DNA from: Pseudomonadota bacterium | GTDB lineage: Bacteria > Pseudomonadota > Alphaproteobacteria > Rhodobacterales > Rhodobacteraceae | Direction: 5' to 3' | DNA: 64,000 bases | Assembly (NCBI GenBank): GCA_021813365.1 | Contig: JAKALB010000001.1 | Location: forward strand, 1 to 64,000 | In this document: piece by piece, positions 1 through 64,000 of the stretch | Position numbering within the stretch: position 1 is the first letter of the stretch | How the letters are laid out: every line of letters begins with the position of its first letter | The notes under the pieces: generated by a model | Told to the model about the DNA's origin: nothing | Seen by the model: only the letters and a program-made list of their open reading frames with translations | The model's database searches: none | Program-made: the position numbers and the translations under genes

Positions 1-1
1 G

Positions 2-1993
2 GCGCTGCTGGCCGCCCATCCAGACAATCCCGAACTGGCACGTATCGCCTATCACGTGCTGATCGACCGGGCCCTGGGCAGCATCGACCCGGCGTCGGCG
101 CTGCCCTGGCTGGACAGGGCCATCGCGCTGGATCCGCAGGATTTCGACTGGCAGATGCTGAAGCTGAACCTGCTGGTCGCCGGGGGCGACAAGGCCGCGG
201 CCGTCGCGCATCTTGAAGCCATGTATGCGACCTTTCCGGGCGACAAGTCGGTCCGCGACCTGCTGATCGCCTGGTATCTGCAAGACAGGGATCTGGACGG
301 GGCCGAAGCCTTCCTGCGCCGCGTGGCCGACGACGCCGCCAGGGGCACCGGCGCGACCGCAGCGAAGCAAGCGCAGTCGGCGCGGCTGAACGTGGTGCAG
401 TTCCTGAACCAGATGCGTGGCCGAGACGCGGCCCGGGTCGAACTGGACAGGCTGATAGCCGCCGCGCCGCAGAACGCGGCCTACAAGGCCACCCGCGCCG
501 CGATGGATTTCGAATCGGGCAACAGGGATCAGGCGATCGCCGCACTGGAGGCCTTGCTGAAGAACGCACCGGAAACCGAAGAGATGCACAACATCAAGGT
601 CGGCCTGGCGCGTATGCTGGATCAGACCGGCAATTCGGCTGATGCGCGTGCCAGGGTCGAGGAAGTGCTGAAGCTCGATCCCGGCCATGTGCCGGCCCTG
701 AAGCTGAAAGCCGAGTGGCTGATCCAGGAAGACAGGCCGGGCGATGCGATCATCGCCTTGCGGACGGCGCTGGATCAGGATCCGAAGGATGCCGAGATCC
801 TGACACTGATGGGTCAGGCGCATGAACGCGACGGCGCGCGCGATCTGGCGGGCGAACGCTATGCTGCGGCGATTGATGCCTCGAACCGGGGTGTCGAAGA
901 ATCGCTGCGCTATGCAGCGTTCCTGATCCAGGACCGGCGCGAGGATTCGGCGCGGACGGTGATCGACAATGCGCTGCGGGTTCATCCCGACAACCTGCCT
1001 CTGCGCGCGGCGCGGGCCGAGGTGCTGATGGACCTGCGCGCCTGGGACAGCGCCACCCGTGCCGTAGCCGATCTGCGTGCCCTCGGGACCGGACCCGCCA
1101 TCGCCGCAGCCGACCGGCTGGGTGCGAAACTGCTGTTGCGGCAGCAGAAGATCGACGAGGCGATGCAGTATCTGGACAGCCTCACCGCAGGTGCAGATGC
1201 CGACCGCACCGCGGTGGCCAGCATCGTGCAGGCACAGATCGGGGCAGGCAAGCTGGACGAAGCCCGGCAATATGTCGACGCTCTGCTGGCTGCCGCGCCG
1301 CAGGATCCGACGCTGCGGGTGCTGAGCGCGCGCCTGTTCGCCCTGGCAGACAGGCCGGACCAGGCCGAAAGGATCTATCGCGCGCTGATCGCCGAACAGC
1401 CCGACGACCTGCGGCCGTTTCAGGCGCTCTACCGGCTGCTGGATTCAACCGGCCGGGCGGCCGAGGCGCAGGCCCTGCTGGAGGGGGCGCTGGCGAAGGC
1501 GCCGGACCACCCGGGTCTGAACCTGATGAAGGCTCGTGCGCTGGAAATGGCCAAGGACTGGGATGGCGCGATCGCCGTCTATGACAGGCTTTATGCCATG
1601 GATTCGAACAGCACGGTCGTGGCCAACAACCTGGCGAGCCTGCTGTCGGTGCATCGCGACGACGCCGCAAGCCTGGAACGCGCCTTCGACATTGCGCGAC
1701 GGCTGCGCGGGTCGAGCGAGCCGGCCTTCCTGGATACCTATGGCTGGATCGCCTATCGGCGTGGCGATCTTGCCGAGGCACTGGCCGCGCTGGAGCCCGC
1801 TGCCGCGGCGTCGCCCGATGCCGCCGATCTGCAGATTCACCTGGGGATGACCTATGCGGCGCTGCAACGGCCCGACGATGCCCGCCGGGTGCTGTCGGCT
1901 GCGCTGGCAAGGGTGGCCGCTGATGATGACGGCCCCGATGTGACCGAGGCGCGCAAGGTGCTGGCCGCTCTGCCCGCCAACCCCTTGCCCTAG
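2..1993 (+). CDS. TPR-repeat protein (PrsT-like, exosortase/EPS-associated), 5' truncated by window edge
   Basis: ORF 56..1993 stays open in frame to base 2 (ALLAAHPDNPELARIAYHVLID...); many TPR-like helical repeats; next to exosortase genes. Confidence 0.75.
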   Translation, partial: ALLAAHPDNPELARIAYHVLIDRALGSIDPASALPWLDRAIALDPQDFDWQMLKLNLLVAGGDKAAAVAHLEAMYATFPGDKSVRDLLIAWYLQDRDLDGAEAFLRRVADDAARGTGATAAKQAQSARLNVVQFLNQMRGRDAARVELDRLIAAAPQNAAYKATRAAMDFESGNRDQAIAALEALLKNAPETEEMHNIKVGLARMLDQTGNSADARARVEEVLKLDPGHVPALKLKAEWLIQEDRPGDAIIALRTALDQDPKDAEILTLMGQAHERDGARDLAGERYAAAIDASNRGVEESLRYAAFLIQDRREDSARTVIDNALRVHPDNLPLRAARAEVLMDLRAWDSATRAVADLRALGTGPAIAAADRLGAKLLLRQQKIDEAMQYLDSLTAGADADRTAVASIVQAQIGAGKLDEARQYVDALLAAAPQDPTLRVLSARLFALADRPDQAERIYRALIAEQPDDLRPFQALYRLLDSTGRAAEAQALLEGALAKAPDHPGLNLMKARALEMAKDWDGAIAVYDRLYAMDSNSTVVANNLASLLSVHRDDAASLERAFDIARRLRGSSEPAFLDTYGWIAYRRGDLAEALAALEPAAAASPDAADLQIHLGMTYAALQRPDDARRVLSAALARVAADDDGPDVTEARKVLAALPANPLP

Positions 1994-1996
1994 GGA

Positions 1997-2776
1997 TCAG
2001 CCAAAGGGCACCACGACATAGCGCGTGCCCTGGAACACGGCGCGCAGTTCCTCGCGCAGCCGGCGCTGCAGACGCGTGACAGCATTTTCGCGCTCGGTCT
2101 TGGCCGCTTCCGGACCAGAGGAAAACCGACGCTGGATCGAGCTTTCGCTCCACGCGCCAGCGTCCTGGCGGCTGAATTCCCCCTGAATCACCGGCGCAGG
2201 AACCATCTGATAGGTCACAAGATGCGGGAACAGCGGCGAATGGTGGTTGAACAGCAATTCGTCGATCGGATCCGTCACCGCGCGAGTCAGATCCAGCAGG
2301 CGCGCGGCCGCCCTGGCCGAGATGACATAGCCGCCAGTGCCGGCGTGGCGCGAATGCAGCCGGAACAGCCCGCGCCCCCGCGCCTGACCGCCGGCTGTGC
2401 GACCCAGATGCACCCGGGTCAGCAGCGTTTCCAGCTTGACCACATCGGCATCGGCCGGAATCCATCCGGGGGACAGGTAGGCCGAGATCCCGTCCGACAG
2501 CACAAGATCGTCTTCGAAAACCATGGCATGACTGTCGCCCGAGGCGACCAGGCGCTGCCAGGTCAGCCTGTGGCTTTGAAAGCAGCCGTAGGCCCCGGCA
2601 CTGATCTTCCTGCCAGTCATGCCGGGCGCGCAATGGGTTGCGGCCGCGGCAACCTCGGGTGCCAGGGCATCTAGGGCAGCGATACGTTCGAAGGAAATGC
2701 CGGCAGCTGCGAATTGTGTGGTCATGTGTTGCAGCCGATCCGGCCGACGGTCGAGATTAATGCAGAAGGTCTTCAT
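1997..2776 (-). CDS. Glycosyltransferase family 25 (LPS-type)
   Basis: MKTFCINLDRRPDRLQHM...AMVFEDDLVLSDG typical of GT25; internal Met chosen over the longer ORF start. Confidence 0.8.
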   Translation of the reverse strand: MKTFCINLDRRPDRLQHMTTQFAAAGISFERIAALDALAPEVAAAATHCAPGMTGRKISAGAYGCFQSHRLTWQRLVASGDSHAMVFEDDLVLSDGISAYLSPGWIPADADVVKLETLLTRVHLGRTAGGQARGRGLFRLHSRHAGTGGYVISARAAARLLDLTRAVTDPIDELLFNHHSPLFPHLVTYQMVPAPVIQGEFSRQDAGAWSESSIQRRFSSGPEAAKTERENAVTRLQRRLREELRAVFQGTRYVVVPFG

Positions 2777-3016
2777 CGAAATCGGTCCTTTCAGGGGGCC
2801 TAACTCGTTCAAGGCAACAGGCTCAGTCTGGCACAATCCAATCGCAGATCAGCCATGAATCGAAGCGGAAACGATAGGATGGCTTCACCGGGATTGGACC
2901 CCAATTTCATCGCAACAGGGGCCATTCCGAGGTTTTTTCTTTTCATCAGCACTTTAGCACAGTAACTTCAAGCATTGGAGTGCCCTGCGCCAGGGCCGTT
3001 AAATGAAGAGATTGAC

Positions 3017-3622
3017 ATGAGACATCTGATGATTGCCTTGCTGGGCATGCTGATGGCCGTGCTTCCCGCTGCCGCGCAGGATGCCTATCGGATCAAGCCC
3101 GGCGACACCTTGCGCATCGAGGTCGTCGAGGACACCAGCCTGAACCGCTCGGTCCTGGTGGCGCCCGATGGCCGGATCACCCTGCCGCTGGCCGGCGCGG
3201 TCAAGGTTAGCGGGTCGAGCGTGGATCAGGTCCAGGCGGATCTGGTGGCCAAGCTGTCGCCCAATTTTGCGGCGGCGCCGACGGTCTATGTCGCGATCGA
3301 GGGTCTTGCCGCCAAGCCGGCGGGCGATGGCAGCGGCGCCGGCGGAACGGTCGACGTCTATGTGATCGGCCAGGCCACCAAGCCCGGCAAATACTCGGTC
3401 AAGCGCGGGACGACGATCCTGCAATTCCTGGCCGAAATCGGCGGCTTTACCGATTTCGCGGCCACGAAACGCATTCAGCTGCACCGGATCGATGCCTCGG
3501 GCAAGGAAACGGTCTACACGCTGAACTTCGATGCGGTCGCCAATGGCGCAACGGGAACCTTGACGGGAACCGTGGCAAAGGGTGATGTGTTCATCATCCC
3601 GCCGCGGCGCCTGTTCGAGTAG
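3017..3622 (+). CDS. Polysaccharide export protein (Wza/PES + SLBB type)
   Basis: MRHLMIALLGMLMAVLPAAAQDAYRIKPGDTLRIEV...VYVIGQATKPGKYSV; signal peptide then PES motif. Confidence 0.85.
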   Translation: MRHLMIALLGMLMAVLPAAAQDAYRIKPGDTLRIEVVEDTSLNRSVLVAPDGRITLPLAGAVKVSGSSVDQVQADLVAKLSPNFAAAPTVYVAIEGLAAKPAGDGSGAGGTVDVYVIGQATKPGKYSVKRGTTILQFLAEIGGFTDFAATKRIQLHRIDASGKETVYTLNFDAVANGATGTLTGTVAKGDVFIIPPRRLFE

Positions 3623-3628
3623 GCCTGA

Positions 3629-4858
3629 ATGCAACTGAACACCATCTGTCGCGTCACCCTGGTCAGCAGCCTCGTTTCCCTGGTGTCGGCATGGGCCGCC
3701 CAGGCCCAGGATCAGGGTGGCACAAGCACGGTGTTCACCTTTTCGGAAACGGCCGACACGGTGTCGAATCCCGGCCTGGTGGTCGGCGGATCCGCCACCG
3801 CATCCTCGCTGACGACGGCGCTGGGATTTCGTCTGTCCTCCGGAACTTCCGCCGAGTCGCTGGAGCTGAACGGCGGCGTTGGTCTGGTGCTGACCGATCA
3901 GGGCGGCACGGTCGACACGCAGCTCACCACGCCCAATATCGGTCTGTCCTGGGGTCGCACCGCGCAGAACTCGGCGATGTCGGTGAATCTGGGTTATTCG
4001 CGCGACCGGATCGAGACGATGCAGTCGCTCGATTCGTTCATCAACGACGATGGCGAACTGGAGGTGCCGACCAATCCGGACGCCTTGGTGGGCATCGGCA
4101 CGAAGCAGGACATCAGCGCCGGCGCCCGGTTGGAATTGGGCAAGGCCGGGCCATTTGGCGTGACCTTTTCAGCCGATTACGCAAAGACGGACTATTTCGA
4201 CACCAGCACCAGCACGGGCCTGCTGGATAGCGAATCCTACAGCTTTGGCGTCAGCGGTCGGTATACGGTGACGCCGCTGATCGCGCTGTCGCTGGGTGTC
4301 GCCCGCAATCACAGCTGGACCGAAGGTGACACCGGCGATCCTGATTCGGTCGACGTGACGCTGGGTGCGGATTATCGCGTCTCGCCGGTGCTGAGCCTGG
4401 GCCTGAGTGTCAGCCATTCGCTGACCGATCAATCGAATTCGGCCGGACTGTCGGGGATCTACACGTTGCAGGCCGGGCAATTGTCGGTCTCGGTGACGAA
4501 TGACGCGCAGACATTGGTGTGGAGCCAGAAGACCCCGACCGGCGAAGTGACCGCACGCGCCGAGCACGGGCCGGCGGATGGGGGAACGGGCACGGTCAGC
4601 CTGCTGGGTCTGGGCTATAGCCAGGCGATCAACGACATTTCCGGCATGGGGGTTGGCCTGTTCCGGACGCAGGAGAGCGGCACCGGGTCAGACGTCGCGG
4701 CAACCGAGATGGTGCTCAGCTATAACCACGGCCTGACGCAGGACTGGGGGCTGAATCTGGGCGTGAATTATCGCCTGCGGGATGAAGCAACCGTGGGCAG
4801 TTCCGATTCTGCCGGTCTGTTCGTGACGGTCAGCCGCGACTTCAGCTTTGGCCGCTAG
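3629..4858 (+). CDS. Outer-membrane beta-barrel protein (exosortase/EPS-associated)
   Basis: Signal peptide ending in AQA; repeated alternating amphipathic strands; terminal aromatic-containing strand SRDFSFGR. Confidence 0.7.
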   Translation: MQLNTICRVTLVSSLVSLVSAWAAQAQDQGGTSTVFTFSETADTVSNPGLVVGGSATASSLTTALGFRLSSGTSAESLELNGGVGLVLTDQGGTVDTQLTTPNIGLSWGRTAQNSAMSVNLGYSRDRIETMQSLDSFINDDGELEVPTNPDALVGIGTKQDISAGARLELGKAGPFGVTFSADYAKTDYFDTSTSTGLLDSESYSFGVSGRYTVTPLIALSLGVARNHSWTEGDTGDPDSVDVTLGADYRVSPVLSLGLSVSHSLTDQSNSAGLSGIYTLQAGQLSVSVTNDAQTLVWSQKTPTGEVTARAEHGPADGGTGTVSLLGLGYSQAINDISGMGVGLFRTQESGTGSDVAATEMVLSYNHGLTQDWGLNLGVNYRLRDEATVGSSDSAGLFVTVSRDFSFGR

Positions 4859-4995
4859 GCCGGGGCCTGGCCGGGTTTGCGTGGGCAGAGTTTCCATGGC
4901 CGGTTCGGGCGTGGCCACGGCCGGTGCAAACAGGTAATCTGGGTGCCGGCCTGCCCCGCCATGCGGTGGCGGGGCGACAGGATCGGGGCGATTGC

Positions 4996-6591
4996 ATGTC
5001 CATTCTGGAATCCAGGATGACGCCGGTGACGGGCCGCGTATCGCGGCCTGGGCTGATGTGGGTCTTGCTGCTGCTGGCCAGCGGCCTGCCGGTCTACTGG
5101 ATCGGCCTGAAATCGCTGGTCAGCGCCTGGTCAACCGCCGAATACAGCTATGGCCCGCTGATCCCGGCGATCTCGCTGTATCTGTTCCTGCGTGAATTGC
5201 GCAGATCGCCGCCGGCCCCTGCGGGCAGCCCCGCAGACCGGCGCCCGGGCATCGCGCTGTTGCTGTTCGCGCTGGTCTTCGGCATCTTCGGCAACCTGGT
5301 GCAGATCCCCGACCTGGTGACCTACGGCCTGATCTTCTGGGTCGGCGGGCTGATGCTGATCGGGCTCGGCTGGGCGCAGGGGCGGCACCATTTCCTGCCG
5401 GTGGTGCATCTGATCTTCATGCTGCCGCTGCCACAGTTCATCTACTGGAAGCTGTCGATCTTCCTGCAGGGCGTGTCGTCGCAACTGGGCGTTTTGTTCC
5501 TGTCGCAGTTGGGTGTGCCGGTGCACCTGGAAGGCAATGTGATCGATCTGGGCGTCTATCAGTTGCAGGTGGCCGAGGCCTGTTCGGGCCTGCGCTACCT
5601 GTTCCCGATCCTGTCGTTTTCCTATCTGTTTGCGATCCTGTATCGCGGACCATTCTGGCACAAGCTCGTGCTGCTGCTGGCTGCCGCACCCCTGACCGTG
5701 CTGATGAACTCGGTCCGGATCGGGGGGATCGGGCTGATGGTCAACAGCTATGGCATCAGCCAGGCTGAGGGCTTCCTGCACTTCTTTGAAGGCTGGGTGG
5801 TGTTCCTGATCTGCGTGGCGATCCTGTTCCTGATGGCCATGGGGCTACAGCGCCTGACGGCCGAGCCCAAGCCGTTTTCCGAAACCATCGACCTGGATTT
5901 TTCGGGCTTCGGCCCGCAACTGGCCCGCATCTTGTCGATCGGCAACGCACGCGGGCTGATGGTGGCGGCACTGATGTCGCTGACGGTCACCGGCATCTTC
6001 CTGCTTACCCCGGCGACACAGACCATCGCCCCCGACCGCGACCCCTTTGCCCTGTTCCCGCGCCAGTTGGACCGCTGGTCTGGCACCGCAGAGACCCTGA
6101 CGCCCGATGTCGAACAGGTGCTGAAGGCCGACGACTATGTGAACCTGACCTATTATGCCCGCGACACGGGCGAAGTGGTCAACTTCTTTTCGGCCTATTA
6201 CGTCAAGCAGACCGAGGGCTCCGGGATTCACTCGCCCGAGGTTTGCCTGCCCACCGGCGGCTGGGAGGTCTCAACCATCACCCAGCAACCGGTCGACATG
6301 ACGGCCGCGGGCTTTGGCACCTTTCGGGTGAACCGGGCGATCATCCAGAACGGGGTGACGCGCCAGCTGGTCTATTACTGGTTCGAACAGCGCGGGCGGC
6401 ATATGACCAGCGATTACGCGGCCAAGGCCAGTGTCGTCTGGGACAGCCTGACACGCGGGCGCAGCGATGGCGCGCTGGTGCGGTTCGTGACGCCCCTGTT
6501 GCCGCAAGAGCCCGAGGCGGTGGCGGATGCGCGAATGCAGCAGGTCATGGCACTGGTGCTGGGCCGCCTGCCGCGTTTTCTGCCGGAGTGA
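4996..6591 (+). CDS. xrtD: Exosortase with C-terminal EpsI domain (XrtD / VPLPA-CTERM type)
   Basis: Multi-TM; exosortase motifs EACSGLRYLFP (Cys codon 5581), NSVRIGGIGLM (Arg 5716), GFLHFFEGW (His 5779); fused EpsI-like domain with GSGIHSPEVCLPTGGW. Confidence 0.85.
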   Translation: MSILESRMTPVTGRVSRPGLMWVLLLLASGLPVYWIGLKSLVSAWSTAEYSYGPLIPAISLYLFLRELRRSPPAPAGSPADRRPGIALLLFALVFGIFGNLVQIPDLVTYGLIFWVGGLMLIGLGWAQGRHHFLPVVHLIFMLPLPQFIYWKLSIFLQGVSSQLGVLFLSQLGVPVHLEGNVIDLGVYQLQVAEACSGLRYLFPILSFSYLFAILYRGPFWHKLVLLLAAAPLTVLMNSVRIGGIGLMVNSYGISQAEGFLHFFEGWVVFLICVAILFLMAMGLQRLTAEPKPFSETIDLDFSGFGPQLARILSIGNARGLMVAALMSLTVTGIFLLTPATQTIAPDRDPFALFPRQLDRWSGTAETLTPDVEQVLKADDYVNLTYYARDTGEVVNFFSAYYVKQTEGSGIHSPEVCLPTGGWEVSTITQQPVDMTAAGFGTFRVNRAIIQNGVTRQLVYYWFEQRGRHMTSDYAAKASVVWDSLTRGRSDGALVRFVTPLLPQEPEAVADARMQQVMALVLGRLPRFLPE

Positions 6592-6619
6592 ACGTGCCCG
6601 GGTGCCGGCGGCGGCCGGG

Positions 6620-7834
6620 TCACGCCATCTTGGCAAAGATCCGGTCGTAAGCCGCCAGCAACTGCGGCACCGAATGATCCCAGGACAGCCGCTCGACCAC
6701 GCGCCTGCGCCCGGCCTTGCCCATGGCGCGGCCCGCGTCGGGATGGTCGATCAGCCAGGCGATCTTGTCGGCAAAATCGATGGGATCATTGGGCTTGGCA
6801 TAGAGCGACGCATCTTCGGCCGAGGCTCTGCCTTCCTTGAGATCGAACTGCACCGCCGGCTTTTCCAGGGTCATGTATTCCATGATCTTGTTCATGGTGG
6901 ATATGTCGTTCATCGCGTTTTTCGGGTCTGGCGACACGCCGATATCCGCGGTGTTCAGCACGGCCAGCAGGTCATCCCCATACAGCGCCCCGGTGAAGGT
7001 GAACCAGGCATCCAGGCCCCTTCGCGCCACATCGGCCTGCACCTCGGGCACCTGCGGGCCAAAGCCCACGATGGCAAAATGGATGTCGCGATAGCCCCTG
7101 GAGTTGATCAAATGGTCGGCGGCGGCCACCAGCAGATCCATCCCTTCCTGCTGCCCGATCACGCCGACATAGCCGATCAGGGTCTTGGCACCCTTCTTCC
7201 AGTGCGGCACCGGCGGACGAATCTCGAACTTTTCGATCCTTGGGGCAGACCTTACGATGAAAACATCCTGCGGTTTCATCCTGCCCCGGCAGACGGCGAT
7301 GGCGCGGAAGCTTTCGTTGGTTGCGATCGACACCGACGCGGTGGCAAAGGTCATCCGCTCCCACAACAGCATGATCCAGTACAGGATACCCTTCTTGCCG
7401 AACTTGGCCTCGAACAGTTCCGGGCAGACGTCGTGGTGATCGAACAGATACCGAACGCCCCAGGGCCGATACCACAGCGCCAGAACGAAGATCAGGTCGG
7501 GCGGGTTGCAGCCCTGGATCACCTGAAAACCGCGCTCGCGCCAGACCACACGGGCCAGGCGGAACCAGTGCCACAGCGAATGCAGATATTCCCTGGCATA
7601 GGCAACGGCGCCGGAATGTGCCTCGGCCGGGGCGGGATAGCGATAGATGTGCACGCCGTCGATTTCCTCGTAGGGCTTGTCCCAGCCCCGCCCGGTCGGG
7701 CAGATCACGCTGACCTGATAGCCCTGATCCGTCAGGGCCGAGGCCTCCAGCCAGACCCGGCGGTCCAGCGGCACGGGCAGATTTTCAACCACGATCAGGA
7801 CTTTGCGTCCGTTCCTGGCAACAGCACGGGTCAT
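6620..7834 (-). CDS. Glycosyltransferase family 4
   Basis: RKVLIVVENLPVPLDRRVWLEASAL...GYVGVIGQQEGMDLL; GT4 architecture. Confidence 0.85.
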   Translation of the reverse strand: MTRAVARNGRKVLIVVENLPVPLDRRVWLEASALTDQGYQVSVICPTGRGWDKPYEEIDGVHIYRYPAPAEAHSGAVAYAREYLHSLWHWFRLARVVWRERGFQVIQGCNPPDLIFVLALWYRPWGVRYLFDHHDVCPELFEAKFGKKGILYWIMLLWERMTFATASVSIATNESFRAIAVCRGRMKPQDVFIVRSAPRIEKFEIRPPVPHWKKGAKTLIGYVGVIGQQEGMDLLVAAADHLINSRGYRDIHFAIVGFGPQVPEVQADVARRGLDAWFTFTGALYGDDLLAVLNTADIGVSPDPKNAMNDISTMNKIMEYMTLEKPAVQFDLKEGRASAEDASLYAKPNDPIDFADKIAWLIDHPDAGRAMGKAGRRRVVERLSWDHSVPQLLAAYDRIFAKMA

Positions 7835-7934
7835 GAAAACTTTCGCACTCCGGTCCTGGCGAGCAGTGCAGATCCTGGAAATCCGTCAATTCTATCGCCT
7901 GACCTTGCCAGTCCGGGCGCGGAAAGGAAAGACC

Positions 7935-7956
7935 CGTGCTGCCGCGCGGCAGCACG
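7935..7956 (-). terminator. Probable intrinsic terminator downstream of tRNA-Thr
   Basis: 22-nt perfect palindrome CGTGCTGCCGCGCGGCAGCACG followed on the minus strand by ggtctttccttt. Confidence 0.5.
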
Positions 7957-8002
7957 CTTCGGTCCGGGTTTTCGGGGAATTTTCACTCTCGACTGCGAGA
8001 AG

Positions 8003-8078
8003 TGGTGCCGGTGAAGGGACTCGAACCCCCGACCCCATCATTACGAATGACGTGCTCTACCAGCTGAGCTACACCGGC
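8003..8078 (-). tRNA. tRNA-Thr (anticodon CGT), CCA encoded
   Basis: Reverse complement GCCGGTGTAGCTCAGCTGGTAGAGCACGTCATTCGTAATGATGGGGTCGGGGGTTCGAGTCCCTTCACCGGCACCA folds as a cloverleaf with loop TTCGTAA. Confidence 0.95.
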
Positions 8079-8122
8079 CTGGTGGCCGGCCTCTTAACAT
8101 CGCTCACCGGCCGTGTGTAGCC

Positions 8123-9574
8123 CTAATTTGCGCGCCGGGCGATGGCTTCGATGTCGATGGGCGGGGGCTCGTCGGGGGCGGGCGCAGGACGCGGACCCGA
8201 GGCGACCAGCAGCGGCAGGATTTCGGCGCCAGTGGACGAAGGGCCCGCGTTTTCCGGCGGTTCGCGCCAGCTGAGCGTATCGAAGCCGTTGCAGTTGGGG
8301 CAGATCGGCGTCCATTCCGAATGCACGGCATGGCATTGGTCGCAGCACCATTGCTTGCCGCGCGGCGCGGTCAGCGCCTTGGCCAGCCAGCCGCGCACAA
8401 CGGCGTCGTCGGAGCCTTCGCCACGTTCGACCGCCGCCATGATGGCCAGGGCGCGCTGCGTCGGGTGTCTGGTCGGCAGATCGCCCAGCGCCCGGCGGGC
8501 GGCGGGAAAATCCTCGGCCGCGATGCACAGCTCGGCCTGAAGCAGGCGCGATTCTTCGGATTCGGGATGGATGGCGGTCAGGGTGCGAAACCGGGCCAGG
8601 CGGGCCGCGGGCGTTTCGTCCGGCTCGATTTCGGCAAAGGCCGCGGCCAGGTCGGGATGCGGCTGCGCTTCCCAGGCCTTGCGCAGCACCCGGGTTGCCG
8701 TCTTCTTGTCGCCCTTTTCGATCAGGCTCCGGGCTGCCATGGCTGCTGCGGGAATCAGGTCGGGCGAGGCCCTGTTGGCCGCAATCGCCGCTTCGCGCGC
8801 CTCGGGCGTGGCAGATTCGTCGATCAGGGTCTTGGCCTCCTGCAGGGCCAGGATCGCATCGCGGCGCTTCCAGACATCGCGCGGCAGCGCGCCCGACCGG
8901 GCCTGGGCACTCAGGGTTTCGCGCGCGCCCTTCCAGTCGGCGCTTTCGGATTGCAGTTTCAGCAGGATATCCTGGGCCTCGCCATGCCTGGGCTTCAGCG
9001 CAAAGGCCTTTTCGGCCAGCTTCAGCGCGGTGGCGGTATCGCCTTCGGCCAGCTTTTGCCGCAACAGGCCACGGATACCGACGAATCGGGTTTCTTCATT
9101 GCCTAGCAGGGCTTTCCAGGCTTCGGCCGCACGCCTGGTGTCACCCGCCGCTTCGGCGGCCTGGGCCAGCAGCAGCGCGGTCACCTCGGGCCGGTCCAGA
9201 AGCTTTTCCGCTCGTTGCGCCTTGATCAGGGCCAAGCGGCCCTCGCCCGAGGCAAGGGCAATCAGGCTTTGCGACAGCGCATCGAAACCGCGCCGTTCGC
9301 GGTCACGGTCGAAATACCGGCTGATGGCAGTTTCATCGCCGTTGAGGAAATGGAACGTGGCCAGCAGAAGGCCCAGGATTTTCAGCACGATCCACAGCGC
9401 CAGCAGCAGGATCACCACGGCGATCACCGTTTGCAGCGGGCCCAGGGTGAATTCCCAGCCGCCGAGCGACAGTCGCAGCGCGCCCTGCGTCTCCATCAGC
9501 CAACTGGCGCCAAGGGCCAGCGCCGCGACGATGACCACGAAGGCCAGGATCTTCAGCAGCGACCACAGCATCAT
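8123..9574 (-). CDS. HemY N-terminal/TPR membrane protein with C-terminal zinc ribbon (Orf52-like)
   Basis: Two N-terminal TM helices, TPR-like middle, C-terminal CCDQCHAVHSEWTPICPNCNGFDTLSW; next to Mic60-like and hemD genes. Confidence 0.8.
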   Translation of the reverse strand: MMLWSLLKILAFVVIVAALALGASWLMETQGALRLSLGGWEFTLGPLQTVIAVVILLLALWIVLKILGLLLATFHFLNGDETAISRYFDRDRERRGFDALSQSLIALASGEGRLALIKAQRAEKLLDRPEVTALLLAQAAEAAGDTRRAAEAWKALLGNEETRFVGIRGLLRQKLAEGDTATALKLAEKAFALKPRHGEAQDILLKLQSESADWKGARETLSAQARSGALPRDVWKRRDAILALQEAKTLIDESATPEAREAAIAANRASPDLIPAAAMAARSLIEKGDKKTATRVLRKAWEAQPHPDLAAAFAEIEPDETPAARLARFRTLTAIHPESEESRLLQAELCIAAEDFPAARRALGDLPTRHPTQRALAIMAAVERGEGSDDAVVRGWLAKALTAPRGKQWCCDQCHAVHSEWTPICPNCNGFDTLSWREPPENAGPSSTGAEILPLLVASGPRPAPAPDEPPPIDIEAIARRAN

Positions 9575-9580
9575 CGCCCC

Positions 9581-10615
9581 CTATCCGCCCATGGCCTGGC
9601 CAAGCCCGGCAATCGCCTTGGCCGCATCCAGACGCAGCTGCGCCTGGGCCTGCCACTCGGCCATGGCGGGCTTGCCGGCATCGGGCAGCGCCGCGATTTC
9701 GGCCAGCGCCGTCGCCAGATCACCCTGGGCGAGCGCAGCCTCGGCGCGCGACAGGATGGCGTCGGGGTCGTTGCCCTGGCGGGCGGTCAGGGATCGGGCG
9801 GCGGTCTGGGCCTGCAGGAACGTGGCGATGCGGTCGGTCCAGCTCGCGCCCATGTCGGCACGGCGCGCATCCTCCAGGCTGGCGCGGGCCGCGTCGGGGA
9901 AGCTGGCGCGCAGCGATTGCAGCGTGGGCAGGCCGGATGCGGCGTGGTCGGTCAGCACGGCGGGCAGATCCTGATCCGCAAGGTCGGCCAGGGCGGCGGC
10001 ATAGGGTGCGCCGCTGTCCAGAGCGGCGGACAATTGCCGCAGGGCGGCCGCAGTCACCAGGCCCTTCACCCTGGCCTCTGCCTCGGCCGTGGCGGCCGAA
10101 AGCTGATCTCTGGCGGCGGCGATCGCGGCCTCGACCTCGGCCGGGACACTGGCCGGGGCCGAGGCCAGCGCGGCAACCTGATCCTGCAGCGCCTTCAGCG
10201 CCGTGGCGTCGCTGGAGCCGGGCATGGCGGACAGATCGGCAAGCTGCGCCTTCACTTCGGCCAGATCTCGGGACAGGTCGGGTGGCAAGGGTCGCGCTTC
10301 GAGTGCCGCGACACGGTCGGCCAGGCCGGTGTCGGCGGCTGACCGGCTGGCCAGCGCGTCAAGCTGCGATTGCAGCGCGGCCAGTTCGCCCTGCACCTGC
10401 TGCACCTGGGCCTGCAAGGCCGAAGTGTCGGCGATGGGCCAGCCGCCGGGAATGGCCCTGGCCAGGGCGAATCCCAGACCGGCGGCAATCACGCCGCCCA
10501 GAAGCGGCCAGAGCAGTGACCCGAGCCGTGACGCGGGGCGCGGTGCGGCTGCGGCGGGCCGGGCCGCCGGTTGGGCTGTTGCGGCGGGCAGTTCGCTGAT
10601 CTCGGGTTCCGCCAT
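9581..10615 (-). CDS. Alphaproteobacterial Mic60/mitofilin-like inner-membrane coiled-coil protein
   Basis: N-terminal TM (LGSLLWPLLGGVIAAGLGFALA), long coiled coil, C-terminal mitofilin-like region; between hemD and the HemY-like gene. Confidence 0.7.
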   Translation of the reverse strand: MAEPEISELPAATAQPAARPAAAAPRPASRLGSLLWPLLGGVIAAGLGFALARAIPGGWPIADTSALQAQVQQVQGELAALQSQLDALASRSAADTGLADRVAALEARPLPPDLSRDLAEVKAQLADLSAMPGSSDATALKALQDQVAALASAPASVPAEVEAAIAAARDQLSAATAEAEARVKGLVTAAALRQLSAALDSGAPYAAALADLADQDLPAVLTDHAASGLPTLQSLRASFPDAARASLEDARRADMGASWTDRIATFLQAQTAARSLTARQGNDPDAILSRAEAALAQGDLATALAEIAALPDAGKPAMAEWQAQAQLRLDAAKAIAGLGQAMGG

Positions 10616-10679
10616 GTCGCCTCCTTCGGCCCCAGAACAGCGGGCCAGAACCTGACGGTATGCGTCAGGCGGCGCTGCT

Positions 10680-11405
10680 TCAAGCCCAGGGGGCGCGGCG
10701 CATCAGCTGTTTCAGCGCCGCCAGCAGGGATTCGCCATCGGGCCGCGTGGCGAGCGTGACGCTGGCCGGCCGCAGCGGTTCGGCCGCCTGCGCAATGGCG
10801 GGGCTGAGCACCACGACATGCGCCTGCGCCACGGCCCTGGCATTCACCCAGGCCTGGCACAGAAGCGCGGCCGAGCGCGGCGACAGGATCGGCAGGATCA
10901 CCGGGCCGGGCTGGCGCAGCAGGCGGATGGCGGCGGGCCGCAGCGGGCAGGGTTCCTGGGCATAGGCCAGCACGGGAATCGTCTCTATTCCCGCAGAATT
11001 CAGCCGCTCGGCCACGGCGCCACGGGTTTCCCGCCCGTGCAGGTAGACCAGCGGGCCATGGCCACCCCGGGCCAGGATCATCTGCACCAGCGCATCCGCA
11101 TCGCCCCTGGCCGAGACCGCCTGGAACCCCTGCGCCCGCGCCGCCCTGGCTGTCCGGTTGCCCACGCACCAGGCCTTGCGGGGCAGGTCCGGGCGCCGGC
11201 CTGCCGCCAGCGCCGCGGTCTCGGAGGTCAGGATCACGGCGTCAAAGGGTCGCGCCGGCAAACTGAGCGGCGGGTAGACTGCCGCCATCAGCGGCGACAC
11301 ATGGACCCGCCCGGCCCAATCCTGCGCGCGCAGGGCCCGGGCAAAACGCTCGGCCTGGGGCTCTGGTCGGGTCACCAGGATCGGAGGGCGGGATTGTGCG
11401 GTCAT
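10680..11405 (-). CDS. hemD: Uroporphyrinogen-III synthase
   Basis: MTAQSRPPILVTRPEPQAERFARAL...DAVILTSETAALAAG...AWCVGNRTARAARAQGF; divergent from tsaD. Confidence 0.85.
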   Translation of the reverse strand: MTAQSRPPILVTRPEPQAERFARALRAQDWAGRVHVSPLMAAVYPPLSLPARPFDAVILTSETAALAAGRRPDLPRKAWCVGNRTARAARAQGFQAVSARGDADALVQMILARGGHGPLVYLHGRETRGAVAERLNSAGIETIPVLAYAQEPCPLRPAAIRLLRQPGPVILPILSPRSAALLCQAWVNARAVAQAHVVVLSPAIAQAAEPLRPASVTLATRPDGESLLAALKQLMRRAPWA

Positions 11406-11452
11406 GGCAACGGTGTTACCCCCGTGGCCGTCCCTAGGCAACGCGCGCCCTG

Positions 11453-12544
11453 ATGCAAGACCTGACCTTTCTCGGCATCGAATCCAGCTGCGATGACACC
11501 GCGGCCGCCGTGGTGCGGGCGGAGCGGGGCGCGGGGCAGATTCTGGCCTCGGAGGTAGAGGGGCAGGTCGCCCTGCATGCGGCCTATGGCGGCGTCGTGC
11601 CGGAAATCGCCGCCCGCGCCCATGCCGAAAAGCTGGACCACGTGATCGAGCGCGCGCTGGCTGCCGCCGGGCTGGGCCTGGATGCCCTCGACGGAATCGC
11701 GGTGACCGCCGGGCCCGGATTGATCGGTGGCGTTCTTTCCGGGGTGATGCTGGCCAAGGGGCTGGCGGCGGCGACCGGCCTGCCGCTGGTGGGGGTGAAT
11801 CACCTGGCCGGACATGCGCTGACGCCACGGCTGACGGATGGCCTGGCCTTTCCCTACCTGATGCTGCTGGTTTCGGGCGGACATTGTCAGTTCCTGGTGG
11901 TAAAGGGCGCGGCAGAATTCCACCGCCTGGGCGGCACGATCGACGACGCGCCCGGCGAAGCCTTCGACAAGACCGCCAGATTGTTGGGCCTGGGCCAGCC
12001 CGGTGGCCCGCTGGTCGAGGCCGAGGCGATCCGGGGCGATCCGGCACGGTTTCATTTTCCCCGGCCGCTGCTGGACCGTCCGGGGTGCGACATGAGCTTT
12101 TCGGGGCTGAAAACCGCCCTGCTGCGGGCACGCGACGGCCTGATCGCGGCGCAGGGCGGGCTGCATGTTCAGGACCGGGCAGATCTCTGCGCCGGCTTTC
12201 AGCTGGCAGTGACCGAGGTGCTGGCCGAAAAGACCCGCCGCGCGCTGCAACAGTATCGGGCGCTGAACCCGGCTGTTCCGGCGCTGGCCGTGGCCGGTGG
12301 CGTGGCGGCCAACCGGCTGATCCGCGAGCGGTTGCAGGCGGTCTGCGCCGAAACGGGTGCGACCTTTGTGGCCCCGCCGCTGCGGCTTTGCACCGACAAC
12401 GCGGCGATGATCGCCTGGGCGGGGATCGAGCGGTTCCGGCAAGGCGGTTCCGACGGCATGGGCCTGTCGGCCCGGCCGCGCTGGCCGCTGGACCAGGCAG
12501 CCCCGGCGATGCTGGGCTCGGGCAGAAAGGGGGCCAAGGCATGA
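11453..12544 (+). CDS. tsaD: tRNA N6-adenosine threonylcarbamoyltransferase TsaD
   Basis: [43 protein letters not shown]. Confidence 0.97.
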
Positions 12545-13497
12545 TCGGCGTGGTGGGTGCGGGTGCGTTCGGCACGGCCCTGGCGGTGGCCCTGGCGCGC
12601 AGCGGGCAGGATGTGCGGCTGTGGGCGCGGTCTGCGGCGCAGGTGTCGGAAATGCGGGTCACTCGGCGCAATGAAGGCCGGCTGCCCGGCGTGGACCTGC
12701 CCGAAACCGTCACTGTGACGGCAGAAATCGCAGATCTGGCCGGGGCTGGCGCGGTACTGCTGGCGCTGCCGATGCAGCAGATGCGCGGCTTTCTGGGTGA
12801 ACATGCAGCCCATCTGGACGGCCGGGTTCTGGTGGCCTGCTGCAAGGGGCTGGACCTGGCCACCCTGACCGGGCCGACCGCGCTGATCCGCAGCGCCTGC
12901 CCGAAGGCTCGGGCGGCCATCCTGACCGGCCCCAGCTTTGCCGCCGACATCGCACGCGGCCTGCCCACAGCCCTGACGCTGGCCGGGGCCTTTGACCTGA
13001 CCGCCTTGCAGGCGCAGCTGTCGACGCCGGTGTTGCGCATCTACGGCCAGTCGGACGTGATCGGTGCGGAATTGGGCGGGGCCCTGAAGAACGTCATCGC
13101 CATCGCCTGCGGTATTGTCATGGGCGCAGGTCTGGGCGAATCGGCCCGGGCGGCGCTGATGACGCGGGGCTATGCCGAAATGCTGCGGCTGGCCCGCGTC
13201 CTGGGCGCCCGACCCGAAACCCTGGCCGGCCTGTCGGGCCTGGGCGATCTGGTGTTGACCTGCACATCCCAGCAATCGCGGAACTTCCGCCATGGCCAGG
13301 CGATCGGGAGCGGGCAGGCTCCCGATGCCCGCGCCACGGTTGAGGGCATCGCCACGGCCCGCGCCGTCACCCGCCTGGCCGAGGCGCGGGGGCTGGATCT
13401 GCCGATCAGCCGGATGGTGTCGGCTGTTGTCAGCCATGCCATGCCGCTGGATGACGCCATCCGCACGCTGATGTCCCGCCCCCTGACCCAGGAGTAA
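12541..13497 (+). CDS. gpsA: NAD(P)H-dependent glycerol-3-phosphate dehydrogenase
   Basis: [25 protein letters not shown]...[22 protein letters not shown] overlap with tsaD. Confidence 0.95.
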
Positions 13498-13503
13498 ATC
13501 CCC

Positions 13504-13776
13504 ATGCGTTTCGCCCTGATCTGCCGCGACAAGCCCGGCGCCCTGCAAACCCGCGTCGACAACCGGTCGGCCCATCTGGCCTATATCGACAATACCGGCG
13601 TGGTTGAGATGGCGGGGCCGTTTCTGGACGAGGCCGGGCAGATGTGCGGCAGCCTGGTGATCCTGGACGTGGCCGACAAGGCCGCCGCCGAGGCCTGGGC
13701 GGCGGGCGATCCCTATGGCAAGGCAGGTCTGTTCGAAAGCGTGACGGTGCTGGCCTGGAAGAAGGTGATCGGCTGA
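13504..13776 (+). CDS. YciI family protein
   Basis: MRFALICRDKPGALQTRVDNRSAHLAYI...DPYGKAGLFESV. Confidence 0.9.
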   Translation: MRFALICRDKPGALQTRVDNRSAHLAYIDNTGVVEMAGPFLDEAGQMCGSLVILDVADKAAAEAWAAGDPYGKAGLFESVTVLAWKKVIG

Positions 13777-14198
13777 TGGCGCACTGGCTGTTCAAGTCCG
13801 AGCCCGATGCCATCAGCTTTCAGAGCCTGGTGGACAGGCTGCCCGCCGACGAGGAATGGCATGGCATCCGCAACTATGGCGCGCGCAACAACATGCGCCG
13901 GATGACCCTGGGTGAGCAGGCGTTCTTCTACCATTCCAACATCGGCAAGGAGATCGTCGGGATCGTCGAGGTCACGCGGCTGTCGCAACCGGAGACGAAC
14001 GGGATCGACCCGCGCTGGGATTGCGTCTGGTTCCGGCCGGTGGCGCGGCTGGCACGGCCGGTCACGCTGGAGATGTGCAAGGTTCAGCCGGGGCTGGAGA
14101 GGATGGTTCTGATCAACAACTCGCGCCTGTCGGTCCAGCCGGTCAGCGAGGCCGAGTGGGAGATCATCTGCGGATTGGGCCGGGTCGTGCCGTTGTGA
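13776..14198 (+). CDS. EVE domain-containing protein
   Basis: MAHWLFKSEPDAISF...WHGIRNYGARNNMRRM...QAFFYHSN; overlaps the YciI stop. Confidence 0.92.
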   Translation: MAHWLFKSEPDAISFQSLVDRLPADEEWHGIRNYGARNNMRRMTLGEQAFFYHSNIGKEIVGIVEVTRLSQPETNGIDPRWDCVWFRPVARLARPVTLEMCKVQPGLERMVLINNSRLSVQPVSEAEWEIICGLGRVVPL

Positions 14199-14303
14199 GA
14201 TCGGCACGGGCGCACGGGGCCGCTCGGGGGTCGCATCGAAAACGTTATCTCGACCTCAATCTTTCGGTTAGCCTGCGACCGACCATAACGATGGAGCGAC
14301 CGA

Positions 14304-14705
14304 ATGGGTTATCTGGTGGTTTTGATCGCAGCGGTGGCGGCCTATGCCTTTGGCGCGGTCTGGTACACGACGATGTCCAGGCCGTGGATCGCGGCGGCGG
14401 GCATTCCGGTGGATGCCGATGGCAAGCCGCAGGGCAATGGCAGTGCAACGCCCTTCATCGTGGGCTTTGTCGCCGAAGTGCTGGTGGCGGGCATGATGCG
14501 CCATATTTTCAGACAATCCGGATTGGATACCGTGCTGGAAGGCCTGATGGGCGGGCTGGGCATCGGACTGTTCCTGATCACGCCCTGGGTGACGATGAAC
14601 TATGCCTTCGCGGCGCGCCCCTACAAGCTGTCGCTGCTGGATGGCGTGAACGCCGTGGTCGGCTGCACGATCATGGGACTGGTGTTCGGAATCGCCGGCG
14701 TGTGA
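14304..14705 (+). CDS. DUF1761 family membrane protein
   Basis: MGYLVVLIAAVAAYAFGAVWYTTMSRPWIAAAG...; small 4-TM protein. Confidence 0.8.
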   Translation: MGYLVVLIAAVAAYAFGAVWYTTMSRPWIAAAGIPVDADGKPQGNGSATPFIVGFVAEVLVAGMMRHIFRQSGLDTVLEGLMGGLGIGLFLITPWVTMNYAFAARPYKLSLLDGVNAVVGCTIMGLVFGIAGV

Positions 14706-14874
14706 ACGAAACGGGGGGCCCGCACCCCTACGGACCCCCCATCCACCCCACGTGCTCCCTTGGCACCACACGTGTCTGAAAAGGTCCGGGACATGCTGTC
14801 CTTGGCATCACAAGACCGCGAATCGCGGCGCGGCGCAATCGCTGCTTGCTGGGGATTTGAGACAAATCCCGCGG

Positions 14875-16089
14875 TCAGGCCCAGGCCTTGGGCTCGGGCA
14901 GCCAGAAGGCGAACAGGCCCAGCGCCGGCAGCACGGCGCAGATCTTGTAGACCGTAACGATGCCCCAGGCGTCGGCCAGCACGCCCAGCGCGGCCGCGCC
15001 GATGGCGGCCACGCCGAAGGCCAGGCCGAACAGCAGCCCCGCCACCATGCCGGTGCGCTGCGGCATCAGATCCTGCCCGTAGACCACCATCGCCGGAAAG
15101 GCCGAGGCCAGGATCAGCCCGGACAGCGCCGCCACGGCGACCGATGGCACCAGCGGCAGCCAGGGCTGCGCCAGGGTCAGCGGCAGGATGCCCAGGATCG
15201 ACCACAGGATCACGCTGCGCCGTCCGATGCGGTCGCCGATCGGGCCGCCGATGATCGTGCCCAGCGCGACGGCGGCCAGAAACAGGAACAGGCACAACTG
15301 CGACTGGCCGACCGACAGGCCGAACCTCTCGATCAGGTAAAAGGTGTAATAGCTGGAGAACGAGACGTTGTAGATGAACTTGGACATCATCAGCACGATC
15401 AGCAGCACCATGCCGCGGCGGACCAGCGCAGGAGGCAGCGCAGTGGCGGCACGGGCGCGGCGGGTGCGGGCGGCCGCCCGCTCGGTGCCGGTCGAGATGT
15501 ACCAGCGTCCGACCGTCCACAGCAGCAGCGCTCCGACCAGGGCCGCGCCCGCGAACCAGGAAATCGAGCCCTGTCCACGCCGGATGACGATGAACGCCGC
15601 GGCAAGCGGACCCAGCGCCGAGCCGGCATTGCCACCGACCTGAAACAGCGATTGCGCGAAACCGGGGCGCAATCCGGCGGCCAGGCGGGCGATGCGCGAT
15701 GCTTCGGGATGGAAGATCGACGAACCGAGGCCGATCAGCGCGACCGAGGCCAGCACCATCGCAAAGCTGGCAGCCTGGGCCAGGCCGATCAGCCCCAGGC
15801 CGGTGGCGGCCATGCCCGCCGTCAGGGCATAGGGCAAGGGGCGCTTGTCGGTATAATGCCCGACCAGCGGCTGCAGGATCGAGGCGGTGCCCTGAAACAC
15901 CGCCGTCACCAGCCCGATCTGCGAGAAATTGAGCGACAGGTTCTGTTTCAGCAGCGGATAGGCCGCCGGAATCAGAGACTGCATCAGATCATTCAGAAGG
16001 TGACCCAGCGAGACAGCCAGGATGACGGGCAGCACGGTCCGTTCGACCGAGGCAAATGGCCGGGACTGGGGCTGGGGCTGGATGGTCAC
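14875..16089 (-). CDS. MFS transporter (Fsr/fosmidomycin-resistance-like)
   Basis: VILAVSLGHLLNDLMQSLIPAAYPLL; 12-TM pattern; GTG start at 16089 assumed. Confidence 0.8.
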   Translation of the reverse strand: MTIQPQPQSRPFASVERTVLPVILAVSLGHLLNDLMQSLIPAAYPLLKQNLSLNFSQIGLVTAVFQGTASILQPLVGHYTDKRPLPYALTAGMAATGLGLIGLAQAASFAMVLASVALIGLGSSIFHPEASRIARLAAGLRPGFAQSLFQVGGNAGSALGPLAAAFIVIRRGQGSISWFAGAALVGALLLWTVGRWYISTGTERAAARTRRARAATALPPALVRRGMVLLIVLMMSKFIYNVSFSSYYTFYLIERFGLSVGQSQLCLFLFLAAVALGTIIGGPIGDRIGRRSVILWSILGILPLTLAQPWLPLVPSVAVAALSGLILASAFPAMVVYGQDLMPQRTGMVAGLLFGLAFGVAAIGAAALGVLADAWGIVTVYKICAVLPALGLFAFWLPEPKAWA

Positions 16090-16178
16090 GGGATCACCTG
16101 CATGGCGCTGCAGGCGGCAGACTGGCGGGACCGGCGGCAATTGTCCATGCCGCCCCCCGGCCCGTCGCGCAAATCAGG

Positions 16179-16520
16179 TCACTTGTAGACCGACTCCTTG
16201 CCGAAATGCTTGACCAGCATGTAGTAGATCACGGCGCGGTACTTGTTGCGTTCCGACCGGCCATAGGTGGCTATTGCGGCGTCGATCGCTTCCATCAGCC
16301 TGGGGCTGTCGGGCAAGCCCAGCTTCTTCATCAGGAAATTGGTCTTGACGGTTTCCAGCTCGCTCTGATCGGTGCCGGCGATGGTGGCACTGTCGGCATT
16401 GTAGATGGCGGGGCCGCAGCCGATGGTCACCCTGGTCAGCAGGGCCATATCCGGCGTGATCCTGCATTTGGTCTTCAGATCGTCGGCGTATCTGGCGATC
16501 AGGTCGTCGCGCTTGCTCAT
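16179..16520 (-). CDS. DUF2853 family protein
   Basis: MSKRDDLIARYADDLKTKC...RNKYRAVIYYMLVKHFGKESVYK. Confidence 0.85.
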   Translation of the reverse strand: MSKRDDLIARYADDLKTKCRITPDMALLTRVTIGCGPAIYNADSATIAGTDQSELETVKTNFLMKKLGLPDSPRLMEAIDAAIATYGRSERNKYRAVIYYMLVKHFGKESVYK

Positions 16521-16651
16521 GTCACCCATCCTCACACCCCGGGCTGGCCGGGCCCAGCGGCCCTTCCTGGCCGCCGGAGGAACTTATGGGGCCTGCGCGG
16601 GCCGACAAAGGGAATTGTGGCCGACATTTCCCCGTCGGCCATTCCACGCCA

Positions 16652-18052
<1,401 letters not shown>

Positions 18053-18126
18053 GCGGGGCACTCCTTGATCCCTGGGTTGCCGGGCAGATAGCATTGTATG
18101 GGGCAATCGGCAACGTGAGCAGGCAA

Positions 18127-18759
18127 ATGAAACAGCCAAGGGCATGGCAGCGCATGTTGTCGGGGCGCAGGCTGGATCTGCTGGACCCCACGCCCGTCGA
18201 CATCGAGATCGAGGATATCGCGCATGGTCTGGCCTTTGTCGCCCGCTGGAATGGGCAGACACGGGGCGACTGGCCCTATTCGGTGGCCGAACATTCGCTG
18301 CTGGTCGAAGAGATCTATGCCCGGCAGGGTGGTGATCAGCCGCGCTGGCGGCTGGCCGCCCTGCTGCATGACGCCCCGGAATATGTGATCGGCGACATGA
18401 TCAGCCCGGTGAAGGCGGCGGTCGGTCCGGGATATGGCGAACTGGATCGGCGGCTGACGGCGGCGGTGCATCTGCGGTTCGGCCTGCCCGCCGTGCTGCC
18501 GGTGACGGTCAAGAAGGCCATCAAGGCGGCAGACAGGGTTTCGGCCTGGCTGGAGGCGGTGCAGATCGCGGGCTTTACCGAGGGCGAGGCGGACCGCTTC
18601 TTCGGCCGGCCGTCGGATCAGCTGTTGCGTGGCCTGGAAATCAGGCTGCGTCCGCCCGCCGTGGTGCGGGCCGACTTTGTGGCGCGGCATCGCGATCTGC
18701 TGCTGGCCACCGAGGTCGCGATGGCCGGTGAGGCACGGACCGGTCACGCGCGGGGCTGA
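18127..18759 (+). CDS. HD-domain phosphohydrolase (YfbR-like)
   Basis: [13 protein letters not shown]...[20 protein letters not shown]; start could be an upstream GTG/TTG. Confidence 0.85.
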
Positions 18760-18928
18760 CCCACCTGCCCCGCAACCGGCGCAAGACGCGACTCGACAGG
18801 CTGTTCCGGCGGCCCCTGCTCGGCTGCGGCCGAAACGCACCGGTGGCCACCGGCCAGCCGCGGCCTTCGCCCGTCTCGGGGAAAGCACAGGCCAGCATCG
18901 CGACCATGCGGCGAACGGCCGCGGCGGT

Positions 18929-19243
18929 TCAGATCGCCATGTCTTCCGGTTTCTTGCCCGCCGCCAGGGCTTCGCTGAACCACCGGGGTTTGCGGCCACG
19001 CCCTGACCAGGTTTGCGACTTGTTGGCCGGGTTGGCATATTTCGCGCCGGCGGCGGCGCGTTTGCGTGGCGCGGTCATCGCGGCCAGTTCATTCAACGTG
19101 AAGCCGCGCGCGCGGGCCAGTTCTTCCAGCTCTTGAGCAACGGCACGCATGGCGCGTTCCTCAAAGGTGGCGATGGCACGCAGCACCTGCGCCTGGAGAT
19201 CCTTCAGCTCTTTCAGGGAAAGGCTATTCAGGTCGATCGGCAT
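18929..19243 (-). CDS. hvrA: H-NS histone family protein (HvrA-like)
   Basis: C-terminal H-NS motif KYANPANKSQTWSGRGRKPRWFSEAL; next to regA. Confidence 0.85.
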   Translation of the reverse strand: MPIDLNSLSLKELKDLQAQVLRAIATFEERAMRAVAQELEELARARGFTLNELAAMTAPRKRAAAGAKYANPANKSQTWSGRGRKPRWFSEALAAGKKPEDMAI

Positions 19244-19306
19244 GGCTCTAGCTCCCGTATTTCCAATTCCGCAGTTAGCTAGGGCCTGACTGTCGGTGGT
19301 GCAAGT

Positions 19307-19861
19307 CTATTTCGGGCTGCGCTTGGCAAGAATTCGCTGCAACGTCCGGCGATGCATGGAAAGCCTGCGCGCCGTTTCCGAGACATTGCGGTCGCACATT
19401 TCAAAAACACGCTGGATATGTTCCCAGCGGACCCGGTCGGCAGACATCGGATTTTCCGGCGGTGCGGGATGCGTATCGCCGCGCTGCAAAAGCGCATTGG
19501 TGATGTCATTGGCATCGGCGGGTTTCGAAAGGTAATCCGTGGCGCCGATCTTGACCGCCGCCACCGCCGTGGCAATTGTGCCATAGCCGGTCAGCACCAC
19601 GATCCGGCAATCGGGCCGCCGGTCGCGCAGAACTTCGACCACATCCAGGCCATTTCCATCCAGCAGCCGCAGGTCGACCACGGCATAGGCCGGGGGCCGG
19701 GTCATGGCCGCCACCTTGCCAGCAGCCACGCTTTCGGCCGTTTCCGGCAGAAAGCCCCGTTTTTCCATCGCCTTGGCCAGGCGCTTCACAAAGGGCTCGT
19801 CATCATCGACCAGCAAAAGGCTGCGGTCGGCACCAAGATCAAGGGGGGCTGGATCGCTCAT
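19307..19861 (-). CDS. regA: RegA/PrrA/ActR-type response regulator
   Basis: LLVDDDEPFVKRLAKAMEKRGF..., C-terminal Fis-type HTH NVSETARRLSMHRRTLQRILAKRSPK. Confidence 0.95.
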   Translation of the reverse strand: MSDPAPLDLGADRSLLLVDDDEPFVKRLAKAMEKRGFLPETAESVAAGKVAAMTRPPAYAVVDLRLLDGNGLDVVEVLRDRRPDCRIVVLTGYGTIATAVAAVKIGATDYLSKPADANDITNALLQRGDTHPAPPENPMSADRVRWEHIQRVFEMCDRNVSETARRLSMHRRTLQRILAKRSPK

Positions 19862-19877
19862 GCTGCAAAGTCAGCGT

Positions 19878-20501
19878 TCAGGATGCAGCTTTGTCAAGAT
19901 AGCATGCCACGCGTCTGGCCATGTCTTCTTCGGTCACATCCCGGTCGAACACATCCACAAAGCCCAGCCCGGGCAGCATCAGATAGGTGAAGGTGGTGTG
20001 ATCCACCGTGTAATATTCATCCTGGGGATTGGGGATGTTGTAATAGACCTTGTAGGCCTTGGCCACGGCTCGGATCTGCTCTTCGCTGCCGGTCAGCGCC
20101 ACCAGTTTCGGCGAAAGGTTGGCGGCGTAATCCTTCATCATGGCGGGCGTATCGCGTTTGGGATCGACCGATATGAACACCGGCGTTATTGCAAATCCCT
20201 GTCTTTCGAGATTTTCGGCCACCGCGACATTGCGTGCATTGTCCAATGGGCACACGTCAGGGCAGAATCCATAGCCGAAATAGACAAGGCTGGGTTTGGC
20301 CAATACATCCTTGTCGGTCACGGATTGGCCGTCGCCATTCAGGAGCGTGAACGGTCCGCCGATCTGGCCGCCCGCCACCGTGGCGCCCCGGCACTCGGCA
20401 AAGACATCGGCGCCGCGGCCCTTCAGCTGGATCGCCACCACGGTGCCCAGAACCATCGCCCCCAGGGCCACCGCGCCCGCCACTGCATAAAGCTTCTGCA
20501 T
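19878..20501 (-). CDS. senC: SCO1/SenC (PrrC) copper chaperone
   Basis: LVYFGYGFCPDVCPLDNARN...SVDPKRDTP...DHTTFTYLMLPG. Confidence 0.95.
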   Translation of the reverse strand: MQKLYAVAGAVALGAMVLGTVVAIQLKGRGADVFAECRGATVAGGQIGGPFTLLNGDGQSVTDKDVLAKPSLVYFGYGFCPDVCPLDNARNVAVAENLERQGFAITPVFISVDPKRDTPAMMKDYAANLSPKLVALTGSEEQIRAVAKAYKVYYNIPNPQDEYYTVDHTTFTYLMLPGLGFVDVFDRDVTEEDMARRVACYLDKAAS

Positions 20502-20579
20502 CTGCCTCGTTCCATTCACGTTGATCCCCGGCGGCGGCGACCTTAACAATGTCCTTCCAACAGGGGAAACGGGATTTCC

Positions 20580-21968
20580 ATGGCCTCGACCGGCTTTGCC
20601 GCGAAATTTGGCGCGGATCGACGCGACTTCCTGCGCCTGCGGACGCTGATCCTGCTGCGCTGGACCGCGATCATTGGCCAGGGAACGGCGCTGCTGGTCG
20701 CGGTTCAGGTGTTCGGGCTGAAACTGCCGCTTGGCGCCTGCCTGATGGTGGTGGCGGTGCTGGTCATCGCCAATGTCGGCTCGCAGATCGTTTATCCGGC
20801 CAGCAAGCGGCTGAGCGACCGCGAAGCCCTGCTGATGCTGACCTTCGACCTGCTGCAACTGGCGGCGCTGCTGCTGCTCACCGGCGGAATCGACAATCCC
20901 TTTGCGCTGTTGCTGCTGGTGCCCGTCTCGATCTCGGCAACGGCACTGACGCTGGAGGCCACAGCCTTTCTGGGGCTGATGGCGGCGATCCTGGTGACGC
21001 TGATGCTGCGCATCAATGTTCCTCTCGAGACGGTCGACGGCCGGGTGCTGACCCTGCCCGGCCTGTTCCGTCTGGGCTATTGGCTGGCGCTCTTGATCGG
21101 CACCGGGTTCCTGGCGCTGTATTCCCGGCGCGTGGCGCAGGAAATGCGCGCGATGGCCGATGCCCTGCTGGCGGTGCAGATGGCCCTGGCGCGCGAACAG
21201 AAGCTGACCGATCTGGGCGGCGTGGTGGCCGCCGCGGCGCATGAACTCGGCACGCCGCTGGCCACGATCAAGCTGGTCTCGACCGAGCTGATCGACGAAT
21301 TGGCCGACCGGCCGGCTCTGGCCGAGGATGCGGCACTGATCCGCGATCAGGCAGACCGCTGCCGCGACATCCTGCGCTCGATGGGCCGCGTGGGAAAGGA
21401 GGATCGGCAGGTGTTGCAGGCGCCGTTGGGCGAGGTGATCCGTGTGGCGGCAGAGCCGCATCTGGACCGGGGCAAGACCGTGCTGATCAGCCTGCAACCC
21501 GAAGGCGATGGCGAAGATCGCCAGCCCCTGGTGCAGCGTCGGCCCGAAGTGATCCACGGGCTGCGCAACCTGGTGCAGAACGCGGTCGATTTCGCCCGGA
21601 GCCGGGTCTGGATCGACGGCAGCTGGACCGCCGACCGCATCACGCTGCGGGTGGTCGACGACGGCCCGGGCTATCCTCCGCAGATGCTGGGGCGGATCGG
21701 CGACCCTTTTCTGCGGGTGCGGTCGCGGCCGCAGGAGACGCTGCTGCGGCCGGAATATGAAGGCATGGGGCTGGGCCTGTTCATCGCCAAGACCCTGCTG
21801 GAGCATACCGGGGCGGAATTGACCTTTGCCAATGCCGCCGACCCTTTCCTGGATCCGGCCGAGCGGCCGGAACGCTGCGGCGCGCTGGTCATGGTCAGCT
21901 GGCCGCGTGCGGTGTTCGAGGCCCGGCCCGAAGAGCTGCAAGGCCTGAACCGCCCGCTTTCAGCCTAG
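20580..21968 (+). CDS. regB: RegB/PrrB redox sensor histidine kinase
   Basis: GGIDNPF quinone-motif heptad, H-box AAAHELGTPLATIK, downstream Cys in ADRCRDILRSMG, HATPase motifs. Confidence 0.95.
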   Translation: MASTGFAAKFGADRRDFLRLRTLILLRWTAIIGQGTALLVAVQVFGLKLPLGACLMVVAVLVIANVGSQIVYPASKRLSDREALLMLTFDLLQLAALLLLTGGIDNPFALLLLVPVSISATALTLEATAFLGLMAAILVTLMLRINVPLETVDGRVLTLPGLFRLGYWLALLIGTGFLALYSRRVAQEMRAMADALLAVQMALAREQKLTDLGGVVAAAAHELGTPLATIKLVSTELIDELADRPALAEDAALIRDQADRCRDILRSMGRVGKEDRQVLQAPLGEVIRVAAEPHLDRGKTVLISLQPEGDGEDRQPLVQRRPEVIHGLRNLVQNAVDFARSRVWIDGSWTADRITLRVVDDGPGYPPQMLGRIGDPFLRVRSRPQETLLRPEYEGMGLGLFIAKTLLEHTGAELTFANAADPFLDPAERPERCGALVMVSWPRAVFEARPEELQGLNRPLSA

Positions 21969-22023
21969 GCAGCGGCATTTCCGCAGTCAGGTGCCGGAGG
22001 GCCGGAATATACTTTCGATTGAA

Positions 22024-22038
22024 TTAACTTTCCGTTAG
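22024..22038. promoter_or_regulatory. CtrA-type box candidate (TTAAC-N5-GTTAG)
   Basis: gaaTTAACtttccGTTAGgt; one mismatch to TTAAC-N5-GTTAA; about 50 nt upstream of the PAS protein start. Confidence 0.4.
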
Positions 22039-22086
22039 GTAAATATCCTCTAAGTTGTATCAGTAACCTTGTGGTGCTGGTGCTGG

Positions 22087-23652
22087 ATGAACGGATTGCT
22101 TGCCTCGGGTTTGGTCATCGGCGCCACCGCTGTCGCGGCCGTGGCCTTTGGCCTGTGGCTCGACAGCTGGATGACGCGGCGCAAACCGGTGCGGCGGCCG
22201 TCGCTGTTTGCCGAAACCCAGGTCGGCGCGGTGTTCCTGTTCGATGGCGAGGCGCTGGTGGATTGTTCGCCCGCGGCCCGGGCGATCCTGGCGCAGCAGT
22301 TGACGCATTCCGGCCCCTGGGTGCGGCTGATGTCGTTCCTGGCGCCGCGGTTTCCCGATGTCGAGGCGCGGCTGCGCGCGTTGGGTGAACAGGGCGCGCT
22401 GACCATGGCGTCGGAAAGCGACCGGCCGCTGCTGTTGTCGGCCGAACTGCGCGGCGGGCTGACGCGGGTGACGCTGATCGACGCAGAGCGTGAAGACCGG
22501 ATGCCCGGCCAGGACCCGATGATCTATCGCGCCCAGGTCGAGGAGCTTGAGCAGCTGCGCAATGTCGTGGCCCAGGCGCCGGTGCTGATCTGGCGCGAGA
22601 AGGCCGATGGTTCGATCATCTGGGCCAATGCGACCTATGTGATGCTGCTGACCGAACTGCTGGAGCCGGGCACCGATCTGGCCTGGCCCCTGCCCGGCCT
22701 GTTCGAGGCAAAAGAGCCGACCCCCGGCAAGCCGGACCGCCGCAAGCTGAAGCTGCAGAACGGAACCGAAGTCTGGTACGAGCTGCAACGGCGCGTCGAA
22801 GGAACAGAGCGGCTGATCTTTGCCCTGCCGGCGGACCAGATCGAAATGGCCGAACGGGCGCTGCGCGACGTGTTGGTGACGCTGACCAAGACCTTCGCCC
22901 ACCTGCATGTCGGCCTGGCGATCTTTGACAAGGAGCGCCACCTGCAACTGTTCAACCCGGCGATGACCGATCTGACCGGCCTGCCGGTCGATCTTCTGGC
23001 GCGCAAACCCAGCCTGACCGCCGTGCTGGACGCAATGCGTGAGCGCAACACGATCCCTGAACCGAAGGATTACCGCAGTTGGCGGCGGCAACTGATCCAG
23101 ATGGAAAGGGCCGCGGTGGCCGGCAGCTATGAGGAAACCTGGAGCCTGCCCTCGGGCCAGACCTATCGCGTGATCGGCCGGCCGCATCCCGATGGTGCGC
23201 TGGCGCTGATCCTCGAAGACATCTCGGACGAGATGACGCGCTCGCGGCGCTATCGGGCCGAAATCGAGCTGGGCCTCTCGGTGCTGGATGGGCTGGACGA
23301 GGCGGTGGCGGTGTTCTCTCAGGCCGGGCAACTGGTGATGTCGAACGCCGCCTATGCGCAGCTCTGGAACCATGACCCCGGGTCGGACTTGTCGGACGCC
23401 TCGCTGACCAACGTGGTGCGGCACTGGAAGACCGCCTCGGCGCCCAGCCCGGTCTGGGCGCAGTTCGAGGATCTGGCTTCCGGCGGGGGGGATCGCCAGG
23501 GTTTGAGCGCCGAGGCGCGGCTGGTCGACGGGCGGCTGCTGACCTGCCGGTTCACGCCACTGGTCGGCGGCGCGACCATGGCCGCGTTCCGGGTGGTGCC
23601 ACCGGTTCCCGCCGCGCGCGCCGTGGCCGAAGCCGACCGGAAACTCGCCTGA
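22087..23652 (+). CDS. divL: PAS-domain protein lacking a kinase domain (DivL-type)
   Basis: N-terminal TM, several PAS repeats (FAHLHVGLAIFDKERHLQLFNPAM; GLDEAVAVFSQAGQLVMSNAAYAQLW); no H-box or HATPase; upstream of tsaE as in other alphaproteobacteria. Confidence 0.7.
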   Translation: MNGLLASGLVIGATAVAAVAFGLWLDSWMTRRKPVRRPSLFAETQVGAVFLFDGEALVDCSPAARAILAQQLTHSGPWVRLMSFLAPRFPDVEARLRALGEQGALTMASESDRPLLLSAELRGGLTRVTLIDAEREDRMPGQDPMIYRAQVEELEQLRNVVAQAPVLIWREKADGSIIWANATYVMLLTELLEPGTDLAWPLPGLFEAKEPTPGKPDRRKLKLQNGTEVWYELQRRVEGTERLIFALPADQIEMAERALRDVLVTLTKTFAHLHVGLAIFDKERHLQLFNPAMTDLTGLPVDLLARKPSLTAVLDAMRERNTIPEPKDYRSWRRQLIQMERAAVAGSYEETWSLPSGQTYRVIGRPHPDGALALILEDISDEMTRSRRYRAEIELGLSVLDGLDEAVAVFSQAGQLVMSNAAYAQLWNHDPGSDLSDASLTNVVRHWKTASAPSPVWAQFEDLASGGGDRQGLSAEARLVDGRLLTCRFTPLVGGATMAAFRVVPPVPAARAVAEADRKLA

Positions 23653-23694
23653 CCACGCCTTGCGCCGGGCCATGGCCGGGGTAGACTCGGCACC

Positions 23695-25140
23695 ATGCAA
23701 GTTGCGCTGATCCTTGACCTGCCGACGCCCGAGGCGACCGAAGACCTGGCTCGGGTGCTGGCGGGCGGGTTGCAGGCGGGTGACAGCCTGCTGCTGGAAG
23801 GGCCGATCGGGGCCGGCAAGTCGCATCTGGCCCGGGCGCTGATCCGCTCGCGTCTGGGCAACCCCTCCGAGGAAGTGCCCTCGCCCAGTTTCACCCTGGT
23901 GCAGACCTATCCCGGCGATCCGCCGATCTGGCATGCCGACCTCTATCGCCTGGGCCACCCCGACGAGGTGCTGGAACTGGGCCTGGATGCGGCGTTCGAG
24001 ACCGACATCACCCTGGTGGAATGGCCCGACCGGCTGGGCCGCGATGCACCCGCCGACGCGATTCGCGTGGCCTTGGCGCCGGCGGGAGAGGGGCGGCGGG
24101 CCACGATCCGCCTCTCTGGCCGCGAGGCCCTGGCAGTCGCCCTGCGGGAATTTGCCCTGGCGCTGTTTCTGGCGCGCTGCGGGTGGGCCGCGGCCGAGCG
24201 GGAGCCGCTGGCAGGCGATGCCTCGGGCCGGCGGTTCATCCGGCTGCGGCGGGCGGATCGCACTGCGGTGCTGCTGGACAATCCGCCGGGCCTGGCCGAC
24301 CGGGTCGACGACTATGTGAAGATCGGTCGGCACCTGCGCCGGATCGGCCTGTCCGCACCCGAAATCTTCGCCGAGGATCTGGCCAACGGCTTTCTGCTGC
24401 TTGAGGATCTCGGCGACGACCTGCTGTCGCGCCGTCTCATGACCCGCCCGCAGGAAGAGGCTGCGCTTTACGCCCTGGCCTGTGATGCGCTGGTGCAGAT
24501 GCAGGCAGCGCCCGCGCCGGACGGTCTGCCGAACCTCAGCGCCGAGGACTGGGCCGAAGCGGCGCTGCTGGCGCTGAGCTTCTATGTCCGGGGCGCGACG
24601 GGCCAGACGCCAGACCCCGGGCCATTGCGCGCGGCGCTGGTCCAGGCGCTGCGGGCCTTTGGCGACGGGCCCAGGGTGCTGATCCACCGGGATTACTTCA
24701 TGGGCAACCTGTTGTTGCTGCCGCGTCCGGGCACTGCCGCCCTCGGGCTGGTGGATTTCCAATCGGGGCAGTTGGGGCAGCCGGTCTACGACCTCGTCTC
24801 GCTGCTGCAAGACGCCCGCCGCGATGTCGCCCCCGCCGTCGAGGCCGCCACCAAGGCGCGGTTTGCCACCATCACCGGCGCCGGTCCGCAGTTTCAGGCC
24901 GCCTATGCCGTCTGGGGCGTTCAGCGCGCGCTGCGTATCCTGGGCATCTTTGCCCGGCTGTGCCTGGTCGAGGGCAGGCCGGCCTATCTGGACCACCTGC
25001 CCCGGGTGATGCGCGATCTGCGCCGCAACCTGGCCCATCCGGGACTGGAGAAACTCGATCGTCTCTGCGAAGGCCTGTTGCCCAATCCGACCCCGAAAGT
25101 CCTGAGCCGTCTGAGGTCGCAATGCGGCGCTTTCCGCTGA
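23695..25140 (+). CDS. tsaE: Bifunctional TsaE / AmgK-like sugar phosphotransferase
   Basis: N-terminal GPIGAGKSHLARAL...PSPSFTLVQTYPG...HADLYRL (TsaE); C-terminal GDASGRRFIRL...LLEDLGDDL...HRDYFMGNLL...LVDFQSGQLGQPVYDLVSLLQDARRDV (AmgK). Confidence 0.92.
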   Translation: MQVALILDLPTPEATEDLARVLAGGLQAGDSLLLEGPIGAGKSHLARALIRSRLGNPSEEVPSPSFTLVQTYPGDPPIWHADLYRLGHPDEVLELGLDAAFETDITLVEWPDRLGRDAPADAIRVALAPAGEGRRATIRLSGREALAVALREFALALFLARCGWAAAEREPLAGDASGRRFIRLRRADRTAVLLDNPPGLADRVDDYVKIGRHLRRIGLSAPEIFAEDLANGFLLLEDLGDDLLSRRLMTRPQEEAALYALACDALVQMQAAPAPDGLPNLSAEDWAEAALLALSFYVRGATGQTPDPGPLRAALVQALRAFGDGPRVLIHRDYFMGNLLLLPRPGTAALGLVDFQSGQLGQPVYDLVSLLQDARRDVAPAVEAATKARFATITGAGPQFQAAYAVWGVQRALRILGIFARLCLVEGRPAYLDHLPRVMRDLRRNLAHPGLEKLDRLCEGLLPNPTPKVLSRLRSQCGAFR

Positions 25141-25826
25141 TGATCTTTGCCGCCGGCTTCGGCACCCGGATGGGCGCGCTGACCGCCGATCGGCCCAAGC
25201 CGCTGATCCCGGTGAGGGGTCGCCCGCTGATCGACCATGCCCTGGCCCTGGCGGCCGCGGTGCCGGTCGGGCCGGTGGTGGTGAATCTGCATTACCTGGG
25301 CGAGCAGCTGGCCGCGCATCTGGCGGGGCGGGATGTGCTGTTGTCGTGGGAGCGCGATCAGATCCTGGAAACCGGCGGCGGACTGAAGCGGGCGTTGCGG
25401 CTGCTGGGGGCCGGACCGGTGATGACCCTGAACCCGGATGCCGTCTGGACCGGGCCGAACCCTCTGGTGACGCTGCAATCCGCCTGGACCGACGGGATCG
25501 AGGGGCTGCTGCTGGTTGCCCCGCCAGAGCGGTTGCGCGGTCGGGCAACGGCGTCGGCCGATTTCGTGATGGACAGTGCCGGCCGGCTACGGCGGGCCGA
25601 CGGCGCGTGCGAGGGCGTGGTCTATCTGGGCGCGCAGATCCTCCAGCCCCAGCCGGTGGCGGATTGGCCCGAACCGGTGTTCTCGTTGAACAGGGTCTGG
25701 GATAGGATGATCGCGCGCGGCGGGCTCTATGGCGTCCTTCATTCGGGCGGCTGGTGCGATGTCGGCTCGCCCGCGGGCATTGCCCAGGCCGAGGCCCTGC
25801 TGGCGGAGGAGGACTTGGGTGGCTGA
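25122..25826 (+). CDS. murU: MurU-like nucleotidyltransferase
   Basis: MIFAAGFGTRMGALTADRPKPLIPVRGRPLIDHAL; overlaps upstream ORF. Confidence 0.85.
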   Translation: MRRFPLMIFAAGFGTRMGALTADRPKPLIPVRGRPLIDHALALAAAVPVGPVVVNLHYLGEQLAAHLAGRDVLLSWERDQILETGGGLKRALRLLGAGPVMTLNPDAVWTGPNPLVTLQSAWTDGIEGLLLVAPPERLRGRATASADFVMDSAGRLRRADGACEGVVYLGAQILQPQPVADWPEPVFSLNRVWDRMIARGGLYGVLHSGGWCDVGSPAGIAQAEALLAEEDLGG

Positions 25827-28761
25827 ACTTTTCGCACTGCCGCTGGGTACCGATTTCGCCAATGGCTTCGTGGACGGGCTGTTGGCCCGCCATCGCGGCT
25901 TGCCGCCGGAAAAGCTGGCGCGGATCACGATCCACGCCAACAGCCGGCGGATGCGCCGCCGGATTGCCGAGGCACTGAAGGCGCGCGGCGTGCGGTTGCT
26001 GCCACGGCTGAAGCTGGTCTCGGACCTTGCGGATGACCTGATCCTGGCCGACCTGCCGCCGCAGGCCCCGGCCCTGCGCCGGCGGCTGCAACTGAACCAG
26101 CTGATCCGCGCCCTGATCGCGCAAGAACCGGGCCTGGCCCCGACCTCGGCCGTGCAGGACCTGACCGACAGCCTGTTCGCCCTCATGGAAGAAATGGATT
26201 CCGAAGGAATCGAACCCGCGGCCCTGCGCCAGCTTGACCTGGCCGAACATTCCGAACACTGGGCGCGCAGCCTCAAGTTCCTGACCATCCTGGTCCCGTT
26301 CTTTGCCCGCTCGGCCGAGCGCGGCGCCGGCGCGCGCAGCCGGATCGCGGCGCAGCGCCTGGCCGAATTGTGGGCCGCGGCGCCACCGGCCGATCCGGTG
26401 ATCGTGGCGGGTTCGACCGCGTCGCGCGGGGCGATATCCGCCTTCATGGAGGCGGTGGCGCGGCTGCCGAACGGCGCGGTGGTGCTGCCCGGCTATGATT
26501 TTGACATGCCGGCATCGGTCTGGGATGCGCTGGACCATGCCGTGACCGCCGAGGATCATCCGCAATTCCGCTTTCTGCGCCTGGCCCAGCGGTTGGGCCT
26601 GACGCCGCAGGAGGTGCAGCCCTGGGCGCAAGTCGCCCCGCGCGATCCGGCGCGGGACCGGGTGATTTCCCTGGCGCTGCGCCCCGCGCCGGTCACGGAT
26701 CAGTGGCTCGTCGAAGGTGCCGCGCTGACCGACCTGCCTCAGGCGCTGGCCGGGGTCAGCCTGATCGAGGCGCAATCCCCCAGAGATGAGGCTCAGGCGC
26801 TGGCGCTGATCTTGCGGCATGCGTTGGAAACCGGGCAGAAAGCGGCTCTGATCACGCCCGATCGGCTGTTGACCCGGCGGGTGACGGCGGCGCTGGATCG
26901 CTGGGGGATCCGACCGGACGACTCGGCCGGCCGCCCGCTGATCCTTTCGGCGCCGGGGCGGTTTCTGCGCCACGTCGCGGACCTGTTCTGCGAGCGGTTG
27001 ACGGCGGCACGGCTGCTGGTGCTCTTGAAACACCCGATGGTGAGCAGCGGTGGCGGCCGCGGCCCGCACCTTCTGCTGACGCGCGAACTGGAACTGAGGC
27101 TGCGGCGGCATGGGCCGGTGTTTCCGGCTGCCGAGGATATCCGGCGGCTGGTGAAGGAAAGTGACGGCGCGGCGCAGGCCTGGGCGACGGGGATCGCGGC
27201 CGTGCTGGATCGCCTGGCGGGGCCGGACCGCAGGCCGCTGGGCGACTGGGTGGCGCTGCATCGCAGCCTGGCCGAGGCGCTGGCGCGCGGGACCGATCCT
27301 GGCGGATCGGGTGCGCTGTGGCTTGAACAGCCGGGCGAGGCGTGCCGCGCGATCCTGGAGGAACTGGCCCTTGAGGCCCCGCACGGCGGCGAGATTTCGG
27401 CCCTGGAATACCGCGATCTGTTCGCCGCGCTGCTGGCCGACAAGGCCGTGCAGGACAGCACACCCGTGCACGAAGGCGTGCAGATCCTGGGCGCGCGCGA
27501 AGCCCGGGAATGTGACGCCGATCTCGTGATCCTGGCCGGATTGAACGAGGGCAGCTGGCCCGCCCTGCCCGGCCCCGACCCCTGGCTGAACCGGGCGCTG
27601 CGGCGCGATCTGGGCCTGTTGTTGCCAGAGCGCCAGATCGGCCTTTCGGCGCATGACTTCCAGCAGGCGGTGTCGGCCCCCCGGACGGTGCTGAGCCGGG
27701 CGGTCCGGTCGGACGATTCCGAAACGGTGCCGGCTCGCTGGCTGAACCGGTTGACGAACCTGCTGGCGGGGCTGCCCGCCGCGCAGGGGCCCGAGGCTTT
27801 GGCGGCGATGCGGCGGCGGGGTGAGGGCTGGCTGCGGCTGGCCGGGCAGATCGACCGCCCTGGCGCCGCGGATCGGGCCGATCCCGGCCTGCAGCCGGCG
27901 CCGCGACCGCGGGTGATTCCGCCGGCCGGTGCCCGTTTCGACACCCTGTCGCTGACCGAGCTGGAGCGGCTGATCCGTGACCCCTATGCGATTTATGCCA
28001 AGCGGATTCTGTCTCTGCGACCGCTGGATTCGTTGCTGGCCGAGCCCGATTACGCCGATCGCGGCACTGCCTTTCACCGCGTGCTGGAGCGGTTCGTCAA
28101 GGAGCGGCCCGCCGACGAGGACCTGCCCGCGGCCCGGGCACGGCTGATGGCCAGCGCCGCGCAGATCCTGGGCAGGGAAATGCCGTTCCCGCTGCATCGC
28201 GCGCTGTGGCTGGCGCGGTTCGAGGCGGCGGCGGATGGGCTGTTGCAGCAGGACCGCGACGTGGGCGAAGCGGTGGATGTCGAGGTTTCGGGCGCACTCG
28301 CGGTCGAACAGACCGGCGTGACCCTGCAGGGGCGGCTGGATCGGGTCGACCGGCGCGCCGATGGGCGGCTGGTGCTGATCGACTTCAAGACCGGGCTGGT
28401 GCCCTCCCCGCCCCAGCAGGACAGGTTCGCCTTGCAGCTGCGCGCCGGGGCGGTTCTGGTCGAGCGCGGTGCCTTTTCTCTGCCCGCGCCGGCCGAAGTG
28501 GCCGAGATCCGCTATGTCGGGGTCAGCGAGGCCGGCAAGGTGGTGGCGACCCCGCTGGACGCCGCCATGAAGGACGAAATCTGGAACGGGCTGGTAAAGC
28601 TCCTTTCGCATTACCGCCGCGGCGGGACGGGATTTTCGGCGCGGCGGGCACATATGAGCGTGTCCGACACGTCGGATTATGACCAGTTGTCGCGTTTCGG
28701 CGAATGGGACATGGCCGCACCGACCCAGGCGGTGCGGGTGGGGGATCGCGCTGATGGATGA
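25819..28761 (+). CDS. addB: Double-strand break repair protein AddB
   Basis: AddB-type sequence; C-terminal PD-(D/E)XK nuclease region TAFHRVLERFV...LVLIDFKTG; GTG start at 25819. Confidence 0.92.
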   Translation: MAELFALPLGTDFANGFVDGLLARHRGLPPEKLARITIHANSRRMRRRIAEALKARGVRLLPRLKLVSDLADDLILADLPPQAPALRRRLQLNQLIRALIAQEPGLAPTSAVQDLTDSLFALMEEMDSEGIEPAALRQLDLAEHSEHWARSLKFLTILVPFFARSAERGAGARSRIAAQRLAELWAAAPPADPVIVAGSTASRGAISAFMEAVARLPNGAVVLPGYDFDMPASVWDALDHAVTAEDHPQFRFLRLAQRLGLTPQEVQPWAQVAPRDPARDRVISLALRPAPVTDQWLVEGAALTDLPQALAGVSLIEAQSPRDEAQALALILRHALETGQKAALITPDRLLTRRVTAALDRWGIRPDDSAGRPLILSAPGRFLRHVADLFCERLTAARLLVLLKHPMVSSGGGRGPHLLLTRELELRLRRHGPVFPAAEDIRRLVKESDGAAQAWATGIAAVLDRLAGPDRRPLGDWVALHRSLAEALARGTDPGGSGALWLEQPGEACRAILEELALEAPHGGEISALEYRDLFAALLADKAVQDSTPVHEGVQILGAREARECDADLVILAGLNEGSWPALPGPDPWLNRALRRDLGLLLPERQIGLSAHDFQQAVSAPRTVLSRAVRSDDSETVPARWLNRLTNLLAGLPAAQGPEALAAMRRRGEGWLRLAGQIDRPGAADRADPGLQPAPRPRVIPPAGARFDTLSLTELERLIRDPYAIYAKRILSLRPLDSLLAEPDYADRGTAFHRVLERFVKERPADEDLPAARARLMASAAQILGREMPFPLHRALWLARFEAAADGLLQQDRDVGEAVDVEVSGALAVEQTGVTLQGRLDRVDRRADGRLVLIDFKTGLVPSPPQQDRFALQLRAGAVLVERGAFSLPAPAEVAEIRYVGVSEAGKVVATPLDAAMKDEIWNGLVKLLSHYRRGGTGFSARRAHMSVSDTSDYDQLSRFGEWDMAAPTQAVRVGDRADG

Positions 28762-31700
28762 TGCCAGCCGCGCCCAGGTCGAGGCCGCCGATCCCGCAAC
28801 CTCGACCTGGCTTTCGGCCAATGCCGGATCCGGCAAGACGCGGGTGCTGATCGACCGGGTGGCGCGACTGCTGCTGCGGGGCACGCCGCCGCAGCGGATC
28901 CTGTGCCTGACTTACACGAATGCCGCTGCTTCCGAAATGCAGAACCGGCTGTTCAAGCGGCTGGGTGAATGGGCGATGATGCCCGAGGAAAGGCTGGCCG
29001 AGACGCTCGCGGCCCTGGGGATGCCGGCGGCCGAACGGGCGACCGAGATGGTGGAAGCGCGGCGGTTGTTCGCCCGGGCGATCGAGACGCCGGGAGGCCT
29101 GCGCATACAGACCATCCACAGCTTCTGCGCCAGCCTGCTGCGCCGGTTCCCGCTGGAGGCGGGCGTGCCGCCGCAATTCACCGAAATCGACGAACGCAGC
29201 GCGGCGCAACTGGTGCGGGCGGCGCTGGAGGAAATGGCCGAAGGGCCCGATGCGCGGCTGGTGGCGGGGATGGCCGGGCTGGCGGGCGAGGAGACCTTCT
29301 TTCGTCTGGTCGACCGGATCGTCAGCCTGCGCCGGGGCCTGGTGCCGCGCGATGCCGCCGAAATCCGGCGGGTGCTGGGGCTGACCGGGGTGAGCGATCC
29401 TGTCCTGATAGCCGGGGAGGCCCTGCGCGGCGTGTCGCGCGAATGGTGGGGCCGGCTGCTGGACCGGCTGGCGCAGGGCGGCCCGATCGATCGCAAGGTT
29501 GCGCGCAAGCTGGCGCGCGTGAACCTCGACCGGCCGGATCGAACGACCCTGCCCCTGCTGGAAGATGCGCTCCTGGCCAAGTCGGGGGAACGCGAGGGCC
29601 TGCCATCGAACGGCGAGCCGACTGCGGCCATGCGCAGGGCGGAACCGGCCTTGTTAGAGCCGCTTTTGCAATTGGCGCAAAGGGTGTCGGACCTGCGCCC
29701 GCAACGGCAGGCGGCGCAGGCGGCCGAGGCCGCGGCGGTGCTGTCGGATTTTGCCCGGGCGTTCCTGCCGATGTATGCCCGCGCCAAGGCACGGCGCGGC
29801 TGGCTCGACTTCGATGACCTGATCGAAAAGGCCGAGGCGCTGCTGACCGACCCCGCGGTGGCGGCCTGGGTGCTGTTCCGGCTGGATGGCGGGATCGACC
29901 ACATCCTGGTGGACGAGGCGCAGGACACCAGTCCGGAACAATGGCGGGTCATCGATCTGCTGACCCAGGAATTCACCGCCGGGCTGGGTGCGCGGCACCG
30001 GGAACGGACGCTTTTCGTGGTGGGCGACAAGAAACAGTCGATCTATTCCTTCCAGGGGGCCGATGTCTCGGGCTTTGACCGGCGGGCCGAGCTGTTCCGC
30101 CTGGCGTTTGAAACGGTGGGGCTTGGCTTTGCCAACCGCGACCTGCGGCATTCGTTCCGATCCTCGCCCGTGATCCTGGCGCTGGTGGATCGGCTGTTCG
30201 CGTCGGGGCAAGCGGACGCGGTGGGGCAGGATGTGCGTCACATCGCCTTCAACAACCGGCTTCCCGGCCGGATCGAGGTCTGGCCGGTGGTGCCCAGACC
30301 CGAGAAGGACGATGCCGCCGGGCACTGGTCTGACCCGGTGGACCAGCCGTCGGCCCAGGCGCCCGAAATCATTCTGGCGGCGCAGATCGCGGCCCGGATC
30401 AAGCAGATGATCGGCTCGGCGCCGGTGCCGCAGGCCAGGGGCGCGACACGGCCGGCGCAGCCCGGGGATTTCCTCATCCTGGTGCGCCGCCGCTCGGGCG
30501 TGTTTCCGCATCTGATTCGCGCCTGCAAGGCAGCGGGCCTGCCGGTGGCGGGTGCCGACCGGCTGAAACTGACGGAAGAGCTGGCGGTCAACGATCTGCT
30601 GGCCCTGCTGTCGGTGCTGGCCACGCCCGAGGATGACCTGTCGCTGGCCTGCGTGCTGCGCTCGCCGCTTTGCGGCTGGAGCGAAGCCGACCTGTTCGCA
30701 TTGGCGCATGGCCGCAAGGGCTATCTGTGGGAGGCGTTGCGACAGGGCGACAGCGCCGCCAGGGCGATGCTGCAAGACCTGCGCGATCAGGCCGATTACC
30801 TGCGGCCGCATGATCTGCTGGACCGGGCGCTGACCCGGCATCGCGGTCGCGTCCGGCTGCTGGCGCGGCTGGGCGAGGAAGTGGCCGAATCGATCGACGC
30901 GCTGTTGGCCCTGGCCCTGGCCTATGAGCAGGTGGAGGTGCCCAGCCTGGACGGGTTCCTGCTGTGGATGCAGGGCGGCGATGCCACGATCAAGCGGCAG
31001 ATGGGGGCCAGCGCCGGCCGCATCCGCATCATGACGGTGCATGGCGCCAAGGGGCTGGAAAGCCCGATCGTGATTCTGCCCGACACCGGCGACCGCAGGC
31101 CGGACGGCAAGCGGACCATCCTGCTGGACGGAAACGGACTGCCGTTCCTCACGGGCTCGGCGGGCGATCTGTCGCGGCATGTGGCCGACCTGATCGAGGC
31201 AAAGCGCGCCAGGGACGAACAGGAATCGCTGCGGCTCTTGTATGTGGCGCTGACACGGGCGGAAACCCAGCTGATCGTGGCGGCGGCCGGCGAAGCGAAA
31301 GCCGGCAGTTGGCACGGTCTGGTGCAGGAGGCGGCGCTGGCGCTGGGCGCCAGGCCCGATGCCGAGGGTCGGCTGGTGCTGGCAAGCCCGGATTGGCCGC
31401 TGACGGCCAGTGCGGCTGTGGAAACCGCCGTGGAATCCCTGGAAAGCGCGGGCACAGAGCCGCTTCCGGCCTGGGCAGCCACACGCGCCCCCCCGGCGCA
31501 GGCGCGGGTCACACCGTTGTCGCCGTCAGATCTGGGCGGGGCAAAGACCTTGTCGGGCCAGACCGTGGCGGATGCGGATGCGACGGCGCGCGGCACGGCG
31601 CTGCACCTGCTGTTGCAGCATCTGCCAGGGCAGGATGCGGCACGCTGGCCGATGCTGGCCGCGGCGCTGGTGCCGGACGCGGGCTTGCGCAGCGTGGCCC

Positions 31701-32104
31701 TCGCCGCGGCGGCGCGCCTGATCCTGGATTCCGACCTGGCACCGATCTTCGGCCCTGGCAGCCTGGCAGAGGTGACCATTCAGGGTGAACTTGCTGGCCG
31801 GCCGGCCGAGGGCAGCATCGACCGGCTGGTGGTGACGGATCGGGTTGTTCTGGCGGTGGATTTCAAATCCAACGTCCAGGTGCCCGAGAAGCCCGAGGAT
31901 GTGCCCGAGGCGATCCTGCGGCAAATGGCCGCCTATGCCGCCCTGCTGGCACAGGCCTATCCGGGCCGGACGGTTCGCACCGCCATCTTGTGGACGGAAA
32001 CCGGCCGGCTGATGGCTCTGGATGACGATATCATGCGGGAAGCTCTGGCGCGCGCCACCAGCACTGGGGTTCCCGCCCTTGACGGCAGGGACGGGCAACC
32101 GTAG
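28754..32104 (+). CDS. addA: Double-strand break repair helicase AddA
   Basis: Walker [69 protein letters not shown]. Confidence 0.96.
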
Positions 32105-32136
32105 CTTGCGTGGCCTGCCAATTTGCGGAGAACATC

Positions 32137-32463
32137 ATGGGCAACGCTACTGTCGCCGTGACCGATGCCACTTTCGATGCCGAAGTGCGCAAATCCCCTA
32201 TCCCGGTCGTCGTCGATTTCTGGGCTGAATGGTGCGGCCCCTGCCGCCAGATCGGCCCGGCCCTCGAAGAGATCGCCACGGAGCTGGCCGGCAAGGTCAA
32301 GATCGTGAAGGTCAACGTGGACGAAAACCCCGACAGCCCGGCGATGCTGGGTGTGCGCGGCATCCCCTCGCTGTTCCTGTTCAAGGATGGCGAGGTCGTG
32401 TCGAACAAGGTCGGTGCGGCACCCAAGGCGGCGCTGGCCAACTGGATCAACTCGGCCATCTGA
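32137..32463 (+). CDS. trxA: Thioredoxin
   Basis: [22 protein letters not shown]. Confidence 0.97.
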
Positions 32464-32488
32464 CGGCCATCCGACAGCCGACGGACAG

Positions 32489-32512
32489 AGGGCGCCCCCG
32501 GGTGCCCTTTTT
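32489..32512 (+). terminator. Intrinsic terminator after trxA
   Basis: AGGGCGCC-cccg-GGTGCCCT followed by TTTT; one G:T pair in the stem. Confidence 0.65.
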
Positions 32513-32559
32513 CATTGCGCCGGAAGCCGCCATATAGAAGCAAGCCAAGGAGGCGCGAC

Positions 32560-33117
32560 ATGAGCGACGACAAATTTCCCGGCTGGCATGGGACGACGAT
32601 CCTGGCGGTGCGGCGCGGCGGGCAGGTTGTGGTGGCCGGCGATGGCCAGGTCAGCCTGGGCCAGACCGTGATCAAGGGCACGGCGCGCAAGGTGCGGCGG
32701 CTGTCGCCCGGCGGCAAGGAAGTGGTGGCCGGCTTTGCAGGATCCACGGCCGATGCCTTCACCCTGCTCGAGCGCCTGGAAAAGAAGCTGGAGGCGGCAC
32801 CGGGACAGCTGGCGCGGGCCTGCGTCGACTTGGCCAAGGACTGGCGGATGGACAAGTATCTGCGAAACCTCGAAGCCATGCTGATCGTCACCGATGGCGA
32901 GGGCTTGTTCGTGCTCACCGGCGCGGGCGATGTGCTGGAGCCGGAGCACGACATCGCCGCCATCGGCAGTGGCGGGAATTACGCGCTGGCCGCCGCGCGG
33001 GCACTGATGGAAACGGACTGGGATGCCGAGCGCATCGCGCGCAGAGCGATGGCCATCGCCGCCGACATCTGCGTTTACACCAATGGCAACCTGACTGTGG
33101 AACGGATCGCGAAATGA
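32560..33117 (+). CDS. hslV: ATP-dependent protease subunit HslV
   Basis: [34 protein letters not shown]. Confidence 0.96.
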
Positions 33118-34412
33118 CCGAACTGACCCCGCGCGAGATCGTCTCGGAACTGGACCGGTTTATCATCGGGCAGAACGACGCCAAGCGGGCCGTGGCCGTG
33201 GCATTGCGCAACCGCTGGCGCCGCAAGCGCCTGGGCGATGACCTGCGCGACGAGGTCTATCCCAAGAACATCCTGATGATCGGCCCGACCGGTGTCGGCA
33301 AGACCGAAATCGCGCGCCGCCTGGCCAGGCTGGCGAAAGCCCCCTTCCTGAAGGTCGAGGCGACGAAGTTCACCGAGGTCGGCTATGTCGGTCGCGATGT
33401 CGACCAGATCATCCGCGACCTGATGGATGTCGCCGTGGTCGACACCCGTGCGCGGATGCGCGACGAGGTGAAGGCGCGAGCCCAGAAAGCCGCCGAGGAG
33501 CGGGTGATCGAGGCGCTGGCCGGCAAGGAGGCGCGTGAACAGACGCGCGAGATGTTCCGCGGCAAGCTGCGCCGGGGCGAGTTGGACGACACGATGATCG
33601 AACTGGACATCGAGGACACAGCCTCGCCCTTTCCGATGGCGATGGGCGGCCCCGGCATGGAAATGCAGATGCAGGGCCTGCAGGATCTGTTCAGGGTCTT
33701 CGGCCAGCGGACCCGAAAGAAGAAGGTCTCGGTCGCCGACAGTTACGACCTGCTGATCGGGCAGGAGGCCGACAAGCTGCTGGATGACGAGGCGGTCAGG
33801 GCCGCGGCGCTTGAGGCGGTGCAGCAATCGGGCATCGTCTTCCTCGACGAGATCGACAAGATCTGCGCGCGGGCCGAGGCGCGGGGCGCCGATGTCAGCC
33901 GCGAAGGCGTGCAGCGAGACCTGCTGCCCCTGATCGAGGGCACCACCGTCAGCACGAAATACGGGCCGGTGAAAACCGATCATATCCTGTTCATCGCCAG
34001 CGGCGCCTTTCACATCGCCAAGCCGTCCGACCTGCTGCCCGAGTTGCAGGGCCGGCTGCCGATCCGGGTGGAATTGCAGCCGCTGGTCGAAGAGGACTTC
34101 GTGCGCATCCTGACCGAGACGGACAATGCCCTTACCCGGCAATATGCCGCCCTACTGGCAACCGAAGAAGTGACGGTCCGCTTCACCGAAGGCGGGATCA
34201 GGGCGCTGGCGCGCATCGCCGCCGAAGTGAACCGGGCGGTGGAAAACATCGGCGCCAGGCGGCTTTCCACCGTGATGGAGCGGGTGTTCGAGGAGTTGAG
34301 CTTCAATGCCCCCGAACGCGGCGGCCAGGTGGTGACGGTCGACGAGACCTTCGTCGAAACCAATCTCGGCGCCCTGTCGCGCTCGGCCGACCTCAGCCGC
34401 TATGTCCTGTAG
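33114..34412 (+). CDS. hslU: ATP-dependent protease ATPase HslU
   Basis: [37 protein letters not shown]...[19 protein letters not shown] overlap. Confidence 0.97.
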
Positions 34413-34463
34413 CGCCGCGGCCGGGTCGGCCTGCTTTCACTTTGCTGCAAATATCCCGGGGGC

Positions 34464-34482
34464 CCGGGGGCAGCGCCCCCGG
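34464..34482. repeat. Palindromic intergenic hairpin (REP-like / bidirectional terminator candidate)
   Basis: CCGGGGGC-agc-GCCCCCGG preceded by tttgctgcaaatatcccggggg, between convergent hslU and smr. Confidence 0.55.
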
Positions 34483-34484
34483 CC

Positions 34485-35090
34485 TCACCGACGGCGCAGA
34501 TAGACGTAATACGCGCCCGACCCGCCATGCCGCAGATGCGCCTCGGTCACCTGCAGCACCACCGGACCCAGCGGCACCCGGGCCAGCCACTGCGGCACCT
34601 GATGGCGCAGGATGCCCCGGCGCTGCGGGATCGGGCCGTGATCCGGCGCCGACCGGCTGCCCTTGCCGGTGATCACCAGCACCAGTCGCATTCCGGCACC
34701 TTGCGCATTCAGGATGAAGCGGATCAGTTCGGGATGCGCCTCGTTCAGTGTCATGCCATGCAGATCCAGCCGCGCTTCGGGCGTCAGCTTGCCACGGGTC
34801 AGCCTGGCATGGGTTCTGGCATCCATCTGCAAGGGCGCGGCCGCCAGCCAGTCGCCAACCTGGGGCTGCACGTCATGTGCGGGCATGCGCGGCGCGGCCT
34901 TCTCGCCCAGACGAAAGGCGCTGAGCGGCTTGGGTTCGGGCCGCGGACCGGCGTCCTCCCGAACCGGCTGCGGATGGGCCGGCGTCTCCAGCCGGCGCAG
35001 CGGCATCTTGCCAGGTGCCGGGGTGACCGTGCGCGCCACCGCCTGCCAGAGGGCCTGCTCGTCCGGCTGCAACTCGCGCCTGCGGGCCAT
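34485..35090 (-). CDS. Smr domain protein
   Basis: LDLHGMTLNEAHPELIRFI...VITGKGS...GGSGAYYVYLRRR. Confidence 0.9.
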   Translation of the reverse strand: MARRRELQPDEQALWQAVARTVTPAPGKMPLRRLETPAHPQPVREDAGPRPEPKPLSAFRLGEKAAPRMPAHDVQPQVGDWLAAAPLQMDARTHARLTRGKLTPEARLDLHGMTLNEAHPELIRFILNAQGAGMRLVLVITGKGSRSAPDHGPIPQRRGILRHQVPQWLARVPLGPVVLQVTEAHLRHGGSGAYYVYLRRR

Positions 35091-35091
35091 G

Positions 35092-36123
35092 TCAACCGCC
35101 CGAAGCCACAAGGAAAGCCCGGTCGATGGGCAGCAGCACCACCATCCGCCCGCCATCCTTGATCCGGCCCGCGGCCCGCCCGGCCTCGCGTCCTGTGCCA
35201 AAGAAGATGTCGGCCCGCTGGGCACCCTTGATCGCCCCGCCGGTGTCCTGTGCCACCATCAACCGCTGCATCGGCTCGGCGCCGGCCTTTTCCACCCAGA
35301 CCGGCACACCCAAAGGCACATAGGCCGGATCCACCGCAACCGACCGCAGGGGCGTGATCGGCCGACCCATCGCCCCGATCGGCCCCTGATCGGCCGGCAG
35401 ATCGGCGATCTTGCGAAAGAACACATAGGACGGGTTCAGATTCATCAGTTCGGCCCCGGTGCCCGGATTGGCCCGCACGTAATCCTGGATCGACCCCGCA
35501 TCGACCTGATCGGACGTCGCGATGCCCTGGGCTACCATGGCCGTGCCGACCGACGCATAGGCATGACCATTCCGGCCACCATAGCCCACGCGGATCACAT
35601 GGCCGTCCGGCATCCGGATTCGGCCAGAGCCTTGAACTTGCAGGAAATACACGTCGACCGGGTCTTCCAGCCAGGCCAGCTCCAGCCCCCTGCCCCGCAG
35701 GATGCCCCGTTCGATCGTGGCGCGGTCATACCAGACCTGACCATCCAGCAGCTCGGGCGGGCGGCGATAGATCGGCCAGGCGAAGCGCGGGGTGCGCACC
35801 GGCGAGCCATCGAGGACCGGCTCGAAATAGCCGGTGAACAGGGCCGGCGGGGCGCCGATCACCACGGGCTTGAAGAACAGTTCGAAGAAATCCCGTGCCG
35901 CCTCGTCCGATACGGCCGCATCGCGGGCCAGCCGGCACAGCGGCGCCCAATCCTCGCCCTCGATCAGGTCGCAACTGGTCAGAAATATCTTCAACGCCGC
36001 CAGGTGATCGTCCTCGGCCCAGCCGGCCAGGTTCTCGAAATCCAGCACCTCGGCACGGGCCGGCGTCACCGGCGCCAGCCCCAGGGCCAGGACGAGCGCT
36101 GCGAGAAACCGGGCCGCACGCAT
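35092..36123 (-). CDS. mltA: Membrane-bound lytic murein transglycosylase A
   Basis: TGYFEPVLDGS...VQGSGRIRMPDG...AQDTGGAIKGAQRADIFFGTG. Confidence 0.92.
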   Translation of the reverse strand: MRAARFLAALVLALGLAPVTPARAEVLDFENLAGWAEDDHLAALKIFLTSCDLIEGEDWAPLCRLARDAAVSDEAARDFFELFFKPVVIGAPPALFTGYFEPVLDGSPVRTPRFAWPIYRRPPELLDGQVWYDRATIERGILRGRGLELAWLEDPVDVYFLQVQGSGRIRMPDGHVIRVGYGGRNGHAYASVGTAMVAQGIATSDQVDAGSIQDYVRANPGTGAELMNLNPSYVFFRKIADLPADQGPIGAMGRPITPLRSVAVDPAYVPLGVPVWVEKAGAEPMQRLMVAQDTGGAIKGAQRADIFFGTGREAGRAAGRIKDGGRMVVLLPIDRAFLVASGG

Positions 36124-36131
36124 TTGCCCGG

Positions 36132-36794
36132 TCAGTCGCCCGTGGCCACCAGTTGCCAGTTCGGGTCGGCCGAGCCCATCACCCGACCATAGGTCCAGCT
36201 GTCGCGCTGCTTGACCACGGCGCTGGGCGAGCCCTCGATCACGGCGCCCTGCGCGTCGCGCACCACCCGGGTCAATTCGACCACATAGCGCACGGTCACT
36301 TCGGCGCGGCGGGTGGTGGCGTCAAAGGTCGCCTCCTCCAGCGCCAGTTCGCGGATACCGATGATCGTCGTCTGCACGACCAGACCCTGCGCCTTGCGCT
36401 GGGCCGCTGCTTCGTCGAAGGCCTGGGCCACATCCCTGGCCAGGAAGGCGCGGATGCGGTCGATTTCGCCCTTGTCGAATGCGGTCAGGATCATTTCGTA
36501 GGCCGAGCGCGCACCCTTCAGGAACTCGCCCACCATGAAGCTGGGCTCGGCCTGTTTCATCTGCGCCAGGGCGCGGGCGGTGGCGCTGTTTTCGGGCGCA
36601 TGGTCGGTGATGTCTTCATCCGGCCCGCCCTCGATCACGGCGAAATTGCGCCGCGCAACGGTGGGACCACCCGCCTCGACGGGAACCGGCGGCTTTTCAA
36701 AGCCTTCGCGGCTGCCCAGAACGGCGCGAAGCTTCAGGACCAGGAAGACCGCGATGGCCCCCAGCACGACAAGTTGGATGATCGAATTGTTCAT
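36132..36794 (-). CDS. Tim44/TimA-family protein
   Basis: MNNSIIQLVVLGAIAVFLVLKLRAVLGSR...Tim44-like C-terminal domain. Confidence 0.88.
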   Translation of the reverse strand: MNNSIIQLVVLGAIAVFLVLKLRAVLGSREGFEKPPVPVEAGGPTVARRNFAVIEGGPDEDITDHAPENSATARALAQMKQAEPSFMVGEFLKGARSAYEMILTAFDKGEIDRIRAFLARDVAQAFDEAAAQRKAQGLVVQTTIIGIRELALEEATFDATTRRAEVTVRYVVELTRVVRDAQGAVIEGSPSAVVKQRDSWTYGRVMGSADPNWQLVATGD

Positions 36795-36914
36795 GGCACC
36801 TCCGGCCGGGGACATCCCGGGGTTGGTCATGGCAAGGCTTGGCCTTATGTAGGGGCTGGGCAGGGCCAAGTCCATGACCCGATGATGACTGCAACGTGAT
36901 CTGGGTGCGAAAGG

Positions 36915-37424
36915 ATGAAAATGCCGCTGCTTCTGGCTCTGATCCTGCTGACGCTGGCCGAGATCTCGCTCTATGTGACGCTGGGCGCGGCGATCGGGCT
37001 GTGGCTGACGCTGGCCGTGGTGCTGGGCACCGGGCTGGCCGGCGTGCTGATCCTGCGGTCGCAGGGGCGCCACATGATCGAGCGGCTGGTGAACAGCGTG
37101 CTGGAGCGGAGAAACCCGCTGACGGTGGCGGGCCACGGCATGCTGATGGCCATTGCCGGAGTGCTGCTGATCCTGCCCGGCTTTCTGACCGACCTGGCCG
37201 GGTTGATCCTGCTGCTGCCTCCGGTGCGTCAGGCGATCCTGCACCGGCTCGCCGAGCGGGCCCGCCGCCGCGCCGCCGATCTGGCGATGGAGGCGATGCT
37301 GGCCCCGCACCCGCACCGGCCCGGCACTGATCGCGCTCCGCAAGGCGAGGTCATCGACGGCCAGGCCGAAGCGGAACCGCCGCCGCCTGGCGGCAAGCGC
37401 CCTTCGGGCTGGACCCGGCCTTAG
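36915..37424 (+). CDS. FxsA family membrane protein
   Basis: Membrane pattern with LILRSQG and AGVLLILPGFLTDLAGLILLLPPVR. Confidence 0.9.
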   Translation: MKMPLLLALILLTLAEISLYVTLGAAIGLWLTLAVVLGTGLAGVLILRSQGRHMIERLVNSVLERRNPLTVAGHGMLMAIAGVLLILPGFLTDLAGLILLLPPVRQAILHRLAERARRRAADLAMEAMLAPHPHRPGTDRAPQGEVIDGQAEAEPPPPGGKRPSGWTRP

Positions 37425-37504
37425 GGCCGATCCGGGCGGGCATTGAGGCGGGCGGCGCAAGCTGCTAGGAACACGGCGACCCATTTTTTCAGGAGATTTC
37501 GGGA

Positions 37505-38014
37505 ATGGCCGAAGAAACCGGTGCCGCGCCTGCCCAGCCTGCCCAGGCGCCTGCCCAGGTGCAGGTCAGGATGCAGGTTCTCGGGCAGTTCGTGCGCGAT
37601 CTGTCGTTTGAGAACGTGGTCATGCAGAAGGGCCTGGTGGCGCAGGAAATGCAGCCCGACATCCAGGTTGGCGTCAGCCTCGACGCGCGCAAGCGTGCGC
37701 CGGACAACACCTACGAGGTCATCACCAAGTTCAAGGTCACTTCGAAGAACAAGGTCAACGGCGACACGCTCTTCCTGCTGGAGCTGGATTACGCCGGGAT
37801 CTTCTTTGTCGATGGCGTGCCGGAAGACCAGTTGCACCCCTTCCTGCTGATCGAATGCCCGAGGCTTCTGTTTCCCTTCGTGCGCCGCATCATCTCGGAT
37901 GTGACGCGCGACGGCGGCTTCCCGCCGCTGAATGTCGACAACGTGGATTTTCTGGCGCTCTACCGGCAGGAAATGGCCCGCCGCGCCCAGGCGCCGCAAA
38001 CACCCGTCAACTGA
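37505..38014 (+). CDS. secB: Protein-export chaperone SecB
   Basis: YVKDLSFEN-like QFVRDLSFENVVM...LLIECPRLLFPFVRRIISDVTRDGGFPPL. Confidence 0.96.
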   Translation: MAEETGAAPAQPAQAPAQVQVRMQVLGQFVRDLSFENVVMQKGLVAQEMQPDIQVGVSLDARKRAPDNTYEVITKFKVTSKNKVNGDTLFLLELDYAGIFFVDGVPEDQLHPFLLIECPRLLFPFVRRIISDVTRDGGFPPLNVDNVDFLALYRQEMARRAQAPQTPVN

Positions 38015-38080
38015 GCGGCCGAACGCCGCGGACCAATGAGCGCCTGCCGCGCCCTGGGTCGGTTGGCCGGGCGGCGCGCG

Positions 38081-38788
38081 TCAGGTCTGGCGCCTTCTGG
38101 TCCAGATGGCGGCCTGGCCAAGGCGCGCGACGAAGGCTTCGTGCGCCTCGGCCTCGGCCTCGGTCAGCCGGGGCGGCAGGGGGTGCGGGCGCGGGCGCGG
38201 GCGGGCACCGGTGGCGGCGGGCATCGCGGCAGCGGTCGCGCCCGAAGTTTCGGCGCTGGACAGGCCGAAATCGGGCTGCCGGCCGCCGATCAGCTCGAGA
38301 TAGACCTCGGCCAGGATTTCGCTGTCCAGAAGGGCGCCGTGCTTGTCCCGGGCGGAATTGTCGACGCCAAAGCGCCGGCACAATGCGTCAAGCGAGGCCG
38401 GCGATCCGGGAAACCTGCTGCGGGCCATCACCAGCGTGTCGGTGGCGCGGGCCGCGTCGATGGGCGGCAGGCCGACCCAGGACAATTCGGCGTTCAGGAA
38501 CTTCATGTCGAAGGCTGCGTTGTGGATGACCAGGCGCGCCTCGCCGATGAAGGCCAGGAAATCCGGGGCAATCGCGCGGAACACCGGCTTGTCGCGCAGG
38601 AAATCGTCGCCCAGGCCATGCACCTCGAAGGCCTCTTTCGGCATCGGGCGCTCCGGGTTGATGTATTGGTGATAGGTGCGGCCGGTCGGCAGGTGGTTGA
38701 ACAATTCGACGGCGCCGATTTCGACGATCCGGTGGCCTTCGCCCGGGTCTATGCCGGTGGTTTCGGTGTCGAGGACGATCTCACGCAT
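38081..38788 (-). CDS. dnaQ: DNA polymerase III epsilon subunit
   Basis: [29 protein letters not shown]. Confidence 0.96.
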
Positions 38789-39377
38789 CGCGGCTCTCGC
38801 GGATATAGGCCAGCAGGGCCTTTACATAGGCTCGGGCCAGATCGAGCGACAGGGTTTCCAGGACATGGGTGGCCCGGGCGCGTTTTTCCGCATCGGGCAT
38901 CTGGCGCGACAGGATCAGGCGGAAGGTTTCCTCGGTGATGTCGGGGCGGGCCATGACGCGGGCGCGCTGCAACTCTGGCGGAGCGGTCACCAGCAGGGTG
39001 GCATCGCAAAGCGCATTGGCACCGGATTCGAAAAGGAGCGGCACATCCAGCACCAGGATATCGCTGGCGGGCGTGTCCAGAAATCGCTGGCGGTCGGCAG
39101 CGACAAGCGGGTGCACGATCGCCTCAAGATCAGCCAAAGCACGGGAGTCCCTGGCAATTTCGGCCTTGAGCGCCTTGCGGTCGATCCCGCCGTCTTTCAG
39201 CGCCGCGGGGAACCGGCGGGCGACGGCGAAAACCGCCGCCCCGCCGGGGGCGTAAAGCCGGTGCACGGCAGCATCGGCATCCCAGACCGCCAGCCCGGCC
39301 TGGGCCAGCAGCCCGGCGGTCGTGGATTTGCCCATGCCGATCGAACCGGTCAGGCCAAGAACGAAGGGCGCGCTCAT
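38781..39377 (-). CDS. coaE: Dephospho-CoA kinase
   Basis: [24 protein letters not shown]...[11 protein letters not shown]. Confidence 0.96.
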
Positions 39378-40225
39378 GCCGACAGGACGGCCTGGCGGGT
39401 GGCGTCATCGACCTCGGGCCGCCGATCGAACCAGCGTTCGAAGCCCGGTGCCGCCTGATGCAGCAGCATGCCCAGGCCATCGACCGTGTGGCAGCCTCTG
39501 GCCCGCGCCTGGATGAGGAAATCGGTATCCAGCGGGTTGTAGACCAGGTCGGTCACCACGGTCCGGCGATCCAGCGCGTCCAGCGGCACGTGGAAATCCG
39601 GCTTGCCTGCCATGCCCAGCGAAGTGGTATTGACCACCAGCGCAGCGCCATCCAGCATCTGGCCGGCCTGTGTCCAGTCATAGACGGTCAACTTTGCGCC
39701 GAAATCGGCGCGCAGCGCCTCGGCCCGGGGCCGGGTGCGGTTGGCGATGCGGATTTCGGGCACGCCAACCTCGAACAGCGCCGCCACCACCGCTCGCGCT
39801 GCGCCACCGGCGCCCAGCAGCGCGGCCGGGCCGGATTGGGGCTGCCACTGCGGTGCATGCTGGCGCAGATTGGCCATGAATCCCGCGCCATCGGTGTTGT
39901 CGGCGTGGATCTTGCCATCCTTGCGGAAGATCAGCGTGTTGGCAGCGCCGATCAGCGCCGCGCGATCGGTGACGATATCGGCCAGATGCAGCACGGCCTC
40001 CTTGTGCGGGATGGTGACATTGAGACCCACGAAACCCAGTCTTGGCAGGATTTTCAACGCTTCGGCTAGGTCGAACTGCGCCACGTCCATCGGGATGTAG
40101 TGTCCCTTGATGCCGTAGCGTCTCAGCCAGAAGCCATGCAATGCTGGCGAACGGCTGTGGGCGACCGGGTGGCCGATGACGCCGGCAAGCGGGATACGGG
40201 GCAACTCTGTCACGACGGGATCCAT
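39374..40225 (-). CDS. aroE: Shikimate dehydrogenase
   Basis: LAGVIGHPVAHSRSPALHGFWL...GLNVTIPHKEAV...LGAGGAARAVV. Confidence 0.96.
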   Translation of the reverse strand: MDPVVTELPRIPLAGVIGHPVAHSRSPALHGFWLRRYGIKGHYIPMDVAQFDLAEALKILPRLGFVGLNVTIPHKEAVLHLADIVTDRAALIGAANTLIFRKDGKIHADNTDGAGFMANLRQHAPQWQPQSGPAALLGAGGAARAVVAALFEVGVPEIRIANRTRPRAEALRADFGAKLTVYDWTQAGQMLDGAALVVNTTSLGMAGKPDFHVPLDALDRRTVVTDLVYNPLDTDFLIQARARGCHTVDGLGMLLHQAAPGFERWFDRRPEVDDATRQAVLSA

Positions 40226-40899
40226 CCTCGAAGCGCAAGATAGGACAGGAGCGGCAGGAGCGGCAAGCCAAGGATGCTGAAATGGTCGCCCTCGATCCGG
40301 TCGAACAGGCGGATGCCTTCCGATTCGATCTGGTAGGCGCCGACCGAGGCGGAAATCGCCGGCCAGTTCCGGGAAAGATAGGCATCGACCCAGGCGTCGG
40401 AGAATGCGCGCATCGTCATGCGGGCCACCCCGACGTGGCGCCAGACCGGCTCGCCCGCGTCGTAAAGGACGGCGGCCGAGAAGAGGTGATGCGTCTTGCC
40501 GCGCAGGTCCAGCAACTGGGCGCGCGCCTCGCCGGGCGTGGCGGGCCTGGCGAAGACGCGATCGTTCAGGGCGAGGATCTGATCGCAGCCCAGGACCAGG
40601 GCGGCGGGATTCCTGTCGGCGATCTTGCGGGCCTTGGCATCGGCCAGGGCATCGGCCTGATCGCGGGGCTTGGCGCCTTCGGCGGCAAGCGACTGGCGCA
40701 GCATCGCTTCATCGATGCGGGCGGGCCGGATCTCGAACTCAAGGCCCGCGGCCCGCAGCATCTGCTGCCGGGTCACCGAGGACGAGGCCAGGATCAGGGG
40801 GCGGGCCGGTTCGGAGCCCCGAGCCGGGGTTGTGGGCGAATCTGCGGGCAATCCGGTTTTGTTCCTGACGGCGAAATGCGGGGAAAGTGGCACCTGCAC
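40210..40899 (-). CDS. maf: Maf family nucleotide pyrophosphatase
   Basis: LILASSSVTRQQMLRAAGLEF...LVLGCDQIL; exact start uncertain. Confidence 0.88.
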   Translation of the reverse strand: MQVPLSPHFAVRNKTGLPADSPTTPARGSEPARPLILASSSVTRQQMLRAAGLEFEIRPARIDEAMLRQSLAAEGAKPRDQADALADAKARKIADRNPAALVLGCDQILALNDRVFARPATPGEARAQLLDLRGKTHHLFSAAVLYDAGEPVWRHVGVARMTMRAFSDAWVDAYLSRNWPAISASVGAYQIESEGIRLFDRIEGDHFSILGLPLLPLLSYLALRGWIPS

Positions 40900-41227
40900 G
40901 AGAAAGCCGGTTCGGGACGGACATTGTCAAGAAGGCCGGGGCTGGCAGAGGGACCTTGCCCACAGCGGGACAATGCGCGGCTGGGCCCCGTGGATGGATG
41001 TTGATGTCGGGGCAGTTGTGTGGGGAAATCGGGGGTAAACCTGCAGCTTTTTGATATCACAAGGATTTTCATGTGGTGAACTTGGGTGGATTGCCTGTGG
41101 ACCAAGGCCCGGCCTGTGGGAAAGTCTGGGGATCGTCGGCCGATCCCGTTATCCACAGGGCCTACAACATCCTCTTTCCTTATGTCTTCTTTAAGAATCT
41201 ATAGAGGTTGAAGGGAAAGGTTAGGCG
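40900..41227. other. oriC: Candidate chromosomal replication origin (oriC)
   Basis: Perfect DnaA box TTATCCACA at 41149-41157; two-mismatch boxes near 40956, 41019, 41072, 41096, 41115; AT-rich stretches; flanking genes diverge; Caulobacter-like origin synteny. Confidence 0.6.
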
Positions 41228-41704
41228 ATGTGGGACTGGATCGAGACGACGCTGGCGGTTCTGTATCCCTGGGTGAAGGCGCTGCACATCATGTCGGTGA
41301 TCGCCTGGATGGCGGGACTGTTCTATCTGCCGCGATTGTTCGTCTATCACGTCGAGGGGTTGAGGAAGCAGGGTGTGGTGGCGGGCAGCGACATGGATCT
41401 GCTGTTTCAGCACCAGGAGCGGTTGCTGCTGAAGGCGATCATCAATCCGGCGAGTCTTGCGACCTGGGGTTTTGGTCTGTGTCTGGTGTTCACACCGGGC
41501 ATCGTGGACTGGGGATCGGTCTGGCCCTGGACAAAGGCGGCAGGGGTGGTCGGAATGACGCTGTTTCACCACTGGCTGGCGCGGCGGCGGAAGGATTTCG
41601 TGAAGGGCACCAACCGGATCGGCGGGCGAACCTATCGGTTGATGAACGAAGTGCCGACGCTGCTGATGGCGGTGATCGTGCTGTCGGTGGTGCTGAAGTT
41701 CTGA
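41228..41704 (+). CDS. hemJ: Protoporphyrinogen IX oxidase HemJ
   Basis: WVKALHIMSVIAWMAGLFYLPRLFVYH. Confidence 0.93.
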   Translation: MWDWIETTLAVLYPWVKALHIMSVIAWMAGLFYLPRLFVYHVEGLRKQGVVAGSDMDLLFQHQERLLLKAIINPASLATWGFGLCLVFTPGIVDWGSVWPWTKAAGVVGMTLFHHWLARRRKDFVKGTNRIGGRTYRLMNEVPTLLMAVIVLSVVLKF

Positions 41705-41839
41705 GGCAAGGTGGATCGTTGACTTTTTGGCGCGGCGGGCTTAGGTGACAGGCAGCGCGGCCATCCGGCCACAACGCTTTTCTGAGCCATCGCTGAACAT
41801 GGGCCCCGCCGATCCGGCCTGGGCCATCCGGATATTTCC

Positions 41840-43111
41840 ATGACTGTTGAACATCTGAATCTCTCGGACCTGAAGGCCAAGACGCCGGCCGAACTGCTGG
41901 CGATGGCCGAAGAGTGGGAAATCGAGAACGCGCCGTCGATGCGGAAGGGCGAGATGATGTTCTCGCTGTTGAAGGAGCACGCCGAAGAGGGCTGGGAAAT
42001 CGGCGGTGACGGTGTGCTGGAGGTGCTGCAGGACGGGTTCGGCTTTCTGCGCTCGACCTCGGCCAACTATCTGCCGGGCCCGGATGACATCTATGTCAGC
42101 CCGGAGATTCTGCGCCAGTTCAGCCTGCGGACCGGTGATACGGTCGAGGGGCTGATGCAGGCGCCACGCGATGGCGAGCGCTATTTCAGCATCACCAAGG
42201 TGACGCGGATCAACTTTGACGATCCGGAGAAGGCACGGCACAAGGTGCTGTTCGACAACCTGACGCCGCTCTATCCCGATGAGCGGCTGAAGATGGAGAT
42301 CGAGGATCCGACGATCAAGGACCGCTCGGCCCGAATCATCGACCTGATCTCGCCCATCGGCAAGGGCCAGCGGGCGCTGATCGTGGCGCCGCCGCGGACC
42401 GGGAAAACCGTTCTGCTGCAGAACATTGCCCATTCGATCGCGACGAACCATCCCGAATGCTATCTGATCGTGCTGCTGATCGATGAGCGGCCGGAAGAAG
42501 TGACCGACATGCAGCGCAGCGTGAAGGGCGAGGTCATCTCTTCGACCTTCGACGAACCGGCGAGCCGGCATGTGGCGGTGGCCGAAATGGTGATCGAAAA
42601 GGCCAAGCGGCTGGTCGAGCACAAGCGGGATGTGGTGATCCTGCTGGATTCGATCACGCGCCTGGGCCGGGCGTTCAACACCGTGGTGCCGTCGAGCGGC
42701 AAGGTGCTGACCGGGGGTGTCGATGCCAATGCGCTGCAACGGCCGAAGCGGTTCTTTGGTGCGGCGCGCAACATCGAGGAAGGTGGCAGCCTGACGATCA
42801 TTGCCACGGCGCTGATCGACACCGGCAGCCGGATGGATGAAGTGATCTTTGAAGAGTTCAAGGGCACCGGGAACTGCGAAATCGTGCTGGACCGCAAGGT
42901 GGCGGACAAGCGCGTGTTCCCGGCGATGGACATCCTGAAGTCGGGCACGCGGAAGGAGGATCTGCTGGTCGACAAGGCCGATCTGCAGAAGACCTATGTT
43001 CTGCGGCGGATCCTGAACCCGATGGGCACGACGGATGCGATCGAATTCCTGATCTCGAAGCTGAAGCAGACCAAGAGCAACAGCGAATTCTTTGATTCGA
43101 TGAACGCCTGA
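41840..43111 (+). CDS. rho: Transcription termination factor Rho
   Basis: [38 protein letters not shown]. Confidence 0.98.
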
Positions 43112-43139
43112 TCGGCGCCTGGGGCGCCCGAAAGCCGAG

Positions 43140-44429
43140 ATGGACACGATCTATGCCCTGGCCAGCGCCCGCGGTAAGGCGGGTGTGGCGGTCTTCCGGC
43201 TGTCCGGGCCTGCCGCCCGCGGGGCTGCCGAGGCGTTGGTGGGGGTGCTGCCCGCGCCACGCCAGGCAGGTCTGCGACGAATCGTCTGGGATGGCGAGGT
43301 GATCGACGAGGGGCTGGTGCTGGTTTTCCCGGAAGGCGAGAGCTTTACCGGGGAATCGGTGGTCGAGTTGCAGGTGCATGGCAGCGTGGCGGTGATTGCG
43401 GCGCTGAGTCGTGCGCTTGCGGCGCAGACTGGGCTGCGGATGGCCGAACCGGGGGAATTCACCCGGCGGGCATTGCTGAACGGCCGGATGGACCTGGCTC
43501 AGGTGGAAGGGCTGGCGGACCTGATCGACGCTGAAACCGAGGCACAGCGGCGACAGGCAGAGCGGGTGTTGCAGGGCGCCGTGGCCGCGCGGGTGGCGGG
43601 GTGGCGGCAGCTTCTGGTGCGGGCGGCGGCGCTGGTCGAGGCGACGATCGATTTCGTGGATGAGGATGTGCCGGTGGATGTGGCGCCGGAAGTCGGTGAT
43701 CTGCTGGAGCGGCTGAGTGCAGAGCTGCGCGCTGAAATTGCGGGGTCGCGGGTGGCCGAACGGGTGCGTGACGGGTTCGAAGTGGCCATCATCGGGGCGC
43801 CGAACGCTGGAAAATCCACACTTCTCAACGCACTGGCGGGGAGGGAGGTGGCTTTGACATCGGAGATTGCCGGTACGACCCGGGATGTGATCGAAGTTCG
43901 GATGGACCTGGAAGGGCTGCCCGTTACCTTGCTCGACACGGCCGGGCTGCGCGATTCGGATGACCGGCTGGAGGCGATGGGGATGCGTCGGGCGCTGGAG
44001 CGGGCTCAGCGGGCCGATCTGCGCCTGTTCCTGCTGCGCGATCCCGGCGAAGCCCTGCCCCTGGCGGCGCAACCGGGGGATCTGGTGGTGCTGGGCCGCG
44101 CGGATGAACGTGTGGTGCCAGGGATTCCCGGGGTTTCGGGGCTCACGGGACAGGGGCTGGATGATCTGATGCGGGCGATCGGGGCGGAATTGTCGCGGCG
44201 CGCGTTGACTGTCGGGGTGATGGTGCGCGCGCGCCATGCCCAGGCGATGGAGCAAGCCCTGGCGGCCCTGGCGCGGGCCGGCGCGCGATTGCCCAAATTG
44301 CGGGTGGAAACGGAATTTGTTGCGGCCGACCTCTGGGTTGCCATAAGGGCGCTTGATATGCTGGTCGGCAAGGTCGACGTGGAGAATCTGCTGGACGAGA
44401 TATTCTCCAGCTTTTGCATCGGAAAGTAG
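43140..44429 (+). CDS. mnmE: tRNA modification GTPase MnmE
   Basis: [24 protein letters not shown]...[14 protein letters not shown]...FCIGK C-terminus. Confidence 0.97.
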
Positions 44430-44432
44430 GGG

Positions 44433-44448
44433 TGTTTCACGTGAAACA
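44433..44448. promoter_or_regulatory. parS site (ParB-binding palindrome) 1
   Basis: Perfect TGTTTCACGTGAAACA, matching consensus parS. Confidence 0.95.
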
Positions 44449-46303
44449 TTTCGATGTCGTGGTGATTGGCGGCGGGCATGCCGGGATCGAGGCGGCTTCC
44501 GCCGCGGCCCGGATGGGTGCGCGCACGGCGCTGGTCACGATGCGGGCCGCGGCGATCGGGACGATGAGCTGCAACCCCGCGATCGGCGGGTTGGGCAAGG
44601 GTCATCTGGTGCGTGAGGTCGATGCGCTGGACGGGGTGATGGGTCTGGCGGCGGATGCGGCGGGAATCCAGTTCCGGCTGTTGAACCGCAGCAAGGGGCC
44701 GGCGGTGCAGGGGCCGCGGGCGCAGGCGGATCGCAAGCTTTATCGGCAAGCCGTGCAGAGGCACCTGGCTGCGCAACCGAACCTGACCGTGGTCGAGGGC
44801 GAGGTCACCGACCTGATCTTCGAGGCCGCCGTCTGCCGCGGCGTGGTGTTGAGTGAGGGCAGTGAGGTCCGTTCGGCCTCGGTGGTCCTGACGACGGGAA
44901 CTTTCCTGAACGGAATCATCCATGTTGGCGATCAGCGCCGCCCCGGCGGGCGTGTCGGAGACCCGGCTTCGGAACGCCTGGCACAGCGCCTGCGCGAGGT
45001 CAGTCCGGGCCGTGGCCGGCTGAAGACCGGGACGCCGCCGCGGCTGGACGGGCGAACGATCCGTTGGGATATTCTGGAAAGCCAGGCCGGCGATGCGGAG
45101 CCGGCGATGTTTTCCTTTCTCAGCAGCGGCCCGGTCGTGCGGCAGATCAGCTGCGGCGTGACCGAGACCAACCCGCGCACACATGACATCGTGCGGGCAA
45201 ATCTGAGCCGGTCGGCGATGTTCGGCGGCCATATCGAAGGCGTGGGTCCGCGGTACTGCCCCTCGATCGAGGACAAGGTGGTCCGCTTTGCCGACAAGAC
45301 GGCGCACCAGGTCTTCCTCGAGCCCGAGGGCCTGGATGATTCGACCGTCTATCCGAATGGAATCTCCTCCTCGCTGCCGCTGGAGGTGCAGGAGGCCTAT
45401 GTGCATTCGATCAGGGGGTTGGAGGATGCGGTGATCCTGCAGCCCGCCTATGCCATCGAGTATGATTTCTTCGATCCCCGCGGGCTGAAATCGACGCTGG
45501 AATCGAATTCTGTTGCGGGGCTGTTCCTGGCGGGGCAGATCAACGGCACAACGGGCTACGAAGAGGCGGCGGCGCAGGGTCTGGTGGCGGGCTGCAATGC
45601 GGCGGCCCGGGCGCTTGACCGCGAGACCTGGGCGCCGACACGGCGCGACAGCTATATCGGCGTGATGCTGGACGATCTGTTGAACCGGGGCGTGACAGAG
45701 CCATACCGGATGTTCACATCGCGCGCGGAATACCGGCTGAAATTGCGGGCGGACAACGCCGATCAGCGATTGACCGGGCTAGGGATGCGGCTGGGTCTGG
45801 TTGGGCCGGTGCGATCCGCTGCCTGGCGCAGCAAGGCCGAGGCTTTGGATCGCGCCCGAGCGCTGCTGCAGGCGCAAGCCTTCACGCCGCACGAACTGCA
45901 GAGGCGCGGCATAACGCTCAGCCAGGACGGGATACGCCGGTCGGCCCTGCAATTGCTGGCGCTGCCGGGGATCGAAGAGCACCAGGTGGAGGATCTGGTG
46001 CCGGCACTCGCCGATGTGGCCCCGGAGATTCGTCAGCAGTTGGCCCGGGATGCGCTGTACGAGCAATTCTCCGACCGCCAGGAGCGGGAGTCCGGTGCGC
46101 TGGTGGGGGATGATGACACGATGATTCCGCCCGGTTTCATCTTCCGCGATCTGCCTGGGCTTTCGAACGAACTGCAGGCGAAGCTGGAGCGCCTGCGGCC
46201 TGCGACATTGGGCGCGGCAGGCCGGATCGAGGGCATGACCCCGGCCGCGCTGGCGCTGATCCTGGCACGGGTGCGGCGCCAGGCACGGGTGGCGGCCCAA
46301 TGA
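44441..46303 (+). CDS. mnmG: tRNA uridine-5-carboxymethylaminomethyl synthesis enzyme MnmG
   Basis: (GTG)[25 protein letters not shown]...; GTG start lies inside parS. Confidence 0.96.
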
Positions 46304-46926
46304 TCAAGGCTTGCGACGATCTTTGCGGTTCGGCCGGCCTGAGCCCGGCCCTGCAGGACCGTCTGCAACAGCTGGTCGATCTGGTGTGCAAGTGGAATGG
46401 GGCGATCAACCTGGTCGCGGCGGCCAGCCTGCCCGACATCTGGCGCCGGCATGTTGCCGACAGCGCACAACTGTTCGATCTTCGCCCAGCCGGTGCACGG
46501 CTTTGGATGGATCTTGGCAGCGGCGGCGGGTTTCCTGGGCTTGTCGTGGGTGTTCTGGCTGCTGAACTGGCGCCGGATCTGCAGGTCGAACTGGTCGATT
46601 CAGACCAGCGAAAATGCGTGTTCCTGCAAATGGCCGTCCAGCAGCTGGGCCTGAAGGCCCGGGTGACGCGGTCGCGCATCGAGGCCCTGACCCCGCGGGG
46701 TGCCGACATTGTTTCGGCCCGTGCGCTGGCCCGCCTGGACCAGCTATGCGCCCTTGCCCTACCACATCTGGCGCCAGGCGGGATTTGCCTTTTTCTGAAG
46801 GGCGCCGGGATCGATGCCGAGGTGATGGCCGCCCGGCGCGCGTATTCCTTCAGCCTGGGCCTGAATCCCAGCCGGACCGACCCCGGCGGCGTTGTGGCCA
46901 AACTGGCGGACCTGTCCCATGTCTGA
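46300..46926 (+). CDS. rsmG: 16S rRNA (guanine527-N7)-methyltransferase RsmG
   Basis: [12 protein letters not shown]...[16 protein letters not shown]. Confidence 0.95.
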
Positions 46927-47788
46927 TCTCATGCGTGACCCCGTGCCCGACACCATGTCTGATCCTCTCGCCGATCCGACCCGCTTGACCAAACCGCATA
47001 TCATCGCCATCGCCAACCAGAAGGGTGGCGTCGGCAAGACCACGACCTGCATCAACCTGGCCGCGGCGCTGGTCGAGCGTGGTGCGCGGGTGCTGCTGGT
47101 CGATATCGACCCGCAGGGCAATGCCTCCACGGGCCTCGGCATCGGGGCGAATCAGCGAAAACTGACCTCGTATGACGTCATTCTCGAAAGCGCAGCCATG
47201 GAGGATGTCGTCTTGTCCAGCGACATCGAGGGTCTGCTGATCTGTCCAGGCAGCGCCGATCTTGCCTCGACCGACATCGAACTGGTGGCGAACGAAAAGC
47301 GTAGCTTCCTGCTGCATGATGCCTTGCGGAACCACTCGATCGACAGGTTACGGGTCGATTTCATCCTGATCGACTGTCCGCCCTCCCTGTCATTGCTGAC
47401 GGTGAATGCATTGGTGGCATCGGATGCCGTGCTGATCCCGTTGCAGGCCGAGTTTTTCGCGCTCGAAGGTCTCAGCCAGTTGATGCTGACCATCCGTCAG
47501 GTCCGGCAGAGCGCCAACCCGGGGCTGCGCGTTGAGGGTGTGCTGCTGACCATGCACGACGGGCGCAACCGGCTGAGCCTGCAGGTCGAGGCCGATGCCC
47601 GCGAAACCCTGGGCGATCTGGTCTTCAAGACGATCATCCCCCGCAATGTGCGGCTCAGCGAGGCGCCCAGCTTTGCCAAGCCGATCCTGACCTACGACAG
47701 CAATTCCCGCGGCAGCGAGGCCTATCGTGCGCTGGCGGAAGAAATTCTGGCCAGGCACCCGCTGGCACGCACCAAAGAGGCGACATGA
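46919..47788 (+). CDS. parA: Chromosome partitioning ATPase ParA
   Basis: IIAIANQKGGVGKTTTCINLAAAL...VDIDPQGNASTGLG. Confidence 0.97.
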   Translation: MSDLMRDPVPDTMSDPLADPTRLTKPHIIAIANQKGGVGKTTTCINLAAALVERGARVLLVDIDPQGNASTGLGIGANQRKLTSYDVILESAAMEDVVLSSDIEGLLICPGSADLASTDIELVANEKRSFLLHDALRNHSIDRLRVDFILIDCPPSLSLLTVNALVASDAVLIPLQAEFFALEGLSQLMLTIRQVRQSANPGLRVEGVLLTMHDGRNRLSLQVEADARETLGDLVFKTIIPRNVRLSEAPSFAKPILTYDSNSRGSEAYRALAEEILARHPLARTKEAT

Positions 47789-48717
47789 TGAGCGAACGCA
47801 AACCGGAACGGCGCGGACTGGGACGGGGCCTGTCAGCCCTGATGGCGGATATCCAGGTCAGCCAGCCGGCGGCCGGCGGCGGCTCTCCTGGGGAACAGCG
47901 CGTTGCAATCGAACGGATTTTTCCCAACCCCGACCAGCCGCGCCGGGATTTCTCTCCCGAAGCGCTGGAGGATCTGGCGTCCTCGATCCGGCAGAAGGGC
48001 GTGATTCAGCCGCTGATCGTGAGGCCGCATCCAAACCGCGACGGATTCGAGATCGTCGCGGGCGAGCGGCGCTGGCGTGCCTCGCAGATCGCCGGATTGC
48101 ACGAACTGCCCGTCCTGGTCCGCAATTTCGACGACGGCGAAGTCATCGAGGTTGCGATCATCGAGAATATCCAGCGGGCCGACCTGAATCCGGTGGAAGA
48201 GGCCTGGGCCTATCGCCAGCTGATGGACAAGTTCGGTCACACCCAGGAAAAGCTCGCCGAAGCCCTGGGCAAGAGCCGGAGCCATATCGCCAACACGTTG
48301 CGGCTGTTGAATCTGCCGCAGGATGTGCTGGATCTGCTGCGCAAGGGCAGCCTTACGGCGGGACATGCGCGCGCTCTGGTCCCCTCGCCGCGGGCTTCAG
48401 AACTGGCGCGACAGGTGGTGTCCAGGGGCCTGTCGGTTCGCGAAACCGAACAGCTGGTCCTGGCCCCGTCCAACAAGGGCAAGGGAGGTGCCGGACGGCG
48501 CCGCGGTGAAGGCAAGGATGCCGATACGCTGGCGATCGAAGCGGATCTGTCGGCCAATCTGGGCATGTCGGTGAAGATCGACCATCAGCCGGCGGGCGAA
48601 GGTGGGGTCATCTCGATCCGCTATCTGTCGCTGGCACAGCTGGACGTGTTATGCGAAATCCTGTCGCGGATCGACATGAAGGATATCGGCAACTGGTCAT
48701 CGCGCTCAGGCGAGTAG
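47785..48717 (+). CDS. parB: Chromosome partitioning protein ParB
   Basis: GLGRGLSALMADI...IFPNPDQPRRDFSPEAL...IVAGERRWRA...LGKSRSHIANTLRLL. Confidence 0.97.
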   Translation: MMSERKPERRGLGRGLSALMADIQVSQPAAGGGSPGEQRVAIERIFPNPDQPRRDFSPEALEDLASSIRQKGVIQPLIVRPHPNRDGFEIVAGERRWRASQIAGLHELPVLVRNFDDGEVIEVAIIENIQRADLNPVEEAWAYRQLMDKFGHTQEKLAEALGKSRSHIANTLRLLNLPQDVLDLLRKGSLTAGHARALVPSPRASELARQVVSRGLSVRETEQLVLAPSNKGKGGAGRRRGEGKDADTLAIEADLSANLGMSVKIDHQPAGEGGVISIRYLSLAQLDVLCEILSRIDMKDIGNWSSRSGE

Positions 48718-49905
48718 TCGGGCCAGAACCTGGTTCAGGACCATGCGGCCCCGCGTGGTCGCGTAAAGCTGGGTGCCACAGCACTGCAACAGGCCCATGG
48801 CGATCAACTCGTCCAGCCGGTCTTGCCGCAGCGGCTGCCCGCCCAGTCGGGCATGGCGCGCCAGGTCGATCCCCTCGCGGATCCGCAGCCCCATCAACAG
48901 GAATTCGGTCGCGCGATCTTCTCCGGTCAGCGCCTCGCGCGGGGTTTCGCCGCTGCCAAGCCTGTTGATCCGATCCAGCCAGGCTGCCGGCGCCAGCGGG
49001 CAAGTTGTGGCATGGCGCGTGTCATCCAGGGTCAGACGCCCATGTGCGCCCGGCCCGACTCCCAGGTAGTCGCCAGACTGCCAATAGATCAGGTTGTGCC
49101 GCGATTCCTGCCCCGGCCTGGCGTAGTTCGACACCTCATAGGCCATCAGCCCGGCCAATTCACAGGCTTCCAGCGTATCCAGATACATGTCGGCCGAGAG
49201 ATCTTCGCCCGGCAAGCCGTGCAGCTGGCCGGCGGCAAGCCGACGACCAAAGACCGTCCCGTCCTCGATCGTCAACTGATAGAGCGACAGATGATCCGGT
49301 TGCAGTCGCAGCGCGTCCGCCAGTTCCCTTGCCCAGTCGCCGCGACTCTGGTCCTGCCGGGCATAGATCAGGTCAAATGACACCCGGTCAAAGGTTTCGC
49401 GCGCCACATCCAGCGCCCGCCGGGCCGCCCCCACATCATGCGCCCTCCCCAGTCGCTGCAGGTCGCGATCGTTCAGCGCCTGAACGCCGAGCGAGACCCG
49501 ATTCACTCCAGCCGCACGGAAAGCGCGGAACCGTCCGACCTCGACCGAGCCTGGGTTGGCCTCCAGCGTGATCTCGATGTCATTCGCCGGTGTCCAGCAG
49601 GCCAGCGCAGCCGTAATGACTTCGGCCACGGTTTCCGGGAGCATCAGACTTGGCGTGCCGCCACCGAAATAGATGGTCTTCAGCCGGCGATCCGGCGTTT
49701 CCGCCGCCAGGCGACGGATTTCACTGACATAGGCCCGCGCCCAGGCGGCATGGTCCACTGACGTCGCCACATGGCTGTTGAAATCGCAGTAGGGGCATTT
49801 GCTGACGCAATAGGGCCAATGCAGATACAGCCCGAACCCGCCCGCCTGCCAATCCTGCAACCCATCCCCAGGCCCCCCTCCGGGCCGAACCCCGACGGTC
49901 ATCAT
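48706..49905 (-). CDS. hemW: HemW radical SAM heme chaperone
   Basis: FGLYLHWPYCVSKCPYCDFNSHV; GGGTPSLM. Confidence 0.94.
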   Translation of the reverse strand: MMTVGVRPGGGPGDGLQDWQAGGFGLYLHWPYCVSKCPYCDFNSHVATSVDHAAWARAYVSEIRRLAAETPDRRLKTIYFGGGTPSLMLPETVAEVITAALACWTPANDIEITLEANPGSVEVGRFRAFRAAGVNRVSLGVQALNDRDLQRLGRAHDVGAARRALDVARETFDRVSFDLIYARQDQSRGDWARELADALRLQPDHLSLYQLTIEDGTVFGRRLAAGQLHGLPGEDLSADMYLDTLEACELAGLMAYEVSNYARPGQESRHNLIYWQSGDYLGVGPGAHGRLTLDDTRHATTCPLAPAAWLDRINRLGSGETPREALTGEDRATEFLLMGLRIREGIDLARHARLGGQPLRQDRLDELIAMGLLQCCGTQLYATTRGRMVLNQVLARLLA

Positions 49906-50279
49906 CAGCCCTTGAATGCCGTGACTTCGACCTCGATCTGCATCTCCGGCTGGATCAGCCCGCCGATCACCATCGTCGCCGCCGGTCGAATTGTGCCCAG
50001 GTATTCGTCCAGAACCGGGGTGATTTCCTCAACCAGCGCCCGGTCGGTCACGGTATACTGGACGCGCACGATATCCTCCGGCGCAAAGCCCGCCTCGGCC
50101 AGGACGCGCCAGATCGTTCCGAAACAGTTTCGTGCCTGTTCCGCGGCCGCCGCGGGCATCCGCATCGTTTCGTAATCATAGCCCGTGGTGCCCGACACGA
50201 AGCACCACCCACCCTTCACCACCGCCCGGCTGTAGCCCATCTTCGCCTCGAATGGCGATCCGGTCGATATATGTTTCAC
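49905..50279 (-). CDS. RidA family protein
   Basis: (GTG)[40 protein letters not shown] about 10 nt upstream of a GTG start inside parS. Confidence 0.85.
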   Translation of the reverse strand: MKHISTGSPFEAKMGYSRAVVKGGWCFVSGTTGYDYETMRMPAAAAEQARNCFGTIWRVLAEAGFAPEDIVRVQYTVTDRALVEEITPVLDEYLGTIRPAATMVIGGLIQPEMQIEVEVTAFKG

Positions 50280-50287
50280 GTGAAACA
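50272..50287. promoter_or_regulatory. parS site (ParB-binding palindrome) 2
   Basis: Perfect TGTTTCACGTGAAACA spanning the rdgB stop and ridA start. Confidence 0.95.
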
Positions 50288-50881
50288 AGCCTCCACGAAT
50301 TTGGCGAACGCTTTCGCCCGGTGACTGATCCTGTTCTTTTCCCAGCGGTCCATCTCGCCAAACGTCAACCCATGGCCATCCGGCTGAAACACCGGGTCAT
50401 AGCCATGACCCAGATGGCCGCGCCCCGGCCAGACGATCTGCCCGGCCATCTGCCCTTCAAACACTTCGTCCCGCCCATCCGGCCAGGCCAGAACCAAAGT
50501 GCAGCGAAACTGCGCCCGACGCGGAAAGACCGCCCCCACCGCCTGCAACTCGGCGTTCAGACGCGCCATCGCCCGGCCAAAATCCCGCCCGCCCGGACCT
50601 TCCGCCCAATCGGCGGTGTAAACCCCCGGCGCCCCGCCCAGGGCATCCACCGTCAGCCCCGAATCATCGGCCAGCGTCGGCAACCCGCTGGCCTTCGCCC
50701 CCGCATGCGCCTTGATCCGCGCATTGCCGACGAAAGTCGTCTCCGTCTCCTCCGGCACCCGCAATCCCAGCTCTCCTGCCGACACGACCGCCACCCCGAA
50801 CGGCCTCAGCAGATCCGAGATCTCCTCCAGCTTGCCCGCGTTGTGCGTGGCAATCAGCAGCCGTTCCCCGACCCGGTTCAC
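50276..50881 (-). CDS. rdgB: Non-canonical purine NTP pyrophosphatase RdgB/HAM1
   Basis: [18 protein letters not shown]...[28 protein letters not shown]. Confidence 0.95.
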
Positions 50882-51603
50882 AGCCCCGCCGCCGACAGCG
50901 CCGCCTTCTGGGCTTCGACCAGGCTGGCAACACCCCGCTCGGCAAGATCAAGCAACTGCGCCATCTCCTCCCGCGCAAATGTTGCACCCTCCGCCGACAT
51001 CTGCACCTCGATCAGCCGACCCTTCCCGGTCATCACGAAATTCCCGTCAGTGCCCGCCACCGAATCCTCGGCATAATCCAGGTCCAGCACCGGCTGCCCG
51101 GCATAGATCCCGCAGCTGACCGCCGCCACGTGATCCAGCACAGGTTCCGAAAGAATCAACCCGGACTTCCGCAGCTTCGCAATCGCCAACCGCAGCGCAA
51201 CCCAACCCCCGGTGATCGAGGCACAGCGCGTGCCACCATCCGCCTGGATCACATCGCAGTCCACCACGATCTGCCGCTCGCCCAGCGCGCTGCGATCCAC
51301 CCCCGCGCGCAGCGCCCGCCCGATCAGCCGCTGGATTTCCTGCGTGCGCCCCGATTGCTTCCCGGCCGCCGCCTCGCGCCTGGTACGACTGTTCGTGGCT
51401 CGCGGCAACATGCCATATTCGGCCGTCACCCAACCCAGGCCCGAACCCTTCAGGAACGGCGGCGGCTTGTCCTCCACACTGGCCGAGCACAGCACATGCG
51501 TGTGACCGACCTTGATCAGGCACGAACCCTCCGCATGTTTCATGACGTCGATCTCGATCGACACGCTGCGCAATTCATTCAATTCCCGACCCGAAGGACG
51601 CAT
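50878..51603 (-). CDS. rph: Ribonuclease PH
   Basis: [17 protein letters not shown]...[17 protein letters not shown]...[14 protein letters not shown]. Confidence 0.97.
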
Positions 51604-51771
51604 GGCTCACCCTTTTCACATTTCCGTTCAGATAGGCCGGTCCCGGGCCGGCTTGCAAGCCTTGGCAGTAGACCCCGGTTGACGCCCACACCTTCCCTGC
51701 CACTATATCGATTCCGGGGCCGCCCTTCGGCCCGAACCCGTCACGCTGCCCAACACCCGGATCGAAGACCC

Positions 51772-52839
51772 ATGTCCGAAACCCGCAAGCTGATGTCCGA
51801 CCTGAACGACCGCTCGCGCGAAGTCTTCCGCCGCGTCGTCGAAGCCTATCTGACCTCGGGCGACCCGATCGGCTCGCGCACCCTGACCCGCACCCTGACC
51901 GAAAAACTTTCCGCCGCGACAATCCGAAATGTCATGCAAGACCTTGAATATATTGGTCTTCTTGACAGTCCACACATTTCCGCCGGCCGCATCCCCACCG
52001 AACTCGGCCTGCGCCTCTTCGTGGATTCGCTCCTCGAGGTCGGCACCATGGCCGATGCTGACCGCGAAGTCATCGACCAGTCGCTCGACCCGGCCGACAC
52101 CGATGTCGTCTCGCTGCTGGATCAGGTCGGCGCCGCGCTGTCCGGCATCACCCGTTCGGCCTCGGTCGTGCTGGCACCAAAACAGGAAACTGCAATCCGG
52201 CATATCGAGTTCGTGCCGCTGGCGCCTGACCGCACCCTGGTCGTGCTGGTCTTCGTCGATGGTCGGGTCGAAAACCGGATCTTCACCCCTCCGCCTGGTC
52301 AGACCCCCTCCGCCTTGCGCGAGGCGGCCAATTTCCTGAACGCCCGGGCCGAAGGCCGGACGCTGGGAGAGCTGCGCGCGCGGCTGACCGACGAGATCGC
52401 CCGCCGGCGCCAGGAAATCGATTCGCTCGCCGCCCAGCTCATCACCGCGGGCCTGGCGCAGTGGGATCGTCCTGACGGCCAGGGCGAGCGGCTGATCGTC
52501 CGCGGGCGATCGAATCTGCTGGACGAGGCTGCGCAAGCCGACCTCGACCGCATCCGCAGCCTGTTCGACGACCTGGAGCGCAAGCGCGACATCGCCGAAT
52601 TCCTCGAGCTCACCGAGGCCGGCGAGGGCCTGCGCATCTTCATCGGCTCGGAAAACAAGTTATTTTCGCTTTCGGGTTCCTCTCTCGTCGTTTCTCCCTA
52701 TATGAACGCCGATCGCAAGATCATCGGCGCCATCGGCGTCATCGGCCCGACCCGGCTGAACTATGGCCGGATCGTGCCGATCGTGGATTACACCGCGCAG
52801 CTGGTGGGCCGCCTGCTTTCCGAGCGTGGCAAAGCCTGA
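51772..52839 (+). CDS. hrcA: Heat-inducible transcription repressor HrcA
   Basis: LNDRSREVFRRVVEAYLTSGDPIGSRTLTRTL...SAATIRNVMQDLEYIGLLDSPHISAGRIPTELGLRLFVD. Confidence 0.97.
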   Translation: MSETRKLMSDLNDRSREVFRRVVEAYLTSGDPIGSRTLTRTLTEKLSAATIRNVMQDLEYIGLLDSPHISAGRIPTELGLRLFVDSLLEVGTMADADREVIDQSLDPADTDVVSLLDQVGAALSGITRSASVVLAPKQETAIRHIEFVPLAPDRTLVVLVFVDGRVENRIFTPPPGQTPSALREAANFLNARAEGRTLGELRARLTDEIARRRQEIDSLAAQLITAGLAQWDRPDGQGERLIVRGRSNLLDEAAQADLDRIRSLFDDLERKRDIAEFLELTEAGEGLRIFIGSENKLFSLSGSSLVVSPYMNADRKIIGAIGVIGPTRLNYGRIVPIVDYTAQLVGRLLSERGKA

Positions 52840-52875
52840 TAAGGCGGCGCAGATTCAAGGCAAGGACGGATAGAC

Positions 52876-53409
52876 ATGACGGATGACACCCCGATCCCCG
52901 AAGAGGTCGACCTGGCTGAGATCGAGGCCTTCATCGAGCAAGAGCAGTTCGAGGCCCTGAAAGCCGAACGCGACGAATACCGGGACAAGTTCATGCGCGC
53001 GCTGGCGGATTCCGAAAACAGCCGCAAGCGCGCCGAACGCGACCGGCGCGAGGCCGAGCAGTATGGCTCGACCCGTCTCGCCCGTGACCTGCTGCCGGTC
53101 TATGACAACCTGAAGCGCGCCCTTGCGGCCGTCACCGACGAACATCGCACCGGTTATGACGCGCTGATCGAGGGCGTCGATCTGACCCTGCGCGAACTGA
53201 CCAATGTGATGACCAAGCATGGCGTCAAGCCGATCTCGCCCGCCGTGGGCGACACGTTCGATCCCCAGTTGCATCAGGCCATGTTCGAAGCCCCCATGCC
53301 CGGCACCAAAGCCGGGCAGATCATCCAGGTGATGACCGAAGGCTTCCTGCTGCACGACCGCCTGCTGCGCCCGGCGCAAGTCGGCGTGTCCTCCGGCGCC
53401 GCCGCCTGA
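52876..53409 (+). CDS. grpE: Nucleotide exchange factor GrpE
   Basis: YRDKFMRALADSENSRKRAERDRREAEQYG...HQAMFEAP...GFLLHDRLLRPAQVGVS. Confidence 0.95.
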   Translation: MTDDTPIPEEVDLAEIEAFIEQEQFEALKAERDEYRDKFMRALADSENSRKRAERDRREAEQYGSTRLARDLLPVYDNLKRALAAVTDEHRTGYDALIEGVDLTLRELTNVMTKHGVKPISPAVGDTFDPQLHQAMFEAPMPGTKAGQIIQVMTEGFLLHDRLLRPAQVGVSSGAAA

Positions 53410-53435
53410 TCGAAACTGGCGCCGCCGGGGTCGGC

Positions 53436-54611
53436 TCAGACCCCGGCTCGCGTCAGTGCCGCTTTCCCCGGAACCACGCCCTCCAGAACCTCGTCCCACA
53501 GTTTCCGCACATCGGCGCGAAAGAAGTCGCCCGAATAGTTCTGCGCCCAGGACTCGTGGATCCTGCGCGCCGCCGCCGCCGGATCCCGCTTCCACGCCTG
53601 GCACAGCGCCAGCACCTGCTCTGCGGCCGTCCGCACCCCCACCGGCCCCGACAGGTCCACCAGCGCCATCATCGGATGCACCAATGCCATGCCCGCGGCC
53701 CCACCCACCCTTGTCGAGATCACCGGCAGGCCGAATTCCATCGCCTCCAGCATGGCCAGCGACTGCCCTTCATAGCGCGACGTGATCAGAAACCCGTCCG
53801 CCGCGCGCAGGGCCAGGCGCACATCGGCCAGCGGTCCGCCAAAATGCACCCGGTCCAGGCCGTCCGCGCCCAGCACCGCGGCAAATCGCCGCTTCAGCCC
53901 CTCCGACTGGGTGCCCGAGCCATGAAGGCTCAGGGTCACGCGGTCGGGCAGCGCCGCCATCAGCCGCGCAGCCGCATCCAGATCCTTCTGCGGCGCGTCT
54001 CTTGTCAGCATCACCAACCGGATCCCCGGCCCCTGCGACCCGGTCGGCGGTGCAAATCCTCCCAGGTCCGAACCATTGGAAATCACCCGCCACCGGTGTC
54101 GCCCGCCCGCCAGCCGCCCCATCGCCGAGCGATCCTCCTCGGTCAGGAACACCTGCCATTCCACCGGTCCCCAGGTCAGGCTGATCCCCTCGACGAATCG
54201 CTGCAGGATCGACATCGCCCAGCCATGCCCCGGCCCAAAGGGTATCCCGTGATAGGTGCAGATCAGCCTCGGCGGGGTCGCCAGATCGCGCAAACACCAG
54301 CGCGCCATGGGCAGCGTCAGCCGCGCATTCGCCCAGATCACCGCCGGGGCCTCCTCGGCAATCACCCGGCCCAGCGCCCGCGTCGCCCGGATCAGCCGCC
54401 CCGGCTGCAACGAAGACGCCAGCCCCTCCACCACGCGATGGCCCAGCCCCATCTCGTGCACAAAGCCGAAGCCGCCGCAGTCCTCCTCCGAAACCACGAC
54501 AATCTCGGCCCGATCAACCAGCGCCGCAGCCAATTGTCCCAGATAGCGCGGCACGCCGGACCGGGCGCCATCGCCCCCCAGCAACAGCAGTTTCGGACGC
54601 CGCGCGCTCAA
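53436..54611 (-). CDS. Glycosyltransferase family 4
   Basis: LLLLGGDGARSGVPRYLGQLAAAL...RYEGQSLAMLEAMEFGLPVISTRVGG. Confidence 0.85.
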   Translation of the reverse strand: MSARRPKLLLLGGDGARSGVPRYLGQLAAALVDRAEIVVVSEEDCGGFGFVHEMGLGHRVVEGLASSLQPGRLIRATRALGRVIAEEAPAVIWANARLTLPMARWCLRDLATPPRLICTYHGIPFGPGHGWAMSILQRFVEGISLTWGPVEWQVFLTEEDRSAMGRLAGGRHRWRVISNGSDLGGFAPPTGSQGPGIRLVMLTRDAPQKDLDAAARLMAALPDRVTLSLHGSGTQSEGLKRRFAAVLGADGLDRVHFGGPLADVRLALRAADGFLITSRYEGQSLAMLEAMEFGLPVISTRVGGAAGMALVHPMMALVDLSGPVGVRTAAEQVLALCQAWKRDPAAAARRIHESWAQNYSGDFFRADVRKLWDEVLEGVVPGKAALTRAGV

Positions 54612-55525
54612 ATCGCCCCCAGTCCGGCGGCCAGCGCCAGGCCGATTCGGCCGAAGGTTCCGCTCCGTCGCAAACCCAGCCGCCAGAACCCCAGCGCCCG
54701 CCCCGGGCCCCGGTCCGGCAGGGCACGCACACCGGCCACCAGCGCCCGCGCCTCATCGGTCAGCATGGCCCTGCCCAGATCCAATGCGGCCAGCTGTGCG
54801 GCGAATTCGTCTCTGGCACGGCCGGAGAATGCCCGGCGCAGCTTGCGCAACCCGCCCGCCAGCCCGGCTGCGCGTCCCACAAGGTTGGCCGCATGCTGCC
54901 GATACAATACCTGCACCTCGCACCCCGAAATCACCCGGCCCCCCAGGCCAAGCACCACCTGATAGGCCCACCAGTCATGCCAGACCGGCCGGGCCCCCGC
55001 CGCCGCAAGCTGCCGCAGCGCCTCGGCCGCCCTGGCGTTCAGTACCATGGCATGCCCCGGCCCGATGTTCTGCACAAGAGCCCGTGAGAGCGCCGCCGCC
55101 CCCTTCACCCCCGGATTCCCCGGCACCGCCACGGCCCGCCCGGCGCCCTTGCCGTCCCACAATGCCACCCGCGCCACGAACAGCCCCGGTTCCGTCACCG
55201 CCGCCAGAGCGTCCAGAGCCTCGCGCAGCTTGCCCGGCATCCAGACATCATCCTGATCGGCAAAGGCCACCGCCCCCGGTTCGGCCCGTTCCAGCAGCGC
55301 CAGGAAATGCGCGGCCGCACCCGCACCCGGGCCCTGCACCACCTCGACCCGGTCGGGCCATTCCGCCGCAAAGGCCAGCAGTATCGCCCGCGTGGCATCG
55401 ATCGAGCGGTCGTCTCCCGCGATCAGCCGCCAGTCCACGTCCCGCTGCCCGGCGATCGAGGCCAATTGCTCCTCCAGATAGGCCGCGCCGTTGCGGCAGG
55501 CCATCAGCACCGTCACCTCAGCCAA
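54608..55525 (-). CDS. Glycosyltransferase family 2
   Basis: VTVLMACRNGAAYLEEQLASIAGQ...IAGDDRSIDATRAIL...ADQDDVWMPGKL. Confidence 0.88.
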   Translation of the reverse strand: MAEVTVLMACRNGAAYLEEQLASIAGQRDVDWRLIAGDDRSIDATRAILLAFAAEWPDRVEVVQGPGAGAAAHFLALLERAEPGAVAFADQDDVWMPGKLREALDALAAVTEPGLFVARVALWDGKGAGRAVAVPGNPGVKGAAALSRALVQNIGPGHAMVLNARAAEALRQLAAAGARPVWHDWWAYQVVLGLGGRVISGCEVQVLYRQHAANLVGRAAGLAGGLRKLRRAFSGRARDEFAAQLAALDLGRAMLTDEARALVAGVRALPDRGPGRALGFWRLGLRRSGTFGRIGLALAAGLGAI

Positions 55526-58310
55526 GATCGCCCCCGGCCAGACCCTTCAGCTCATAGACCAGATGCAGCGCCTCCAGAGGACTCAACCGGTCCGGCAAGA
55601 CCTCGGCCATCCGCGCTTCCAGGGCCGAGATCTTCGCCGCCCGCGCAGGTGGCGCCGCCTGCGGGGCCTGCGGTGCCACCCGGAACAGCGGCAGATCATC
55701 CACCCAGGCCTGGCGCGCCGCCTGGCCATCGCGCTCGCCCCGTTCCAGCGCCTCCAGCACCACCCTGGCACGGTCGATCACCGCATGCGGCAGCCCGGCC
55801 AGCCGCGCCACCTGCACGCCATAGCTGCGGTCGGCCGCCCCTTCCCGCACCTCGTGCAGGAAGATCACCTCGCCCTCCCATTCCTTCACCGTCACGGTGG
55901 CATTCGTGACCCCGGCCAGCTTGCCCGCCAGCGCGGTCAGTTCGTGGTAATGCGTGGCAAACAGCGCGCGGCAGCGGTTCACAGCCTGCAGATGCTCCAG
56001 AACCGCCCAGGCGATGCTCAGCCCGTCATAGGTCGCCGTCCCCCGCCCGATCTCGTCCAGGATCACCAGAGCCCGGTCATCCGCCTGGTTCAGGATGGCC
56101 GCCGTCTCGACCATTTCCACCATGAAGGTCGACCGGCCCCGCGCCAGATCGTCCGAGGCGCCGACCCGGCTGAACAATTGACTGACAAGGCCCAGATGTG
56201 CCTTCTGCGCCGGTACGAAACTGCCCGCCTGGGCCAGCAGCGCGATCAGGGCGTTCTGCCTCAGGAAGGTCGACTTGCCCCCCATGTTCGGCCCGGTCAG
56301 CAGCCAGATTGCCGGTGTGTCGCCGGCGGTCAATCGGCAGTCGTTGGCCACGAACCGGGGGCCGCCAGCCCGGCGCAAGGCACGCTCCACCACCGGATGC
56401 CGCCCGCCCTCCACCACAAAGGCGTGGCTGTCGTCGACCAGAGGCTCGACCCAGCCCTCTGCCGCCGCCAGATCGGCCAGGCCCGCGGCCAGGTCGATTT
56501 CGGCCAGTGCCCGCGCCGCCGCCGCGATCTGCGTCGCCTGTTCCAGCACCGCCGCCCGCAGCGTCTCGAACAGCCGCCGCTCCATCTCCTGCGCCTGTCC
56601 AGCGGCGTTCAGGATGCGGGTTTCCAGCGTCGAAAGGTCCAGCGTGGTGAACCGCACCTGTCCCGCCGTCGTCTGCCGGTGGATGAACCGGGCGTTCAGC
56701 GGCGGCGACATCATCCGCTCGGCATGGGTCGAGGTGGTTTCGATGAAATAACCCAGCACGTTGTTGTGCCTGATCTTCAGGCTTTGCACTCCGGTCTCGG
56801 CGATATATTCGGCCTGCATCTGGCCGATCACGCCGCGCCCTTCGTCACGCAGCTGCCGCACCGCATCCAGATCCGGGTCGAACCCCAAGGCGATGAACCC
56901 GCCGTCCCGCACCAGCAAAGGCGGTTCGGCCACCAGCGCCGTCTCCAACACGGCCAACAGCTCGCCAAGGCCGGTCAGGCTCATCCCGGCCTCGGCCAGC
57001 AGATCCGCCCCCTCCGCCACTGCGCCTCCCGCCACTGCGCCCCCCGCCACTGCGCCCCCAGCCGCTGCCGCCCCAGGCGCTGCCGCCTCAGCCATCGGCC
57101 CGCCCAGCGCCGGCCCACTGACGGCTGGCCCGGCGCGCAGCAGGCCGGCAATCGTCTCGGCCCCTTTCAGCCCCGCCCGCAGCGCCGTCAGATCGCGCGG
57201 GCCGCCCCGGTCCAGCGCCAGCCGCGACAGCGCCCGGTCCATGTCCGGCACGATCCGCAGCGCCGCGCGCAGGTCCTCGCGCAGGCGGCCCTGCGCCACC
57301 AGGAACCGCACCGCCTCCAGCCGCCGCCCGATGACGCCCAGATCGCGCGAGGGCGCCGAGATCCGCCGCTCCAGCAGCCGCGCCCCGCCGGCCGTCACCG
57401 TTCGGTCCATCGCCGCCAGCAGCGAGCCCTCGCGCCCGCCCGACAGTGCCTGGGTCAGCTCCAGGTTCCGCCGTGTCGCGGCGTCGATCTGCACCACGTC
57501 GCCTGCCATTTCCCGCTGCGGCGGGCGCATCAGCGGCAACTTCCCCCGCTGGGTCAAGGCCAGATAGTCCACCAGCGCGCCCATCGCGGCCACCTCGGCC
57601 CGACCGAAGGCCCCGTAGGCCTCCAGCGAGCCCACGGCATAAAGCGCCTTGAGCCGGGCCTCGCCGCCCACCGAATCGAAACTGGCCCGGGCCAGCCGCG
57701 TCACGGCCGCGCCCACCTCACCCGCCAGGGCGGCGACCGCGGCTTCGCGATCCTCGGCCACCAGCAGCTCGCGCGGCGCAATCCGCGCCAGTTCCGGCAG
57801 CAGCCGCACGAAGGGCAGCGGCATCACCCGCAATTCCCCGGTCGAGATATCGGCCCAGGCCAGCGCCGCCTCGTCACGCACCTCGGCAAAGGCCGCCAGG
57901 AAATTGTGCCGACGCGCCTCCAGCAGCCCGTCTTCGGTCAGCGTTCCGGGCGTGACCAGCCGCACCACCTCGCGCCGCACCACCGCCCGGTGCCCCCGCT
58001 TCTTCGCTTCGGCGGGGTCCTCCATCTGCTCGGCTATCGCCACGCGAAAGCCTTTGCGGATCAGCGTCAGCAGATAGCCTTCCGCCGCATGGATCGGCAC
58101 CCCGCACATCTGGATCGGCTCGCCCTGATGCGTGCCGCGCCTGGTCAGCGCAATGTCCAGCGCCTCGGATGCCAGAACCGCGTCCTGAAAGAACATCTCA
58201 TAGAAATCGCCCATGCGGTAAAACAGCAGCGCACCGGGATATTGCGCCCGGATTTCCAGATATTGCGCCATCATCGGCGTCACGCTGGTGTCTTCCGCCG
58301 TCAAGGGCAA
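55518..58310 (-). CDS. mutS: DNA mismatch repair protein MutS
   Basis: MMAQYLEIRAQYPGALLFYRMGDFYEMFFQDA...LLTGPNMGGKSTFLRQNALI...DEIGRGTATYDGLSIAWA. Confidence 0.97.
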   Translation of the reverse strand: MPLTAEDTSVTPMMAQYLEIRAQYPGALLFYRMGDFYEMFFQDAVLASEALDIALTRRGTHQGEPIQMCGVPIHAAEGYLLTLIRKGFRVAIAEQMEDPAEAKKRGHRAVVRREVVRLVTPGTLTEDGLLEARRHNFLAAFAEVRDEAALAWADISTGELRVMPLPFVRLLPELARIAPRELLVAEDREAAVAALAGEVGAAVTRLARASFDSVGGEARLKALYAVGSLEAYGAFGRAEVAAMGALVDYLALTQRGKLPLMRPPQREMAGDVVQIDAATRRNLELTQALSGGREGSLLAAMDRTVTAGGARLLERRISAPSRDLGVIGRRLEAVRFLVAQGRLREDLRAALRIVPDMDRALSRLALDRGGPRDLTALRAGLKGAETIAGLLRAGPAVSGPALGGPMAEAAAPGAAAAGGAVAGGAVAGGAVAEGADLLAEAGMSLTGLGELLAVLETALVAEPPLLVRDGGFIALGFDPDLDAVRQLRDEGRGVIGQMQAEYIAETGVQSLKIRHNNVLGYFIETTSTHAERMMSPPLNARFIHRQTTAGQVRFTTLDLSTLETRILNAAGQAQEMERRLFETLRAAVLEQATQIAAAARALAEIDLAAGLADLAAAEGWVEPLVDDSHAFVVEGGRHPVVERALRRAGGPRFVANDCRLTAGDTPAIWLLTGPNMGGKSTFLRQNALIALLAQAGSFVPAQKAHLGLVSQLFSRVGASDDLARGRSTFMVEMVETAAILNQADDRALVILDEIGRGTATYDGLSIAWAVLEHLQAVNRCRALFATHYHELTALAGKLAGVTNATVTVKEWEGEVIFLHEVREGAADRSYGVQVARLAGLPHAVIDRARVVLEALERGERDGQAARQAWVDDLPLFRVAPQAPQAAPPARAAKISALEARMAEVLPDRLSPLEALHLVYELKGLAGGDLG
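57015..57059. repeat. 15-bp tandem repeat (3 copies plus degenerate flank) inside mutS
   Basis: cgccactgcgcc(tcc/ccc) at 57015, 57030 and 57045; encodes AGGAV repeats on the minus strand. Confidence 0.9.
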
Positions 58311-58537
58311 CCTCCTGAACCTGACCGTCCGACCCTAGCGAAGGGGCGATGCAAGGAAAAGCACCTCGCAGACCGGTTCCGGCTGCGGCCCGGCGCCCGG
58401 CGCCGCCACCCGGGGCGCGCGGCGGTTGTGCCGAACGGGATCGACCACCTCCACCGGCCTTCGCGCAGTCCGCCCCACCGGTTGCCCCTTTGGCGCCTGT
58501 CGGTCTACAACGGGATCGGCCCAGTTCGAGAGATCCC

Positions 58538-60796
58538 ATGTCATCCAAGAATCGCGTCACGCCCGATGAGGCGCTGGCCTATCACCGCGAAGATCCGCCC
58601 GGCAAGTATGCCATCCACGCCACCAAGCCGATGGCCACCCAGCGCGATCTGTCGCTGGCCTATTCGCCCGGCGTCGCCGTGCCCGTTCTGGCCATCGCCG
58701 ACAATCCGGGGCTGGCCTATGACCATACCGTCAAGGGCAACATGGTGGCCGTGGTGTCGAACGGCACCGCCATCCTGGGCCTGGGCAACCTGGGCGCGCT
58801 GGCTGCCAAGCCGGTGATGGAGGGCAAGGCGGTCCTGTTCAAGCGCTTTGCCGACGTGAACGCCATCGACATCGAACTGGCGACCGAGGATGCCGAGGAA
58901 ATCATCAAGGCGGTGCACCTGATGAGCCCGACCTTCGGCGGCATCAATCTTGAGGATATCAAGGCGCCGGAATGCTTCATCATCGAACAGCGGCTGAAGG
59001 AACTGTGCGATATTCCGGTGTTCCACGATGACCAGCACGGCACCGCGGTCATCTGTGCCGCCGGCCTGCTGAACGCACTGGAACTGACCGGCAGGAAGAT
59101 CGAGGACGTCAGGATCGTGGTCAACGGTGCCGGCTCTGCCGGGATCGCCTGCCTGGAACTGCTGAAAACCCTCGGCGCGCAGCAGGACAACTGCATCATG
59201 TGCGACACCAAGGGCGTGATCTGGCAGGGCCGGACCACCGGCATGAACCAGTGGAAATCCGCCCATGCCGCCCGCACGCCGCACCGCACCCTGCAAGAGG
59301 CGATGGTCGGCGCCGATGTGTTCCTGGGCGTCAGCGCCAAGGGCGCGGTGACGCCCGAGATGGTTCGCTCGATGGCCCCCGACCCGGTCATCTTCGCCAT
59401 GGCCAACCCCGATCCCGAAGTCACACCAGAGGAGGTTCGTGCCGTCCGCGACGATGCCATCGTGGCCACCGGACGCAGCGATTACCCCAACCAGGTCAAC
59501 AACGTCCTGGGCTTTCCCTATCTGTTCCGCGGTGCGCTCGACATCCACGCCCGCGCCATCAATGACGAGATGAAGATCGCCTGTGCCCGCGCCCTGGCCA
59601 ATCTGGCCCGCCTCGACGTGCCCGACGAAGTGGCGATGGCCTATGGCCGCAAGCTGGCCTTCGGCCGCGATTACATCATCCCCACGCCCTTCGACCCGCG
59701 GCTGATCCACGTGATCCCGCCTGCCGTCGCCAGGGCCGGCATGGACACCGGCGTGGCGCGCCGCCCGATCGCCGACCTTGCGGCCTATGAGGCCAGCCTC
59801 AAGGCACGGATGGACCCGACCGCCTCGGTCCTGCAGGGCATCCACAACCGCGCGCGCCAGGCCCAGGCCCGGATGATCTTTGCCGAAGGCGATGACCTGC
59901 GCGTGCTGCGCGCCGCCGTTGCCTATCAGCGCGCCGGTCTGGGCCGCGCGCTGGTGGTGGGTCGCGAGGCCGATGTCGCCGAAAAGCTCGATTCCGCCGG
60001 CCTGGCCGACGCCGTGCGCGAGCTGCAGGTGGTGAATGCCGCCAACACCACCCAGCTCGAGGTCTACAAGGATTTCCTCTACCGCCGCCTGAATCGCCAG
60101 GGTTTCGACCGGGCCGACATCCATCGGCTGGCCGCCCGGGACCGGCACGTGTTTTCCGCCCTGATGCTGGCGCATGGCCATGGCGATGCCCTGGTCACCG
60201 GCGCCACCCGCAAGTCGGCGCATGTGCTGAACCTGGTCAACCACGTGTTCGATGCCAAGGCTTCCGACGGGGCGGTGGGCGTCACCGCGCTGCTGCACAA
60301 GGGCCGCATCGTGCTGATCGCCGACACCCTGGTGCATGAATGGCCCGAAGAGGAAGATCTGGCCACCATCGCCATCAAGGCGTCCGGGGTGGCCCGCCAC
60401 CTGGGACTGGAGCCGCGCGTGGCTTTCGTCAGCTTTTCCACCTTCGGCTATCCGGTGTCGGAACGCGCGACCAAGATGCACCGCGCGCCGGTGGTGCTCG
60501 ACCGGATGGGCGTCGATTTCGAATACGAAGGCGAAATGACCGTGGACGTGGCGCTGAACCCCGAGGTGATGGCGCAATACCCGTTCTGCCGCCTGACCGG
60601 CCCGGCCAATATCCTGGTTGTGCCGGCCAGGCACTCGGCTTCGATCTCGGTCAAGCTGATGCAGGAGATGGCTGGCGCCACGGTGATCGGGCCGATCCTG
60701 ACCGGCGTCAGCAAGCCGATCCAGATCTGCTCGGCCAATTCCACCTCGAACGACATCCTGAACATGGCGGCCATGGCCGCCAGCCAGGTGCGCTGA
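58538..60796 (+). CDS. maeB: NADP-dependent malic enzyme with phosphotransacetylase-like domain
   Basis: DLSLAYSPGVAVPVLAI...VVNGAGSAGIACLELL; C-terminal PTA-like domain. Confidence 0.93.
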   Translation: MSSKNRVTPDEALAYHREDPPGKYAIHATKPMATQRDLSLAYSPGVAVPVLAIADNPGLAYDHTVKGNMVAVVSNGTAILGLGNLGALAAKPVMEGKAVLFKRFADVNAIDIELATEDAEEIIKAVHLMSPTFGGINLEDIKAPECFIIEQRLKELCDIPVFHDDQHGTAVICAAGLLNALELTGRKIEDVRIVVNGAGSAGIACLELLKTLGAQQDNCIMCDTKGVIWQGRTTGMNQWKSAHAARTPHRTLQEAMVGADVFLGVSAKGAVTPEMVRSMAPDPVIFAMANPDPEVTPEEVRAVRDDAIVATGRSDYPNQVNNVLGFPYLFRGALDIHARAINDEMKIACARALANLARLDVPDEVAMAYGRKLAFGRDYIIPTPFDPRLIHVIPPAVARAGMDTGVARRPIADLAAYEASLKARMDPTASVLQGIHNRARQAQARMIFAEGDDLRVLRAAVAYQRAGLGRALVVGREADVAEKLDSAGLADAVRELQVVNAANTTQLEVYKDFLYRRLNRQGFDRADIHRLAARDRHVFSALMLAHGHGDALVTGATRKSAHVLNLVNHVFDAKASDGAVGVTALLHKGRIVLIADTLVHEWPEEEDLATIAIKASGVARHLGLEPRVAFVSFSTFGYPVSERATKMHRAPVVLDRMGVDFEYEGEMTVDVALNPEVMAQYPFCRLTGPANILVVPARHSASISVKLMQEMAGATVIGPILTGVSKPIQICSANSTSNDILNMAAMAASQVR

Positions 60797-60953
60797 CAAG
60801 CTGCGCCGCGCCGTTGCGCCGGCCGCCTCTTTTCCGGGCAGCGGCAGGGGCGCGGGAAGGTTTCCAGACTTCCGGCGCCCGGTTTGACTTTACCTCCGGC
60901 GCATGGTCCTTACCTCGGAAACCAGCGCCCCCGATCCAGGAATCCTCCGGTCG

Positions 60954-62147
60954 ATGCCTCATGACCTGCCGCTGATCACCACCATCGCCGCCGCGCTGTC
61001 GCTGGCCACCGTCCTGGCCTTTCTGGCGCATCGCCTGCGGCTGCCGCTGATCGCGGGCTATCTGACGGCAGGCATCGTCATCGGCCCCTTCACGCCAGGC
61101 TTCGTGGCCGATCCGGAAATCGCGCAGGAACTGGCCGAGATCGGCGTCATCCTCCTGATGTTCGGCACCGGGCTGCAATTCCATCCCCGCGACCTGCTGG
61201 CCGTGAAACACATCGCCATTCCCGGGGCACTGGCAGGCATCAGCGCCGCCGCCCTGGCCGGGGGTGGTCTGGCGCTGGCCATGGGCTGGGGCATGGGCGC
61301 GGCGGTGATCTATGGTCTGGCGCTTTCGGTCGCCTCGACCGTGGTGCTGATGCGCGCCATGCAGGATCGCGACATGGTGAAAACCGAACGCGGCCGCATC
61401 GCGATGGGCTGGCTGGTGGTCGAAGACCTGATCACCGTGATGGCCCTCGTGCTGATTCCGCCCTTGTCGGGCCTTCTGGGTGGCCGCGGCGACCAGTCGC
61501 TGCCGTTCAGCGAACTGGCCAATGTGCTGGGCTGGACCCTGGTCAAGCTGGCGGCCTTCGTGGCGCTGATGCTGGTCGTGGGCCGCCGCCTGATCCCCAG
61601 CGCGCTGCACTACACCGCCCTCACCGGCCAGCGCGAATTGTTCCGCCTTTCGGTTCTGGCCATTGCCCTGGGCGTGGCCTACGGCGCCTCTGCCTTCTTT
61701 GGGGTCAGCTTTGCGCTCGGGGCGTTCTTTGCCGGGATGATCATGTCGGGCTCCACCCTGTCGGCCCAGGCGATGAAAGACGTGCTGCCCCTCCGGGATG
61801 CCTTTGCGGTGCTGTTCTTCGTCTCGGTCGGCATGCTGGCGAATCCCGCGGTCCTCTGGCTGCATCCGCTGCCGGTGCTGGCCACGATCGCCATCATCCT
61901 GTCGGTCAAGACCACGGTCGCCTTTCTCCTGACCCGCGCACTGGGCCAGGACCGGCCCACCGCCGCCACGATCGCCGCCGCACTTGCCCAGATCGGCGAG
62001 TTTTCCTTCATCCTGATCGCCATGGGCACCGGCCTGGGCATCTTGCCGTCCGAGGCGCGCGATTACGTCGTGGCGGGGGCGCTGGTCTCGATCATCCTGA
62101 ACCCGTTCCTCTTCGACCTGCTGGACCGCCGCCTCGGCCGCGCCTAG
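60954..62147 (+). CDS. Cation:proton antiporter, KefB/CPA2-like transmembrane domain
   Basis: Multi-TM; RLRLPLIAGYLTAGIVIGPFTPGFV; GVSFALGAFFAGMIMSGS; no RCK/TrkA-N domain. Confidence 0.85.
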   Translation: MPHDLPLITTIAAALSLATVLAFLAHRLRLPLIAGYLTAGIVIGPFTPGFVADPEIAQELAEIGVILLMFGTGLQFHPRDLLAVKHIAIPGALAGISAAALAGGGLALAMGWGMGAAVIYGLALSVASTVVLMRAMQDRDMVKTERGRIAMGWLVVEDLITVMALVLIPPLSGLLGGRGDQSLPFSELANVLGWTLVKLAAFVALMLVVGRRLIPSALHYTALTGQRELFRLSVLAIALGVAYGASAFFGVSFALGAFFAGMIMSGSTLSAQAMKDVLPLRDAFAVLFFVSVGMLANPAVLWLHPLPVLATIAIILSVKTTVAFLLTRALGQDRPTAATIAAALAQIGEFSFILIAMGTGLGILPSEARDYVVAGALVSIILNPFLFDLLDRRLGRA

Positions 62148-62175
62148 CTTGGGGCGCGCAGAGCGAGGAACCGTC

Positions 62176-63075
62176 ATGACCGAAAACGTATCCACCCACC
62201 AGGCCGAGGAAGACGCGCGCAACGAATCGATCCTGATCTATGTGAACGGCCAGATCCTTCCCAAGGCGCAGGCCATGGTCAGCGTCTATGACAGCGGCTT
62301 CATGCTCGGTGACGGCGTGTGGGAGGGGCTGCGGCTGTACAACGGCCGCTGGAGCTTTGTCGACGAGCACATGGATCGCCTGTTCGAGGCCGCCAAGGCG
62401 ATCGATCTGGATATCGGGATGACCAGGGATCAGCTCGTTTCCGCATTGTCAGAGACGCAAATGGCCAATGGCATGACCAATGATGTCCATGCCAGGCTGA
62501 TGGTGACGCGGGGGGTCAAGACCCGGCCGTTCCAGCACCCGCGCCTGTCGCGGCAGGGCCCGACGGTGGTCATCATCATGGAGCACAGTCGCCCGAAACT
62601 GCCCAGGCCGATCAGGCTTGCCACCGTGCCGCACCTGCGCGGCCTGCCGATGACGCAGGACCCGAAGCTGAACAGCCATTCCAAGTTGAATTGCATCCTG
62701 GCCTGCATCGCCGCCGAAAAGGCGGGCGCGGACGAGGCCCTGATGCTGGATGTGCATGGCTTCGTGAACACGACCAACGCCTGCAACTTCTTCATCGTGA
62801 GGAAGGGCCAGGTCTGGACCAGCACGGGCGACTATTGCATGAACGGCATCACCCGTCAGAAGGTCATCGACCTGTGCCGCGCCAACGGCATTCCGGTGTT
62901 CGAGCGCAATTTCAGCCTGGTCGACACCTATTCCGCGGACGAGGCCTTCCTGACCGGCACTTTCGGCGCGCAGACCCCAGTCGGCTGGATCGACGGACGG
63001 CAGATCGGCACCGGCCAGATGGGACCGATGACCAGGCGCCTGCGCGCCCTCTACATGACGCTGGTTGGCGCATGA
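62176..63075 (+). CDS. PLP-dependent class-IV aminotransferase (BCAT/DAAT-like)
   Basis: VSVYDSGFMLGDGVWEGLRLYNGRWSFVDEHMDRL...KLNCILACIAAEKAGADEALMLD...FNTTNACNFFIV-type motif. Confidence 0.9.
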   Translation: MTENVSTHQAEEDARNESILIYVNGQILPKAQAMVSVYDSGFMLGDGVWEGLRLYNGRWSFVDEHMDRLFEAAKAIDLDIGMTRDQLVSALSETQMANGMTNDVHARLMVTRGVKTRPFQHPRLSRQGPTVVIIMEHSRPKLPRPIRLATVPHLRGLPMTQDPKLNSHSKLNCILACIAAEKAGADEALMLDVHGFVNTTNACNFFIVRKGQVWTSTGDYCMNGITRQKVIDLCRANGIPVFERNFSLVDTYSADEAFLTGTFGAQTPVGWIDGRQIGTGQMGPMTRRLRALYMTLVGA

Positions 63076-63803
63076 CACCCGATCCCACCCGCATCGCCAT
63101 GTGGAGCGGCCCCCGCAACCTGTCGACCGCGATGATGTATGCCTTCGCGGCGCGAGGGGATTGTGCCGTATGGGACGAGCCGTTCTATGCCGCCTACCTG
63201 GCCGCGACCGGCCTGCCGCACCCGATGGCCGATCAGGTGATTGCGGCCGGCATGTCCGATCCGGCGGCTGTGGCGGCGGCCTGCCTGGGGCCGATTCCGC
63301 AGTCGCAGAGACTGTTTTACCAGAAACACATGACGCTCCACATGATCCCGCCCTTTGATCGCGGTTTCATGCGGGGGCTGACCAACGTGTTCCTGATCCG
63401 CCATCCGGCCCGGGTCGTGGCCAGCTATGCGCAAAAACGCGAGGCGCCGACGCTGGCCGACATCGGTTTCGTCCAGCAGGCAGAGCTTTTCGATCAGATC
63501 GCCGACTGGCTGGGCCATGCGCCCTTGGTGATCGACAGTGCGTCCATCCGGGCCAACCCACGGGAATCGCTTGGCAAGCTCTGCCGCGCTCTGGGCATCG
63601 GCTTCACCGAAAACATGCTGTCCTGGCCGGCCGGGCCCAAGCCCTGGGATGGCATCTGGGCGCCGCACTGGTACAACGCCGTCCATGCCTCTACCGGGTT
63701 CGGCGACCCGGAAGGGCCCTTGCCGGCGCTGAAGGACGACTTCGCCCGGCTGGTGGACCGGGCGATGCCATCTTACGAAAAGCTGAGGAGTCTGGCGCTC
63801 TAA
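63072..63803 (+). CDS. Sulfotransferase-like P-loop protein
   Basis: RIAMWSGPRNLSTAMMYAFAARGDCAVWDEPFYAAYL...FLIRHPARVVASYAQ; ATGA overlap with the aminotransferase. Confidence 0.82.
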   Translation: MTPDPTRIAMWSGPRNLSTAMMYAFAARGDCAVWDEPFYAAYLAATGLPHPMADQVIAAGMSDPAAVAAACLGPIPQSQRLFYQKHMTLHMIPPFDRGFMRGLTNVFLIRHPARVVASYAQKREAPTLADIGFVQQAELFDQIADWLGHAPLVIDSASIRANPRESLGKLCRALGIGFTENMLSWPAGPKPWDGIWAPHWYNAVHASTGFGDPEGPLPALKDDFARLVDRAMPSYEKLRSLAL

Positions 63804-64000
63804 AGGCCCAGATTCGCACGATATTCCGCCAGGGCGGCGGCCGAGAGCTCGACCCCGCCCGAGGCGAGAAGCAGGGCGTCATGCTCGGCGGCAACCGCCG
63901 CGTCATACTCCGCCTGGGCCTGTGCCGCGGCCTGGGTCGCGCCATCAAGGGCGGCCTGGGCATCGGCCAGGGCCAGGATCGCGTCGGCCTGCACCTGAGC
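63800..64000 (-). CDS. Partial Ala-rich coiled-coil-like protein (C-terminus), runs off window
   Basis: Frame open to the window edge: AQVQADAILALADAQAALDGATQAAAQAQAEYDAAVAAEHDALLL... Confidence 0.45.
   Translation of the reverse strand, partial: AQVQADAILALADAQAALDGATQAAAQAQAEYDAAVAAEHDALLLASGGVELSAAALAEYRANLGL

What the first reader, a model, noticed from the sequence alone, without database searches (positions are those of the whole stretch)
62176..63803. Aminotransferase plus sulfotransferase-like P-loop protein: coupled pair of unknown function
A PLP class-IV aminotransferase and a P-loop protein (WSGPRNLSTAMMYAF...DEPFYAAYL) overlap by ATGA. From memory, plant 'branched-chain aminotransferase-like' proteins carry both domains in one polypeptide, with a similar P-loop domain (APRSLSTSLMYSFAQR...DEPLYASFL) and ending (WAP-WYKSVHESTGF; here WAPHWYNAVHASTGF). 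Fusion in one lineage and translational coupling in another suggests a shared reaction or complex with no pathway I can name.
Basis: partly seen in the sequence, partly recalled or inferred. Interest (0 to 1): 0.62.

Follow-up and report, generated by a model that had tools for sequence, protein, structure and literature searches.

The report
Lysine-less aminotransferase homolog coupled to sulfotransferase
Two overlapping genes encode an aminotransferase-like protein that has lost the lysine such enzymes need and a probable sulfate-transferring enzyme; the pair is kept together in many bacteria, so it is probably one uncharacterised sulfation module rather than an ordinary aminotransferase with a neighbour.

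Summary
A class-IV aminotransferase homolog (AT, 62176-63075) and a Sulfotransfer_5 protein (ST, 63072-63803) overlap by ATGA. The coupling is real and conserved. In 80 relatives from other genomes, 77 have ST directly after AT. In 199 genomes of the window's family both genes occur in 128, AT alone in 5, ST alone in 3, neither in 63; 40 of the 128 keep both although unlinked.

The PLP-binding lysine is asparagine (N166) in every ortholog checked, and the glutamate that contacts the PLP ring is Thr/Ser. The phosphate cup and two arginines remain. The closest solved structure (7z79, Variovorax) has the same Asn; a depositor mutant, 9j32, is N174K. ST keeps the residues expected of PAPS sulfotransferases, and 44 of 45 ST-bearing genomes encode APS kinase.

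New here: AT copies lacking an ST partner often sit in amino-acid ABC-transporter operons instead, which points to an amino-acid-like ligand.

Best reading: AT binds an amino-acid-type molecule without a Schiff base, and ST sulfates it or a product. The substrate is unknown. The plant fusion could not be tested here; no bacterial fusion was found.

The parts
62176..63075 (+). AT: class-IV aminotransferase homolog (PF01063), 299 aa, lacks the catalytic lysine
63072..63803 (+). ST: Sulfotransfer_5 (PF19798) P-loop protein, 243 aa, probable PAPS sulfotransferase
63072..63075 (+). ATGA stop/start overlap (translational coupling)
   Evidence: the same overlap in 56 of 67 AT-ST loci
62165..62169 (+). 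GAGGA, probable Shine-Dalgarno of AT, 6 bases before its ATG
   Evidence: read from the sequence
62671..62673 (+). codon AAC = N166 of AT, the column of the PLP Schiff-base lysine
   Evidence: phmmer alignment with 5mqz/5cm0/5e25; Asn in 80/80 and 49/49 orthologs
62770..62772 (+). codon ACG = T199 of AT, the column of the glutamate that contacts the PLP pyridine nitrogen
   Evidence: alignment; Thr 45, Ser 4 of 49
63102..63128 (+). W11-SGPRNLS-T19 of ST, 5'-phosphosulfate-binding (P-loop) motif
   Evidence: P14 R15 N16 S18 T19 invariant in 72/72
63177..63179 (+). E36 of ST, candidate catalytic base
   Evidence: invariant in 72/72; role inferred by analogy with tyrosylprotein sulfotransferase
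63324..63326 (+). K85 of ST, candidate catalytic lysine of sulfotransferases
   Evidence: invariant in 72/72; role inferred
63399..63425 (+). R110...S118 of ST, 3'-phosphate-binding motif of PAPS sulfotransferases
   Evidence: invariant in 72/72; region aligned to CurM and olefin-synthase sulfotransferases

Best explanation
The two genes are one functional module. AT is a fold-type-IV transaminase descendant that no longer forms a Schiff base with PLP. It keeps the phosphate cup and carboxylate-binding arginines and probably binds an amino-acid-type small molecule, either to present it or to change it without covalent PLP. ST is a PAPS-dependent sulfotransferase that sulfates this molecule or its immediate product. 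Shown: genes, overlap, conservation, loss of Lys and Glu, sulfotransferase fold and motif residues, co-occurrence. Inferred: PAPS as donor, an amino-acid-type ligand, a shared substrate. Unknown: the substrate, and whether the two proteins form a complex.
For: Coupling: 77 of 80 loci adjacent, two of the three exceptions at contig ends. In the window's family 128 both / 5 AT only / 3 ST only / 63 neither, Fisher p=8e-42; leaving out the 88 linked genomes, 40/5/3/63, p=5e-21. Across the phylum, all 17 ST+ genomes have AT and 2 have AT only. AT: N166 at the lysine column in all orthologs, Glu replaced by Thr/Ser, while R53, H65, R68, R107, T226, R227 and T262 are invariant. The depositors of the nearest structure call it 'aminotransferase-like' and made N174K. 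ST: profile hits CurM (E=3e-9) and olefin-synthase (E=3e-8) sulfotransferases; the model (pLDDT 95.6) best matches these and tyrosylprotein sulfotransferases. APS kinase in 44 of 45 ST+ genomes against 35 of 56 good-quality genomes of the class, p=7e-6. Amino-acid ligand: 7 of 11 AT loci in genomes without ST, or in the transporter clade, lie in amino-acid ABC-transporter operons.
Against: One ST+ genome (G032, listed as complete) has no APS kinase, so PAPS may not be the donor there. Four of the 128 'both' genomes (G337, G426, G431, G435) carry only an AT of the R-type transporter clade, unlinked; counting them as ST-only gives 124/5/7/63, p=2e-37. Co-occurrence p-values ignore phylogeny. A shared substrate is not shown by any experiment.
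Confidence: 0.5

Rival explanations
1. AT is a pure pseudoenzyme subunit: it only stabilises or regulates ST, with no small-molecule role of its own.
For: Catalytic Lys and Glu lost; translational coupling; near-constant co-occurrence.
Against: AT also exists without ST, then often in amino-acid transporter operons. The old active site stays strictly conserved (D162, N166, H168, S169, R53, R107), which a mere scaffold would not need.
Confidence: 0.2
2. AT is still a PLP or PMP enzyme that holds the cofactor non-covalently or uses another lysine (K170) and supplies an amino or keto acid that ST then sulfates.
For: Phosphate-cup residues R68, T226, T262 are invariant; K170 is four residues from the lost lysine.
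Against: K170 is Arg in the R-type clade including 7z79; the Glu needed to activate the pyridine ring is gone.
Confidence: 0.15
3. ST is a P-loop transferase of the sulfotransferase fold that uses a donor or chemistry other than PAPS.
For: G032 keeps linked AT and ST but has no detectable APS kinase; its only PAPS_reduct match is a single gene.
Against: All PAPS-type signature residues are invariant; 44 of 45 ST+ genomes have APS kinase; the best fold matches are PAPS sulfotransferases.
Confidence: 0.12
4. The genes are merely neighbours by descent, with no shared function.
For: Wider neighbourhoods are lineage-specific housekeeping synteny.
Against: The pair alone persists across lineages with different neighbourhoods, has a conserved stop/start overlap, and is retained together when unlinked.
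Confidence: 0.03

Closest known systems
'Aminotransferase-like protein' from Variovorax paradoxus, PDB 7z79 and its N174K mutant 9j32
   Same: About 50% identity over the whole AT; same fold; same Asn at the PLP-lysine column.
   Different: Falls in the R-type clade (NSHSRLN) with AT copies that mostly sit with an ABC transporter rather than with ST. I found no functional paper on it in the library.
Branched-chain aminotransferases of fold type IV (5mqz, 5cm0, 5e25)
   Same: Same fold and about 38% identity; phosphate cup and two substrate-side arginines kept.
   Different: They have the PLP lysine and the pyridine glutamate; AT has Asn and Thr.
PAPS sulfotransferases: CurM and olefin-synthase sulfotransferase domains (4gbm, 4gox) and tyrosylprotein sulfotransferases
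   Same: Sequence-profile match to the first two, fold match to all, same nucleotide-binding signatures.
   Different: Only about 12-18% identity, shorter protein, own Pfam family (Sulfotransfer_5), no known substrate; tied to AT rather than to a polyketide synthase or a membrane.
Plant branched-chain-aminotransferase-like proteins with a P-loop domain
   Same: Said to join both domains in one chain.
   Different: Not tested: no plant sequences are held; the papers found by name mention such genes without characterising them, as far as titles and abstracts show.

Membership tests
Class-IV PLP aminotransferase | Fold-type-IV domain (PF01063) | tested here: met
   140.5 bits against a cut-off of 28.5; Foldseek matches to transaminases
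Class-IV PLP aminotransferase | Lysine forming the Schiff base with PLP | tested here: not met
   N166 at that column; Asn in 80/80 and 49/49 orthologs
Class-IV PLP aminotransferase | Glutamate at the PLP pyridine nitrogen | tested here: not met
   Thr or Ser in 49/49
Class-IV PLP aminotransferase | Phosphate-binding cup (H-x-x-R, I-T-R, T-G-T) | tested here: met
   H65, R68, T226, R227, G261, T262 invariant; equivalence taken from the alignment and general knowledge of the family
Class-IV PLP aminotransferase | Transaminase activity | not testable with these tools
   needs purified protein
PAPS-dependent sulfotransferase (Sulfotransfer_5) | Family profile and sulfotransferase fold | tested here: met
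   PF19798 267 bits; 4gbm E=3e-9; Foldseek top matches are sulfotransferases
PAPS-dependent sulfotransferase (Sulfotransfer_5) | 5'-PSB loop, catalytic Lys, 3'-phosphate Arg and Ser | tested here: met
   R15, S18, T19, K85, R110, S118 in 72/72; roles assigned by analogy
PAPS-dependent sulfotransferase (Sulfotransfer_5) | Host can make PAPS (APS kinase) | tested here: inconclusive
   44 of 45 ST+ genomes; G032 is an exception
PAPS-dependent sulfotransferase (Sulfotransfer_5) | Sulfuryl transfer from PAPS | not testable with these tools
   needs an assay
Plant fused aminotransferase-like / P-loop proteins | Both domains in one polypeptide | tested here: not met
   separate chains in the window and no fusion in the 80 bacterial loci
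Plant fused aminotransferase-like / P-loop proteins | Reciprocal sequence match of the plant P-loop domain to Sulfotransfer_5 | not testable with these tools
   no plant sequences held

The most novel reading that the evidence does not exclude
A former PLP transaminase has become the substrate-handling half of a two-protein sulfotransferase: its PLP site now holds an amino-acid-type molecule that the partner sulfates, giving a widespread, undescribed sulfated metabolite made by hundreds of bacterial species and possibly, as a fused protein, by plants.
Probability: 0.25. Interest if true: 0.85.

Novelty: new variant of a known kind. Interest (0 to 1): 0.6.

Why it matters
These proteins belong to families that databases name branched-chain or D-amino-acid aminotransferase and sulfotransferase; for AT the label is probably wrong, because the catalytic lysine is absent throughout. 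The pair is a very tight two-gene association with no known pathway. It occurs in many Alpha- and Gammaproteobacteria and, on a few Actinomycetota contigs, outside them, and so predicts a common sulfated metabolite. The repurposed PLP pocket and the alternative partner (an amino-acid transporter) make the ligand question testable by simple binding and metabolomics experiments.

Tried and rejected
Fused bacterial forms: none in 80 loci; long open frames in the hit lists look like overlapping frames of high-GC DNA. Seven loci that my script labelled ST-then-AT are an artefact of overlapping hits; where the ST start was worked out it lies at the AT stop. Real reversed order is seen in G032 and G250. 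Phages and plasmids: no relative in viral contigs and only four distant plasmid hits at about 30%, so the pair looks chromosomal. Wider operon context for a pathway hint: the recurrent neighbours are ordinary housekeeping genes (2-oxoacid dehydrogenase E2, dihydrolipoamide-dehydrogenase-like protein, transglycosylase, D-Ala carboxypeptidase, ThrRS-like) and follow lineage synteny. Literature: no paper on the pair, on the plant fusion or on 7z79 function in the library; PMC12506393 and PMC11625862 name the Sulfotransfer_5 profile only in passing. Mirror-tree correlation of AT and ST (r=0.60) is weak evidence because species history alone produces it.

Full report
Observation. AT (62176-63075) and ST (63072-63803) lie on the + strand and overlap by ATGA. 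AT is a class-IV aminotransferase by fold (PF01063, 140.5 bits) and ST a Sulfotransfer_5 protein (PF19798, 267 bits). AT scores below the curated cut-off of every NCBIfam aminotransferase model it matches, and its genome holds three other PF01063 genes.

Loss of the PLP lysine. In the phmmer alignment with three branched-chain aminotransferases of known structure, the lysine of 'KSLNYLNNILA' falls on N166 of 'NSHSKLNCILA', and the glutamate of 'SEGSGDN' on T199. The PLP roles of that Lys and Glu are established knowledge of fold type IV. Asn is invariant in 80 of 80 loci of the genome collection and 49 of 49 aligned orthologs. Asp162, His168, Ser169, Arg53, Arg107, Arg68, Thr226, Arg227 and Thr262 are also invariant. 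The protein is therefore not decaying; it has a different, strictly kept active site. The closest structure, 7z79, is titled 'aminotransferase-like protein from Variovorax paradoxus', and 9j32 is its N174K mutant, so its depositors noticed the same residue.

Sulfotransferase. A profile of 72 ST orthologs finds CurM and olefin-synthase sulfotransferase domains (E=3e-9 and 3e-8). The AlphaFold model (mean pLDDT 95.6) matches those and tyrosylprotein sulfotransferases best. The residues expected for PAPS binding and catalysis (R15, S18, T19, E36, K85, R110, S118) are invariant in 72 of 72; their roles are assigned by analogy. APS kinase, needed to make PAPS, is found in 16 of 17 and 28 of 28 ST+ genomes, against 35 of 56 good-quality genomes of the class (Fisher p=7e-6). 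The exception, G032, has linked AT and ST and a single PAPS_reduct gene.

Coupling. In 249 genomes of the phylum, 17 have ST and all 17 have AT; two more have AT alone. In 199 genomes of the window's family, 128 have both, 5 AT only, 3 ST only, 63 neither; 88 pairs lie within 3 kb and 40 are unlinked. The association holds among unlinked genomes (p=5e-21), although related genomes are not independent. Four of the 40 carry only a transporter-type AT (see below); without them the numbers are 36/5/7/63, p=8e-17. In the genome collection, the best 80 of at least 582 relatives include Xanthomonadales, Sphingomonadales, other Proteobacteria and some Actinomycetota; 77 have ST next to AT on the same strand. 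In 56 of 67 the genes share the ATGA/GTGA overlap.

Tree. The AT tree has three clades: a broad clade nearly always linked to ST, the window's family clade, and an R-type clade (NSHSRLN) that includes 7z79. Four Actinomycetota sequences nest beside Xanthomonadales for AT, and ST identities lean the same way, which fits transfer of the pair as a unit. Those four contigs come from metagenome bins, so binning errors are possible.

A second partner. Among 11 AT loci from genomes without ST, or in the transporter clade, six (L066, L067, L149, L151, L154, L156) lie directly downstream of, or one regulator gene away from, a binding protein / permease / permease / ATPase set for polar amino acids. In a seventh (L158) AT lies between an ATPase plus OCD/mu-crystallin imine reductase and a ProC-type reductase, behind amino-acid permeases. 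L157 is cut off by a contig end. Several of these operons carry a GntR-FCD regulator, and one (L151) is next to ectoine genes doeA and doeB. None of the 80 collection loci shows this arrangement. This alternative context suggests that the AT ligand resembles an amino acid.

Conclusion. The pair is a conserved module. The first protein is a repurposed transaminase fold without PLP lysine, the second a probable PAPS sulfotransferase. A shared amino-acid-type substrate is the most economical reading but is inferred. The plant fusion remains untested.

Noticed in passing
L066, L067, L149, L151, L154, L156, L158: AT copies lacking an ST partner often sit in amino-acid ABC-transporter operons, some with GntR-FCD regulators, ProC-type or OCD-type reductases.
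   Followed up: partly
L151 4668-6841: In G426 the AT/transporter operon lies beside ectoine degradation genes doeB and doeA (NCBIfam equivalog cut-offs passed).
   Followed up: no
L022 1501-2124, L023 1501-2094: Two genomes of the family carry a second, distant (about 30%) Sulfotransfer_5 paralog (LWAVPRSTSTAF motif); no AT was found within the 1.5 kb of flank held.
   Followed up: no
G032 (L020, L064): ST+ genome listed as complete without any APS kinase match; gene order reversed (ST then AT) and AT of the R-type.
   Followed up: partly
L093, L125, L134, L136: Actinomycetota contigs carry the pair with AT nested beside Xanthomonadales; all four are metagenome-assembled genomes, so either transfer of the pair or mis-binning.
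   Followed up: partly
window 60903-62147: A multi-spanning cation/proton antiporter-like gene (identified by eye) ends 28 bp before AT on the same strand, so the pair may share its transcript here; this neighbour was not among those that recur at other loci.
   Followed up: partly
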